A stretch of DNA of 56,527 nt, from NCBI GenBank assembly GCA_017622875.1, contig JAGAQG010000005.1:1-56527 (forward strand). The letters run 5' to 3'. The position numbers were made by a program, and so were the translations under genes. Positions 1 to 56,527 of this stretch are shown here, piece after piece; the first letter of the stretch is position 1, and each line of letters begins with the position of its first letter. The notes under the pieces are model-generated. The model saw nothing but the letters and a program-made list of their open reading frames with translations, searched no databases and was not told the DNA's origin. This DNA comes from Lachnospiraceae bacterium. GTDB lineage: Bacteria; Bacillota; Clostridia; Lachnospirales; Lachnospiraceae.

Positions 1-2
1 GC

Positions 3-83
3 GATTTTATCAAGGAACACTGTACAGGTTTAATAGATGTAGAGAATGTGACCGTGGAAAATCATCCACAGTTGCCGTTTTAG
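3..83 (+). CDS. C-terminal end of an unidentified protein (partial)
   Basis: An open frame enters from the left edge and stops at TAG 81-83, giving 26 residues that end in ENHPQLPF. No motif is recognisable in so short a piece. It lies on the same strand as the XRE regulator, 86 bases upstream of it. The call rests only on the open frame and spacing, so it could also be a chance frame. Confidence 0.4.
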   Translation, partial: DFIKEHCTGLIDVENVTVENHPQLPF

Positions 84-101
84 CATGCAATAAAACACAA
101 G

Positions 102-137
102 GCGATGGATAATTCTATACGGTGTCTTATTCATCGC
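102..137. other. Stem-loop between the left-edge gene and the XRE regulator
   Basis: An 11-bp stem pairs 102-112 with 127-137, with one G-T pair and a 14-base loop. No T-run follows on the plus strand. On the minus strand a short T-rich stretch follows, so if it is a terminator it would work better leftward. Its role is uncertain. Confidence 0.35.
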
Positions 138-169
138 TTACCAAAAATCATAGAAATTGAGGGAATGCA

Positions 170-1213
170 ATGAAAATTAATGAAGTAATCAAAGAACGAC
201 GTAAAGCATTGGATATGACTCAGGAGCAGATGGCTGTTTATCTTGGAGTAACAGCACCGGCGGTTCACAAATGGGAAAAAGGAACCAGTCTGCCAGATGT
301 GGCAATCCTGCCGGCACTTGCAAGAATTTTGAAAATAGACTTAAATACCCTGTTTGCCTTTGAAAAACAACTTACAGATGAAGAAATTAATCACATTTGC
401 AAGGAAATAACATCGAAAATTCAGGCAGAAGATTACAAGGCGGGCTTTGCTTATGCGATGGAAAAAGTAAAAGAATATCCAAATTGTGAGAAATTATTAT
501 ATTATCTCGCCGCTACGCTGGATAGCAGCCTGATGCTGTTTTGTGTGGAAGAACAGGAACAATACAGAGAAAAAATTGATTCCCTGTATGAGCGCTCGGT
601 GGAAGGAGAGGACGAAAAAATCCGATATTCTGCGATTCAGGTGCTGATTTATAAAGCTCTCCAGAAAAAGGAATTTGAAAAGGCAGAAAATCTTTGGGCG
701 AATCTGCCGGATATCACCATTGATAAAAAGATGATTAAGGCCACAATTTGCGAAAATCAGGAGAATTACCCGGAAGCAATTAAAATTCTGGAAGAAAAGC
801 TGTATTCTGGTGCAGCACAGATACAAAACTGCCTGATCAATCTGATGCTTTGTCTGGAAAAGACAGAAAAGTGGGAGGAAATGGAGTTTTGTGCTGAAAC
901 ATTAAAACAGATCATTGATGTGTTAGGACTCTGGAAATATGGAAAACATATGGCAGATTACGAGGTAGCAGTTGCGAAAAAGGATAGGGAGAAAACACTG
1001 AAAGCACTGCGTCTGATGTTGGAATCTTTGGAGGAAGAATATGATCTGCGGGCATTTCCACTGTATCAGGAGTTAAAATTGCAGGGAAGCGGCAACTCGA
1101 GTATAAAGTTTACGGTTGATTCCCTGGTGAAAAAATTGAAAGCTGCAAATGGTCTGGATGGAGAAGGCTTCCTGAAGGATGATTGGGAGTTGAAAGAAAT
1201 TCTTAGTAGATAA
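170..1213 (+). CDS. XRE-family transcriptional regulator with helical repeat C-terminus
   Basis: The product is a 347-residue DNA-binding regulator. Residues about 5-62 form a classic helix-turn-helix of the Cro/C1 type, with TQEQMAVYLGVTAPAVHKWE as the core. The rest is rich in Leu, Glu and Lys with paired helices, resembling the TPR-like repeats of Firmicute regulators that bind peptides or small ligands. A GAGGGAA ribosome site precedes the ATG. It is a single-gene unit followed by a hairpin shared with glyA. Its target and ligand cannot be read from the sequence. Confidence 0.85.
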   Translation: MKINEVIKERRKALDMTQEQMAVYLGVTAPAVHKWEKGTSLPDVAILPALARILKIDLNTLFAFEKQLTDEEINHICKEITSKIQAEDYKAGFAYAMEKVKEYPNCEKLLYYLAATLDSSLMLFCVEEQEQYREKIDSLYERSVEGEDEKIRYSAIQVLIYKALQKKEFEKAENLWANLPDITIDKKMIKATICENQENYPEAIKILEEKLYSGAAQIQNCLINLMLCLEKTEKWEEMEFCAETLKQIIDVLGLWKYGKHMADYEVAVAKKDREKTLKALRLMLESLEEEYDLRAFPLYQELKLQGSGNSSIKFTVDSLVKKLKAANGLDGEGFLKDDWELKEILSR

Positions 1214-1216
1214 AAT

Positions 1217-1236
1217 GGCGCTCCGATTGGAGCGCC
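1217..1236. terminator. Hairpin between convergent XRE gene and glyA
   Basis: A perfect 8-bp GC-rich stem (GGCGCTCC and GGAGCGCC) closes a GATT loop. Both flanks are AT-rich but lack a long T-run; the minus-strand side reads ATTTTATC. It sits between two convergent genes, so it probably serves both. Confidence 0.7.
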
Positions 1237-1264
1237 CTAAATTAATTATGCCATAAAATCACGA

Positions 1265-2518
1265 TTACTCGTATAATGGGAATTTCTTAGTCAGTGCAAG
1301 TACGCGTTCTGCGATATCTTCTTTCTTATTTTCAAAATCGAAAATACAGTCAGCAATACAATCTGCAATGATTACCATTTCTTCTTCGCCAAATCCACGA
1401 GTAGTTACAGATGGGGTACCTAAACGAACACCACTTGTTACAAATGGGCTGCGTTTTTCGCCAGGAACTGTGTTTTTATTAGCTGTAATATGTACTTCGT
1501 CAAGATTCTTTTCCAACTGTTTTCCAGTTACTTCAGAATCAGTTAAATCAACTAACATTAAGTGGTTATCTGTACCACCGCTGACGATTTTTACGCCGCG
1601 TTCCATTAAACGAGCTGCTAAAACAGAAGCATTTTTAACAACATTCTGAGCATATTCTTTAAATTCAGGTTTCAGGGCTTCACCGAAGCAGACTGCCTTT
1701 GCAGCGATGACATGCTCTAATGGGCCGCCCTGTGTTCCTGGGAAGATTGCTTTGTTGATCTTTTTAATAAGTTCTTCGCTGTTTGTGAGGATTAAACCGC
1801 CACGAGGTCCGCGAAGTGTTTTATGTGTGGTAGTTGTAACAACATCTGCATATGGAACCGGGTTCTGATGAGCTCCACCAGCTACAAGACCGGCGATGTG
1901 TGCCATATCTACCATTAACATTGCACCATTGCTGTGAGCAATATTTGCAAGGCGTTCAAAATCTAATGCGCGGCAGTAAGCAGAAGCACCTGCAACGAGA
2001 AGCTTTGGCTGTACTTCTTTTACCTGAGCTTCTAAAGCATCATAATCAAGGAAACCGTCTGCATTAACACCGTAAGAAACGAACTTATAGTTCTTACCGC
2101 TCATATTTGCAGGACTTCCGTGCGTTAAATGTCCGCCTTGGGATAAATCCATACCCATAACTGTATCGCCAAGTTCGAGAATTGCAAAGTAAACAGCCAG
2201 GTTAGCCTGCGCGCCAGAGTGTGGCTGAACATTAGCATATTTTGCACCGAAGAGTTCACATGCACGGTCGATTGCAAGCTGTTCCACAACATCTACATGC
2301 TGACATCCGCCATAGTAACGGTGTCCCGGATATCCTTCTGCATATTTATTTGTTAATACACTGCCCATAGCTGCCATAACAGCAGGGCTTACAATATTTT
2401 CTGAAGCGATTAACTCGATGTTATCGCGCTGTCTCTGTAATTCATTATTCATTGCTGCTGCAAGCTCTGGATCATATCCTGCAACAAATCCAATGGAATC
2501 CATCATATCCTGAAACAT
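1265..2518 (-). CDS. glyA: Serine hydroxymethyltransferase
   Basis: GlyA converts serine and tetrahydrofolate to glycine and 5,10-methylene-THF in the cytosol, the main source of one-carbon units. The 417-residue product has the usual length for the bacterial enzyme. It carries IELIASEN near residue 35, the substrate loop [14 protein letters not shown], and the PLP-binding motif [14 protein letters not shown] with Lys233 as the Schiff-base lysine. A GGAG ribosome site precedes the ATG. It is monocistronic with its own sigma-A promoter. Confidence 0.97.
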
Positions 2519-2577
2519 TTTTCATATCTCCTTCTGTCTGTATCACTTTAATACGTTAAAAAACGAATATTGGATTC

Positions 2578-2606
2578 ATTATACCTTGTAATGAATGATT
2601 TGCCAA
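2578..2606 (-). promoter_or_regulatory. Sigma-A promoter of glyA
   Basis: On the minus strand a TTGGCA -35 (2606-2601) is separated by exactly 17 bases from a perfect TATAAT -10 (2583-2578). Transcription would start near 2571, leaving a leader of about 50 bases. No riboswitch fold fits in that leader. Confidence 0.75.
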
Positions 2607-2632
2607 CCATAAATTTCACTAATAATGAAAAA

Positions 2633-2797
2633 TTATCTCATTATAATATATACTGTATAAATGATATAGGCTGCAACGCAAATGATGCCTTCGATACGAT
2701 TGGTCTTTTTGTCAGTTCTTGCAATGATAAAAATAAGCATTGTAAATGTAAAGCCTGAGAAATGTAAAAAATCTGGAAAATCTTTGTCAAAACTTAA
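2633..2797 (-). pseudogene. Remnant of a Na+/Ca2+ exchanger (CaCA family) C-terminus
   Basis: On the minus strand an open frame between TAG (2800-2798) and TAA (2635-2633) encodes 54 residues. These include the stretch TDKKTNRIEGIICVAAYIIY and end in IYTVYIIMR. This resembles the end of YrbG-type exchangers: a short basic loop, Arg-x-Glu-Gly, then a last membrane helix rich in Tyr and Ile. The intact exchanger at 8596-9528 ends with the comparable [20 protein letters not shown]. Everything upstream of this helix is missing, and the degV promoter occupies the place where it should be. A separate 35-residue membrane peptide starting at the ATG at 2740 is possible, but no ribosome site supports it. 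Confidence 0.5.
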
Positions 2798-2806
2798 CTA
2801 TTACTG

Positions 2807-2835
2807 TTGACGAAACTATATCATTTGGTTATAAT
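2807..2835 (+). promoter_or_regulatory. Sigma-A promoter of degV
   Basis: TTGACG (2807-2812) and a perfect TATAAT (2830-2835) are separated by 17 bases. Transcription would begin near 2842, at the edge of the palindrome at 2844-2864, leaving a leader of about 64 bases. Confidence 0.8.
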
Positions 2836-2843
2836 TCAAAAGT

Positions 2844-2864
2844 ATGTAGTTTTAAAAACTACAT
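2844..2864. promoter_or_regulatory. Palindrome at the degV start site, candidate operator
   Basis: Two 10-base arms, ATGTAGTTTT and AAAACTACAT, flank a single central base and match perfectly. The palindrome covers about +2 to +22 of the predicted degV transcript. That position suits a dimeric repressor, and the arms are too AT-rich and too close for a good RNA hairpin. The regulator is unknown. Confidence 0.55.
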
Positions 2865-2905
2865 AGAAGAGTAACGAAAACTGTGTATACATAAAGGGGA
2901 AAAAT

Positions 2906-3736
2906 ATGAGCGTAAAAATTGTAGCAGATTCCGCGGCCAATATGCATACTCTGGAAGGCATAGATTTTGCCAGTGCACCATTGACAATCAGAACCGCAGA
3001 CAGAGAATTTGTAGATAATGCATCTTTAGATATCCTGGAGATGGTAGATTATCTTGGAAAATATAAAGGAAAATCCGGCAGCGCCTGTCCAGGTGTTGGA
3101 GATTGGCTGGAAGTATTTGGGGATGCCGATGAAGTTTACTGTGTAACAATTATCAGTTCTTTATCTGGCAGCTATAACGCAGCCATGACTGCAAAGGCAC
3201 AGTATGAAGAAGAACATCCAGGGAAAAAAGTCTTTGTCCTTGATTCAGTTTCTGCTGGTCCGGAACAAAAGCTGTTAGTTGAAAAGCTCGGAGATCTTAT
3301 ATTAAAAGGAAAAGATTTTGAGACTGTTTGTAAGGAAATTACAGACTATAAGGAAAAGAGAAGCTGCCTGTTATTCTGTCTGGAATCTTTAAAAAATCTT
3401 GCGAATAACGGGCGTACCAGCCATGCAGTAGCGGCACTCTGCAGCGTGGTAGGTATCCGTGTAGTAGGTGACGTAAAAGACGGTCTCCATCCGACAGATA
3501 AATGTCGTGGCGAAAAAAAGGCCATCGCTACCTTATTTAAAAATATGAAGGAAAAAGGATATGTGGGCGGTACAGTAGTCATTGACCAGTGCTTTAATGA
3601 AGGTGCAGCAAATGCATTAAAAACAGCTGTTCACTCAGAATTCCCAGATGCAAATGTACGTATCGAAAAAACACTCGGTCTTTGCAGCTTCTATGCTGAA
3701 AAAGGCGGTCTGATGATTGGATTTGAAAGAGGATAG
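2906..3736 (+). CDS. DegV family fatty-acid-binding protein
   Basis: DegV proteins are two-domain cytosolic proteins that bind a single fatty acid; in several Firmicutes related FakB proteins present fatty acids to the kinase FakA. The 276-residue length matches the family. The N-terminus IVADSAANM is the usual DegV opening and the C-terminus contains GLCSFYAEKGGLMIGF. The gene stands alone between its own promoter and a terminator, and no fakA is nearby, so a FakB role is inferred only from the family. It starts at ATG after AAGGGGAAAA. Confidence 0.88.
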   Translation: MSVKIVADSAANMHTLEGIDFASAPLTIRTADREFVDNASLDILEMVDYLGKYKGKSGSACPGVGDWLEVFGDADEVYCVTIISSLSGSYNAAMTAKAQYEEEHPGKKVFVLDSVSAGPEQKLLVEKLGDLILKGKDFETVCKEITDYKEKRSCLLFCLESLKNLANNGRTSHAVAALCSVVGIRVVGDVKDGLHPTDKCRGEKKAIATLFKNMKEKGYVGGTVVIDQCFNEGAANALKTAVHSEFPDANVRIEKTLGLCSFYAEKGGLMIGFERG

Positions 3737-3743
3737 AACTTGG

Positions 3744-3770
3744 AAAGAGGGTAGCAATACCCTCTTTTTT
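3744..3770 (+). terminator. Rho-independent terminator after degV
   Basis: A 10-bp stem (3744-3753 with 3758-3767) closes a GCAA loop and runs into six T residues. The -10 of the next gene lies only five bases further on. Confidence 0.9.
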
Positions 3771-3771
3771 G

Positions 3772-3780
3772 TGATATACT
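3772..3780 (+). promoter_or_regulatory. Extended -10 promoter of the NhaC antiporter gene
   Basis: TGATATACT forms an extended -10. No good -35 is present, because that position falls inside the degV terminator hairpin. Transcription would start near 3787, too close to the TTG at 3789 for it to be the start codon. Confidence 0.5.
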
Positions 3781-3824
3781 AATACAGTTTGAGAAACAAT
3801 AATTTTTGGGAGAAGAAAAGACAA

Positions 3825-5138
3825 ATGAAAACAAAAAACTTTAAAGCACTTTTACCAATCGGTGTGTTTTTAGTAATGTATCTTGGCCTTGGGATTTTAT
3901 TTGAATATGTAATGAAGATTCCAATGGGCTTTTATAACATTCCGATTGTTGTAGCATTTCTTGTAGCACTGTTAGTAGCATGTTTGCAGAATAGAAAATT
4001 ATCCTTTGATGACAAACTGGATATCATGGCGAAGGGTGTTGGTGATAAGAATATTATCACGATGATTCTTATTTTCATGGCAGCAGGTATCTTCGTAGGC
4101 GTTGTTGGAAGAAGCAGCGCAGAAAGCGTAGCTTACTTTATGCTTTCTATCATTCCTGCAAAATTTTCTGTATTGGTACTTTTCGTAGTCAGCTCTTTCG
4201 TTTCCGTAGCGATGGGTACTTCTGTTGGTACGATTACACTGATTACACCGATTGCAGTTGCTCTTTCAAGCAGCACAGGATTTTCAATGCCTCTATGTAT
4301 CGGGGCAGTTGTTGGCGGGGCAATGTTCGGCGATAACTTATCCTTTATTTCTGATACGACGATTGCAGCCTGCAACGGACAGGGATGTGCCATGAAGGAT
4401 AAATTCCGTGAAAACTTCTGGATCGCACTGCCGGCAGCTTTGGCAACCTTAGTCATTTTATTCATACAGTCTTCCGGTGCAGATGTAGGTAACGCAGTTG
4501 TGGGAGAATATAATCTGGTTCAGATCATTCCTTATGTACTTGTATTAGTGGGCGGCATCATCGGTATCAATGTATTTGTCGTTCTTTTGATTGGTATTGC
4601 AACAGGTTCCGTGATCATGCTTGCAACAGGGGCAACGGCAGCGACAGATCTTTTGGCAAATATGGGCTCCGGCGCAGCTGGAATGTTCGAAACAACGATG
4701 GTTGCGATCCTGGTATCTGCAATCTGTGCACTTATTGCCGAGTATGGTGGATTTGAAGCACTGCTTGACCTGATTAAACATGTATTTAAAGGAAGAAAAG
4801 GCGGAGAGCTTGGCATGGGTCTCTTGGTAGGCCTTATGGATATTGCAACTGCAAACAATACAGTAGCAATCGTTATGGCAAACCCAATTGCAAAAGAAAT
4901 GTCAGATAACTATGGCATTACATCCAAGAGAGCAGCATCTTTACTGGATACTTTCTCTTGTATTTTTCAGGGAATTATCCCTTACGGTGCACAGATGTTG
5001 GTAGCAGTTTCTACAGCAGTAGAACTTGGATACGAAGTCAGCGCATTTCAGATCTTACCGCATCTGACTTATCCATATATGCTGTTGATTAGCTCCTTAC
5101 TGTTTATCTTTGTGATTCCATCTAAGAACAGTAAATAA
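3825..5138 (+). CDS. NhaC-family Na+/H+ antiporter
   Basis: This is a polytopic membrane exchanger of about eleven hydrophobic segments over 437 residues. It contains the NhaC-type stretches MGTSVGTITLITPIAVAL and GAMFGDNLSFISDTTIAAC, the second with conserved polar residues likely to bind the cation. Substrates in this family include Na+/H+ and, in some members, malate/lactate or amino acid pairs, so the exact exchange is not certain. An upstream TTG at 3789 keeps the frame open, but ATG 3825 has a GGGAG ribosome site 12 bases before it and a normal membrane N-terminus. The gene is monocistronic. Confidence 0.87.
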   Translation: MKTKNFKALLPIGVFLVMYLGLGILFEYVMKIPMGFYNIPIVVAFLVALLVACLQNRKLSFDDKLDIMAKGVGDKNIITMILIFMAAGIFVGVVGRSSAESVAYFMLSIIPAKFSVLVLFVVSSFVSVAMGTSVGTITLITPIAVALSSSTGFSMPLCIGAVVGGAMFGDNLSFISDTTIAACNGQGCAMKDKFRENFWIALPAALATLVILFIQSSGADVGNAVVGEYNLVQIIPYVLVLVGGIIGINVFVVLLIGIATGSVIMLATGATAATDLLANMGSGAAGMFETTMVAILVSAICALIAEYGGFEALLDLIKHVFKGRKGGELGMGLLVGLMDIATANNTVAIVMANPIAKEMSDNYGITSKRAASLLDTFSCIFQGIIPYGAQMLVAVSTAVELGYEVSAFQILPHLTYPYMLLISSLLFIFVIPSKNSK

Positions 5139-5176
5139 TGAGTTTCCTGAAAATTTTATGTGAATTTAAGAGTTGG

Positions 5177-5216
5177 AAAATAGCAACAGGCTGCAGAGGT
5201 TATCCCTGCAGCCTGT
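5177..5216 (-). terminator. Terminator of the AraC-type regulator gene
   Basis: On the minus strand a 10-bp arm CAGGCTGCAG pairs with CTGCAGCCTG, followed by CTATTTTCC. Two further G-C pairs extend the stem around a TTAT loop. The stop codon TAA (5202-5200) of the regulator lies in this loop, so the terminator overlaps the end of the coding region. Confidence 0.7.
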
Positions 5217-6090
5217 ATTCTGTTGGTGTACAGCCGTAGATTTTTTTAAAGGATTTGGCAAAATAGCTCATTTCCTGAAAACCGCAGAAGTTTCCGATAT
5301 CTACGATTTTTAAATCTGTAGAGGTAAGAAGAGCAGCGGCTTTGTGAATGCGGAACTGCTTCACATATTGGATTGGTGTATTGCCGATGGTATTGTGAAA
5401 ACAGCGTAAAACTTCACTTTCACTGATCATGGCGCAGTCTGCCAGATTTGCGATAGTAATCTCATCGGAGAAATGTTCTGAGATATACTGCATCATCAAT
5501 TTCATACGTTCTCCATCTCTGAGAGCTTTCGGGGATGGGGAATTTTTTTGTCTGGAGCTGTTGGTGCAGATGACCAAAATTAATTTTGACAGGCTTTCAC
5601 GGACTGCAAATTCATAGCCCATGGTTTCTTTTGCAAAACACTGCCATCCGTATTCCAAAGCATTCAGAACCTCTTTCTGCCATGGAACTTTCTGGTCAAA
5701 ATAGAATCCCTGCAATGCTTTATTTTCTATCAATGGATGCAGATAACGATTCCAGAAAACACTTTCAAAACTGCCCCCGATAAGTGCAGGGTGAAATACA
5801 AAGGAATGGTAGCGGCAGGCTGGCGTATCAGCATGGAACCCGGAATGAAGTATTTCAGAATTGATAAAAAGCCCGTCTCCTTCTTTCAAGAGATATTTCT
5901 CACTTCCTGTGGTAACGACAGAGGCTCCTTCAGCCTGAATGATAAATTCAAATTCCTTATGCCAGTGCCACTCTACGTCTTCCTCATACAGATCGTCATT
6001 GTAGACGGCTGCCGGAAAGGCAGCATTTCCGTGCTCAACTAATTCTAATCCATGTTCGTCAATGTAATTTAGACATTCAGAAACTGCCAT
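5200..6090 (-). CDS. AraC-family transcriptional regulator with cupin sensor domain
   Basis: This 296-residue regulator has an N-terminal cupin-like domain (about residues 25-110, including WHWHKEFEFIIQAEG and GDGLFINSEILHSG) and a C-terminal double helix-turn-helix (about 195-293) ending in FAKSFKKIYGCTPTEYR. The first domain of such proteins usually senses a sugar or related ligand. It is transcribed away from an MFS permease gene with 122 bases between them, so it probably controls that permease. The ligand cannot be deduced. Confidence 0.9.
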   Translation of the reverse strand: MAVSECLNYIDEHGLELVEHGNAAFPAAVYNDDLYEEDVEWHWHKEFEFIIQAEGASVVTTGSEKYLLKEGDGLFINSEILHSGFHADTPACRYHSFVFHPALIGGSFESVFWNRYLHPLIENKALQGFYFDQKVPWQKEVLNALEYGWQCFAKETMGYEFAVRESLSKLILVICTNSSRQKNSPSPKALRDGERMKLMMQYISEHFSDEITIANLADCAMISESEVLRCFHNTIGNTPIQYVKQFRIHKAAALLTSTDLKIVDIGNFCGFQEMSYFAKSFKKIYGCTPTEYRLQG

Positions 6091-6175
6091 AAAATGTTTC
6101 CTCTCTTTTTGGAGATTTTGTCCTATGTTTTGCTTCTATTTTGGACGTATTGTTCTAACTTTGAAAAATATTTGA

Positions 6176-6184
6176 TGATATAAT
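6176..6184 (+). promoter_or_regulatory. Extended -10 promoter of the MFS permease gene
   Basis: TGATATAAT is a full extended -10 element. No strong -35 is found 16-18 bases upstream, which fits a promoter that needs an activator such as the divergent AraC protein. Transcription would start near 6191, about 22 bases before the start codon. Confidence 0.55.
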
Positions 6185-6212
6185 CATATCAATTCAAAGG
6201 AGATTATACAAG

Positions 6213-7373
6213 ATGGTACATTTATTATTAGCATTTATTTACATGGCATTTATCAGCCTTGGACTTCCGGATGCTCTTTTAGGGTCTGCATGGCCGATCA
6301 TGCATCTGGAATTTAATGTTCCGGTATCTTTTGCCGGAATCATATTTGGAATCATTTCTGCCGGAACCATTGTTTCCAGCTTATGCAGTGATTACCTGAC
6401 AAGGAAATATGGTGCAGGAAAAGTAACAGCAGTCAGCGTAGGGATGACAGCAGTGGCATTGCTTGGCTTCTCTTTTAGCGATGCATATTGGCAGCTGCTT
6501 CTCTGGGCAATTCCTTATGGACTTGGTGCAGGAAGTGTAGATGCCTGTTTGAACAATTATGTAGCGATTCATTATGAAAGCCATCATATGAGCTGGCTGC
6601 ATTGCATGTGGGGACTTGGAGCATCTGCAGGACCATACATTATGAGCTATGTTCTGACAAATGGTCAGATTTGGAATATGGGATACCGCTATGTTGGTAT
6701 ACTGCAGGTGGTACTCTCGGCATTACTGTTTTTGTCCCTTCCTCTATGGAAGAAAACTTCAGGTGTAACGAGCAGTACCATGCAGGAAGAGCCGGAAAGC
6801 TTATCACTTCCAGAAATTTTAAAGATTCCGGGGGCAAAAGAAGTCCTTGTGATGTTTTTCTGCTACTGTGCATTGGAGCAGACTGCCGGACTTTGGGCAA
6901 GCAGCTATTTGGTAATGCATAAAGGAATTTTAGAAGAGATTGCAGCACAGTTTGGAAGCCTTTTTTACATTGGTATTACAGTAGGAAGATTTATTAGCGG
7001 ATTTATTACTTTTAAATTAAATGATGACCAGATGATTCGCCTGGGACAGGGGATTATAGGAATCGGTATTTTGACAATGTTCCTGCCGCTTGGAGATATG
7101 GCGGCGTTGGCGGGTCTTGTAATTATTGGCCTTGGATGCGCACCAATTTATCCTTGTGTCATTCATTCTACACCGGATCATTTTGGGGCAGATAAATCTC
7201 AGAGCATTGTAGGAATGCAGATGGCAAGTGCTTATGTGGGAACTCTTTGCATGCCGCCACTGTTTGGCCTCATTGCAAATCATATCAATGTAGCATTGCT
7301 GCCGGTATATCTGTTGGAAATTTTAGTGTTAATGTTTGTAATGCATGAGAGATTATGTAAGGATTCAAAATAG
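6213..7373 (+). CDS. Major facilitator superfamily permease, sugar-type
   Basis: The 386-residue product is almost entirely hydrophobic, consistent with twelve membrane helices. A basic loop LTRKYGAGK lies after helix 2, at the place of the MFS A-motif. The pattern resembles FucP-like sugar permeases of Firmicutes rather than drug exporters, but this is a family impression. The neighbouring divergent AraC gene suggests substrate-induced uptake. The ribosome site AAAGGAG precedes ATG 6213. A tetraloop terminator follows. Confidence 0.85.
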   Translation: MVHLLLAFIYMAFISLGLPDALLGSAWPIMHLEFNVPVSFAGIIFGIISAGTIVSSLCSDYLTRKYGAGKVTAVSVGMTAVALLGFSFSDAYWQLLLWAIPYGLGAGSVDACLNNYVAIHYESHHMSWLHCMWGLGASAGPYIMSYVLTNGQIWNMGYRYVGILQVVLSALLFLSLPLWKKTSGVTSSTMQEEPESLSLPEILKIPGAKEVLVMFFCYCALEQTAGLWASSYLVMHKGILEEIAAQFGSLFYIGITVGRFISGFITFKLNDDQMIRLGQGIIGIGILTMFLPLGDMAALAGLVIIGLGCAPIYPCVIHSTPDHFGADKSQSIVGMQMASAYVGTLCMPPLFGLIANHINVALLPVYLLEILVLMFVMHERLCKDSK

Positions 7374-7388
7374 TGCAGTTAAGAGCAG

Positions 7389-7420
7389 CAGGTTTTATCC
7401 GGAAGGGTAGAACCTGTTTT
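7389..7420 (+). terminator. Terminator after the MFS permease gene
   Basis: A 12-bp stem (7389-7400 with 7405-7416, two G-T pairs) is capped by a GGAA tetraloop and followed by four T residues. GNRA loops give unusually stable hairpins. Confidence 0.85.
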
Positions 7421-7453
7421 ACTATGTAATTTTATATTTTCATAGATTATAGA

Positions 7454-7483
7454 TTGTAAAACCGCCTGCAAATGGAGTATACT
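7454..7483 (+). promoter_or_regulatory. Sigma-A promoter of the azlC operon
   Basis: TTGTAA (7454-7459) and TATACT (7478-7483) are separated by 18 bases. Transcription would start near 7490. No terminator is evident before 13018, so this promoter may serve the whole run azlC to tdk. Confidence 0.6.
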
Positions 7484-7545
7484 ATCCAAATAGGATGAAA
7501 ATGGGAATCCTTCGTGAAAATGTGAAAAGAGGAAGAATCTTACCT

Positions 7546-8253
7546 ATGAAAAAGCAGGAATTTTTAGAGGGAGTCCGTGACGGACTTCCGATTTGTCTTG
7601 GATATTTTTCGGTGTCCATGGCATTTGGTCTGACAGCAGTATTAAGCGGTATTCCAGTCTGGGCGGCAGTTTTAATTTCCTTAACGAACCTGACAAGTGC
7701 AGGGCAGTTTGCCGGAATGAACCTGATTGCAGCTTCTGGAGCACTGGTAGAAATCGGCTTAACGACCCTGATCATTAACATTCGATACTTTTTAATGTCA
7801 ATTTCCGTATCTCAGAAAGTAGAGCGCAAAATGACAATGAAAGAGCGTCTGGCGGTATCCTTTGGTATTACAGACGAAATCTTTGCGGTCTCCATGCAGA
7901 GAGACCATGAACTGACCACAGCCTATATGGCAGGACTTATCCTGACTCCAGTGATTGGATGGACAGGCGGTACACTGGTAGGTGCAGTAGCTACGTCCCT
8001 GATGCCGCCAGTACTGTCAAATGCATTTGGTATTGCACTTTACGGAATGTTTATTGCAATTATCATACCGCCTGCAAGAGAACATAAAAATGTACTTTTT
8101 GCAGTTGTACTTGCCATCGCAGCAAGTGCGGCCTGTAAATATCTTCCGGTGATTAAAAATCTGTCCAGCGGCTGGACAATCATTTTGATTACGGTGGTTG
8201 TCTGCCTGATCGCAGCATGGCTGTTTCCGGTGGAAGAAAGTGAGGGAGAATGA
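7546..8253 (+). CDS. azlC: AzlC-family branched-chain amino acid exporter, large subunit
   Basis: AzlC forms the larger part of a two-component inner-membrane exporter of branched-chain amino acids. The 235-residue product has several hydrophobic segments and the family opening GVRDGLPICLGYFSVSMAFG. An ATG at 7495 would add 17 residues, but it lies almost at the predicted transcription start. ATG 7546 has AGAGGAAG ten bases upstream and gives the usual length. The last base of its stop overlaps the start of azlD. Confidence 0.9.
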   Translation: MKKQEFLEGVRDGLPICLGYFSVSMAFGLTAVLSGIPVWAAVLISLTNLTSAGQFAGMNLIAASGALVEIGLTTLIINIRYFLMSISVSQKVERKMTMKERLAVSFGITDEIFAVSMQRDHELTTAYMAGLILTPVIGWTGGTLVGAVATSLMPPVLSNAFGIALYGMFIAIIIPPAREHKNVLFAVVLAIAASAACKYLPVIKNLSSGWTIILITVVVCLIAAWLFPVEESEGE

Positions 8254-8564
8254 TGAGTACAGGATATATAATTGCGGGAATCGCAGTGATGGCGTTAGTT
8301 ACCTATCTCGTGCGAGTGCTCCCGATGGTAATTTTCAGAAAAAAGATCACGAATGTGAGAGTCAAATCATTTTTATATTATGTGCCATACGCAGTTTTAT
8401 CTGCGATGACTTTCCCGGCAATCTTTTCAAGCACAGGCACTTTGCCGAGTTCGGTTGCAGGGTGTACCACAGCGGTCGTTCTGGCATATTTCAAAAAAGG
8501 ATTATTAACAGTGGCAGTGGGAGCTGCGGCAGCAGTTTTTCTTGTGCAGATGTTAGGATTTTAA
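8253..8564 (+). CDS. azlD: AzlD-family branched-chain amino acid exporter, small subunit
   Basis: This 103-residue protein has about four hydrophobic helices and the AzlD pattern TYLVRVLPMVIFRKKI near the N-terminus. It pairs with AzlC in the membrane. Two ATG codons are adjacent (8250 and 8253). The second has the better five-base spacing from the GAGGGAG site, and its first base is the last base of the azlC stop codon, so the two are translationally coupled. Confidence 0.9.
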   Translation: MSTGYIIAGIAVMALVTYLVRVLPMVIFRKKITNVRVKSFLYYVPYAVLSAMTFPAIFSSTGTLPSSVAGCTTAVVLAYFKKGLLTVAVGAAAAVFLVQMLGF

Positions 8565-8595
8565 AAATTAAAAATATTGAGGGAAGAGAAAGAAG

Positions 8596-9528
8596 ATGAA
8601 ACTTTTATTAGCAATTTTATTATTAATTGTAGGATTTGTCATGCTCATTAAAGGCGCAGACTGGTTCGTAGACGGGACGGCAGGAATCGCCGCAAGATTT
8701 GGAATTCCACAGCTTGTCATCGGACTTACGATTGTAGCTATGGGAACCAGTGCACCGGAAGCAGCGGTAAGTATTACAGCGGCAATGTCCGGCAACGCAG
8801 GAATCACGATTGGAAATATTGTGGGAAGCAATATTTTAAATGTGCTTCTGATTTTAGGTATTACCGCAGCAATCACAACTGTCGCAGTTCAGCATTCCAC
8901 AGTGAAATGGGAAATGCCATTTATGCATATCATTACAATTGTACTTGCAGTACTTGGTTTTACAGGTGGTAAAATCGTTTTATGGGAAGGTATCGTGCTT
9001 TGGGCATTATTCCTTGTGTATCTTGGATACCTTTTCAGAATGGCGAAAAATGGAAATGATGACGAAGAAGAGGGAGAACTGCTTCCGCTCTGGAAACAGC
9101 TTCTGATGCTGGCAGTGGGTATTGTCTGTATTGTGTTAGGAAGTGACCTGACGGTTGATAACGCAACCATTATCGCAGAAACTCTTGGTATGGACGATCG
9201 TCTCATCGGTCTGACCATCGTTGCATTTGGCACTTCATTGCCAGAGCTGGTAACTTCTGTAACAGCAGCCAGAAAAGGAAAAGCAGATATTGCCATTGGA
9301 AATATTGTAGGAAGCAATATCTTTAATATTTTATTTGTTGTAGGTACAACTGCACTGATCACACCGGTAGCCTTTGCAAAAGGATTTTTGATTGACTCTG
9401 CAATCGCACTGGCAGCAGGCCTGATCCTCTGGTTTGGTGTTATGAAAGAGCATAAATTAAAAAGACCGGTTGGTATTATTATGTTGGTGGCTTATGCAGC
9501 ATACTTTGTGTATTTGATGATAGGTTAA
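8596..9528 (+). CDS. Calcium/sodium antiporter, CaCA family (YrbG type)
   Basis: This 310-residue membrane exchanger shows the two inverted alpha repeats of the family. The first, [17 protein letters not shown] followed by [10 protein letters not shown], lies at about residues 42-84. The second, [18 protein letters not shown] followed by [10 protein letters not shown], lies at about 208-250. The Gly-Thr-Ser and Pro-Glu residues line the cation sites. An acidic loop (DDEEEGE, about residue 155) separates the halves. It lies 31 bases after azlD and 12 bases before the glycosyltransferase fusion gene. A decayed relative is found at 2633-2797. Confidence 0.93.
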
Positions 9529-9540
9529 GGGAGAGATTTG

Positions 9541-10872
9541 ATGACTCCAAAGGTTAGTATTATTATTCCGATTTATAACGCAGAGCAGCATTTGCGTCGA
9601 TGCATTGAAAGTGTTTTAAAACAGGACTTTGAAAATTTCGAATTAATATTGGTGGATGACGGAAGCAAGGATTCTTCAGGACTCATCTGTGATGAATATG
9701 CAGAGAAAGATGAAAGAATCCGTGTGATTCACAAACAAAACTCTGGTGTTTCTGACAGCCGAAATCTGGCAATCAAATCAGCGCGGGGAGAATACTTACA
9801 GTTTTTAGACAGTGATGACTGGATTACACCGGATGCCACAGGGCTTTTAGTGCATAGTGCGCAGGAATATGACTGCGATATGGTAATCTCAGATTTCTAT
9901 CGTGTAATTGGAGAGCGTCTCGCGCATAAAGGAGATATTCAGGAGGACGGTGTTCTGACCCGTGAAGAATTTGCACTTCAGATGATGGAAAAGCCGGCAG
10001 ATTTCTATTACGGTGTGCTTTGGAATAAGCTTTATCGAAGAGCTATCATTGAAAAATATGGACTTTCTATGGATAAGGACATTAGCTGGTGTGAAGACTT
10101 TATCTTTAATATGGAGTATATCCGCCATGTGAGAAGTGTATATGCTTTACGTGTGCCGATTTACTATTATGTAAAAACACCAGGCTCCCTTGTTTCTCAG
10201 GGAACCAGCATTTCAAAGACAGTCCGCATGAAGCGTACCGTATTCAAATGTTACAATGAATTCTATAAAGATGTATTTGAGGAAGAGGACTACGAAAAAC
10301 GCCGTCTGCAGGTATACAGATTTCTGATTGATGCTGCAGGAGATGGGGCAGTTGGACCGATGGTATTTCCTGGCAGCATGAGACTTGGGGATGAAAGAGT
10401 GTCAGTCAGTGTCAGTATTACTGAAGGCGCAGGAATTCTTTTTGACACTTACAGAGAAAGCAAACTGCTGGACCGCTATCTGGAAACGGTAGCTTTAAAG
10501 CATGATCTGAATTTTGAAGATGTAAAATTGATCTTTTATTTAAGTCAGACGGATGAAGCCTGTACATTGAAAGAAATATCGTCAGTGACTCATATTAAGC
10601 GTCGTACACTGATGATGTCTATTCAGAAATTGATTGCAAAAGAACTGGTAAAGTTAAAGGAAGCAGTTGATTTGGAGAAAAAGAAATCTGAGAAGTCAGA
10701 CTACAAGATGGAGCTGGAATTGTTAAGCGCATCAGAGCCAATCATTGGAGATCTTCTGATGGCTAAAAATACTTATTTACAGGTGAAATATTCCGGTCTC
10801 AGTGAAGAAGAGATTGAACAATATGAAATGCTCTCGGAAAAAATGCGTGCCAATATAAGAAAGGCACTGTGA
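9541..10872 (+). CDS. Family 2 glycosyltransferase fused to a MarR-like winged-helix domain
   Basis: Residues 1 to about 220 are a GT2 catalytic domain: VSIIIPIYNAEQHLRRCI, LVDDGSKDSSG, SRNLAIKSARGEY and the DxD-like LDSDDW near residue 97. Such enzymes transfer sugars from nucleotide donors to cell-wall or surface polymers. Residues about 300-443 look like a MarR regulator: a helix with LNFEDVKLIFYLSQ, a helix-turn-helix TLKEISSVTHIKRRTLMMSI, and the C-terminal dimerisation helix SGLSEEEIEQYEMLSEKM. Both parts are in one uninterrupted frame. ATG 9541 has AAGGGAGAG six bases upstream. Whether it binds DNA, makes glycans, or both is unknown. Confidence 0.85.
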   Translation: MTPKVSIIIPIYNAEQHLRRCIESVLKQDFENFELILVDDGSKDSSGLICDEYAEKDERIRVIHKQNSGVSDSRNLAIKSARGEYLQFLDSDDWITPDATGLLVHSAQEYDCDMVISDFYRVIGERLAHKGDIQEDGVLTREEFALQMMEKPADFYYGVLWNKLYRRAIIEKYGLSMDKDISWCEDFIFNMEYIRHVRSVYALRVPIYYYVKTPGSLVSQGTSISKTVRMKRTVFKCYNEFYKDVFEEEDYEKRRLQVYRFLIDAAGDGAVGPMVFPGSMRLGDERVSVSVSITEGAGILFDTYRESKLLDRYLETVALKHDLNFEDVKLIFYLSQTDEACTLKEISSVTHIKRRTLMMSIQKLIAKELVKLKEAVDLEKKKSEKSDYKMELELLSASEPIIGDLLMAKNTYLQVKYSGLSEEEIEQYEMLSEKMRANIRKAL

Positions 10873-10893
10873 TATAGAAAGGGGAATTAAATA

Positions 10894-11556
10894 ATGAAAA
10901 ACGAGGTATTAAAGCATGTTGACCATACATTGTTAACTCAGACAGCAACATGGTCAGAAATCAAAATGATTCTCAACGATGCAATGGCATATGGAACAGC
11001 ATCAGCATGTATTCCGCCAAGTTATGTAGCACAGGCAAAAGAATATGTACAGGATAAACTGGCAATCTGTACAGTAATCGGATTTCCGAACGGTTACATG
11101 ACAACAGCTGCAAAAGAATTTGAAACAAAAGATGCAATTGCTAACGGAGCAGACGAAATTGATATGGTAATCAATATCGGATGGCTGAAAGACAAAAAAT
11201 ATGATCTTCTTGAAAATGAAATCCGCACATTGAAAGCAGCATGCGGGGACAAAATCTTAAAGGTCATTATTGAAACATGCCTTTTAACGGATGAAGAAAA
11301 AGTAAAAATGTGCGAGATCGTAACAGCAGCAGGGGCTGATTACATTAAAACATCTACAGGATTTTCCAAAGCAGGTGCAACTTTTGCTGATATTGAACTG
11401 TTTGCCAAAAATATCGGACCAAATGTGAAAATGAAAGCAGCAGGAGGGATTTCCTCTATGGATGATGCAGAAAAATTCTTGGAACTTGGAGCGGACAGAC
11501 TGGGAACAAGCCGTATCATTAAGATTGTAAAAAATGAAGAAGCGACAGGTTACTAA
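10894..11556 (+). CDS. deoC: Deoxyribose-phosphate aldolase
   Basis: DeoC splits 2-deoxyribose 5-phosphate into glyceraldehyde 3-phosphate and acetaldehyde, feeding nucleoside sugar into glycolysis. The 220-residue length is typical of the short class. The Schiff-base lysine is Lys152 in [10 protein letters not shown], and the conserved [12 protein letters not shown] lies at about 85-96. It is followed by udp and tdk, which form a pyrimidine deoxyribonucleoside salvage set. The ribosome site AAGGGG precedes the ATG. Confidence 0.96.
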
Positions 11557-11609
11557 GACTTGGATTTATAGCATAGTTATGGAAAAATGATGATTTATAG
11601 GAGGGCATT

Positions 11610-12407
11610 ATGCGGGAATTAGAAAAGCAATATCATATTCAGTGCGTAGAAGGTGACGTAGGACGTTATTGCTTATTACCTGGAGATCCGGGACGCTGTG
11701 CAGCAATTGCAAAGCATTTTGATGATCCTGTGCTTGTATCTCAGAACCGTGAATACACTGTCTATACAGGGACACTGTTGGGAGAAAAGGTAAGTGTCTG
11801 CTCTACTGGCATTGGCGGACCATCTGCTTCTATTGCGATGGAAGAACTTCACAACATCGGTGCAGATACATTTATCCGTGTAGGTACCTGTGGCGGTATC
11901 GACCTTGACGTTCAGTCTGGTGATGTAGTAATCGCTTCTGGAGCAATCCGTTTTGAACATACCAGTATGGAATATGCTCCAATCGAATATCCTGCAGTAG
12001 CAAATTTTGAAGTTTTATCAGCACTTGTAGAAGCGGCTGAAAAGCTTGGCAAAAAGTATCATGTAGGTGTTGTCCAGTGTAAAGATGCTTTCTATGGACA
12101 GCATTCTCCACACAAAATGCCGGTTTCCTATGAACTTCTTCAAAAATGGGAAGCGTGGAAACGCCTTGGAGTAAAGGCAAGTGAAATGGAATCAGCAGCG
12201 TTATTTGTAGTGGCAGATGCATTAAAATGCCGCTGCGGTTCTAACTTCCATGTAGTATGGAACCAGGAAAGAGAAGCGGCTGGTTTAGATCAGAACATGA
12301 GCGAAGATACATCACAGGCGATTATCGTAGGGATTGAAGCGCTGAAAATTTTGATTGAAAAAGACAGAGCAAAAGAAGTATCTGTAGGGAAGGAAAGAAA
12401 CGAATAG
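11610..12407 (+). CDS. udp: Uridine phosphorylase (nucleoside phosphorylase I family)
   Basis: This 265-residue cytosolic enzyme cleaves uridine, and often deoxyuridine or thymidine, with phosphate to base and (deoxy)ribose 1-phosphate. It carries the phosphate-binding LLPGDPGR (about 22-29), [13 protein letters not shown]-like residues (IRVGTCGGI near 89), and the substrate motif [11 protein letters not shown] near 188. Its place between deoC and tdk supports pyrimidine deoxynucleoside salvage. Related purine enzymes share the fold, but the DPGR and EMESAALF motifs favour the uridine type. GGAGGG precedes the ATG. Confidence 0.9.
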
Positions 12408-12417
12408 GAACACAGAT

Positions 12418-12987
12418 ATGGCAAAACTTTATTTTTACTATGGTGCAATGGGCAGTTCGAAAACAGCCAATGCATTGATGACACGATTTAACTATGAAGA
12501 AGTAGGACAGAAGGCATTGCTTTGCAAACCGGCAATCGATACCAGAGATGGCGTAAAGGTCGTGCATTCCAGAATTGGTCTGCAGGAAGAGTGCATTTTA
12601 TTAGAAGAACTAACAAAATATACTGAAGAACAGATTAAGGAATATGATTGTATCATCGTTGATGAAGTGCAGTTTGCAACAGGAGAACAGATTGATTTCC
12701 TATCTGATATTGTAGATTTTATGGATGTACCCGTCGTATGTTATGGACTTCGTGCGGATTTTCAAAATCGTCTGTTTCCGGGAAGTGAGCGTCTTGTGGC
12801 AATCGCAGACTGTATTCAGGAATTGAAGACTGTTTGCTGGTGTGGAAGAAAAGCCACCTGCAATGCACGTTATAATGAAAACGGAATCGTAAGAGTTGGT
12901 GCGCAGGTCATGTTGGGTGCGAACGACAGCTATAAGGCTCTTTGCAGAAAACATTATAAATTAGGAAAACTGACACCAGAAGATTAA
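12418..12987 (+). CDS. tdk: Thymidine kinase
   Basis: Tdk phosphorylates thymidine with ATP. The 189-residue product has the Walker A motif GAMGSSKT (residues 9-16), the catalytic DEVQF near residue 82, and the lasso-domain residues VGAQVMLGANDSY. Four zinc ligands come from WCGRKATC and the C-terminal CRKHY. It is the last gene of the azlC-tdk run and is followed by a strong terminator. Confidence 0.96.
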   Translation: MAKLYFYYGAMGSSKTANALMTRFNYEEVGQKALLCKPAIDTRDGVKVVHSRIGLQEECILLEELTKYTEEQIKEYDCIIVDEVQFATGEQIDFLSDIVDFMDVPVVCYGLRADFQNRLFPGSERLVAIADCIQELKTVCWCGRKATCNARYNENGIVRVGAQVMLGANDSYKALCRKHYKLGKLTPED

Positions 12988-13017
12988 CTGCATGTATTAT
13001 ACAAGTAAAAAATATCA

Positions 13018-13048
13018 GCCCGCCTTGTTTCCAAGGCGGGCCGTTTTT
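13018..13048. terminator. Bidirectional terminator between tdk and carB
   Basis: A perfect 10-bp GC-rich stem (13018-13027 with 13032-13041) closes a TTTC loop. Five T residues follow on the plus strand, and six A residues upstream give a T-run for the minus strand. It therefore ends both tdk and carB. Confidence 0.92.
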
Positions 13049-13059
13049 GTTTCAATGAT

Positions 13060-16000
13060 TTATTTGTCGTGGATTTCGCTGTGTAATTCCTGTAATGATT
13101 TTACTTCGCTGCTTCCATGAGCTTTGATACATTTGATGCCTTCAGCAGTAGCTTTTGCAGCTGCCATAGTAGTCATGTAAGGGATTCTTCCCTTGATTGC
13201 TGCTTTACGTAAGTAGCTGTCGTCAGAAACACTTTCTTTTCCTACAGGAGAGTTGATGATTAAATCAACTTTGCCGTTTGTGATGATATCCAGTGTATTT
13301 GGACGGCCTTCAGAAAGTTTTTTGATCTTTTCAGCTGGAATTCCTTCAGCAACGATTGTATCGTAAGTAGAACCTGTAGCAATGATCTTAAATCCTGCTT
13401 CGTGGAAGCTCTTAGCTACTTCTGGAAGTTCTGCTTTATCTTTTCTGTTTACGGAAATCAGTACAGTTCCTTCTAATGGAAGTTTGGACTGTGTAGCTTC
13501 CTGAGCTTTGAAGAATGCTTCACCGTAAGATTTAGATAAACCTAAAACTTCACCTGTAGAACGCATTTCCGGTCCTAAGATCGGGTCTACTTCCTGGAAC
13601 ATGTTGAATGGGAAGACAGCTTCCTTTACACCGTAGTTTGGAATTACCTGTTCTTTTAATTCAGGTACTGGTGAAGGTTTTCCTGTCAACTCGGAAGTAA
13701 TGATTTCTGTAGCAAGCGGTACCATGCGGATGTTACATACCTTAGATACCAATGGTACTGTACGGGATGCTCTTGGGTTTGCTTCCAGTACATATACTTT
13801 ACCGTTTTCGATTGCGTACTGCATGTTCATAAGACCTTTGACGTGCATTTCTTCAGCAATCTTACGAGTATATTCTTTAATTGTCTTAACGTTTTCTTCT
13901 GAAATGTGTACAGATGGAAGGATACAAGCGGAGTCACCTGAGTGAACACCTGCAAGTTCGATGTGTTCCATAACAGCTGGTACAAATGCATGTGTACCAT
14001 CACTGATTGCATCTGCTTCACATTCTAATGCGTGATTTAAGAAGCGGTCGATGAGGATAGGTCTGTCTGGTGTTACACCTACAGCAGCATTCATGTACTG
14101 TGTCAGAGATTCTTCATCATATACAACTTCCATACCACGTCCACCGAGAACGTAGGAAGGACGAACCATAACTGGGAAACCGATCTTGTGAGCGATTTCT
14201 AATGCTTCTTCAACGTTAACAGCCATTCCTGATTCCGGCATTGGGATTTCTAACTTGTCCATCATTTCACGGAAAAGGTCACGGTCTTCTGCCAGGTCGA
14301 TAACTGCAGGAGAAGTACCTAAGATCTTTACGCCGTTCTTTTCAAGATCAGCAGCCAGGTTCAGAGGAGTCTGTCCACCGAACTGAGCGATAACACCAAC
14401 TGGTTTTTCTTTCTTGTAGATGCTAAGAACATCTTCCAGTGTTAATGGTTCAAAATATAATTTATCGGATGTATCGTAATCTGTAGAAACTGTTTCAGGG
14501 TTACAGTTTACGATGATTGTTTCAAATCCGAGTTTCTTTAATGCTAATGAAGCATGTACGCAGCAGTAGTCGAATTCGATACCCTGACCAATACGGTTTG
14601 GACCGCCGCCTAAGATCATAACCTTTGGCTTATCTTCTGAAACAGGGTTCTTGTCTTCTGCATTATAGGTTGAGTAGTAGTAAGCGCTGTCCTGTGTACC
14701 GCTTACGTGTACGCCTTCCCATGCTTCTTCCACACCCAGTTCAATACGTTTGTTACGGATATCTTCTTCTGGGATTTCAAGGATCTGGCTCAAATATTTA
14801 TCAGAGAAACCATTTTTCTTAGCAGAGATCAATGCTTCATCTGTTGGAAGGCTTCCTTTGAATTTCATTAAAGCTTCTTCTTCTTCAACGAGTTCTCTCA
14901 TCTGATCAATAAAGTAATGTTTTACTTTTGTCAGTTCAAAGATTTCATCGCTTGTAGCACCCTTACGGATTGCTTCATACATAATGAAGTGACGGTCGCT
15001 GGATGGTGTGATGAGCTTCTTTAAAAGCTGTTCTTTTGTCATGGAATCGTAATTCTTTGCATGACCAAGACCATAACGTCCTGTTTCCAGGCTTCGGATT
15101 GCTTTCTGGAACGCTTCTTTATAAGTTTTACCGATACTCATAACTTCACCTACGGCTCTCATCTGAGTACCAAGCTTATCTTCAACGCCTTTGAATTTTT
15201 CAAATGCCCAACGTGCAAACTTGATTACAACGTAATCTCCGTCTGGAACATATTTATCTAATGTACCATATTTACCGCATTCGATGTCCTTTAATGTAAG
15301 ACCTGCAGCGAGCATTGCAGATACTAAAGCGATTGGGAAACCAGTAGCTTTAGAAGCGAGTGCAGATGAACGGGATGTACGTGGGTTAATTTCGATAACG
15401 ATAACACGGTCAGATACCGGATCATGAGCGAACTGTACGTTTGTACCACCGATAACGCCTACTTTATCAACAATCTTGAATGCCTGTTCTTTTAAACGAT
15501 CCTGGCATTCCTGAGAAATTGTTAACATTGGTGCGGAACAGAAGGAATCTCCTGTGTGGACGCCCAATGGGTCGATGTTTTCGATGAAACATACTGTGAT
15601 CATATTGCCTTCACAGTCACGTACAACTTCTACTTCAAGTTCTTCCCAGCCTAAGATGGATTCTTCAACGAGAACCTGTCCTACTAAGCTGGCCTGAAGA
15701 CCACGTGCGCAGACTGTTTTTAATTCTTCTTTATTATATACAAGACCGCCGCCTTCGCCGCCCATTGTATAAGCTGGACGAAGTACAACCGGGTAGTTTA
15801 ACTTGTCAGCGATTGCAAGTGCTTCATCAACTGAGTAAGCAACTTCACTTCGAGCCATTTCGATTCCAAGTTCATTCATTGTTTTCTTGAATTCGATACG
15901 GTCTTCACCACGTTCAATAGCATCTACCTGAACACCGATTACTTTCACATTGTATTTATCTAAAATACCTGCTTTATATAATTCAGAGCTTAAGTTTAAT

Positions 16001-16284
16001 GCAGACTGTCCACCAAGGTTTGGAAGGAGTGCGTCTGGACGTTCTTTAGCGATGATCTGCTCGAGTCTTTCCACGTTCAGCGGTTCGATGTAAGTTACAT
16101 CTGCTGTTTCCGGGTCTGTCATGATTGTCGCAGGGTTTGAGTTTACCAGTACGATTTCGTAGCCGAGTTTACGAAGGGCTTTACATGCCTGAGTACCGGA
16201 GTAGTCAAATTCACAAGCCTGTCCGATGATGATAGGACCTGAACCAATAATAAGTACCTTATTAATATCTGTTCTTTTTGGCAT
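13060..16284 (-). CDS. carB: Carbamoyl-phosphate synthase large subunit
   Basis: CarB makes carbamoyl phosphate from bicarbonate, two ATP and ammonia delivered by CarA, for pyrimidine and arginine synthesis. The 1074-residue chain has two ATP-grasp halves: the first opens with KVLIIGSGPIIIGQACEFDY, the second with KVMILGGGPNRIGQGIEFDY. A C-terminal MGS-like regulatory domain follows, containing ATGSTYDTI. Three in-frame ATGs occur; the one at 16284 gives the family N-terminus MPKRTDI and lies nine bases after GGAGG. The gene is transcribed alone; carA is not in the window. Confidence 0.96.
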   Translation of the reverse strand: MPKRTDINKVLIIGSGPIIIGQACEFDYSGTQACKALRKLGYEIVLVNSNPATIMTDPETADVTYIEPLNVERLEQIIAKERPDALLPNLGGQSALNLSSELYKAGILDKYNVKVIGVQVDAIERGEDRIEFKKTMNELGIEMARSEVAYSVDEALAIADKLNYPVVLRPAYTMGGEGGGLVYNKEELKTVCARGLQASLVGQVLVEESILGWEELEVEVVRDCEGNMITVCFIENIDPLGVHTGDSFCSAPMLTISQECQDRLKEQAFKIVDKVGVIGGTNVQFAHDPVSDRVIVIEINPRTSRSSALASKATGFPIALVSAMLAAGLTLKDIECGKYGTLDKYVPDGDYVVIKFARWAFEKFKGVEDKLGTQMRAVGEVMSIGKTYKEAFQKAIRSLETGRYGLGHAKNYDSMTKEQLLKKLITPSSDRHFIMYEAIRKGATSDEIFELTKVKHYFIDQMRELVEEEEALMKFKGSLPTDEALISAKKNGFSDKYLSQILEIPEEDIRNKRIELGVEEAWEGVHVSGTQDSAYYYSTYNAEDKNPVSEDKPKVMILGGGPNRIGQGIEFDYCCVHASLALKKLGFETIIVNCNPETVSTDYDTSDKLYFEPLTLEDVLSIYKKEKPVGVIAQFGGQTPLNLAADLEKNGVKILGTSPAVIDLAEDRDLFREMMDKLEIPMPESGMAVNVEEALEIAHKIGFPVMVRPSYVLGGRGMEVVYDEESLTQYMNAAVGVTPDRPILIDRFLNHALECEADAISDGTHAFVPAVMEHIELAGVHSGDSACILPSVHISEENVKTIKEYTRKIAEEMHVKGLMNMQYAIENGKVYVLEANPRASRTVPLVSKVCNIRMVPLATEIITSELTGKPSPVPELKEQVIPNYGVKEAVFPFNMFQEVDPILGPEMRSTGEVLGLSKSYGEAFFKAQEATQSKLPLEGTVLISVNRKDKAELPEVAKSFHEAGFKIIATGSTYDTIVAEGIPAEKIKKLSEGRPNTLDIITNGKVDLIINSPVGKESVSDDSYLRKAAIKGRIPYMTTMAAAKATAEGIKCIKAHGSSEVKSLQELHSEIHDK

Positions 16285-16317
16285 AACCATAATCCTCCAC
16301 ATTTTTATTCAATCTAT

Positions 16318-16345
16318 ATTATAATAAAATGGGTGTAAGTTACAA
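16318..16345 (-). promoter_or_regulatory. Sigma-A promoter of carB
   Basis: On the minus strand TTGTAA (16345-16340) and a perfect TATAAT (16323-16318) are separated by 16 bases. Transcription would start near 16311, leaving only about 27 bases of leader, too short for a PyrR-type attenuator. Confidence 0.65.
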
Positions 16346-16486
16346 GATTTTTTTGAAAAAAATATGACATTCGTGATTTTTTTTGATAATCCCTGAAAAA
16401 AAGAGATATTTTGTGAAAATAACTTGAATAAATTTTAAAATTGGAGAAACTGGTAAAATCTTGCAAAAAAGATATAGGGAATGACT

Positions 16487-16501
16487 ATAACAAGATATTA
16501 T
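16487..16501. promoter_or_regulatory. Candidate LysR-type binding site upstream of metY
   Basis: ATAA and TTAT are separated by seven bases, giving an interrupted palindrome centred about 53 bases upstream of the predicted metY start. This is a usual activator position, and a LysR gene lies in the same operon. The base composition here is very AT-rich, so chance palindromes are likely. Confidence 0.3.
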
Positions 16502-16510
16502 TTATATATA

Positions 16511-16540
16511 TTAGACTAATACTTCGTTGAATGCTATGAT
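16511..16540 (+). promoter_or_regulatory. Likely promoter of metY-lysR-cysK
   Basis: TTAGAC (16511-16516) and the extended -10 TGCTATGAT (16532-16540) are separated by 18 bases between hexamers. Transcription would begin near 16547. The 301 bases between carB and metY hold only these control elements; I found no T-box or SAM riboswitch signature. Confidence 0.45.
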
Positions 16541-16585
16541 TGCTTCATCAAAAAATTGCGACAGGGTCGCGGAAAAGAGGACATT

Positions 16586-17896
16586 ATGGCAAAGAAGACG
16601 AGAGAAGAAAGACATTTAAGATTTGAAACATTGCAGCTGCATGTGGGCCAGGAACAGCCGGATCCGGTAACTGACGCAAGAGCAGTTCCAATCTATCAGA
16701 CATCTTCCTATGTATTTAAGGATTGTGCCCATGCGGCAGCAAGATTTGATCTGAGTGATTCGGGAAATATTTATGGACGACTGACAAATCCAACAGAGGA
16801 TGTATTTGAAAAAAGAATTGCTGCATTAGAGGGCGGTGTGGCAGCCCTGGCGGTGGCATCCGGTGCTGCAGCCATTACGTATACATTTCAGAATCTGGCA
16901 CAGGCAGGCGATCACATTGTAGCGGCAAAAAATATTTATGGCGGAACTTATAATCTTCTGGCGCATACACTTCCGGAATATGGAATTACAGCAACGTTTG
17001 TAGATCCATTTGACTATGAAAAAATTAATTCAGCGATTCAGGAAAATACAAAAGCAGTATTTATTGAAACTCTGGGGAACCCGAATTCTGATATCGTGGA
17101 TATTGAGAAACTTGCAGAGATTGCACATGCACATAAGATTCCATTGGTAATTGATAATACATTTGCGACACCGTATCTGGTACGTCCGATTGAATATGGT
17201 GCAGACATTGTGGTTCATTCGGCTACGAAATTTATCGGAGGGCATGGAACGACAATCGGTGGCGTGATCGTGGATAGCGGAAAATTTGACTGGGAAGCAA
17301 GCGGAAAATTTCCTGCACTCACTGAGCCGAATCCAAGCTACCATGGCATCAGCTTTACAAAAGCGGTAGGTGCGGCAGCTTTTGTGACGAAGGTCCGTGC
17401 AATCCTCCTGCGAGATATGGGCGCAACAATTTCTCCATTTCATGCATTTTTCTTCCTGCAGGGACTGGAAACTTTATCTTTAAGGGTAGAACGCCATGTT
17501 CAAAACGCTTTAAAAGTGGTAGAATATTTAAGTAATCATCCACAGGTGGAAAAAGTAAACCACCCATGCGTTTCAAAAGATCCGGTACAGCAGGAACTTT
17601 ACAAAAAATATTTCCCGAATGGCGGCGGTTCGATTTTTACCTTTGAGATCAAAGGCGGGGAGGCGGAAGCGAAGGCTTTTATCGATAATCTGGAGCTGTT
17701 TTCTCTTCTGGCAAATGTGGCAGACGTAAAATCTTTGGTAATTCATCCGGCATCTACCACACATTCCCAGTTAAATGAAAAAGAGCTCGAGGAACAGGGA
17801 ATTAAGCTGAATACGATTCGTTTGTCTATCGGAACAGAAAATGTGGATGATATTATCGAGGATTTAGAGGAAGCGTTCAAAGCGATTCGCGAATAG
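16586..17896 (+). CDS. O-acetylhomoserine sulfhydrylase (aminocarboxypropyltransferase)
   Basis: This PLP enzyme makes homocysteine from O-acetylhomoserine and sulfide, or works on related thiols. The 436-residue length fits the MetY group, longer than MetB or MetC. It opens with RFETLQLHVGQEQPDPVTDARA; the motif YGRLTNPT lies at 63-70, and the PLP lysine is Lys215 in VHSATKFIGGHG. A TTG at 16556 keeps the frame open, but ATG 16586 has AGAGG five bases upstream. It leads an operon with a LysR regulator and cysK. Confidence 0.9.
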   Translation: MAKKTREERHLRFETLQLHVGQEQPDPVTDARAVPIYQTSSYVFKDCAHAAARFDLSDSGNIYGRLTNPTEDVFEKRIAALEGGVAALAVASGAAAITYTFQNLAQAGDHIVAAKNIYGGTYNLLAHTLPEYGITATFVDPFDYEKINSAIQENTKAVFIETLGNPNSDIVDIEKLAEIAHAHKIPLVIDNTFATPYLVRPIEYGADIVVHSATKFIGGHGTTIGGVIVDSGKFDWEASGKFPALTEPNPSYHGISFTKAVGAAAFVTKVRAILLRDMGATISPFHAFFFLQGLETLSLRVERHVQNALKVVEYLSNHPQVEKVNHPCVSKDPVQQELYKKYFPNGGGSIFTFEIKGGEAEAKAFIDNLELFSLLANVADVKSLVIHPASTTHSQLNEKELEEQGIKLNTIRLSIGTENVDDIIEDLEEAFKAIRE

Positions 17897-17930
17897 AACA
17901 AGAATCTTCTGATTTTAAAGGAAGCAGAAA

Positions 17931-18842
17931 ATGACACTGACACAGTTAAAATATGTGGTGACCGTAGCAGGCGAAAAATCTATGAATGAAGCGGCGAAAA
18001 AGCTGTTTATCTCTCAGCCTAGTTTGTCAACTGCCATCAGGGAGCTTGAAACGGAAATCGGTATTGAGGTTTTCAGGAGAACCAGCAGAGGCATCGTGGT
18101 GACACCGGAGGGCGAAGAATTCATTGGCTATGCCAGACAGGTCACGGAGCAATGTGAACTTATTGATACAAAATATATCCAAAAAGAGAATGTGAAACGC
18201 AAATTTGGGGTTTCTATGCAGCATTATACTTTTGCAGTCAATGCTTTTGTGGAGATGGTAAAGCAGTTCGGCATGGAAAAATATGAATTTGCGGTGAGGG
18301 AGACGAAGACCTATGAAGTGATCGAGGATGTAAAGAATTTCAAAAGTGAGATAGGTGTCCTTTATGTGAATGAATTTAATTATAAGGTACTGAATAAACT
18401 GTTTACAGAGTATGAGCTGGAATTTCATGAACTTTTGAGATGCAGTATTTACGTATATTTATGGAAGGGGCACCCGCTGGCAGAGCAGGAAGAGATTACG
18501 CTGGAAGAGCTTGAAAACTATCCGTGTCTGTCGTTCGAACAGGGAAATTATAACTCATTTTATTTTGCAGAAGAGGTATTAAGCAATTATCAGTATAAGC
18601 AGCTGATTAAGGCAAATGATCGCGCGACACTTTTGAATCTGATGATTGGGCTGAATGGATATACTCTTTGTTCCGGTATTATCTGCGAGGAACTGAATGG
18701 TTCGGAGTATTGTGCAGTGAAATTAAAATCTGATGAAGTAATGTCTATTGGATATTTGAAACGAAAGGGCATTGCCCTTAGCGAACTGGGGCAAAAATAT
18801 GTAGAAGAGCTTTCGAAATATAAAGACAAAGCTTTAGGATAA
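17931..18842 (+). CDS. LysR-family regulator of the sulfur operon
   Basis: The 303-residue product has a LysR winged helix at residues 1-60 ([20 protein letters not shown] and [15 protein letters not shown]) and a C-terminal ligand-binding domain. It lies between metY and cysK, 34 and 25 bases from each, so it probably senses a sulfur metabolite such as O-acetylserine and controls its own operon. The ligand is inferred from context only. The ribosome site AAAGGAAG precedes the ATG. Confidence 0.88.
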
Positions 18843-18867
18843 ATGTGAATATGAGGAGGAAATTGTG

Positions 18868-19803
18868 ATGAGTGATATTAAATTAAGTGCATTGGAATTG
18901 GTGGGAAAGACACCACTTTTAAAAATCAGCCGATATAGTGAGCAGGTAGGGGCGACAGAGGCGAATGTTTTAGCAAAATTGGAATATTTAAATCCGGCAG
19001 GTTCTGCGAAAGACCGTGTGGGTCTTGAAATGATTGAGGATGCAGAAAGAAAGGGACTTTTAAAACCAGGAGCTACCATTATAGAACCTACTTCTGGAAA
19101 TACAGGAATCGGTCTTGCTATGGCAGCAGCTGTGAAAGGATATAAAGCAATTCTTACGTTACCGGAAACTATGAGTGAGGAAAGAAGAACTCTGCTTCGT
19201 GCCTATGGGGCAGAGCTTGTTCTGACAGAAGGTGCGAAAGGAATGGCGGGAGCCATTGCAAAAGCAGAGGAGCTTCGGGATTCCATTCCGGGAGCGATCA
19301 TTTTAGGTCAGTTTGACAATCCTGCAAATGCGGATGCTCACAGAAAGACAACAGGTCCTGAAATCTGGGAACAGACAGATGGTGCAGTAGATGTTTTTGT
19401 GTCCGCAGTGGGAACCGGTGGAACTATTACTGGAGTGGGAGAATATTTGAAATCCATGAATCCTGCGATTCAGGTAATTGCTGTGGAGCCGGCATCCAGC
19501 CCGGTATTATCCGGTGGTCAGGCAGGACCTCATAAGATTCAGGGAATTGGTGCGGGATTTGTACCGAAGGTATTAAATACAGATATTTATGATGAAATCA
19601 TTACTGTAGAAAATGATGATGCATTTAAGGAAGGCGCGAGATTTGGAATTACAGAAGGGGTTCTTGTGGGAATTTCTTCCGGTGCAGCATTGAAGGCGGC
19701 AACAGAGGTGGCGAAACGCCCTGAAAATGTGGGGAAGAATATTGTGGTGCTTTTGCCGGATTCAGGGGACAGATATTTATCTACACCGTTGTTTAAACAG
19801 TAA
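18868..19803 (+). CDS. cysK: Cysteine synthase (O-acetylserine sulfhydrylase)
   Basis: CysK forms cysteine from O-acetylserine and sulfide. The 311-residue chain has the PLP lysine Lys48 in PAGSAKDR, the substrate loop TSGNTG (75-80), and the PLP phosphate-binding [14 protein letters not shown] three bases earlier is open, but ATG 18868 has GAGGAGG eight bases upstream. Last gene of the metY operon. Confidence 0.95.
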
Positions 19804-19843
19804 TCTTGTTATGAGAGATTCAAACCAATGAATATGAAGTGAT

Positions 19844-19891
19844 ACAGAACTCCAACAATTTTGTGAAGAATTGTTGGAGTTCTGTAATTTT
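19844..19891 (+). terminator. Long-stem terminator after cysK
   Basis: A perfect 17-bp stem pairs 19844-19860 with 19869-19885 around the loop TTGTGAAG, followed by AATTTT. The stem is longer than most intrinsic terminators, and the T-run is only moderate. Confidence 0.75.
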
Positions 19892-19996
19892 GAATAGCGC
19901 CAAAATAAGGAAGAATAGGTCCTGAATTATAATTTTTGCTTTTCGTTTAGAGGTATATCATGTAAGATGATAATATGAATTGAAAGGGAGAAAAGA

Positions 19997-20527
19997 ATGA
20001 AACTATACATTACACGTCATGGAGAAACATTGCGTAACTCAGAACAGCGAGTGCTTGGCCGTACTGATGACCCATTAAGTGAAAAAGGATTAAAACAGGC
20101 GGCAGAACTTGCAGAGAAAATGAAAGATATCGAAATTGACATGATTTTTGTGTCTCCACTGTCCCGTGCAAGACAGACAGCGCAGGCGGTGGCAGATGTT
20201 AAAGGCTTGATACCAATCGTGGATGAAAGACTGATCGAAACAAATTTTGGCGACTTTGAGGGTGTTGACCGCTGGTGCGAGGAATATCAGGCAGCCAAAC
20301 GTGATCATTTTAAGAGATACCCAAATGGAGAATCTTATTTTGATATGGCATACAGGATTTATAACTTCCTGTTTGAAATCAGGGACAAGTATCCGGATAA
20401 AAAAGTGCTGGTGGTATCTCACGGAGGAGTCTGTCGCATTATCTGTAATTATTTTTGCGATATGGAAAATGAAGAATTTGTGCAGCACGCTTTTCCGAAT
20501 TGCGGCTTGGAAGAGTTTGAATTATAA
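19997..20527 (+). CDS. Histidine phosphatase family protein
   Basis: This 176-residue protein has the phosphohistidine motif TRHGETLRN (residues 6-14) and the second histidine in VSHGGVCR. The family includes cofactor-dependent phosphoglycerate mutases and broad phosphatases such as CobC and PhoE; the short length favours a phosphatase. The substrate is unknown. Dabb and DUF2812 genes follow on the same strand. The ribosome site AAAGGGAG is well placed. Confidence 0.88.
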   Translation: MKLYITRHGETLRNSEQRVLGRTDDPLSEKGLKQAAELAEKMKDIEIDMIFVSPLSRARQTAQAVADVKGLIPIVDERLIETNFGDFEGVDRWCEEYQAAKRDHFKRYPNGESYFDMAYRIYNFLFEIRDKYPDKKVLVVSHGGVCRIICNYFCDMENEEFVQHAFPNCGLEEFEL

Positions 20528-20617
20528 TATATTTAAAAATATTGAGGAAACATTTTTGAAATTCGTTAAAAATAACAGGAAAACATCTTTTGTTTTCGTA
20601 ATTTAAGGAGGTAAACT

Positions 20618-20920
20618 ATGGTTAAACACATTATTTTATGGCAGTTAAAAGATGAACTGTCAGCAGAAGAAAAGAAAGTCATCAAAGCAGAAATGAAAGA
20701 AAGTCTGGAAGGTCTGGTAGGAAAAGTTCCGGGACTTTTAGAGGTGAAAGTACAGATCGAAGGTCTTGCATCTTCAAACGCAGAAGTCATGCTGGATACA
20801 ACTTTAACTGACGAAGCGGCATTAAAAGGCTATGCGGTACATCCGAAACATGTTGCAGTTGCAGACAGCAAGGTGCGTCCGTTTACAAAAACAAGAATGT
20901 GTTTGGATTTTGAAGTATAA
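20618..20920 (+). CDS. Dabb-domain stress-responsive alpha/beta barrel protein
   Basis: The 100-residue product begins MVKHIILWQLKDELSAEEK and contains HPKHVAVADSKVRPF, both typical of the dimeric ferredoxin-like Dabb fold. Some members act as small cyclases or detoxifying proteins, but most have no known reaction. AAGGAGG precedes the ATG. A weak hairpin at about 20580-20597 separates it from the phosphatase gene, so partial uncoupling is possible. Confidence 0.85.
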   Translation: MVKHIILWQLKDELSAEEKKVIKAEMKESLEGLVGKVPGLLEVKVQIEGLASSNAEVMLDTTLTDEAALKGYAVHPKHVAVADSKVRPFTKTRMCLDFEV

Positions 20921-20931
20921 AGGAAAAAACA

Positions 20932-22149
20932 ATGTTAAAAATTTGCCCGTATCATCATTATAACCTGTCTAAAATAAAACAATGGTTGGATGAGCAGTCG
21001 TCCTGCGGCTGGGAACTGGAGAACTGGGGCATATTTTTTGTGAAATTTAAGGAAGCGCAAGGAGCAGAACCTTACATCTATCAGCTGGATATGGATGATT
21101 CGCAGGATGAACCATCCATGTTTCGCAGAGAGGAGCTTTCAAAATGCGGCTGGGAGTATGTAGTCAGCATTGGAAATACCAGAGAACATATTTATCGGCA
21201 TAAGGATAAAAATGCAAAGCAACCGAAAAATGAATCTTATATTGCGTTCAATTTGAAAAAGCTAAATAAAGAATTGTTCTGGTCAGGGATTTTCGTGCTG
21301 TTCTTGCTTTGCCTGTTTTTGGGTGTTTATATAATCAGGAATGAATTTTTATTGTTGCAGATGATGCAGCAGCGGATGGAAAGGCTGGCACTTTACATAT
21401 TTTGGATATTTTTGATAATCATCCAGACGATAGGAGAAATTTGCCAGAATGTGAAACTGCATAAATATCTGGAAACATACGACGAAGAGCTGCGTCCGGA
21501 GAAAGAAAGGGTAGAGGCTTCATATGGTTTCTATTTTCCAGCAAAACTTTTAACCTGGCTGGCTTTGGGAATTTCCGTGATTACGATACTGGGTCTGGAT
21601 AACAGACAGGAGGTGCAAACTCTTTCACAGGCAGATTTTTCTTTAAAATATGTGGATCTGGCTGAGCTTGAAGGTGGGGATTTCAAAATAGCGGATATTT
21701 TCTGGGACGAATATCCGGATGTGAATTTTGGAAATCGCATTGAATACATTCACGCACCGTTTTGTAACAGTTATTATGAAATTAACCAATATATGGAATA
21801 TAGCGGACAAGGTACAGGTACTCAGATGGAGGGTCTGTACTGGGATGTGAAAAATGAAAAAACAGCCCGGAAGCTGTTCGAGCAGGTGGTCGAATATTAC
21901 ATCAAATATTCGCAGGGTTACTATAACGTATTTCGTAAAGGACAGTATAATACGGAAGAAAACTGGGTGAAGCTGGAAGTTTCGGATGAACGTTTTACAG
22001 AGATTGCAGCGGTGGAAGGTACAGGGTATCGCTTCGAAGGTAATAAACAGGTATTTGTAAGGATTGGCAATCAAATTGTCTGTTTAAGATATTTTGGCGA
22101 ATCGGATGTGGAAACGCTTATCGAAGCGATTGCGGCAAAGTTTCTATAA
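20932..22149 (+). CDS. DUF2812 membrane protein with large C-terminal domain
   Basis: Residues about 1-85 form a DUF2812 domain (ICPYHHYNLSKIKQWLDEQ, then CGWELENWGIFFVKF). Three hydrophobic segments follow at about 105-125, 145-165 and 205-222. The last 180 residues are soluble, acidic and aromatic. With an odd number of helices, that part would lie outside the cell if the N-terminus is inside. Most DUF2812 genes sit next to a PadR regulator; none is seen here. The function is unknown. It begins 11 bases after the Dabb gene and ends the unit. Confidence 0.75.
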   Translation: MLKICPYHHYNLSKIKQWLDEQSSCGWELENWGIFFVKFKEAQGAEPYIYQLDMDDSQDEPSMFRREELSKCGWEYVVSIGNTREHIYRHKDKNAKQPKNESYIAFNLKKLNKELFWSGIFVLFLLCLFLGVYIIRNEFLLLQMMQQRMERLALYIFWIFLIIIQTIGEICQNVKLHKYLETYDEELRPEKERVEASYGFYFPAKLLTWLALGISVITILGLDNRQEVQTLSQADFSLKYVDLAELEGGDFKIADIFWDEYPDVNFGNRIEYIHAPFCNSYYEINQYMEYSGQGTGTQMEGLYWDVKNEKTARKLFEQVVEYYIKYSQGYYNVFRKGQYNTEENWVKLEVSDERFTEIAAVEGTGYRFEGNKQVFVRIGNQIVCLRYFGESDVETLIEAIAAKFL

Positions 22150-22167
22150 TCAAAAGAATAATTTGGA

Positions 22168-22197
22168 GCGGGAGATGTAAGTGTCTTCCGCCTTTTT
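22168..22197 (+). terminator. Terminator after the DUF2812 gene
   Basis: GCGGGAGA (22168-22175) pairs with TCTTCCGC (22184-22191) with one G-T pair, followed by CTTTTT. Confidence 0.8.
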
Positions 22198-22261
22198 CTG
22201 TATATATGACCATATTTATTTCAAAACACTGAATTTTCAAGAGTTTTCAAGAAATTTCTTC

Positions 22262-22290
22262 TTCAAATTTACAGGGTTTTCTTGTATAAT
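22262..22290 (+). promoter_or_regulatory. Sigma-A promoter of the alanine symporter operon
   Basis: TTCAAA (22262-22267) and a perfect TATAAT (22285-22290) are separated by 17 bases. Transcription would start near 22297, so an upstream GTG at 22181 cannot be the start codon. Confidence 0.65.
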
Positions 22291-22324
22291 GGCATACATA
22301 TTGAGTTTTGGAGAGGATAAGATT

Positions 22325-23701
22325 ATGTTAGAACTTATTACAAAAGTGAATGATGCGGTCAATGCTTTTGTCTGGGGTGTTCCGGCAATGGTCTGCATCA
22401 TCGGTGTAGGTATCCTGTTATCTGTTAGAACAGGATTTATTCAGTTTAGAAAATTCCCATATGCTATGAAAGCAACTCTGGGAAAGGTATTTAAGAAAAG
22501 TGAAGCAGGACATGGTTCCATTACCCCGTTTCAGGCGGTCTGTACCGCGCTTGCAGCGACTGTAGGAACCGGTAATATTGCAGGTGTGGCAGGAGCCATC
22601 GCCATCGGCGGTCCAGGTGCAGTATTCTGGATGTGGATTTCAGCTCTTCTTGGTATGTGTACAAAATTTGCCGAAGTAACACTGGCAGTGCATTTCAGAG
22701 AAAGAAATGAGCATGGCGATTATGTAGGCGGACCAATGTACTATATCAAAAATGGTCTGAGCAAAAAATGGCATTTTCTTGCAGTGCTTTATGCATTGTT
22801 TGGCGTATTGACTGTATTCGGTACAGGGAATGCAACACAGGTAAATACAATTACAACAGCGATCAATTCTGCATTATTAAACTATAATGTGATCAATGAA
22901 TCGTCTCAGGGCACGGTAAGCCTGATCATTGGTATTGTTATTACAATTGTTGTAGGAATGGTACTTCTTGGCGGTATTAAACGTATTGCCAAAGTTACAG
23001 AAAAACTCGTACCATTTATGGCAATACTTTATATTATCCTTGGTTTGGGTGTTGTAATTTTAAATATTGATATTGTACCATCAGTATTTGCTTCTATTAT
23101 TTCAGGTGCATTCAATCCATCAGCAGTAACTGGTGGTGTTGTTGGAACAATGATCGTCAGCCTGCAGAAAGGTGTTTCCAGAGGTATCTTCTCTAATGAA
23201 GCCGGTCTTGGTACAGGTTCCATCGCTCATGCAACCTCTGATACAAAAGATCCTGTAGAGCAGGGTGTATTTGGTATCTTTGAAGTATTTGCAGATACAA
23301 TCGTAATCTGTACATTAACAGCACTCACAATTCTTTGCAGTGGCGTCACGATCAGTTATGGCGTGGCAGCAGGTGCAGAGCTTACAATCAGTGGTTTTAC
23401 AGCTACCTACGGAAACTGGGTATCTATTTTTACAGCAGTTGCAATGGTTTGTTTCGCGTTCTCCACAATTTTGGGCTGGGGACTTTATGGAGCAAGATGT
23501 ATGGAGTTTCTTGGTTCTGCGAAATTTATCAAACCTTTTATGGTAGTTTATTCCTTAATGGGTATTGTAGGAGCAACCATGGATTTAGGACTGTTATGGG
23601 GAATCGCTGATACATTCAACGGTCTGATGGCAATCCCGAACTTAATTGCCCTGTTCTTATTATCAGGAACAGTGGTAAAACTTGTTAAAGAGAAGTTTTA
23701 A
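22325..23701 (+). CDS. Sodium:alanine symporter family protein (AGCS)
   Basis: A 458-residue polytopic importer of alanine or glycine driven by Na+. Family motifs are present: TPFQAVCTALAATVGTGNIAG, GGPGAVFWMWI, YVGGPMYYI and SNEAGLGTGSIAHA. The frame is open from 22181, but ATG 22325 lies eight bases after GGAGAGG and downstream of the promoter. Its TAA stop shares a base with the next ATG, so the following DUF1576 gene is translationally coupled. Confidence 0.94.
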   Translation: MLELITKVNDAVNAFVWGVPAMVCIIGVGILLSVRTGFIQFRKFPYAMKATLGKVFKKSEAGHGSITPFQAVCTALAATVGTGNIAGVAGAIAIGGPGAVFWMWISALLGMCTKFAEVTLAVHFRERNEHGDYVGGPMYYIKNGLSKKWHFLAVLYALFGVLTVFGTGNATQVNTITTAINSALLNYNVINESSQGTVSLIIGIVITIVVGMVLLGGIKRIAKVTEKLVPFMAILYIILGLGVVILNIDIVPSVFASIISGAFNPSAVTGGVVGTMIVSLQKGVSRGIFSNEAGLGTGSIAHATSDTKDPVEQGVFGIFEVFADTIVICTLTALTILCSGVTISYGVAAGAELTISGFTATYGNWVSIFTAVAMVCFAFSTILGWGLYGARCMEFLGSAKFIKPFMVVYSLMGIVGATMDLGLLWGIADTFNGLMAIPNLIALFLLSGTVVKLVKEKF

Positions 23702-24993
23702 TGAAAGAATTAATCAGGAAAAATGGTTTAAAATATTTTACGTATATTACGTTGGCGATGCTGTATTTTACAGCAGTTTGCTTTTCCCATCCTCAGGAGC
23801 TTGCAAGCGGTCTTCGGACGATCATTTTGTCCAGAGATGCTCTGGTGACGGACTACTTTGAACTGGTAGGTTATGGTCCGGCATTTCTAAATGCAGCTCT
23901 GGTCATGACGATTTCTCTGGTCATGATTGAATATGCAGAGCTGCCATTTACCGGACTTACAATGGCTGCGGTGTTTATCAATACAGGTTTCGGATTTTGG
24001 GGAAAGAATGTAGTAAATATTCTGCCAATTCATTTGGGTACGATTCTATATGCAAAAGCACATAACGTCTCTATGAGCAGATATACTTATACCGCATTGT
24101 TTGCCACCTGTCTGGCACCGTTCGTAACGGAACTGACTTATATTCTGCCATTTGGGCTTTGGAAAAATCTTGCGTTCGCGATTTTGGCCGGGATATTCAT
24201 TGGATATATTCTGCCGCCGTTGTCTCAGCATACAGCCTCTATGCATATGGGTTACAGTTTGTTTAATGTCGGATTTTCAGGCGGTACTTTAGCCTTTGTG
24301 ATGTTCTGTGTGCTGAAATCCCTTGGAATCAGCAGCGAATCAGTGTTTATATGGAAAGCGGAACGCCATCCAATGCTGATTACGGGAATCTATGTTTATC
24401 TTGTGGCAGCATTTTTACTGGGACTGTATATTAATGAAGGAAAGCTGAAAAATCTTTTAAAGATCTTTAAACATCCTGGACGAGCTGTTGCGGACTTTGT
24501 TCTCATGGATGGACCAGGTGCAACGTTAATGAATATGTCATTGACTGCAACGGCCGGCTTGACCTATGCGATGCTCATTGGTGCTGATTTTTCAGGACCG
24601 GTACTGGGGTGCCTGTTTACGGTCTTTGGATTTGCAGCTTTTGGTGCGCATCTTAGAAATTACCTTCCGGTGCTTCTTGGTGTGTATCTGTCTACATTTT
24701 TCAGTCAGCATTCGCCAACGGATGCGGGAATTCTCATTGCGGCATTTTTTGTGGTTGGTATTTCGCCGATTGCCGGACAGTTTGGTCCGATCTGGGGAAT
24801 TTTATCCGGAATGCTCCATGCATGTATTGTCATGTGTACTTCTGCAATGTATGGGGGATTGAATCTCTATAATAATGGATTTAGCTGTGGTTGGGTAGCC
24901 ATTGTGATGATACCGACGATTGAAAGTTTCATGAGAAGCTATGAAGTTCGAAAACAGAAAATAAAAGAGAAAAAGGAGAATAGAAAGCAATGA
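23701..24993 (+). CDS. DUF1576 multi-pass membrane protein
   Basis: The 430-residue product has about ten to twelve hydrophobic helices and belongs to DUF1576, a Firmicute family with no assigned function. A conserved-looking stretch HTASMHMGYSLFNVGFSGG lies near residue 180, and FSQHSPTDAGILIAAF near 340. It overlaps the symporter stop by one base and the next gene by four bases. It may be a transporter or a membrane sensor; nothing in the sequence decides. Confidence 0.8.
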   Translation: MKELIRKNGLKYFTYITLAMLYFTAVCFSHPQELASGLRTIILSRDALVTDYFELVGYGPAFLNAALVMTISLVMIEYAELPFTGLTMAAVFINTGFGFWGKNVVNILPIHLGTILYAKAHNVSMSRYTYTALFATCLAPFVTELTYILPFGLWKNLAFAILAGIFIGYILPPLSQHTASMHMGYSLFNVGFSGGTLAFVMFCVLKSLGISSESVFIWKAERHPMLITGIYVYLVAAFLLGLYINEGKLKNLLKIFKHPGRAVADFVLMDGPGATLMNMSLTATAGLTYAMLIGADFSGPVLGCLFTVFGFAAFGAHLRNYLPVLLGVYLSTFFSQHSPTDAGILIAAFFVVGISPIAGQFGPIWGILSGMLHACIVMCTSAMYGGLNLYNNGFSCGWVAIVMIPTIESFMRSYEVRKQKIKEKKENRKQ

Positions 24994-25349
24994 TTCATGA
25001 ACGAAGAAAAGTGACTAAAATTGTAGAAGAATTGACAATTTTCTTTTTTTCAATGGGTGCAACCAAAATGAATTCCGGCATCGAATACGATGGAAACGCT
25101 GCAAATATCACTTTTACATCCAACTTTCTTCCTGAGAACAAGGAAAAGGTAGCAGATTTGGAAAAATATTTTAATGAACCCAAAAATGCAGGGATGGAGG
25201 ATATTTACTGGGAGCTTGCAGGCAGTGGCGATCCGGGAGAACCGGGGCAGCTTCTGCTTCTTGGAATGATGGTCGATCAGGCGGAAGTAAAAGTAGGGGA
25301 AACTACTGCAGAATTAAAATTATACAAAAATCTGATAGAAAGATTATAA
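24990..25349 (+). CDS. Small conserved-type protein of unknown function
   Basis: This 119-residue soluble protein overlaps the DUF1576 stop through an ATGA junction. It has an N-terminal helix (RRKVTKIVEELTIFFFSMG), a beta-rich middle with GIEYDGNAANITFTSN, and a C-terminal helix ending LKLYKNLIERL. No signal peptide or known motif is seen. The tight coupling suggests a cytosolic partner of the DUF1576 membrane protein. Confidence 0.7.
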   Translation: MIHERRKVTKIVEELTIFFFSMGATKMNSGIEYDGNAANITFTSNFLPENKEKVADLEKYFNEPKNAGMEDIYWELAGSGDPGEPGQLLLLGMMVDQAEVKVGETTAELKLYKNLIERL

Positions 25350-25357
25350 GATTTCTA

Positions 25358-25392
25358 AAGCGCTCGATTGTACAATCGGGCGTTTCTTTGTT
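25358..25392 (+). terminator. Terminator after the DUF1576 unit
   Basis: A 13-bp stem (25358-25370 with 25373-25385, including G-T pairs) surrounds a minimal TGTACA centre and is followed by TTTCTTTGTT. The next gene's -10 overlaps the end of this T-rich stretch. Confidence 0.8.
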
Positions 25393-25397
25393 ATAAT
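25369..25397 (+). promoter_or_regulatory. Promoter of the HAD gene overlapping the terminator
   Basis: A perfect TATAAT lies at 25392-25397. The best -35, TGTACA at 25369-25374, is 17 bases upstream and forms the centre of the preceding terminator hairpin. Transcription would start near 25404. Confidence 0.5.
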
Positions 25398-25429
25398 AAA
25401 CGGATAGAAAATTTTTAGGAGTGTAATTT

Positions 25430-26125
25430 ATGATCAAAGTAATCTTATGGGATATAGATGCCACTTTACTGGACTTTCTTGCAGCTGAAAAAGCAGCGAT
25501 TCGTTTTTGCTTCCATAAATATGGTCTGGGAGAGTGTACGGATGAAATGCTGGGATGTTATTCCAAGATCAATAAAGGATACTGGGAAATGTTAGAACGG
25601 GGAGAAATGTCAAAAGCAGAAATTCTCGTGAATCGATTTAAGGATTTTTTTGCCTTAGAAGGCATTGAAACTGACTGTGAAAAGGAGTTTAATGATACTT
25701 ATCAGGTAGCGCTTGGAGATACCATCTGTTTCCATGATAATGGTTATGAACTTCTTAAGAAACTGGCTAAGGACTATAAGCAGTATATCGTTACAAATGG
25801 AACTTTTGTGGCACAGGAGAAAAAGCTTCGAAAATCAGGGATTGGGGAACTGGTAGACGATGTGTTCATTTCTGAATTGATTGGATTCGAGAAACCGAAT
25901 CCCCAGTTTTTTGACTATGTGTTTAAAAAAATCGGACATTATGAAAAGGATGAGCTTCTGATCATCGGAGATTCCCTGACCAGCGATATGCAGGGCGGAA
26001 ACAATGCAGGCATTATCTGCTGCTGGTATAATCCAAACCACGCAGAAAAGACAAAGAATGTAAAAATTGACCATGAAATTGACAATTTATGGCAGTTGGA
26101 GGAGATTTTGAAAACCTATGAATAA
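25430..26125 (+). CDS. YjjG-type HAD pyrimidine nucleotidase
   Basis: HAD hydrolases of this group remove phosphate from non-canonical pyrimidine nucleotides. The 231-residue protein has the nucleophile motif WDIDATLLDF with Asp8 and Asp10, motif II in YIVTNGT, the lysine in FEKPNPQFF, and the acid pair in IGDSLTSDMQGG. An Ala replaces the usual Gly after the second Asp. The C1 cap is helical. The 3' end overlaps the DUF4317 gene by eight bases. Confidence 0.87.
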   Translation: MIKVILWDIDATLLDFLAAEKAAIRFCFHKYGLGECTDEMLGCYSKINKGYWEMLERGEMSKAEILVNRFKDFFALEGIETDCEKEFNDTYQVALGDTICFHDNGYELLKKLAKDYKQYIVTNGTFVAQEKKLRKSGIGELVDDVFISELIGFEKPNPQFFDYVFKKIGHYEKDELLIIGDSLTSDMQGGNNAGIICCWYNPNHAEKTKNVKIDHEIDNLWQLEEILKTYE

Positions 26126-27239
26126 AAAAGAGATTTTAGAGATCAGAAAACAGTTTACGCCGGCCAATTGTGCAATTACACGCATCTGTGGCTGCTATGT
26201 AAATCATGAAAAAGAAAAGATCTGTCAGTCCAAACAGGCATTTTTATCCATGCCGGAGGAAGAGGCGTTCAAATATTTTGATATTTTTAAGCACACTCTT
26301 TCCGGAACTCTTGGGAAAAATATGATCAACATGGAATTTTCTCTGGATTCAGAAATGCAGGGCGGACCGCAGGAATTTTTGATGAAGCTGCGTGAGAGCG
26401 AGCTGAAAGATGATATGCTGGTGGAAGAATTCTATGATAAGATTATCGAACATTTTCGTTATGGAGAAAACTATTACATCGTATTGATCTATGCAGCGTA
26501 TGATGTTCCGGGAAAATCTACAGATGGTCTGGAAATGGATGATGCTTCGGATACTGTATTTAAGCATATTTTATGCAGTATCTGCCCGGTGAATTTAACG
26601 AAGGCGGCATTATTTTATAACCCGGAAACCAATCTGATGGAAGACCGTGTGCGTGACTGGATCGTGGAAATGCCAATGAATGGATTCTTATTTCCTGCAT
26701 TCAATGATCGTGCGACAGACGTACATAATATGCTCTACTATTCCAAAAATCCGGAAGAGCTTCAGCCGGAGTTGATCGATCAGGTATTTGGTGCTGGAAT
26801 TCCGGTAACTGCAAAAAGCCAGAAAGAAATCTTTGATGCGGTGGTTGCCGAAACTCTCGGAGAAGAATGCGAATATGAAGTAGTTCGAAATCTGCATGAT
26901 AATTTGTACGAAATGATGGAAGAACACAAGGAAGCACCGGAACCATTGGAGCTGTCTAAAATGGATGTGAAAAAGCTTTTGGAAAAGAGCGGTGCACCGG
27001 AAGAAAAAATGCAGGATTTTGAGAAGGAATTTGACACTGTGGCAGGAGAGCGTACGACCCTTCTTGCCAGCAATGTGGTAAATGTAAAGAAATTCAGTGT
27101 GGAAACACCGGATATTGTCATCAAAGTCAACCCTGAGCGAGCTGACTTGATTGAAACAATGGAAATCGAGGGAAGAAAATGTCTGGTCATTGCCATCGAT
27201 GATCACGTAGAAGTCAATGGCGTATCAGTGAAAATATAA
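26118..27239 (+). CDS. DUF4317 family protein
   Basis: The 373-residue product matches the DUF4317 family in its opening KKEILEIRKQFTPANCAITRICGCYV and length. It has no membrane segment or signal peptide. Two cysteines in RICGCYV and one in KICQSK could form a metal or redox site, which is speculation. It overlaps the HAD gene by eight bases. The biochemical role of the family is not known to me. Confidence 0.82.
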   Translation: MNKKEILEIRKQFTPANCAITRICGCYVNHEKEKICQSKQAFLSMPEEEAFKYFDIFKHTLSGTLGKNMINMEFSLDSEMQGGPQEFLMKLRESELKDDMLVEEFYDKIIEHFRYGENYYIVLIYAAYDVPGKSTDGLEMDDASDTVFKHILCSICPVNLTKAALFYNPETNLMEDRVRDWIVEMPMNGFLFPAFNDRATDVHNMLYYSKNPEELQPELIDQVFGAGIPVTAKSQKEIFDAVVAETLGEECEYEVVRNLHDNLYEMMEEHKEAPEPLELSKMDVKKLLEKSGAPEEKMQDFEKEFDTVAGERTTLLASNVVNVKKFSVETPDIVIKVNPERADLIETMEIEGRKCLVIAIDDHVEVNGVSVKI

Positions 27240-27288
27240 AAGTGCTTCAGAAAAATCTGAAAATTTACAAAAGAAATAAGGGATATTT

Positions 27289-28662
27289 GTGGGTAAAGAG
27301 AAAAAGAGTTATGAAATGAATATGTGTGAAGGGCCGCTGGTAGGAAAAATGCTGGTATTTACAATACCGCTGATGTTTTCCGGAATCTTACAGCTTTTGT
27401 TCAATGCGGCAGATACCATTGTGGTGGGGAGATATGCAGGACCACAGGCGCTGGCGGCGGTAGGTTCTACGACCTCATTGATCAATCTTCTGGTCAATAT
27501 GTTTATGGGCCTTTCTGTAGGTGCCAATATTTTGGTATCCAGATATTATGGAGCCAAAAAGGACGAGGATATTAGAGAAACGGTACACACGTCTATTACT
27601 TTTGCGGCACTGGCCGGTGTGGTTCTGGCGGTGCTTGGGAATATTTTTGCAAAACCGCTGCTCGTTCTGATGGGGTCTCCGGATGATGTCGTTGACCTTG
27701 CAGCAATTTACGTAAAAATCTATTTTACAGGAATGCCGGTCATTCTGGTCTATAATTACGGGGCGGCAATCCTGCGTGCCATCGGCGATACTAAGCGCCC
27801 ATTGTATTACCTGACTGTTGCAGGTGCGGTAAATGTTGTTTTGAATCTGGTGTTTGTCATTGGTTTAGATTTAAGTGTAGCAGGCGTTGCTTTGGCGACA
27901 GTAATTTCCCAGTGCATTTCCGTAGCCCTTCTTTTGTGGTGCATGTGCAGAATGGAAGGAAGCTGCCGTTTAGAACCGAAAAAACTGGGAATGAATAAAG
28001 AAAAGGTAAAACTGCTTTTGCGTCATGGACTTCCGGCAGGTCTGCAGGGCTCTGTATTTTCTTTCTCTAATGTGCTGATTCAGTCATCGATCAACTCCTT
28101 TGGCTCTGTTGCCATGGCTGGTTCCAGTGCGGCGGCAAATATTGAGGGATTTGTATATACAGCCATGAATTCCTTCCAGCAGACAGCGCTTTGCTTTACA
28201 AGCCAGAATCTTGGCGGCGGAAAATATGATAGAATCACAAAGGTTCTCAGAAACAGTGTCCTGATGGTAACGCTTGTAGGAGTTGTGATGGGTGGAGGCT
28301 GTTATTTCTTTGGGGATCCGCTCCTTCATATTTATTCCTCAGACCCGGAAGTTATTTCCTATGGTCTGACACGAATGAAATGGATCTGCCTGCCGTATTT
28401 TGCCTGCGGTATTATGGATGCGCTGGTAGGGATGCTGCGAGGACTTGGATATGCAGTGGTTCCTATGGCAGTGTCCATCATCGGTGCCTGTGGTTTTCGT
28501 ATTTTATGGATTGTTACGGTATTTTCAAGATTCCATTCTCTGGATGTACTGTACAGCTCCTACATTATCAGTTGGATCATCACAGGCGGTACACATTTGA
28601 TCTGCTTTATTATTGTATGGAGAAAATTAAAAAAGAGGCTGAAGACTTCTTCTAAAGCATAA
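27289..28662 (+). CDS. MATE-family efflux transporter
   Basis: A 457-residue membrane exporter with about twelve helices, exchanging Na+ or H+ for drugs or metabolites. The motifs PLMFSGILQLLFNAADTIVVGRYAG and SVGANILVSRYYGAK are typical. The GTG start is supported by AAGGG six bases upstream; an ATG at 27316 would begin at MNMCEGPL and is a possible alternative. It lies 49 bases after DUF4317 and 25 before pepT. Confidence 0.92.
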   Translation: MGKEKKSYEMNMCEGPLVGKMLVFTIPLMFSGILQLLFNAADTIVVGRYAGPQALAAVGSTTSLINLLVNMFMGLSVGANILVSRYYGAKKDEDIRETVHTSITFAALAGVVLAVLGNIFAKPLLVLMGSPDDVVDLAAIYVKIYFTGMPVILVYNYGAAILRAIGDTKRPLYYLTVAGAVNVVLNLVFVIGLDLSVAGVALATVISQCISVALLLWCMCRMEGSCRLEPKKLGMNKEKVKLLLRHGLPAGLQGSVFSFSNVLIQSSINSFGSVAMAGSSAAANIEGFVYTAMNSFQQTALCFTSQNLGGGKYDRITKVLRNSVLMVTLVGVVMGGGCYFFGDPLLHIYSSDPEVISYGLTRMKWICLPYFACGIMDALVGMLRGLGYAVVPMAVSIIGACGFRILWIVTVFSRFHSLDVLYSSYIISWIITGGTHLICFIIVWRKLKKRLKTSSKA

Positions 28663-28687
28663 TAATTTAATAACAAGGAGCATTGAT

Positions 28688-29911
28688 ATGAAAGCTTATG
28701 AAAGATTGTTGAAATATGTAGTGATTGATACCCCAAGTGACCCTGCTTCAGAGCAGACACCATCTTCTGAGTGTCAGTTTGATCTGGCAAAGGCATTGGT
28801 GGAAGAGTTGAAAAGTCTTGGAGTTGAAAATGCATCTGTAGATGAGAAATGTTATGTTTATGCATCTATTCCTGCAACGGAAGGATATGAAAACAGCAAA
28901 CGTCTGGGATTTATTGCCCATATGGATACAGCACCGGATTTTAATGGATTTGGAGTAAAGCCACAGGTCATTGAAAACTATGATGGACAGGATGTGGTGC
29001 TTGGAGAAAGCGGACGTGTGTTGAAGGTAAAAGATTTTCCAGAGCTTGTCAATATGAAAGGCCGTACACTTATTACCACAGACGGGACTTCCCTGCTTGG
29101 CTCTGATGATAAGAGTGGCGTTGCAGAAATCATGACCATGGTGGAACGTATTCTGAAAGAAGATATCCCTCATGGAAAAATCTGTATCGGATTTACACCG
29201 GACGAAGAAATTGGTGCGGGTGCAGACCATTTTGATGTAGAAAAATTTGGTGCAGACGTTGCTTATACGCTGGATGGCGGTATGGAAGGTGAAATTGAAT
29301 ATGAGAACTTCAATGCAGCAGGTGCCACATTTACAGTAAATGGAAATAATGTACACCCGGGCAGTGCGAAAGATATTATGGTCAATGCGCAGCTGGTTGC
29401 TATGGAAATAAACGGAATGTTGCCGGCAGATGAAATACCGGCAAAAACAGAAGGATATGAAGGATTTTTCCATCTGACAGATATGGAAGGCAGTGTAGAA
29501 AAAGCAAAGCTTCAGTATATTATCCGTGATCATGACCGCGAAAAATTTGAAGCCAGAAAAGCATTGGCAGAAAAAATTGCGGAATCAATGAATGAGAAAT
29601 ATGGTGCAGGAACTGTGGAATTAGCAGTGAAAGACCAATATTATAATATGAAAGAAATGGTAGAACCGCATATTCACCTGATTAACTATGCGAAAGAGGC
29701 AGCGAAAGAAGCAGGGTTAAATCCAAAGGTAGTACCAATTCGCGGTGGTACAGATGGAGCACGACTTAGCTTCATGGGACTGCCATGTCCGAACCTTGGA
29801 ACCGGCGGATTCGGATTCCATGGACCATATGAACATGTAACTGCAGAAGGAATGGATTTTTGCGTAGAAATGATACTAAAGATTGTGGAAAAATATACAG
29901 TTTCGTGTTAG
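28688..29911 (+). CDS. pepT: Peptidase T (tripeptide aminopeptidase)
   Basis: PepT removes the N-terminal residue from tripeptides in the cytosol using two zinc ions. The 407-residue length is standard. Zinc-binding motifs are GFIAHMDTAPD, GTSLLGSDDKSG and FTPDEEIGAGADHF; the C-terminal histidine is in GFGFHGPYEH. AAGGAG precedes the ATG. It precedes the proline genes, so released amino acids and proline synthesis share a transcript. Confidence 0.96.
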   Translation: MKAYERLLKYVVIDTPSDPASEQTPSSECQFDLAKALVEELKSLGVENASVDEKCYVYASIPATEGYENSKRLGFIAHMDTAPDFNGFGVKPQVIENYDGQDVVLGESGRVLKVKDFPELVNMKGRTLITTDGTSLLGSDDKSGVAEIMTMVERILKEDIPHGKICIGFTPDEEIGAGADHFDVEKFGADVAYTLDGGMEGEIEYENFNAAGATFTVNGNNVHPGSAKDIMVNAQLVAMEINGMLPADEIPAKTEGYEGFFHLTDMEGSVEKAKLQYIIRDHDREKFEARKALAEKIAESMNEKYGAGTVELAVKDQYYNMKEMVEPHIHLINYAKEAAKEAGLNPKVVPIRGGTDGARLSFMGLPCPNLGTGGFGFHGPYEHVTAEGMDFCVEMILKIVEKYTVSC

Positions 29912-29958
29912 GATATATGCAATACGCTAACGTGTGAAAGCGATGAGGAGGACAAATG

Positions 29959-30774
29959 ATGAGTACTTATATTGGATTTATCGGATGTGGAAATATGGGC
30001 AGTGCTCTTGCCAAAGCAGCAGTGAAATCGGATATGATCACGCCCGGACAGATCTGCCTGGCTAACAGAACTTCTGCAAAAGCGGAAAGACTGGCAGAAA
30101 GTCTTGGGGGTGCAGCTGTGGGATCAAATAAAGAAGTGGCAAAGTATTGTCAGTATATTTTCCTTGGTGTAAAGCCGCAGATGATGAGCGGAGTACTGGA
30201 GGAGATTGCACCAGTATTAAAAGCCAGAGAAGATCGCTTTGTCCTTGTTACGATGGCGGCTGGGCTTACCATGAGCAGCATTCAGGAGATGGCAGGAGGA
30301 AATTATCCGATTATCCGACTGATGCCAAATACTCCGGCGGCAGTTGGAAAAGGGATGATTCTTTATTGCAGTGCAAAAACACATTTGGATGAAATGGTAA
30401 CATTTTTGCATATTATGAAGGAAGCAGGAAAGTTTGATGAGCTGCCGGAAAATCTGATCGATGCAGGAAGCGCGGTAGCAGGATGCGGCCCGGCATTTGC
30501 GTATATGTTTATCGAAGCGCTGGCTGACGGTGGTGTGGCATGCGGGCTTCCGAGAGCAAAGGCCCTAGACTATGCGGCACAAATGCTTCTTGGCTCTGCA
30601 GAAATGGTATTGAAAGGCGGAGAACATCCTGGAGTGCTGAAGGATGCAGTTTGTTCCCCGGCAGGAAGTACAATTCAGGGCGTGCGTGCACTGGAAGCAG
30701 GCGGTTTTAGAGGAGATATTTTTGAAGCTGTTGTAGCGGCTTATGAAAAAACAAAAGAGTTAGGAAAAAAATAG
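29959..30774 (+). CDS. proC: Pyrroline-5-carboxylate reductase
   Basis: ProC reduces pyrroline-5-carboxylate to proline with NAD(P)H. The 271-residue protein has the Rossmann motif IGFIGCGNMGSALA and the C-terminal signature containing GVLKDAVCSPAGSTIQGV. Two ATGs are adjacent; the second (29959) lies seven bases after GGAGG and is preferred. The order proC-proB-proA completes the pathway from glutamate. Confidence 0.95.
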   Translation: MSTYIGFIGCGNMGSALAKAAVKSDMITPGQICLANRTSAKAERLAESLGGAAVGSNKEVAKYCQYIFLGVKPQMMSGVLEEIAPVLKAREDRFVLVTMAAGLTMSSIQEMAGGNYPIIRLMPNTPAAVGKGMILYCSAKTHLDEMVTFLHIMKEAGKFDELPENLIDAGSAVAGCGPAFAYMFIEALADGGVACGLPRAKALDYAAQMLLGSAEMVLKGGEHPGVLKDAVCSPAGSTIQGVRALEAGGFRGDIFEAVVAAYEKTKELGKK

Positions 30775-30777
30775 GGT

Positions 30778-31545
30778 ATGAGAATTGTAGTAAAAGTAGG
30801 AACGTCTACTTTGGCGCATCCTACAGGGAGACTGAATATTCAGCGAGTGGAAATGCTGGTAAAAGTATTAAGTGACCTGAAAAATGCAGGTCATGAAATG
30901 GTATTGGTGTCATCCGGAGCCATTGGAATGGGCGTCGGTAAATTAATGTTACCGGGAAAACCAACAGATATGCCGACGAAACAGGCGGCTGCAGCGGTTG
31001 GCCAGTGCGAACTGATGTATACCTACGATAAACTTTTTACAGAATATAATCATACGGTGGCACAGATTCTGTTAACAGGCGAAGACATTGAAGATGAAAA
31101 GAGAAGACACAACTGTGAAAATACATTGAGACGTTTGATTGAGCTTGGAGCGCTTCCAATCATTAATGAAAACGATACTGTTGCAACGGAACAGATTGAA
31201 ATTGGAGACAATGACACGTTGGCAGCAATTGTGGGCAGAAGTGTGGAAGCAGATCTGATCATTCTTTTGACAGATATTGACGGACTGTTTACGGCAGATC
31301 CGCATAAGGATCCAAATGGAAAGCTGATTCCGAAGGTAGAAGAAATCACACCGGAAATCATGCAGCTTGCAGGCGGTGCAGGTACAAGACAAGGAACCGG
31401 CGGTATGACAACGAAGCTTTTGGCAGCTCAGATTGCTACAACTGCAGGATGCGATATGATCATTGCCAATGGTAAGAAACCGGAAATTTTATATAAGATT
31501 ATCGATGGAGAAGCAGTAGGAACCAGATTTGTTGGAAAGAGATAG
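30778..31545 (+). CDS. proB: Glutamate 5-kinase (short form, no PUA domain)
   Basis: ProB phosphorylates glutamate in the first step of proline synthesis and is the usual site of proline feedback. The 255-residue chain covers only the amino acid kinase domain: VVKVGTSTLAHPTGRLN, VSSGAIGMGVGKL, INENDTV and GDNDTLAAIVG. The C-terminal PUA domain found in the E. coli enzyme is absent, as in many Firmicutes. It begins three bases after proC stops. Confidence 0.94.
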   Translation: MRIVVKVGTSTLAHPTGRLNIQRVEMLVKVLSDLKNAGHEMVLVSSGAIGMGVGKLMLPGKPTDMPTKQAAAAVGQCELMYTYDKLFTEYNHTVAQILLTGEDIEDEKRRHNCENTLRRLIELGALPIINENDTVATEQIEIGDNDTLAAIVGRSVEADLIILLTDIDGLFTADPHKDPNGKLIPKVEEITPEIMQLAGGAGTRQGTGGMTTKLLAAQIATTAGCDMIIANGKKPEILYKIIDGEAVGTRFVGKR

Positions 31546-31557
31546 TGGGGGAAAACG

Positions 31558-32799
31558 ATGACTACTCATGAGATTTTAAAGGCAGCAAAAGAAGCGAAGA
31601 CTTCGATGATGTTAGCTGATACAGAAACAAAAAATGCAGCACTGATGGCGATGGCCGATGAGCTGATTACGGGAACTGACGAAATCCTTGCAGAAAACGC
31701 AAAGGATTTGGAAGCCTCCAAAGGGGTGATTTCTGATGTGATGCTTGACCGTCTGGCGCTTTCAAAGAGCAGAATTGAGGGCATGGCACAAGGCATCCGG
31801 GAAGTTGCAGAGCTTCCGGACCCGGTAGGAAAAGTGCTTCGAAGGGTGGAACGACCAAACGGGCTGGTGATTGAAAAAACAGCAGTTGCCATGGGTGTGG
31901 TTGCGATCATTTATGAAAGCCGCCCGAATGTAACTTCTGATGCAGCGGCATTGACATTAAAGAGCGGTAATGTGTGCGTACTTCGTGGCGGAAAGGAAGC
32001 ATATCGTTCTGCAGCAGCAATCGTAAAATGCTTAAAGCGTGGGCTTGTAAAGGCTGGTATCTCTGAAAATGCGGTAAATCTGGTAGAAGATACTACAAGA
32101 GCATCTGCAACAGAGCTGATGACAGCTGTTGGATATGTAGACTTACTCATTCCACGCGGCGGTGCCGGTCTGATCCGGGCATGTACAGAAAATGCAAAAG
32201 TACCATGTATCCAGACTGGTACAGGTATCTGCCATGTTTATGTAGATAAAGATGCTGATCAGGAAAAAGCATTAAAGATTATTAAAAATGCAAAGACCAG
32301 CAGGCCGTCGGTGTGCAATGCAGAGGAAGTCTGCGTGGTACATAAAGATATTTATGAAGAATTCCTGCCAAAATTAAAAGCAGTGCTGGATGCAGGAGAA
32401 CATCCGGTAGAGCTGCGTCTTGATGAACGTGCGGCGAAGGTCATTGATGGAGTACCGGCGGGAGAAAATGATTTTGATACAGAATTCCTTGATTACATTC
32501 TTGCAGTGAAGGTTGTAGATAGTGCAGAAGAGGCGATTGCACATATCGGTACTCACCACACAGGACACAGTGATGCAATTGTGACTGAGGATAATGAGAC
32601 GGCAAAGAAATTTATGATGGCAGTGGATAGTTCTTCTGTTTATCACAATGCATCGACAAGATTTACAGATGGCGGCGAGTTCGGCCTTGGATGTGAAATG
32701 GGCATTTCTACCCAGAAGCTTCATGCCAGAGGTCCCATGGGACTGGAAGAGCTTTGCTGCTACAAATATATGATTTATGGAGACGGACAGATTCGATGA
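31558..32799 (+). CDS. proA: Gamma-glutamyl phosphate reductase
   Basis: ProA reduces gamma-glutamyl phosphate to glutamate semialdehyde with NADPH. The 413-residue chain has [30 protein letters not shown], and the catalytic Cys in [19 protein letters not shown] precedes the ATG. Its TGA stop overlaps the ATG of the ABC-F gene by four bases. Confidence 0.96.
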
Positions 32800-34349
32800 G
32801 TATATTAAATGTTGAACACTTAACCCACGGATTTGGGGACAGAGCTATTTTTGATGATGTTTCCTTCCGCTTGTTAAAAGGGGAACACATTGGGCTGATC
32901 GGTGCTAATGGAGAAGGTAAATCCACCTTTATGAATATCATTACCGGGAAGCTGATGCCGGATGAAGGCAAAGTGGAATGGTCAAAAAATGTGCGTGTTG
33001 GATATTTAGACCAGCACACAGTTTTGGAAAAAGGAATGACGATTCGTGACGTACTGGCAAGTGCATTTCAGTTCCTTTTCGAAATGGAACAGGAAATGAA
33101 TGCTATGTATGATAAGATGGCGGATGCCACAGACGAAGAAATGGCAATGTACATGGAAGAGACTGGCGTGATTCAGGAACTTTTATCCGCCCATGATTTT
33201 TACATGATCGATTCCAAGGTAGAGGAAGTCGGACGTGCCCTGGGGCTTGCAGATATCGGACTTGAGAAAGATGTATCTGAACTCTCCGGTGGACAGAGAA
33301 CAAAGGTACTTCTTGGGAAGCTTCTTTTGGAAAAACCGGATATTCTGCTTCTGGACGAACCGACAAACTATCTGGATGTAGAGCATATTGAATGGTTAAA
33401 GAGATACCTGAATGAGTATGAAAATGCATTTATTTTGATTTCTCATGATATTCCATTCTTAAACAGTGTAATTAACTTGATTTATCACATGGACAACCAG
33501 AAACTGGAACGTTATGTGGGGGATTATGACAAATTCCAGGAAGTTTATGCAATGAAGAAGGCACAGCTGGAAGCTGCTTACAATAAGCAGCAGAAGGAAA
33601 TTGCAGACTTAAAAGATTTTGTAGCAAGAAATAAAGCACGTGTTTCCACAAGAAATATGGCTATGTCCAGACAGAAAAAGTTGGACAAAATGGACGTTAT
33701 TGAACTGGCACACGAAAAACCGAAGCCGGAATTTAACTTTAAAGAAGCCAGAGTCCCTGCAAAATATATTTTCCAGACGGAAAATCTGGTCATTGGATAT
33801 GATGAACCATTGTCAAAACCGTTGACGCTGGAAATGGAACGAGGTAAGAAGATTGTTCTGACTGGTGCCAATGGGATTGGTAAGACAACACTGCTTAAGA
33901 GTATTTTAGGACTTATCGAACCTCTGGAAGGTAAGGTAGAGCTTGGGGATTATTTAAGCATTGGTTACTTTGAGCAGGAAATGAGTCAGGATGTACAGAC
34001 GACCTGCATCGAAGAGATCTGGCAGGAATTTCCGGGATTTACCCAGTACGAAGTGCGTTCTGCACTGGCAAAATGCGGTCTGACTACAAAGCATATTGAA
34101 AGTAAGGTCAAAGTATTAAGCGGTGGAGAACAGGCAAAGGTAAGACTTTGCAAGCTGATCAATCGCGAGACAAATATTCTGGTGCTAGACGAACCGACCA
34201 ATCATCTGGATGTAGATGCGAAGGATGAATTGAAACGTGCATTGCAGGCATATAAGGGAAGTATCTTGATGGTTTGCCATGAACCGGAATTTTATGATGG
34301 ACTGGCAACAGAGGTTTGGGACTGCAGCCAGTGGACAACAAGATTATAA
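32796..34349 (+). CDS. ABC-F family ATP-binding protein
   Basis: ABC-F proteins bind the ribosome E site or act in translation, and lack membrane helices. The 517-residue chain holds two ATPase domains with Walker A motifs GANGEGKST and GANGIGKTT, signatures LSGGQRTKV and LSGGEQAKV, and Walker [12 protein letters not shown] and [11 protein letters not shown]. The linker between them (about 240-320) is basic. The frame is open from 32754, but ATG 32796 couples to the proA stop and begins [14 protein letters not shown]. The length fits the YbiT/YkpA-like housekeeping group better than the antibiotic-protection group, but the subgroup is not certain. Confidence 0.9.
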
Positions 34350-34399
34350 TAAATTGAATTATGGATGTTTGAGATTTTTGTTCCGGAACTTAAAATTTC

Positions 34400-34426
34400 A
34401 AAAGAACAGGCGCGATTCGTCTGTTC
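34400..34426 (-). terminator. Minus-strand terminator after rsiV
   Basis: Read on the minus strand, GAACAG (34426-34421) pairs with CTGTTC (34409-34404), followed by TTTTG. The six-base stem is modest. It faces the plus-strand terminator at 34442 in the same 134-base gap. Confidence 0.5.
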
Positions 34427-34441
34427 AGCGATTATGCAGCG

Positions 34442-34475
34442 AATCCCCAGGCGCTTTTGCGTCTGGGGATTTTTT
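34442..34475 (+). terminator. Strong terminator after the ABC-F gene
   Basis: A 13-bp stem (34442-34454 with 34459-34471, one G-T pair) closes a TTTT loop and ends in six T residues. It ends the long MATE-pepT-pro-ABC-F run just before the convergent rsiV. Confidence 0.92.
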
Positions 34476-34483
34476 GAATGGTT

Positions 34484-35392
34484 TTATCTTGCGGGAATCT
34501 CAAATTCCTGCACACCCATATATCCAGGGCCGGCATCATATTTATTATAGGAAATAACTACGTTTCCAGCACTGTTAATATAGAAAGGAGTCTCTTCGGA
34601 AACACCGATAAAATCAAATCCGTCGATTCCGTCGGTGCTGTCATTGATGCCCCAGTAAATGAGCCCTTCCGGGTCCTCTGCGATGCGTTCCTGCATCTGT
34701 GCATAAACCTGGTCAGCGGCATATTCATATGCATCTTCCCCAAGCAGGTCAACTAATGTCAATTCTTTACCTGTGACAAGGTCAATGTTGTAAAAATGCC
34801 TTTCTTCCTGAAAGTTGAACCATGAAATCCATGCATCTACAAGCAGCGACAATGTAGTCTCACTCTGATGCTTCACTTCATAATTTACATTTATATCAAT
34901 AGAGCGTTCTGCCCATTCTTCCTCGGTTCCGCCGGTCTCAAGAAAAGCTTCCTTATATTCATCAATTTCGGCATATTTCTGTGCTGTAAATTCATCTACT
35001 AAAGTTTGGATTTGAGTATTAATGTCTGTAATCGCGTTTTGTACCTCTTTTGCGGCAGCTTCTTCCACCTGCACTTCAGGAACCTCTACAGTAGTTGTAG
35101 TGTTATCGGTAGTTGTCTCATAAGAACGAACGGTAAGAACCTTTGCGACGGTTCCGATAATCGGAAGTTCGGACATTTCCATGGCAAAGCTTTCGCTTGT
35201 ATTGAGCCCTACGGTAAAACATAAGAATAATGCAGCAGCTGCAGTGGCAGCCCATCTGGAAAATTTAACTACATTTGCAGTCTTTTTTTGAGGTGTTGGT
35301 GTGTTTTCTAAAGCTTCTCTTAATCGGTGATCTAATTCTTCGGGAACAACGATGTGATCGTAAATGTCTTTCGCATCTTTTAAATCTCTCAT
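34484..35392 (-). CDS. rsiV: RsiV-type anti-sigma factor (DUF3298)
   Basis: RsiV holds an ECF sigma factor at the membrane and, in Bacillus and Clostridioides, releases it when it binds lysozyme. The 302-residue protein has a cytosolic part with EELDHRLREALENTP, one membrane segment at about residues 48-66, and an external DUF3298 domain at the C-terminus (GKELTLVDLLGE, EETPFYINSAGNVVISYNKY). Its start overlaps the sigma gene stop by four bases. Lysozyme sensing is inferred from the family. Confidence 0.88.
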   Translation of the reverse strand: MRDLKDAKDIYDHIVVPEELDHRLREALENTPTPQKKTANVVKFSRWAATAAAALFLCFTVGLNTSESFAMEMSELPIIGTVAKVLTVRSYETTTDNTTTTVEVPEVQVEEAAAKEVQNAITDINTQIQTLVDEFTAQKYAEIDEYKEAFLETGGTEEEWAERSIDINVNYEVKHQSETTLSLLVDAWISWFNFQEERHFYNIDLVTGKELTLVDLLGEDAYEYAADQVYAQMQERIAEDPEGLIYWGINDSTDGIDGFDFIGVSEETPFYINSAGNVVISYNKYDAGPGYMGVQEFEIPAR

Positions 35393-35868
35393 TGCACATC
35401 CTCCTTAACAATGGTTTTTAGTTTCTTCAGTCCAGCATAAAGTCTGGACTTGACGGTGTTTAAATTGTATCCAGTGATTTGCGAAACTTCCTTTAAGGTA
35501 TATTCTTCATAATAATGAAGGAATATGATTGTCTGGGTTTCGTCCGGCAGCTGTCTCACTGCCTCATAGAGCTCTAGTGAAGGTTCAAAAGCCTTTTCAA
35601 GATAAATCTCATCCTGAATATCAGCAGGCTCGACCAGATTCTCCCGTTTGGCTTTCTTTAGGGCCTGCAGGCATTCGTTGGTAAGAATGCGGTAGAACCA
35701 GGTCTTCATGGCCTTGGGATTTCGCAGGGTGTGAATCTGCTCAATGGCTTTTACAAAGCTGTTCTGTACCATATCCATAGCCATTTCTTTATGATGTACG
35801 TAAGTAAATGCATATCGGTAAAACTTCTGCTGATTATCCAGAAGGAATTCGGTAAGTTGTTCTCGCAT
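35389..35868 (-). CDS. sigV: ECF sigma factor, SigV type
   Basis: The 159-residue product has sigma region 2 (about 8-70, with FYRYAFTYVHHKEMAMDMVQ and KAMKTWFYRILTNECLQALK) and region 4 (about 100-150, with YTLKEVSQITGYNLNTVKSR). It is encoded with rsiV, so it probably directs genes for lysozyme resistance and its own operon. No GGAGG is present; GGAAAC lies before the start. An ECF-like promoter is found 40-70 bases upstream. Confidence 0.9.
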   Translation of the reverse strand: MREQLTEFLLDNQQKFYRYAFTYVHHKEMAMDMVQNSFVKAIEQIHTLRNPKAMKTWFYRILTNECLQALKKAKRENLVEPADIQDEIYLEKAFEPSLELYEAVRQLPDETQTIIFLHYYEEYTLKEVSQITGYNLNTVKSRLYAGLKKLKTIVKEDVQ

Positions 35869-35910
35869 GCGATCGTTTCCTTTCTGTTTCTTTTGTGTTC
35901 CTTTACTTTA

Positions 35911-35939
35911 TAGATGATATAGGAAGCAAAAAAGTTTTA
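35911..35939 (-). promoter_or_regulatory. Candidate ECF promoter of sigV-rsiV
   Basis: On the minus strand TAAAAC (35939-35934) and CATCTA (35916-35911) are separated by 17 bases. This resembles the TGAAAC and CGTC elements used by the SigW/SigV group and suggests autoregulation. Its -35 overlaps the T-run of the neighbouring terminator. Confidence 0.5.
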
Positions 35940-35975
35940 AAAATAAAAAATGGGAAGCATTATTTTGCTTCCCAT
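35938..35975 (-). terminator. Terminator of the methyltransferase gene
   Basis: On the minus strand a perfect 10-bp stem (35975-35966 with 35959-35950) is followed by a T-rich tract starting with six T residues. The methyltransferase stop codon (35962-35960) lies in the loop. Confidence 0.88.
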
Positions 35976-36820
35976 CTTCCGCTTGCGCCGCATGGCAGCA
36001 CAAGTCCGTTGCTTGAAACAGGAAGTCCCACTTCCTGAGAATCGATTGTTCCGTTCCATTTTTTGAGTTCTGTGCCTAACATATAGGAAAGAACTGCAGG
36101 CTGTAATCCTGTCGTGTAGGAGTTGATCAGGAAGAACAGCGGCTCATCACTCAGTACCTGAGTACATAATTTGACAAAAGAATGAATGGAATCTTCAATC
36201 TTCCAAATCTCGCCCTTTGGTCCTCTTCCGTAAGAAGGCGGGTCCATGATAATGGCATCGTAGTGATTTCCGCGTCGGATCTCTCTTTCAACAAATTTTA
36301 CACAGTCATCCACGATCCATCGAATCGGCGCTTCGCCAAGTCCTGAGGAACGTGCATTTTCTTTCGCCCATGTAACCATGCCCTTGGAAGCATCTACGTG
36401 GGTCACGCTTGCGCCTGCGGCAGCTGCTGCCAAAGTAGCACCGCCTGTGTATGCGAATAAGTTCAAAACTTTAATCGGCCTTCCTGCATTTTTGATCTTT
36501 TCTGAGAACCAGTCCCAGTTGGCTGCCTGCTCAGGAAAAAGACCTGTATGTTTAAAACTAAAAGGTTTCAAATTGAATGTCAGGCTCTTGTAGTTGATTG
36601 TCCACTGTTCCGGAAGATCAAAGAATTCCCATTCGCCGCCGCCTTTTTTGCTGCGGTGATAATGGCCGTTCATTTTTTTCCATCCTTTATGAGTTTTTGG
36701 AGTATCCCAGATTACCTGTGGATCTGGACGTACCAGAAGATAATCTCCCCAGCGCTCTAATTTTTCTCCTTTTGAAGTATCAATGACTTCATAATCTTTC
36801 CATCCGTCTGCAATAAACAT
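35960..36820 (-). CDS. Class I SAM-dependent methyltransferase (RlmI/RlmK-like)
   Basis: The 286-residue product has a Rossmann methyltransferase core with KVLNLFAYTGGATLAAAAAG, the acidic VTHVDASKGMV, and the catalytic IIMDPPSYGRGPKGE. The NLFAYTG and DPPSYG motifs are typical of rRNA methyltransferases of the RlmI/RlmK group, though the PUA domain is missing. The frame is open to 36907, but the start at 36820 follows AGAAAGAGA by ten bases and lies just after a predicted promoter. The target base is not known. Confidence 0.85.
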   Translation of the reverse strand: MFIADGWKDYEVIDTSKGEKLERWGDYLLVRPDPQVIWDTPKTHKGWKKMNGHYHRSKKGGGEWEFFDLPEQWTINYKSLTFNLKPFSFKHTGLFPEQAANWDWFSEKIKNAGRPIKVLNLFAYTGGATLAAAAAGASVTHVDASKGMVTWAKENARSSGLGEAPIRWIVDDCVKFVEREIRRGNHYDAIIMDPPSYGRGPKGEIWKIEDSIHSFVKLCTQVLSDEPLFFLINSYTTGLQPAVLSYMLGTELKKWNGTIDSQEVGLPVSSNGLVLPCGASGRWEAK

Positions 36821-36847
36821 AAAAATAAAATCTCTTTCTTCTATATT

Positions 36848-36875
36848 AATATAATGTAAATTCTTTTGCTGCAAA
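36848..36875 (-). promoter_or_regulatory. Likely promoter of the methyltransferase gene
   Basis: On the minus strand TTTGCA (36875-36870) and TATATT (36853-36848) are separated by 16 bases. The start near 36842 supports the shorter reading frame. Confidence 0.4.
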
Positions 36876-36997
36876 GACATCTTACCAAGGATTTTGCGGA
36901 AATGCAAGCATATGCATAAGATGGAGCGATTCGAGAAAACGTGTTTTAGAAAAAATAGAAAAAATTACACTTTAGTGTGGTAATACGATAAAATATC

Positions 36998-37006
36998 TGT
37001 TATACT
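36998..37006 (+). promoter_or_regulatory. Extended -10 promoter of putP
   Basis: TGTTATACT is an extended -10. The expected -35 area holds the imperfect repeat ATTAC...GTAAT at 36964-36984 instead of a good hexamer, which may be an operator. Transcription would start near 37013. Confidence 0.5.
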
Positions 37007-37043
37007 GTACAAGTATTTTATTCAAAAGAGGAGAGAAAATATT

Positions 37044-38579
37044 ATGAATAGTACATTGATTTGGATTTTAGTCACCTTTATTGCTTATATGGTGATGATG
37101 CTGCTCATTGGTGCAGCGTACATGAAGACAGGAAAAAGCTCGGAAGAGTATTTCCTTGGCGGAAGATCTCTTGGCGGATGGGTCGTAGCTCTTTCGGCAC
37201 AGGCTTCTGATATGAGCGGATGGCTCTTAATGGGGCTTCCGGGAAGCGTTTATGCACTTGGTACAGGTCAGTGCTGGATCGCAGTTGGTCTTTTCCTTGG
37301 TACGGTTGCCAACTGGCTCATCATTTCCGGCAGACTTCGCCACTATACGATCATTGCGAATAACTCGCTGACATTGCCGGCATACTTTGAAAATCGTTTC
37401 CATGATAAGAAACGTATCCTGTTAGGGATTTCTTCGGTAGTTATTGTGATTTTCTTCCTTGTGTATACAGCATCTGCATTTGCATCAGGTGGAAAACTGT
37501 TCAGCAGCGTATTTGGCTGCAGCTACCATCTTTCTTTAACAATCAGTGCTGTGATTATTCTGGCATACACATTTATGGGCGGTTTCATGGCTGTTTGTGT
37601 GACTGACTTTGTTCAGGGAATGCTGATGGTCGTTGCACTTGTAACAGTTCCGGTCGTAGCATTTGCCATGATGGGCGGAGATGTAGCAACAGGTCTTGCG
37701 CAGACAGGTGTCAATGCTGCAAACTTCTTAAATGTTATGAAGAATGGTGATAACAACTTTACAGCGGTAGAAATCATTTCCCAGCTCGCATGGGGACTTG
37801 GATACTGTGGTATGCCACATATTCTGGTGCGTTTCATGGCAGTTAAAAACCAGAAAGAATTAAACAAATCAAAGGGTATCGCAATCGTTTGGGTTATCAT
37901 TTCTCTTGTAATGGCAGTTGTAATCGGCGTTATTGGACGTGCTTACCTTTATCCTACGGTATTAGGCGCTGATGGAAGTTCTACAGAAACCGTATTCATT
38001 GATATGATCACCAGATTATTTACGCAGGATTTAAGACTTCCGATCATTGCAGGTCTTTTCCTTTGCGGAATCCTGGCAGCGATCATGTCTACAGCGGATT
38101 CTCAGCTCCTTGTAACAGCATCTTCTATGTCAGAAGATATTTACAAAGGAATCATTAGGAAAAATGCATCAGAAGACAATGTTATGAAAATGAGCCGTTA
38201 TACGGTATTAGCAGTTGCAGTCATTGCATATCTCATTGCCTGGGATCCGAACAGCAGTATCATGGGTCTGGTATCCAATGCATGGGCAGGACTTGGTGCA
38301 GCGTTTGGCCCGACAGTTGTAATGTCCCTTTTCTGGAGAAGATGTAATCTTCAGGGTGCTATCGCAGGAATCATCTCCGGTGGTCTGACAGTTATCATCT
38401 GGGATTACATTCCATTGGTAGGAGGACAGACACTTGGAACAGTGACAGGTCTTTACTCACTTGCAATTGGTTTCCTGATTAGTATTATTCTGATCGTGAT
38501 CGTGAGCCTTTGCACAAAAGCTCCGGATGAATCAATCCTGGCAGAGTTTGACCGTGTGGTATCTGACGAAGAAATTTAG
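37044..38579 (+). CDS. putP: Sodium/proline symporter
   Basis: This SSS-family importer takes up proline with Na+. The 511-residue chain has about thirteen helices, with GKSSEEYFLGGRSLGGWV and SAQASDMSGWLLMGLPG near the N-terminus, the PutP type of Na+ site, and MSTADSQLLVTASS near residue 350. AGAGGAGAG precedes the ATG. It is monocistronic and lies 4.2 kb from the proA end of the synthesis genes, on the same strand. Confidence 0.94.
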   Translation: MNSTLIWILVTFIAYMVMMLLIGAAYMKTGKSSEEYFLGGRSLGGWVVALSAQASDMSGWLLMGLPGSVYALGTGQCWIAVGLFLGTVANWLIISGRLRHYTIIANNSLTLPAYFENRFHDKKRILLGISSVVIVIFFLVYTASAFASGGKLFSSVFGCSYHLSLTISAVIILAYTFMGGFMAVCVTDFVQGMLMVVALVTVPVVAFAMMGGDVATGLAQTGVNAANFLNVMKNGDNNFTAVEIISQLAWGLGYCGMPHILVRFMAVKNQKELNKSKGIAIVWVIISLVMAVVIGVIGRAYLYPTVLGADGSSTETVFIDMITRLFTQDLRLPIIAGLFLCGILAAIMSTADSQLLVTASSMSEDIYKGIIRKNASEDNVMKMSRYTVLAVAVIAYLIAWDPNSSIMGLVSNAWAGLGAAFGPTVVMSLFWRRCNLQGAIAGIISGGLTVIIWDYIPLVGGQTLGTVTGLYSLAIGFLISIILIVIVSLCTKAPDESILAEFDRVVSDEEI

Positions 38580-38611
38580 AATGATAATATTGTTTCCTAT
38601 TATAATATGAA

Positions 38612-38649
38612 GAGTAAGCGGCAGTCATTTGGACGCCGCTTACTTTTTT
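38612..38649 (+). terminator. Terminator after putP
   Basis: A 10-bp stem (38613-38622 with 38635-38644) with a short inner helix is followed by six T residues. Confidence 0.9.
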
Positions 38650-38797
38650 CTTGAATAAATCCAGAAATTGTGTTAAAAATAACAAGGAATTCCAATATTT
38701 TGTAGGGAGAAAAATGGTTGTGCAAAATGCACAAAGAAACAAATAAAACTTCGTATAATTCGTGAAAAATTTTAGGTAAGAAAATTGACAAAAACTC

Positions 38798-38826
38798 TTG
38801 CAAAAATCAAGGTTTTCCCCTATAAT
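38798..38826 (+). promoter_or_regulatory. Sigma-A promoter of the S10-spc ribosomal operon
   Basis: TTGCAA (38798-38803) and a perfect TATAAT (38821-38826) are separated by 17 bases. Transcription would start near 38833, giving a leader of about 255 bases before rpsJ. The 508 bases between putP and rpsJ contain the putP terminator, about 150 bases without evident features, this promoter and the leader. Confidence 0.8.
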
Positions 38827-38832
38827 AAGCAC

Positions 38833-39068
38833 TGTTGTGACATTGATAGCGTAGAAGCGTGAGGTTGCTGTTCGGGAGAGCAATCTACCGGCAGGTTTTC
38901 CGTGGAGCGAATGTCAATTTTAGAAAAACTGGCGACAAGTCACTGTACCAAATTTATAATTCATGTTTTGATGAATGAGGAGTTAGTGTGGCATACTGCG
39001 GAAGTATGCGAGGAAACACACGGACATGTGTACAGTCACCACTTGTCGTACGATAGTTAAAAGTACGA
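38833..39068 (+). ncRNA. Folded 5' leader of the S10 operon, candidate ribosomal-protein control element
   Basis: Two domains can be drawn. Domain 1: 38838-38844 pairs with 38910-38916, enclosing a 7-bp hairpin 38863-38869/38879-38885. Domain 2: CGACAAGT (38933-38940) pairs with ACTTGTCG (39041-39048), stacked on ACTGTAC/GTACAGT (38942-38948/39030-39036). It encloses hairpins 38959-38964/38971-38976 and 38991-38997/39003-39009, the latter extended by GTGTG/CACAC. A last repeat, TCGTAC (39046-39051) with GTACGA (39063-39068), competes with the domain 2 closing stem just before the ribosome site. By analogy with the S10 operon of E. coli, a ribosomal protein such as L4 may bind, but no known motif was recognised. 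Confidence 0.6.
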
Positions 39069-39087
39069 AAAGGAGGCGACTTTTTTT

Positions 39088-39405
39088 ATGGCAACTCAGG
39101 TAATGAGAATCACATTAAAAGCGTATGAACATCAGTTAGTTGATGCATCTGCTAAAAAAATTATTGAAACTGTAAAGAAAAACGGAGCACAGGTGAGCGG
39201 ACCAGTACCTCTTCCAACTAAGAAGGAAGTTGTTACAATCTTAAGAGCCGTTCATAAATATAAAGACTCCAGAGAACAGTTTGAACAGAGAACTCATAAG
39301 AGACTCATTGATATCATTGCTCCAACACAGAAAACAGTTGATGCATTATCAAGATTAGAAATGCCAGCTGGTGTTGATATCGATATCAAAATGAAAACAA
39401 AATAA
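39088..39405 (+). CDS. rpsJ: Ribosomal protein S10
   Basis: S10 is a 30S head protein that also serves as NusE in antitermination. The 105-residue product has the expected length, [20 protein letters not shown] at the start and the conserved [10 protein letters not shown]. First gene of the S10 operon, 11 bases after AGGAGG, with seven T residues directly before the ATG. Confidence 0.97.
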
Positions 39406-39525
39406 CAACAGCAAATCGCTGATTGTTGAAGCCGAACCCACTCGGTGAAAAACACTAAATTATTTATCCTGCGGCTAGAATGAATGCTTAATGTATTCCG
39501 CTGTAGAGAAAACAGGAGGTATAAG
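39406..39525. other. Structured spacer between rpsJ and rplC
   Basis: The 120-base gap is the second longest between genes from rpsJ to rplO after none larger than about 105. CAAC/GTTG (39406-39409/39425-39428) with AGC/GCT (39410-39412/39418-39420) forms one bulged hairpin, and AGCCG (39430-39434) can pair with CGGCT (39472-39476). No T-run follows, so it is not a terminator. It could be an mRNA control or processing site. Confidence 0.35.
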
Positions 39526-40161
39526 ATGAAGAAAGCGATCTTAGCAACAAAAGTCGGAATGACTCAAATCTTCAATGAAGACGGAGTATTAACTCCAGTT
39601 ACTGTATTACAGGCTGGTCCATGTGTTGTAACTCAGATCAAAACTGTAGAAAACGATGGATACTCAGCAGTACAGGTTGGTTTTGCTGACAAGAGAGAAA
39701 AATTAGTCAACAAACCATTAAAAGGACACTTCGATAAAGCAGGTGTTTCTTATAAGAGATATATCAAAGAATTCAAATTTGAAAATGCAGCAGACTATGC
39801 ATTAGCTCAGGAAATCAAAGCAGATATCTTTGAAGCTGGAGATAAAGTAGACGCTACAGCAATTTCAAAAGGTAAAGGATTCCAGGGTGCGATCAAGAGA
39901 CTCGGTCAGCACAGAGGACCTATGGCTCACGGTTCTAAATTCCACCGTCATCAGGGTTCTAACGGTGCTTGTTCTGATCCAAGCAAGGTATTCAAAGGAA
40001 AAGGAATGCCAGGTCACATGGGAGCAAAGAAAATCACAATCCAGAACCTTGAAATCGTAAAAGTAGACGTTGAAAACAACTTACTTTTAGTAAAAGGTGC
40101 TGTACCAGGACCAAAGAAATCTTTAGTTACAATTAAAGAAACGGTAAAAGCTGGTAAGTAA
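39526..40161 (+). CDS. rplC: Ribosomal protein L3
   Basis: L3 organises 23S rRNA near the peptidyl transferase centre. The 211-residue chain begins [20 protein letters not shown] and contains the long loop [17 protein letters not shown]. The frame is open from 39484, but ATG 39526 lies six bases after AGGAGG and matches the family start. Confidence 0.97.
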
Positions 40162-40187
40162 GCTTTTAAAGAAAGGAGGACGCACAG

Positions 40188-40808
40188 ATGGCAAATGTAT
40201 CTGTTTACAATATGGAAGGCAAAGAAGTTGGAACTATCGAACTTAGCGATGCAGTATTCGGTGTAGAAGTAAACGAACACCTCGTACACATGGCAGTTGT
40301 TAGCCAGCTTGCAAATAAAAGACAGGGAACACAGAAAGCAAAAACTCGTTCTGAAGTATCCGGTGGTGGTAGAAAACCATGGAGACAGAAAGGAACTGGT
40401 CATGCTAGACAGGGTTCAACAAGAGCTCCACAGTGGACTGGCGGCGGTGTAGTATTCGCTCCAACACCAAGAGAGTACACAATTAAGTTAAACAAGAAGG
40501 AAAGAAGACTTGCACTCAAATCTGTTTTAACAGCAAAAGTACAGGAAAACAAATTCATCGTTCTTGACGAACTTAAATTTGACGAAATTAAAACAAAGAA
40601 CTTCCAGGCTGTTCTTAACAACTTAAATGTTAACAAAGCTATGGTAGTTATTAATGATAATGATAAAAACGTTGTAATGTCCGCTAAGAACATTCCAAAC
40701 GTAATCACAGCTCAGACAAATACAATCAACGTATATGATATTCTTAAATACAATACAATGATCGTAACAAAAGCTGCAGTAGAAACAATTCAGGAGGTAT
40801 ATGCATAA
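40188..40808 (+). CDS. rplD: Ribosomal protein L4
   Basis: L4 lines the exit tunnel and in E. coli represses the S10 operon. The 206-residue chain has the tunnel loop [27 protein letters not shown] precedes the ATG. The last base of its stop codon is the first base of the rplW start codon, so the two are coupled. It is the main candidate ligand for the rpsJ leader, by analogy only. Confidence 0.97.
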
Positions 40809-41107
40809 TGGCAGATTTAAAATATTATGACGTGATCCTCAAACCTGTAGTAACAGAAAAAAGTATGGCAGCTATGGCAGAAAAGAAATACACTTTCTTA
40901 GTTCGTCCAGAAGCTACAAAATCACAGGTTAAAGAAGCTGTTGAAAAAATGTTCGAAGGAACAAAAGTAGCAAGTGTTAACACAATGAACCTTGACGGAA
41001 AGAAAAAACGTCGCGGCATGACATTTGGTAAAACAGCAAAAACAAAGAAAGCGATCGTTCAGTTAACAGCAGAAAGCGCTGATATCGAAATCTTCGCAGG
41101 ACTGTAA
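40808..41107 (+). CDS. rplW: Ribosomal protein L23
   Basis: L23 sits at the tunnel exit and docks signal recognition particle and trigger factor. The 99-residue length and [20 protein letters not shown] are typical. It overlaps rplD by one base; its ribosome site CAGGAGG lies inside the rplD end. Confidence 0.96.
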
Positions 41108-41189
41108 AATTTACAGCAGATAATTAGTAACAACGAATATGCACATAAAAGTGCGAGAATAAATAACAGAATCGAAAGGAGAGACAGTA

Positions 41190-42032
41190 ATGGGAATTAA
41201 AACATACCGCCCATATACACCTTCCAGAAGACATATGACTGGATCTGATTTCTCAGAAATCACAAAAACAACTCCAGAGAAATCCTTAGTTGTTTCTTTA
41301 AATAAAAACTCCGGTCGTAACAATCAGGGTAAAATCACAGTAAGACACCGCGGAGGCGGATCTAGAAGAAAATACAGAATCATCGACTTTAAGAGACGTA
41401 AAGATGGAATTCCTGGAAAGATCGTTGGTATTGAATATGATCCAAACAGAACAGCAAACATCGCATTAGTCGCTTATGCAGACGGTGAAAAGACATACAT
41501 CCTTGCACCACAGGGAGCACAGGTAGGCTGGACAATCATGAACGGCCCAGAAGCAGAAGTTAAAGCAGGTAACTGCTTGCCACTTTCTGAAATCCCAGTT
41601 GGTACACAGGTACACAATGTAGAATTATACGCTGGTAAAGGCGGACAGTTAGTTCGTTCCGCAGGTAACAGCGCACAGTTAATGGCTAAAGAAGGAAAAT
41701 ACGCAACACTTCGTTTACCATCCGGCGAAATGAGAATGGTTCCATTAAACTGTAGAGCAACTATCGGTGTTGTTGGTAACGCAGATCACAACCTGATCAA
41801 CATCGGTAAAGCAGGACGTAAACGTCATATGGGTATCAGACCTACTGTTCGTGGTTCCGTAATGAACCCTAACGATCATCCACACGGTGGTGGTGAAGGT
41901 AAGACAGGTATTGGTCGTCCAGGTCCATGTACACCTTGGGGCAAACCTGCACTTGGCTTAAAGACAAGAAAGAAAAACAAGAAGTCTAACAAGCTGATCG
42001 TAAGAAGACGCGACGGAAAAACAATCAAATAG
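41190..42032 (+). CDS. rplB: Ribosomal protein L2
   Basis: L2 bridges the subunits and is needed for peptidyl transfer. The 280-residue chain has [21 protein letters not shown] and the catalytic-region [21 protein letters not shown] with the conserved His in [15 protein letters not shown] precedes the ATG, after an 82-base spacer. Confidence 0.97.
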
Positions 42033-42049
42033 TTTAAGGAGGATACACA

Positions 42050-42328
42050 ATGGCTCGTTCACTTAAAAAAGGACCATTTGCAGACGCAAGCCTGTTAAAG
42101 AAAGTTGATGCGTTAAACGCAGCGGGCGAAAAGACAGTTATCAAAACTTGGTCTCGTCGTTCCACAATTTTCCCACAGATGGTTGGACATACAATCGCAG
42201 TTCATGATGGAAGAAGACATGTGCCTGTATATGTTACAGAAGATATGGTAGGACACAAACTTGGTGAGTTCGTTCCTACAAGAACATATAAGGGACACGG
42301 AAAAGACGAAAAGAAATCCAGAAGATAA
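42050..42328 (+). CDS. rpsS: Ribosomal protein S19
   Basis: S19 is a 30S head protein that contacts tRNA and S13. The 92-residue chain begins [19 protein letters not shown] and has [22 protein letters not shown]. It follows rplB by 17 bases with AAGGAGG. Confidence 0.97.
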
Positions 42329-42361
42329 TTCGTCACATTTTGAAAAAGGAGGTAAACACTT

Positions 42362-42748
42362 ATGGCAAAAGGACATCGTTCCCAGATCAAACGTGAAAGA
42401 AATGCTCAGAAGGACACAAGACCATCAGCTAAGTTATCTTACGCTAGAGTATCTGTTCAGAAAGCATGTTTCGTATTAGATGCCATTAGAGGTAAAGACG
42501 TGCAGACAGCACTTGGTATTGTAACATACAACCCAAGATATGCTTCTACATTAATTAAGAAATTATTAGAATCAGCAATTGCAAACGCTGAAAACAATAA
42601 CGGTATGAATGTTGAAAATCTTTATGTTGAAGAATGCTACGCAAACCAGGCTCCAACAATGAAGAGAATCAGACCAAGAGCACAGGGTAGAGCTTACAGA
42701 ATCGAAAAGAGATCAAGCCACATCACTGTAGTGCTTAATGAAAGATAA
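42362..42748 (+). CDS. rplV: Ribosomal protein L22
   Basis: L22 lines the exit tunnel with a beta hairpin, seen here as [20 protein letters not shown] near the C-terminus. The 128-residue length is slightly longer than the E. coli protein owing to a basic N-terminal extension. AAAGGAGG precedes the ATG. Confidence 0.96.
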
Positions 42749-42759
42749 GGAGGGCAATC

Positions 42760-43404
42760 ATGGGACAGAAAGTTAATCCACACGGCATTAGAGTCGGTGT
42801 TATTAAAGACTGGGATTCTAAATGGTATGCTGAAGAATCTTTCGCTGATTATTTAGTAGAAGATTACAACATTAGAACATACCTGAAGAAGAAATTATAC
42901 AGCGCAGGCGTTTCTAAGATCGAAATCGAAAGAACAAATGACAGAGCAAAAGTTATCATCTACACAGCTAAACCAGGTGTTGTAATTGGTAAAGGCGGCG
43001 CTGAAATCGAAAAAGTTAAAGCTGAATTAGCTAAATTCACAGATAAGAAACTGGTTGTTGATATCAAAGAAATCAAGAGACCAGACCGCGATGCTCAGTT
43101 AGTAGCAGAAAACATTGCATTACAGCTTGAAAACCGTGTGTCTTTCAGACGTGCAATGAAATCTACAATGGGTAGAGCAATGAAAGCTGGAGTAAAAGGT
43201 ATCAAAACAGCTGTATCCGGACGTTTAGGCGGAGCAGATATGGCTCGTACAGAATTCTACACAGAAGGTACTATTCCACTTCAGACATTAAGAGCAGATA
43301 TTGACTACGGATTTGCAGAAGCAGACACAACATACGGAAAAGTTGGTGTTAAAGTTTGGATCTGCAAAGGTGAAGTACTTCCTACTAAAGGAAATAGAGA
43401 ATAA
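42760..43404 (+). CDS. rpsC: Ribosomal protein S3
   Basis: S3 helps form the mRNA entry tunnel and has helicase activity. The 214-residue chain begins [20 protein letters not shown] and has the KH motif [14 protein letters not shown] near residue 75. It follows rplV by 11 bases with AAGGAGG. Confidence 0.97.
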
Positions 43405-43424
43405 GGAAGGAGCGGAAAAATACT

Positions 43425-43862
43425 ATGTTAATGCCTAAAAGAGTAAAACGTCGTAAACAGTTCCGTGGCACTATGAGAGGTAAAGCCTTAAGAGGCAATA
43501 TAATCACAAATGGTGAATATGGTATCGTTGCTATGGAACCATGTTGGATCAGATCAAACCAGATTGAAGCTGCACGAGTTGCTATGACACGTTATATCAA
43601 ACGTGGTGGTAAGGTTTGGATCAAGATCTTCCCAGATAAACCAGTAACTACAAAACCAGCTGAAACACGTATGGGTTCCGGTAAAGGAACATTAGAATAC
43701 TGGGTAGCTGTTGTTAAACCAGGTCGTGTAATGTTCGAAATCTCTGGTGTAGCTGAAGAAGTTGCAAGAGAAGCGTTACGTCTGGCAACACATAAATTAC
43801 CTTGTAAATGTAAAATTGTTTCTCGCGCAGATTTAGAAGGTGGTGCTAACAGTGAAAATTAA
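43425..43862 (+). CDS. rplP: Ribosomal protein L16
   Basis: L16 positions the A-site tRNA. The 145-residue chain begins [20 protein letters not shown] and has [19 protein letters not shown]. The 3' end overlaps the start of rpmC by 11 bases. Confidence 0.97.
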
Positions 43863-44055
43863 TAAATATGTAGAAGATTTAAAAGCAAAATCAGCTGCAG
43901 AATTAAATGAAGAATTAGTAGCTGCTAAAAAGGAACTCTTTAACTTAAGATTCCAGAATGCAACAAATCAGTTAGATAACACAAGCAGAATCAAAGAAGT
44001 TAGAAAAAACATCGCAAGAATTCAGACAGTTATCGCTGAAAAAGCAAACGCTTAG
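43852..44055 (+). CDS. rpmC: Ribosomal protein L29
   Basis: L29 is a small two-helix protein next to L23 at the tunnel exit. I chose the GTG at 43852, which gives 67 residues starting [17 protein letters not shown] after Met, and lies nine bases after AGAAGGTGG. Two earlier GTGs at 43840 and 43843 overlap this ribosome site. Start and ribosome site both lie inside rplP, so translation is coupled. Confidence 0.92.
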
Positions 44056-44073
44056 TGAAAGGAGACTGTTGTT

Positions 44074-44328
44074 GTGGAAAGAAATTTAAGAAAAACACGT
44101 ACAGGTAAAGTTGTAAGTGATAAAATGGATAAAACAATCGTTGTAGCAGTTGAAGATCACGTAAAACATCCTCTTTACAGCAAAATCGTAAAGAGAACTT
44201 ACAAACTCAAAGCTCATGACGAGAATAACGAATGCCGCGTAGGCGATACAGTAAAAGTTATGGAAACAAGACCATTATCTAAAGATAAGAGATGGAGACT
44301 TGTAGGAATTATCGAAAAAGCTAAATAA
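44074..44328 (+). CDS. rpsQ: Ribosomal protein S17
   Basis: S17 is an OB-fold 30S protein. The 84-residue chain has [20 protein letters not shown] and [14 protein letters not shown]. It uses a GTG start nine bases after AAAGGAG; no ATG lies near. Confidence 0.96.
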
Positions 44329-44362
44329 TTTAGCTGTCACGCATTATAAGGAGGTTACCAGC

Positions 44363-44731
44363 ATGGTACAACAGGAAACTAGACTTAGAGTTGCTGATAA
44401 CACAGGTGCGAAAGAATTACTTTGCATCCGCGTTATGGGTGGTTCTACTAGAAGATATGCAAACATCGGTGATATTATCGTAGCTACTGTTAAAGATGCA
44501 ACACCAGGTGGCGTTGTTAAAAAAGGTGACGTAGTGAAAGCCGTTGTTGTTCGTACAGTAAAAGGCGCTCGTCGTAAAGACGGATCTTATATCAAATTTG
44601 ATGAAAATGCTGCAGTTATCATTAAAGATGACAAGAATCCAAAGGGAACACGTATCTTTGGACCAGTAGCAAGAGAGCTTCGTGAAAAACAGTTCATGAA
44701 AATTGTTTCCTTAGCTCCGGAAGTATTATAA
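44363..44731 (+). CDS. rplN: Ribosomal protein L14
   Basis: L14 forms a subunit bridge with 16S rRNA. The 122-residue chain shows [20 protein letters not shown] and [21 protein letters not shown] precedes the ATG. Confidence 0.97.
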
Positions 44732-44744
44732 GGAGGTGCTTACA

Positions 44745-45050
44745 ATGATGAAAATTAAAAAAGGCGATACAGTAAGAGTCATTGCTGGCGCTGACAAAGA
44801 CAAAGAAGGTAAAGTAATCGCAGTTAATCATAAAAAAGGCACTGTAATTGTTGAAGGTGTTAACATGATTACAAAACACACAAAACCATCTGTAGCTAAC
44901 CAGCAGGGTGGCATCATCCATCAGGAAGCTCCAATCGATGCTTCAAACGTTATGTATTTAGCAGACGGAAAAGTATCAAGAATCGGCTTCAAAATGGAAG
45001 GTGACAAAAAAGTGCGTGTTGCTAAAGCAACAGGTAAAGTTATCGATTAA
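44745..45050 (+). CDS. rplX: Ribosomal protein L24
   Basis: L24 starts 50S assembly and has an N-terminal KOW motif (IKKGDTVRVIAGADKDKEGK). The 101-residue length is typical. A GTG at 44736 lies inside the ribosome site; ATG 44745 has the ideal eight-base spacing from AGGAGG. Confidence 0.95.
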   Translation: MMKIKKGDTVRVIAGADKDKEGKVIAVNHKKGTVIVEGVNMITKHTKPSVANQQGGIIHQEAPIDASNVMYLADGKVSRIGFKMEGDKKVRVAKATGKVID

Positions 45051-45072
45051 TTGAGAGAGGAGGTCTAGAACG

Positions 45073-45612
45073 TTGAGTAGACTTAAAGAACAGTACAACA
45101 ATGAGATCGTAGCTGCTATGATCAAAAAATTCGGATACAAAAACATCATGGAAGTTCCGAAGCTTGACAAAGTTGTTATCAACATGGGTGTAGGCGAAGC
45201 GAAAGATAACGCTAAAGTCCTTGAAACAGCTGTTAAGGATATGGAAACAATCGCTGGCCAGAAGGCTGTATTAACAAGAGCGAAAAACTCAGTAGCTAAC
45301 TTCAAGATCCGTGAAGGTATGGCTATCGGATGTAAAGTTACTTTAAGAGGCGAAAAAATGTATGAATTCGTAGATCGTCTCGTAAACCTCGCTCTGCCAC
45401 GAGTACGTGACTTTAGAGGTGTTAATCCTAACGCATTTGACGGAAGAGGTAACTATGCTCTTGGTATCAAGGAACAGTTAATTTTCCCTGAAATCGAATA
45501 CGATAAAGTTGATAAAGTAAGAGGTATGGACATCATCTTCGTTACAACAGCTAAGACTGATGAAGAAGCTCGCGAATTATTAACATTATTCAATATGCCA
45601 TTTCAGAAATAA
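45073..45612 (+). CDS. rplE: Ribosomal protein L5
   Basis: L5 binds 5S rRNA and contacts P-site tRNA. The 179-residue chain has [17 protein letters not shown] and [20 protein letters not shown]. The start is a TTG, nine bases after AGGAGG, giving the family opening [12 protein letters not shown]; no ATG or GTG fits. TTG starts are rare among ribosomal genes. Confidence 0.95.
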
Positions 45613-45631
45613 GAGTTAGGAGGAGAAATTC

Positions 45632-45817
45632 ATGGCTAAGACAGCAATGAAACTGAAACAGCAGCGTAAACAGAAATTCTCCACAAGAGAATACAATCGT
45701 TGCAGAATCTGTGGACGTCCACATGCTTATTTAAGAAAATATGGTATCTGCCGTATTTGCTTCCGTGAACTGGCATATAAAGGACAGATCCCAGGCGTTA
45801 AAAAAGCAAGTTGGTAA
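45632..45817 (+). CDS. rpsZ: Ribosomal protein S14, zinc-binding type
   Basis: The 61-residue short form carries four zinc ligands Cys24, Cys27, Cys40 and Cys43 (CRIC and CRIC pairs). It binds the 30S head. The zinc-free long form is not in this operon. AGGAGG precedes the ATG. Confidence 0.96.
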
Positions 45818-45848
45818 GAATATACTACAGTAAAGGAGGCATTTTAAG

Positions 45849-46250
45849 ATGATGACAAATGATCCAATCGCAGATATGCTTACAAGAATCCGTAACGCAA
45901 ACACTGCTAAACATGATACAGTAGATGTTCCTGCTTCTAAAATCAAATTAGCAATCGCTGATATTCTTGTAGAAGAAGGATACATTGCAAAATATGACAT
46001 CGTAGAAGACGGAAACTTCAAAACAATCCGCATCACATTAAAATACGGTGCAGACAAAAATGAAAAAATCATTTCCGGTCTTAAGAGAATCTCTAAACCA
46101 GGTCTTCGTGTATACGCAAGCAAAGAAAACCTTCCAAAGGTTTTAGGTGGTTTAGGAATCGCTATCATCTCTACAAACAAAGGTATTGTAACTGATAAAG
46201 TAGCTAGACAGTTAAACGTAGGCGGCGAAGTTCTTGCATTCGTATGGTAA
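45849..46250 (+). CDS. rpsH: Ribosomal protein S8
   Basis: S8 binds the centre of 16S rRNA and in E. coli represses the spc operon. The 133-residue chain begins [20 protein letters not shown] and ends [20 protein letters not shown] plus VLAFVW. AAGGAGG precedes two adjacent ATGs; the first has nine-base spacing. A folded spacer follows. Confidence 0.97.
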
Positions 46251-46355
46251 GAAAACCCCGTTGATCGGTGCCTTATAGAGTAAGCTCTATAAGCATGTTA
46301 CTGAAAACAGAAGGGTAGGAACCCTTCCGAGAATTTAAGTAAGGAGGAAATAGGT
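46251..46355. other. Two stem-loops between rpsH and rplF
   Basis: A perfect 9-bp stem CTTATAGAG/CTCTATAAG (46272-46280/46285-46293) with a TAAG loop is followed by a perfect 7-bp stem GAAGGGT/ACCCTTC (46310-46316/46321-46327) with an AGGA loop. Neither is followed by a T-run. They lie just before the rplF ribosome site and may control stability or translation within the operon. Confidence 0.55.
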
Positions 46356-46895
46356 ATGTCACGTATCGGAAGACTGCCAGTAGCAATTCCAGCAGGTGTA
46401 ACTGTGGAAGTTGCAGAAGGAAACAAAGTGACTGTAAAAGGTCCAAAAGGAACTCTCGTAAGAGATTTAGCTCCAGAAATGGAAATCAAAGTTGAAGAAG
46501 GTCATGTAGTTGTAACAAGACCTAACGACTTAAAGAGAATGAAATCATTACACGGTTTAACAAGAACACTCATCTCTAACATGGTTGTTGGTGTAAACGA
46601 AGGTTACACAAAAGTTCTTGAAGTAAACGGTGTTGGTTACAAAGCAGCAAAAGCTGGAAAGAAATTAACATTATCTCTTGGATACTCTCACCCAGTTGAA
46701 ATGGTAGACCCAGAAGGTCTTGAAACTGTTGTTGAAGGTAACAAGATTACTGTAAAAGGTATTGATAAAGAAAAAGTTGGCCAGTACGCAGCTGAAATCA
46801 GAGATAAGAGAAGACCTGAACCTTACAAAGGAAAAGGTATTAAATATGCTGATGAAGTTATTAGACGTAAAGTTGGTAAGACTGGTAAGAAATAA
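46356..46895 (+). CDS. rplF: Ribosomal protein L6
   Basis: L6 lies near the GTPase centre. The 179-residue chain begins [20 protein letters not shown] and ends with [27 protein letters not shown] precedes the ATG. Confidence 0.97.
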
Positions 46896-46912
46896 GTAAG
46901 GAGTGTGTGAAG

Positions 46913-47281
46913 ATGGTTAGTAAGAAATCAAGAGCGGAAATCCGCGCAAAGAAACATAGAAGATTACGTAATCATATCAGCGGTACTGCTGAAAGACCAC
47001 GTTTAGCTGTGTTCAGAAGCAATAATCATATGTATGCACAGATTATCGACGATACAGTTGGAAATACACTTGTTGCAGCTTCCACTTTACAGAAAGATGT
47101 TAAAGCTGAATTAGAAAAAACAAACAATGTTGATGCAGCAGCATATTTAGGTACTGTTATTGCAAAGAAAGCATTAGAAAAAGGTATTACAACAGTTGTC
47201 TTTGATAGAGGTGGCTTCATATATCAGGGTAAGATCAAAGCGTTAGCAGAAGCAGCTAGAGAAGCTGGATTAGAATTCTAA
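46913..47281 (+). CDS. rplR: Ribosomal protein L18
   Basis: L18 binds 5S rRNA. The 122-residue chain ends [20 protein letters not shown] plus EAGLEF. A GTG at 46907 is only three bases from AAGGAG; ATG 46913, nine bases away, gives the usual length. Confidence 0.95.
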
Positions 47282-47300
47282 GAAAGGGAGAAATGACACT

Positions 47301-47810
47301 ATGAGACATGATAGAATCGACGCAAGCCAGTTAGAATTAACTGAAAAAGTCGTTACAATTAAACGTGTAACTAAAGTTGTTAAAGGTGGTCGTAACTTCC
47401 GTTTCACAGCTTTAGTAGTAGTAGGTGACCGTAACGGACATGTAGGCGCAGGCCTTGGTAAAGCAGCTGAAATTCCAGAAGCTATCCGTAAAGGTAAAGA
47501 AGATGCTATGAAGAACCTTATTTCAGTAGCATTAGATGAAAATAATAGTATTCCACATGATTATGTAGGAAACTTCGGTAGTGCATCCGTATTACTGAAG
47601 AAAGCACCAAAAGGTACTGGTGTTATCGCTGGTGGTCCAGCGCGTGCTGTTATCGAATTAGCAGGTATCAAGAACATCGGTACAAAATCTTTAGGTTCTA
47701 ACAACAAACAGAACGTAGTACTTGCTACAATCGATGGATTAAAACACATCAAAACTCCAGAAGAAGTAGCTAAGAAACGTGGTAAATCTGTAGAAGAAGT
47801 ACTGGCTTAA
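47301..47810 (+). CDS. rpsE: Ribosomal protein S5
   Basis: S5 supports mRNA entry and decoding accuracy. The 169-residue chain has [20 protein letters not shown] and the loop [29 protein letters not shown] precedes the ATG. Confidence 0.97.
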
Positions 47811-47824
47811 GGAGGAGAACGAAA

Positions 47825-48004
47825 ATGGCAGAATTAAAAATTACATTAGTAAAATCCCCAATTGGCGCTGTACCAAAACAGAAAGCAACTGTTGAAGCTT
47901 TAGGATTAAAGAAACTTCATCAGACAGTTGTAAAACCAGATAACGAAGCTGTAAGAGGCATGATCTGGCACGTTAAACATTTAGTAAAAGTAGAAGAAGC
48001 TTAA
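47825..48004 (+). CDS. rpmD: Ribosomal protein L30
   Basis: A 59-residue frame between rpsE and rplO begins [20 protein letters not shown] and contains [20 protein letters not shown], the L30 signature. GGAGGAG lies upstream of the ATG. Its position rpsE-rpmD-rplO is canonical. Confidence 0.96.
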
Positions 48005-48028
48005 ATTATCAGTTAAGGAGGTGCCACA

Positions 48029-48469
48029 ATGAACTTATCAAATTTACATTACGCTGAAGGCTCTAAGCAGAGCGACAACTTCAGAAGAGGTCGTGGACAC
48101 GGTTCAGGAAATGGTAAGACAGCTGGTAAAGGTCATAAAGGTCAGAAAGCTCGTTCTGGAGCACCAAGACCAGGCTTTGAAGGTGGTCAGATGCCATTAT
48201 ACAGAAGACTTCCAAAGAGAGGTTTCACAAACAGAAACTCTAAAGAAATCGTTGCTATCAACTTAAGCGCACTGGAAGTATTCGAAAATGATGCAGTTGT
48301 ATCTGTTGAAACATTAATCGCACAGGGTATCGTTAAGAACCCAAGAGATGGTGTTAAGATTTTAGGAAACGGTACACTCACAAAGAAACTCACTGTTCAG
48401 GCTAACGCATTTAGTGCAAGCGCTGTTGAAAAAATCGAAGCACTGGGTGGAAAAGCCGAGGTGATCTAA
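48029..48469 (+). CDS. rplO: Ribosomal protein L15
   Basis: L15 is a late 50S assembly protein. The 146-residue chain has the glycine-rich [20 protein letters not shown] and [27 protein letters not shown] precedes the ATG. Its TAA stop shares one base with the secY ATG. Confidence 0.97.
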
Positions 48470-49785
48470 TGTTTAAAACATTAATTAACGCATTTAAGAT
48501 TGAGGATATCAGAAAGAAACTTATCTATACATTCATGATGCTGATTGTTCTCAGAATAGGTTCCCAGCTCCCGGTTCCGGGAGTTAACCGGGACTATTTT
48601 GCAGCATGGTTTGCAGCACAGAATAATGGAGCGTTTAACTTTTTTGACGCGTTTACTGGTGGTTCTTTCTCCAGCATGTCTTTATTTGCACTGGGGGTTA
48701 ACCCGTACATTACATCTTCCATCATTGTGCAGCTTTTAACTATTGCAATTCCTGCTTTAGAAGAAATGCAGAAAGATGGAGAAGATGGTAAAGAGAAGCT
48801 CCAGAAAATTACACGCTACTTAACAATTGTGCTTGCACTCATTGAAGCAGTTGCAATGACAATCGGTTTTGGAAGAAAAGGTTTATTAGCAGAAGTAAGC
48901 TTTATCAACGGCTTGGGCGTTGTTGCAGCGTTGGTTGCAGGAAGCTGCTTCGTTATGTGGATCGGTGAAAGAATTACAGATAAAGGTATCGGAAACGGTA
49001 TTTCCATCGTGCTTTTGATCAACATCGTTTCACGTATGCCGGATGATTTTGCATCTTTATATCAGCAGTTCATGCAGGGTCAATCTGTAGCGAAAGCTGT
49101 GGTTGCTGCAATCATCATTCTCGCTGTTGTTCTTTTAACAATTGTTCTTGTAATCTTCTTACAGGACGGTGTTAGAAAGATCCCAGTACAGTATGCAAAG
49201 AAAATGCAGGGACGTAAAATGGTTGGTGGCCAGTCCACTCATATTCCATTAAAAGTTAACACAGCAGGTGTTATCCCGGTTATCTTTGCTTCATCCTTAC
49301 TGAGCTTCCCTAGCATTATTATGATGCTCTTAGGAAAATCAGCAGGTGATGGTATCGGAGGACATATCCTGAACGCATTATCTCAGTCAAACTGGTGTAG
49401 TCCAAGTAAACCTTGGTATACAGTCGGTTTACTGGTATATATTTTATTAGTAGTATTCTTTGCTTACTTCTATACATCAATTACATTTAATCCGTTAGAA
49501 GTTGCAAACAATATGAAACGTCAGGGTGGATTTGTTCCAGGTATCAGACCAGGAAAACCAACTTCTGATTACCTCGCAAAGATTTTAAATTACATTATCT
49601 TTATCGGAGCAATCGGATTAATTATCGTAGCTGTGATTCCAATCTTCTTTAACGGAGTATTTGGAGCAAGCGTATCCTTTGGTGGAACATCTCTGATCAT
49701 CGTTGTTGGTGTTGTTCTTGAAACACTTAAACAGATGGAAGCACAGATGGTTAACCGTCATTATAAAGGATTCTTAAACGACTAA
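48469..49785 (+). CDS. secY: Protein translocase subunit SecY
   Basis: SecY forms the protein-conducting channel of the plasma membrane. The 438-residue chain has ten membrane segments, with LRIGSQLPVPGVNRDYFAAW at the first and the ribosome-binding loop with PVQYAKKMQGRKMVGGQSTH. Translation is coupled to rplO by a one-base overlap; a weak ribosome site GCCGAGGTG lies inside rplO. Confidence 0.97.
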   Translation: MFKTLINAFKIEDIRKKLIYTFMMLIVLRIGSQLPVPGVNRDYFAAWFAAQNNGAFNFFDAFTGGSFSSMSLFALGVNPYITSSIIVQLLTIAIPALEEMQKDGEDGKEKLQKITRYLTIVLALIEAVAMTIGFGRKGLLAEVSFINGLGVVAALVAGSCFVMWIGERITDKGIGNGISIVLLINIVSRMPDDFASLYQQFMQGQSVAKAVVAAIIILAVVLLTIVLVIFLQDGVRKIPVQYAKKMQGRKMVGGQSTHIPLKVNTAGVIPVIFASSLLSFPSIIMMLLGKSAGDGIGGHILNALSQSNWCSPSKPWYTVGLLVYILLVVFFAYFYTSITFNPLEVANNMKRQGGFVPGIRPGKPTSDYLAKILNYIIFIGAIGLIIVAVIPIFFNGVFGASVSFGGTSLIIVVGVVLETLKQMEAQMVNRHYKGFLND

Positions 49786-49797
49786 TTATTAGTTTGA

Positions 49798-50550
<753 letters not shown>

Positions 50551-50552
50551 TT

Positions 50553-51308
50553 ATGTCTGTAACGATTAAATCTGCAAGAGAGATCGAACTGATGAGAGAA
50601 GCCGGAAGACTGTTGGCGGAGGTTCATGAAGAACTGGCCAAGTTTGTGAAACCGGGAATCTCAACAAAAGACATTGATAAATATGGTGAAAAATTAATCC
50701 GAGACAGAGGATGTATTCCGAACTTCTTAAATTATAATGGATATCCGGCATCTATCTGTGTATCTGTGAATGATGAAGTCGTTCATGGAATTCCAAACAA
50801 ACACAGAATTTTACAGGATGGCGATATCGTCAGCCTGGATGCAGGCCTGATCTACAAAGGCTATCATTCTGATGCTGCAAGAACACACGCAGTAGGAACC
50901 ATCAGCAAAGAGGCACAGCAGTTAATTGACGTTACACGCCAGAGCTTCTTTGAAGGCATTAAATATGCCAAAGCCGGTAATCGCTTACATGACATTTCCA
51001 ATGCAATTGCAGCCTATGCAGAAAGCTTTGGATATGGCGTGGTAAGAGACTTGGTAGGTCATGGAATCGGAACAGCACTTCATGAAGATCCACAGATTCC
51101 AAACTTTAAGCAGCTGCGCAGAGGAATCAAATTAGTACCTGGAATGACATTAGCCATTGAGCCGATGATCAATGAAGGAACATGGGAAGTATGCTGGCTG
51201 GATGATGACTGGACAGTCGTCAGTGAAGATGGTTCTTTATCAGCACATTATGAAAATACAGTACTCATTACGGACGGTGAGCCAGAAATCCTCACTCTTT
51301 TAAAATAA
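50553..51308 (+). CDS. map: Methionine aminopeptidase type I
   Basis: Map removes the initiator methionine with a two-metal site. The 251-residue chain has metal ligands in VSLDAGLIYKGYHSDAART, GHGIGTALHEDPQIPN, AIEPMINEG and SAHYENTVLIT. No N-terminal zinc finger is present. It starts two bases after adk stops; the ribosome site TTAGGAG lies inside adk. Confidence 0.96.
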   Translation: MSVTIKSAREIELMREAGRLLAEVHEELAKFVKPGISTKDIDKYGEKLIRDRGCIPNFLNYNGYPASICVSVNDEVVHGIPNKHRILQDGDIVSLDAGLIYKGYHSDAARTHAVGTISKEAQQLIDVTRQSFFEGIKYAKAGNRLHDISNAIAAYAESFGYGVVRDLVGHGIGTALHEDPQIPNFKQLRRGIKLVPGMTLAIEPMINEGTWEVCWLDDDWTVVSEDGSLSAHYENTVLITDGEPEILTLLK

Positions 51309-51321
51309 TTCGGAGGGAATT

Positions 51322-51591
51322 ATGGAGTTAAGAAAAGGGATGATGGCAATTTCCAAAGCCGGTCATGACAAAGACAGTTGGTACGTTGTACTGAAAGTAG
51401 AAGGAAATGCTGCATTTCTGGTAAATGGAATGAATCGTACAATCGAGAATCCTAAAAGAAAGAAACTAAAGCATCTTCAGCCGGTAAATGAAGTACCTGA
51501 GAATTTACAGGAAAAGCTTCAAAACAGCAGGGAATGGACCAACGAAGAGATTAAAAGAGCATTGAAACTAAGCCAAACAGGATTAATTTAG
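51322..51591 (+). CDS. KOW-domain RNA-binding protein (L14e-like)
   Basis: This 89-residue basic protein begins MELRKGMMAISKAGHDKDSW and continues with a KOW-type beta fold, as in small Clostridia proteins related to archaeal L14e and found between map and infA. It probably binds RNA or the ribosome; the exact role is unknown. GGAGG precedes the ATG, and infA starts 12 bases after its stop. Confidence 0.85.
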   Translation: MELRKGMMAISKAGHDKDSWYVVLKVEGNAAFLVNGMNRTIENPKRKKLKHLQPVNEVPENLQEKLQNSREWTNEEIKRALKLSQTGLI

Positions 51592-51603
51592 GAGGATTTA
51601 TAA

Positions 51604-51822
51604 ATGTCAAAGGCAGACGTTATTGAAATTGAAGGAACAGTCGTTGAAAAATTACCGAATGCGAACTTCAAAGTAGAACTTGAAAACGGACATATCGTAT
51701 TAGCTCACATTAGCGGAAAGCTTCGTATGAACTTTATCCGTATCTTGCCAGGAGATAAGGTAACATTAGAGCTTTCTCCATATGATTTATCAAAGGGACG
51801 TATCATTTGGAGAGATAAATAA
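51604..51822 (+). CDS. infA: Translation initiation factor IF-1
   Basis: IF-1 blocks the A site during initiation. The 72-residue OB-fold protein begins [20 protein letters not shown] and has [25 protein letters not shown] precedes the ATG. A strong hairpin terminator follows, so some transcripts end here. Confidence 0.97.
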
Positions 51823-51895
51823 GTTTTTCCAGCTTATTTGTATAAAATGCAGACGAAACAGTTGGAAAAAACTTCATTTTTGTAATAAAAAATAC

Positions 51896-51924
51896 TTGCA
51901 AATAGGTCATGCGTATGGTACTAT
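51896..51924 (+). promoter_or_regulatory. Promoter of the rpmJ-rpsM-rpoA-rplQ segment
   Basis: TTGCAA (51896-51901) and TACTAT (51919-51924) are separated by 17 bases, and a TGG before the -10 makes it an extended -10. The -10 lies inside the hairpin of the infA terminator. Transcription would start near 51931, giving an rpmJ leader of about 110 bases. Confidence 0.55.
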
Positions 51925-51943
51925 ACTATACGCATGATTTTTT
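51908..51943 (+). terminator. Terminator after infA
   Basis: A 13-bp stem (51908-51920 with 51924-51936, one G-T pair) has a CTA loop and is followed by A and six T residues. It overlaps the -10 of the next promoter. Confidence 0.8.
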
Positions 51944-52041
51944 AATATTCGTGCACTGTGCTTAGAGTGCGTAAAAATGCAGACAGTATAGTGATACGAA
52001 AATACATGTAAAAGCATAGTCAAAGGGAAGGAGGATCACCC

Positions 52042-52155
52042 ATGAAGGTTAGATCATCAGTAAAACCTATTTGCGAAAAATGCAAAATCATCAAAAGAAA
52101 AGGTAGTATCAGAGTTATCTGTGAAAATCCTAAACACAAACAGAGACAGGGTTAA
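52042..52155 (+). CDS. rpmJ: Ribosomal protein L36
   Basis: The 37-residue protein [20 protein letters not shown] and onward ends HKQRQG. Zinc ligands Cys11, Cys14, Cys27 and His32 mark the zinc form. AAGGAGGATCACCC precedes the ATG, resembling the anti-anti-Shine-Dalgarno end of 16S rRNA in an extended match. Confidence 0.96.
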
Positions 52156-52285
52156 TAATCGTTAATCTTGTGGTTTATTTTTTAGTGCGGCTGCAGGGAC
52201 AGTACGTCATTTCAAATTATTAGACTGTTTCTGTTTACTATAAAAAAACACATGTAAGATTATTCAAGGATGATATTGCTTAAAA

Positions 52286-52369
52286 CCCGGAAGAGATGGG
52301 CTGCCAGCGCAGTCAGTACGGGAAAGAGTGGGCAGGTACCCACTTGGGCGGAACTCGCAAATACCGCCT
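52286..52369 (+). ncRNA. Folded leader upstream of rpsM, candidate alpha-operon control element
   Basis: The 254-base gap between rpmJ and rpsM has an AT-rich first half with nothing convincing, then three consecutive stems. CCCG/CGGG (52286-52289/52319-52322) encloses GGCTGC/GCAGTC (52299-52304/52309-52314). AGTGGG/CCCACT (52327-52332/52339-52344) has a CAGGTA loop. GGCGG/CCGCC (52347-52351/52364-52368) has a 12-base loop. No T-run follows, and the rpsM ribosome site is about 30 bases on. S4, encoded downstream, represses this operon in E. coli, but homology to that leader cannot be claimed from inspection. Confidence 0.6.
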
Positions 52370-52409
52370 CATTTAGGAAAATACGAAGAAGAAAATGGAG
52401 GAATAATCA

Positions 52410-52778
52410 ATGGCTCGTATTTCTGGTGTAGACTTACCAAGAGAAAAACGTGTAGAAATCGGTTTAACTTATATCTACGGTATCGGTAGAACAAGCTCAA
52501 ACAAGATTCTTGCACAGGCAGGAGTTAATCCTGACACACGTGTCAGAGACTTAACAGACGAAGAAGTAAAGGCAATCGCTGCAGTAATCGATGAAACAAT
52601 GCTTGTAGAAGGTGATTTAAGACGTGAAACAGCATTAAACATCAAGAGACTTCAGGAAATCGGATGCTACAGAGGTATCCGTCATCGTAAAGGACTTCCA
52701 GTTCGTGGTCAGAAAACAAAGACTAACGCTAGAACTAGAAAAGGTCCTAAGAGAACAGTAGCAAACAAGAAGAAATAA
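52410..52778 (+). CDS. rpsM: Ribosomal protein S13
   Basis: S13 contacts P-site tRNA and the 50S subunit. The 122-residue chain begins [20 protein letters not shown] and has [27 protein letters not shown] precedes the ATG. Confidence 0.97.
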
Positions 52779-52833
52779 GGTTTAACAGCACAAGGTGCTG
52801 TTTATTAATGAAGAAAGTAGGTTAGTTTAGAAA

Positions 52834-53226
52834 ATGGCTAAAGTTACAAAAAAAGTGACAAAAAAGCGCGTTAAGAAAAACGTTGAACGCGGACAGGCAC
52901 ACATTCAATCATCTTTTAACAATACAATCGTTACATTAACAGATGCTGAAGGTAATGCATTATCTTGGGCAAGTGCCGGTGGTCTTGGTTTTAGAGGTTC
53001 AAGAAAATCTACTCCATATGCAGCTCAGATGGCAGCTGAAACAGCTACAAAAGCAGCATTAGTACATGGACTTAAGACAGTAGACGTATTCGTAAAAGGA
53101 CCAGGTTCAGGACGTGAAGCAGCAATCCGTGCTCTTTCAGCATGCGGTTTAGATGTAACAAGTATCACAGACGTTACTCCAGTTCCACACAATGGATGTC
53201 GTCCACCAAAACGTCGTAGAGTCTAA
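52834..53226 (+). CDS. rpsK: Ribosomal protein S11
   Basis: S11 lies on the 30S platform. The 130-residue chain has [20 protein letters not shown] and ends [18 protein letters not shown]. The ribosome site is weak (AAGTAGG at 52815-52821), unusual for this operon. Confidence 0.97.
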
Positions 53227-53243
53227 TTAGGAGGTTTATTAAT

Positions 53244-53837
53244 ATGGCAGTAAATAGAGTACCTGTTCTTAAAAGATGTAGATCTCTTGGTTTAGATCCT
53301 ATCTATTTAGGAATTGATAAAAAATCTAACAGAGAATTAAAAAGAGCAAACAAGAAGATGTCTGAATACGGTCTTCAGTTAAGAGAAAAACAGAAAGCTA
53401 AATTCATTTATGGTGTTCTTGAAAAACCTTTCAGAAACTACTATGAAAAAGCAGACAGAATGAAAGGCATGACAGGTGAAAACCTTATGACAATGCTTGA
53501 ATCTCGTCTTGACAACGTAGTATTCCGTGCAGGTTTTGCTCGTACAAGAAAAGAAGCTAGACAGATCGTTGACCACAAACACGTTTTAGTAAACGGAAAA
53601 CAGGTTAACATCCCATCTTACCTTGTAAAAGCAGGCGATGTAATCGAAATCAAAGAAAAATGCAAAGGCGCTCAGAGATACAAAGATATCCTCGATGTAA
53701 CAGCTGGAAGATTAGTTCCAGAATGGATGGATTCTGATCAGGAAGCTTTAAAAGCAACTGTAAAAGAACTTCCTACAAGAGATATGATCGATGTACCAGT
53801 TGACGAAATGCTTATCGTCGAATTATACTCTAAATAA
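53244..53837 (+). CDS. rpsD: Ribosomal protein S4
   Basis: S4 starts 30S assembly. The 197-residue chain has the S4 RNA-binding domain with SRLDNVVFRAGFARTRKEAR. Only one N-terminal Cys (Cys12) is present, so it is the zinc-free form. It may autoregulate the operon through the rpsM leader. AGGAGG precedes the ATG. Confidence 0.97.
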   Translation: MAVNRVPVLKRCRSLGLDPIYLGIDKKSNRELKRANKKMSEYGLQLREKQKAKFIYGVLEKPFRNYYEKADRMKGMTGENLMTMLESRLDNVVFRAGFARTRKEARQIVDHKHVLVNGKQVNIPSYLVKAGDVIEIKEKCKGAQRYKDILDVTAGRLVPEWMDSDQEALKATVKELPTRDMIDVPVDEMLIVELYSK

Positions 53838-53888
53838 TAGGGTAGCGGCATAAATGATAAATCTATTCAAAAAAGGAGGAGCTTTGTA

Positions 53889-54848
53889 GTGTTCGATTTT
53901 AACAAACCAAATATTGAAATCGCTGAACTCTCAGAAGATAAAAGATATGGAAAATTCGTTGTAGAACCTTTAGAAAGAGGCTATGGCACAACACTTGGTA
54001 ACTCTCTTAGAAGAATTATGCTTTCTTCTTTACCAGGAGCAGCAGTTAGCCAGGTTAAAATCGAAGGTGTTCTGCATGAATTCAGCTCCATCCCAGGTGT
54101 TAAGGAAGATGTTACAGAAATCATCATGAACATCAAGAGCTTAGCAATCAAGAACACAAGCGAAACAAATGAGCCAAAAACAGCTTATATTGAATTCGAA
54201 GGTGAAGGCGTTGTTACAGCTGCTGATATCCAGGTTGATTCTGATATCGAAATTATGAATCCTGATTTAGTTATCGCTCACTTAAACGGTGGTGCTGATA
54301 GCAAATTATATATGGAACTTACTATCACAAAAGGCAGAGGATATGTAAGTGCTGATAAAAACAAAAACGATGAGCTTCCAATCGGAGTGATTGCAATCGA
54401 CTCTATCTATACACCAGTAGAACGTGTAAATTTAACCGTTCAGAACACTCGTGTTGGACAGATTACAGATTATGACAAATTAACTCTGGATGTTCATACA
54501 AATGGTACACTTGATCCGGACGAAGCGGTAAGCCTTGCTGCAAAGGTATTAAGTGCACACTTAAGTCTGTTCATCGACCTTTCTGAAAATGCAAAAACAG
54601 CTGAAGTTATGGTTGAACATGACGACAATGAAAAAGAAAAAGTATTAGAAATGAACATTGATGAGCTTGAACTCTCAGTTCGTTCTTATAACTGTCTGAA
54701 ACGTGCAGGTATCAACACTGTTGAAGAATTATGCAACAGAACACCTGAAGACATGATGAAAGTTCGTAACCTCGGACGTAAGTCTTTAGAAGAAGTGCTT
54801 GCAAAATTAAAAGAACTTGGCCTGGAATTAAATCCAAGCGAAGAGTAA
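53889..54848 (+). CDS. rpoA: RNA polymerase alpha subunit
   Basis: Alpha nucleates RNA polymerase assembly and contacts activators. The 319-residue chain has the N-terminal assembly domain ([20 protein letters not shown]) and the C-terminal DNA-binding domain ([19 protein letters not shown], then [12 protein letters not shown]). It uses a GTG start seven bases after AAAGGAGGAGC; no nearby ATG fits. Confidence 0.97.
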
Positions 54849-54926
54849 TTAGTTGACATGCCAGACCCTCATACGATAAGACCGAAGAAGCACGTATGCT
54901 GGGCGCAACAATGGAGGATATGAAAA

Positions 54927-55451
54927 ATGGCAAAATACAGAAAACTTAGCAGAACATCCAGCCAGAGAAAGGCTTTACTTAGAAATCAGGTAACAGCTTT
55001 ATTAAACAATGGCAAAATCGTAACAACAGAAGCAAAAGCGAAAGAAGTTCGTAAAATTGCTGAAGGTTTAATCGCGCTGGCAGTAAAAGAAAAAGATAAC
55101 TATGAAACAGTAACAGTTACAGCAAAAGTTGCTCGCAAAGATGCTAACGGCAAGAGAGTAAAAGAAGTTGTAGATGGCAAAAAAGTTACTGTATATGATG
55201 AAGTAGAAAAGACAATCAAAAAAGATATGCCTTCAAGACTTCATGCAAGACGTCAGATGTTAAAGGTTCTTATGCCTGTAACAGCTGCAGCTGACAAAAA
55301 ACGCGATAAGAAAGAAATCGACATGGTTGCTAAATTATTCGATGAAATCGCACCAAAATACGAAGGACGTAACGGTGGTTACACAAGAATGGTAAAAATC
55401 GGTCTTCGTAAAGGTGATGCAGCTATGGAAGTTCTTCTTGAGCTCGTATAA
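54927..55451 (+). CDS. rplQ: Ribosomal protein L17, long form
   Basis: L17 lies near the tunnel exit. The 174-residue chain is about 45-60 residues longer than usual. The core parts KYRKLSRTSSQRKALLRNQV and ARRQMLKVL, then LFDEIAPKYEGRNGGYTRMV, are normal. An insertion at about 57-102, rich in Lys and Val, separates them. Last gene of the alpha segment, followed by a strong terminator. Confidence 0.95.
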   Translation: MAKYRKLSRTSSQRKALLRNQVTALLNNGKIVTTEAKAKEVRKIAEGLIALAVKEKDNYETVTVTAKVARKDANGKRVKEVVDGKKVTVYDEVEKTIKKDMPSRLHARRQMLKVLMPVTAAADKKRDKKEIDMVAKLFDEIAPKYEGRNGGYTRMVKIGLRKGDAAMEVLLELV

Positions 55452-55463
55452 GATTAGCTATTG

Positions 55464-55497
55464 AAAGCGGTCGGTAGAAATACCGGCCGCTTTTTTT
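55464..55497 (+). terminator. Terminator of the ribosomal operon
   Basis: A 13-bp stem (55464-55476 with 55481-55493, one G-T pair) capped by a GAAA tetraloop is followed by a run of seven T residues that begins in the stem. It ends the run from rpsJ to rplQ. The 256 bases after it hold no clear gene. Confidence 0.93.
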
Positions 55498-55753
55498 CGT
55501 GGTGCATCCAGTAAAGCTATATGCATGTCAAAAAAATTTAGAATAAATTTATATTTTGGGAGATAATATAAATTGAAGCAGAATATTTTGTTTATATTGA
55601 ATAAAAAAAGTGTCGATTTTTTGGGAGAAATAGTTAAAAACCACATTGAAAAGAAGAAAAAATTGTGAAAAATATGAAAATATTTCGCTTGTTTGGTGGT
55701 AAAGAATAGGTTAAGATTGCTTTATGATTAAATTAAGAAGGGGGATTTTTTCC

Positions 55754-56527
55754 ATGAAGGGAAGAAGAACATGGGCGGTTTTACTTGTTATCGCAATTCT
55801 TGCAGTAAGCTGTTTTACAGGCTGCGGAAGTGCTACAGATGGCAAGAGAATCATCCGTATCGGACACAACCAGTCTACTAGCCACCCAAGCCACTTAGGG
55901 TTAGTAGCATTCCAGGAATTCATTAACGAAAAACTGGGTGACAAATACGTGGTAGAAGTATATCCAAGTGAATTACTTGGATCCCAGACTGAAATGGTTC
56001 AGTTAACACAGACAGGTGCGATTGACTTCGTTATTGCATCTAATGCAATCCTTGAAACATTCAGCTCTAACTATGGTATTTTCAACTTACCATATTTATT
56101 CTCCAGTGCAGAAGCTTATCATGCTGCTATGGAAGATTCCAGTCTTACTGATCCAATCTTTTTAGCAACAGAAGATGCCGGCTTTATCGCAGTTACATGG
56201 CTTGATGCTGGTACACGTAACTTCTACACAGTTGACAAACCAATCAACTCTCCATCTGACTTAAAGGGTCTGAAGATCCGTGTACAGCAGTCTCCTACAA
56301 ACATTAAAATGATGGATCTTTTAGGCGGTTCTGCAACTCCTATGGGATTTGGTGAAGTTTATACAGCTCTTCAGTCAAATATCATCGATGGTGCTGAAAA
56401 CAACGAAATGGCTCTGACAGATAATGGTCACGGTGACGTATGTAAATACTACTCCTACGATATGCACCAGATGGTACCGGATATTCTCCTTGGAAACTAT
56501 GCATTCCTTGAAGGCTTATCAGAAGAA
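55754..56527 (+). CDS. TRAP transporter substrate-binding lipoprotein, DctP type (partial)
   Basis: The frame runs to the right edge (258 residues, no stop). It has a signal peptide MKGRRTWAVLLVIAILAVSC with a lipobox FTGC at Cys24, then the DctP fold: IRIGHNQSTSHPSHLG, ELLGSQTEMVQLTQTGAIDF and DLKGLKIRVQQSPTNIKMMD. The arginine in KIRVQQ usually binds a carboxylate, so dicarboxylates or sugar acids are likely substrates. AGAAGGGGGA precedes the ATG. The QM membrane genes presumably lie beyond the window. Confidence 0.93.
   Translation, partial: MKGRRTWAVLLVIAILAVSCFTGCGSATDGKRIIRIGHNQSTSHPSHLGLVAFQEFINEKLGDKYVVEVYPSELLGSQTEMVQLTQTGAIDFVIASNAILETFSSNYGIFNLPYLFSSAEAYHAAMEDSSLTDPIFLATEDAGFIAVTWLDAGTRNFYTVDKPINSPSDLKGLKIRVQQSPTNIKMMDLLGGSATPMGFGEVYTALQSNIIDGAENNEMALTDNGHGDVCKYYSYDMHQMVPDILLGNYAFLEGLSEE

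Follow-up and report, generated by a model that had tools for sequence, protein, structure and literature searches.

The window (the whole stretch of 56,527 nucleotides analysed here, from a contig of a Lachnospiraceae bacterium) contains on its plus strand a gene in which a GT2 glycosyltransferase is joined to a region of MarR fold. According to the list of open reading frames and the translation, a frame of 443 amino acids runs open from an ATG at 9541 to a stop at 10870-10872; a TTG at 9538 is a possible alternative start, the ATG being the more likely one. The ORF list holds no overlapping frame of at least 80 amino acids within 9541-10872, and the one minus-strand frame translated across the gene is broken by many stops. 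The fusion is genuine: the single frame linking a GT2 domain to a MarR-type region, as claimed in the initial annotation, is borne out by the ORF, by a GT2 profile and by a MarR profile and model, and the two sequence motifs quoted there, a helix-turn-helix and a C-terminal dimer helix, are present in the translation. An assembly artefact joining two genes, in favour of which no point was found, has a negligible probability and was ruled out, as 27 of 299 independent genomes of the same family, its own included, carry the full-length fusion. A plasmid search returned 1233 records with a match, none of them covering 80% of the query. The features of the locus are as follows:

9541..10872, plus strand: GT2-MarR-fold fusion gene, 443 amino acids plus stop (ORF, translation, Pfam, AlphaFold)
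9541..10215, plus strand: GT2 catalytic domain, residues 1-225, boundary approximate (PF00535; Foldseek matches)
9808..9819, plus strand: D90-x-D92-D93, DxD-type nucleotide-sugar/metal motif (three Asp invariant in 58/58 aligned fusions)
10087..10098, plus strand: W183-C184-E185-D186, ED catalytic-base motif (invariant in 58/58)
10216..10434, plus strand: linker region, residues 226-298, partly helical (AlphaFold model)
10435..10866, plus strand: predicted MarR-fold domain, residues 299-442 (AlphaFold and family profile; Pfam sub-threshold)
10600..10638, plus strand: predicted position of recognition helix a4, residues 354-366 (AlphaFold model)
10639..10725, plus strand: wing region, residues 367-395, without the MarR D-x-R motif (translation, motif counts)

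The two alignments behind these counts (A1 and A2) have 58 rows each, the window protein and 57 loci drawn from L005-L083, with no loci from the same-family genome search; they omit near-copies or close rows (L020, L028, L029, L031, L032, L034, L046, L061, L063, L077), proteins extended by a long additional C-terminal tail (L051, L054, L058), the tail-less L073-L076 and L079, and fragments or distant matches (L080-L083). The Pfam family PF00535 matches the window protein at residues 6-174 (E 2.6e-40, 138.5 bits against a curated cut-off of 23.3) and is found in all 58 relatives at E <= 0.01, in agreement with the GT2 domain originally placed up to about residue 220. Eleven positions are identical in 58/58 aligned fusions (D40, D90, D92, D93, W161, N162, K163, W183, C184, E185 and D186), including those of the DxD motif, which serves in nucleotide-sugar and metal binding in GT-A enzymes, and of the ED motif, the catalytic base of GT2 enzymes. 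This invariance of key catalytic residues suggests that the enzyme half is probably an active GT2 glycosyltransferase. When the full model was compared with Foldseek, the best 50 of 1739 matches were all glycosyltransferase structures, 3bcv, TarP, TarS and RmlT among them, which share with the window protein the catalytic domain and the DxD and ED motifs; to our knowledge, none of these four structures bears a MarR-fold tail. The matches to TarP, TarS and RmlT reflect the GT domain, as indicated by rmsd values of about 17-18 over long alignments. The 25 NCBIfam families listed for the window protein, out of 34, all scored below their own cut-offs, and no family covering both halves was present among the Pfam and NCBIfam families listed.

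The C-terminal half is, on profile and model evidence, a complete MarR fold. Single-sequence Pfam evidence is sub-threshold: MarR_2 gave 21.3 bits with the whole protein, 23.2 with the C-terminal piece and 25.1 in another run, against a gathering cut-off of 27, and it was found in 25 of the 58 relatives at E <= 0.01 (best 7.2e-9), with other winged-helix models matching fewer. The 58-row C-terminal profile (A2) matched 77 distinct PDB sequences at E <= 0.01, the best being 2fbh (E 5.7e-13, profile positions 15-144 of 147), a MarR/SlyA regulator; among the best 60 of these 77, 8vd6 ('CAP repeat') is the one entry whose name is not that of a regulator or a MarR-type protein. The AlphaFold model of the window protein built on the 58-row alignment (pLDDT 86.1, pTM 0.80) shows a full MarR fold at residues 299-442, with predicted helices in MarR order (a1 299-320, a2 325-334, a3 343-350, a4 354-366), followed by wing strands at 370-376 and 389-394 and by helices a5 (396-416) and a6 (422-442), so that all the helices and the two wing strands of MarR/SlyA regulators (2fbh, 3q5f and FabT-like proteins) have a counterpart. 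As the Foldseek matches listed were all glycosyltransferases, the MarR assignment rests on this topology together with the PDB profile match; when the C-terminal half was predicted on its own from the single sequence, the model was poor (pLDDT 51.8). Both a MarR match and a winged-helix fold were thus found for the region that had been proposed as MarR-type at about residues 300-443.

A scan of genome contigs yielded 79 loci. Of 299 genomes of the same family (Lachnospiraceae, to judge by named relatives), 41 hold a member of this GT family at E <= 1e-70; the MarR part is present in 27 of the 41, with 26 alignments reaching at least profile position 433 and with G193, whose full length was shown separately. 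A class-level sample of 391 genomes gave six with a member at E <= 1e-80, of which the two full-length ones belong to the window's family. The initial annotation had proposed a survey of relatives for the same fusion, and 93 of 117 distinct GT relatives carry the MarR tail, as detected with an HMM built from A2, whose own rows match by construction; this set comprises 141 sequences minus 24 with identical first 275 residues, and leaves out L001, L003, L004, L080-L084 and L090-L095. In a tree of the 117 GT domains, made with a quick method and SH-aLRT support only, all 93 fused rows and one tail-less row form a single clade of 94 (SH-aLRT 100), with forks among the tail-less clades not resolved. 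The fused clade is mostly made of Lachnospiraceae, and nested inside it are Actinomycetota (Atopobiaceae, Coriobacteriaceae, Bifidobacteriaceae), Erysipelotrichaceae, as well as MAGs that carry the label Oscillospiraceae and a single record under the name Fusobacterium naviforme, from which we infer horizontal transfer of the fusion gene. The sole tail-less row within the clade, L119 (4933-5835), has a frame that stops after 300 codons, and the quick tree would imply one gain and one loss of the tail. Sequence change has been faster in the tail than in the GT part, as in L005, where 182 of 225 residues are identical in the GT part and 70 of 130 in the tail.

Outside the fused clade, members of the uracil-DNA-glycosylase (UDG) superfamily are linked, either by fusion or by adjacency, to two clades of the same GT subfamily that lack the tail. 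L115 (4986-6368) and L117 (4950-6539) encode a GT2 with a C-terminal DNA-deoxyinosine glycosylase, not a MarR tail (TIGR04274, 137.5 and 125.5 bits, cut-off 80; PF03167 also above its cut-off), and L131 (1-1206, minus strand) holds at a contig end the start of the same fusion, with 16.6 bits, below the cut-off, and 88% identity to L115 over 41 residues. In three other loci the tail-less GT has a UDG-superfamily gene upstream of it in divergent orientation (L074 494-1063, L075 7060-7635, L076 7122-7691; 116-119 bits). A tblastn search with both UDG types in 116 sequences (the window and the GT loci) matched only these six loci, with no UDG-superfamily gene in the available flanks of the MarR-fused ones. 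In the genome of the window a deoxyinosine glycosylase is encoded on its own, on a different contig, and L116 (4491-5879) is a GT2 of the same subfamily with an N-terminal GNAT acetyltransferase domain. That this GT2 subfamily acts on nucleic acids or in their immediate vicinity, an idea drawn from the MarR clade together with the deoxyinosine-glycosylase-fused and UDG-adjacent clades, seems to us highly improbable; if true, ordinary bacteria would have a class of glycosyltransferases targeted to DNA, or one that modifies damaged or unusual bases, or their nucleosides, with sugars.

With regard to the genomic context, the setting first described for the gene (azlCD, an ion exchanger and nucleoside salvage genes, with no glycan cluster) is correct as far as profile searches went, which confirmed AzlC, a Na/Ca exchanger, DeoC and a nucleoside phosphorylase; no glycan cluster was seen among the neighbours. 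Nine flanking proteins of the window (araC, MFS, azlC, azlD, exchanger, deoC, udp, tdk and carB, some of these names being presumptive) were compared with the ORFs of L001-L095, many of which have short flanks. Outside its own genome, 10 loci showed a single match each, and no homologues of azlC, azlD or the exchanger were found in the other loci. A conserved operon was rejected, since the window's flanks are not common to the compared loci. The region 7400-7545, suggested as an operator in the initial annotation, contains two imperfect inverted repeats of 12-13 nt, a raw count with no chance level; given the lack of azlC, azlD or exchanger homologues in the other compared loci, nothing ties this region to the fusion protein. 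Upstream alignments of six groups revealed no convincing shared palindrome when inspected by eye, without a statistic. The upstream alignment of the Olsenella group shows a conserved promoter-like block, and a promoter scan of 6000-13100 gave 21 candidates against 19.2 expected in shuffles, too close to be informative.

In a survey of neighbours around 112 GT loci, which include tail-less loci and some repeats of one contig, the commonest close neighbour was a GH5 gene, found next or next but one in 11 loci (L037, L042, L045, L051, L058, L060-L063, L066, L067), divergent in four Bifidobacterium loci, and with an exo-beta-1,3-glucanase as its nearest solved structure (E 5.3e-106). A GH3 beta-glucosidase-type gene lies directly downstream in six of the 112 (L043, L044, L046, L049, L077, L122). 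In six loci of Olsenella/Tractidigestivibacter type (L027, L029, L031, L032, L034, L036) a divergent gene lies 130-139 nt upstream, and its L031 member, the one that was profile-searched, encodes a polysaccharide deacetylase carrying a surface Ig-like domain. In five loci the gene is flanked by those for a CxxCxxCC protein and a D-Ala-D-Ala carboxypeptidase, and in four, of which two represent one contig, a PfkB kinase lies downstream. Neither the 112 loci nor the flanks of L001-L095 revealed a neighbourhood common to the whole fusion family. The neighbour links are clade-local, several are glycan-related, and they do not fix a pathway; the GH5 and GH3 genes are a hint of beta-glucoside metabolism in some relatives.

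The tail of the fusions, joined as it is to an enzyme, differs from MarR/SlyA regulators in the elements that read DNA. The D-x-R motif of the wing is absent from the window protein and occurs in 5 of the 58 fusions, rows that are mutually non-independent, compared with 31/31 in a first group of standalone MarR proteins, which we take to be FabT-like, and 30/30 in a second one, seeds included; these controls come from related genomes and were picked by MarR_2 score or by likeness to seeds so chosen, a selection biased towards canonical wings. Another count of the motif gave 2/58 versus 26/30 with unequal search windows, and a looser wing motif 12/58 versus 29/30. The ratio of a4 to a1 identity in three identity bands was 0.89, 0.64 and 0.83 for the fusions, against 3.19, 1.39 and 1.20 for the FabT-like group and 2.48, 2.16 and 1.63 for the second group, with as few as 7 and 12 pairs in a control band. 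In the fusions, conservation is lower in the recognition helix and the wing than in helices 1-2, and the standalone controls show the opposite pattern. Some figures count against a repurposing of the domain: the mean net charge of the recognition helix is +1.45 in fusions and +1.33 in standalone proteins, and in the 21 fused pairs closest to each other (70-95% identity) no element is kept better than the HTH helix a3, at 0.98, with a4 at 0.80. Lys and Arg residues in this helix are fewer in the fusions (1.97 versus 2.6), the wing is more positively charged (+2.34 versus +1.83) and longer (mean 33.1 versus 21.0 residues), and such a basic helix and wing would be compatible with DNA or another polyanion. 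In several Lachnospiraceae (L014-L020, L025, L041, L048) a Lys/Glu-rich insert of tens of residues enlarges the wing. Divergence of a DNA-reading helix may also come from operators changing between lineages. With D-x-R missing in 53/58 fusions and present in 61/61 controls, and with conservation moved from a4 and the wing to a1-a2, canonical DNA reading by the tail is not supported by the sequences, and neither is the dual role at first attributed to the protein, that of an enzyme also binding DNA.

A precedent for a glycosyltransferase with a regulatory part is Listeria GmaR, which PMC9638930 and PMC3150276 describe as a glycosyltransferase and antirepressor whose C-terminal part controls transcription. 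GmaR is like the fusion in its N-terminal GT domain, and the window protein matches it at E 9.6e-7. According to these papers, GmaR acts on the repressor MogR, which it binds by means of its TPR, linker and antirepressor domains, all of them helical and not of MarR fold, whereas the window protein lacks a GmaR-type TPR and all-helical antirepressor part and ends, in the AlphaFold model, in a winged helix with two wing strands. GmaR shows that one polypeptide can combine a GT with a role in transcription, though by another mechanism. Among the matches listed in the open-licence literature, no paper on a GT2-MarR fusion was found.

The GmaR precedent speaks for a true two-function protein, whose MarR domain would bind an operator, either its own or that of glycan genes, while the GT domain would change this binding through its nucleotide-sugar or product, so that transfer and transcription are coupled. 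The full MarR fold of the model, the basic recognition helix and wing, the good conservation of a3 among close relatives, and the GH5 and GH3 genes as possible targets point the same way; however, the missing wing motif, the poorly conserved recognition surface, the lack of a shared palindrome recognised by eye upstream in the six groups and of a neighbourhood common to the whole family make such coupling rather unlikely, if still worth serious consideration. The basic and longer wing, with its Lys/Glu-rich inserts in several lineages, could otherwise grip a polyanionic acceptor, either a teichoic-acid-like poly(ribitol/glycerol phosphate) or an anionic membrane, which resembles the DNA backbone and to which the wing would bring the enzyme. 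This agrees with the many chains of TarP, TarS and RmlT among the 50 Foldseek matches listed, enzymes that presumably act on wall teichoic acid, but those matches reflect the GT domain, and no teichoic-acid gene was present among those window neighbours that were identified; we consider a role of this kind unlikely. Finally, the tail might be a passive relic, with little function, left behind when read-through joined the GT gene to a marR gene downstream of it. Its fast evolution, the other tails or none of the wider GT family, and the tail-less L119 inside the fused clade would fit with a relic, but the retention of the tail by all rows but one (93/94) in a clade that spans two phyla, with a1-a2 conserved, makes it improbable.

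The reading we favour, to which we would give about an even chance, is that the MarR fold has been repurposed as a putative dimerising or ligand-sensing scaffold for the enzyme. A GT2 gene would have gained a MarR-type winged helix once, within the Lachnospiraceae part of the GT family, and the domain would have been kept for work other than canonical DNA reading, presumably with no specific binding to DNA. In MarR proteins the dimer module is built from helices a1, a5 and a6, and for this reason the fold would most likely hold two catalytic domains together as a dimer. In addition, a small ligand may be sensed near a1-a2, which would set the activity of the enzyme.

These results document a widespread architecture that combines an enzyme with a MarR fold. 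If its repurposing is true, a transcription-factor fold would have been turned into an enzyme module, and the signature of this change, a rare wing motif together with an inverted pattern of conservation, would be usable on other MarR-enzyme fusions.
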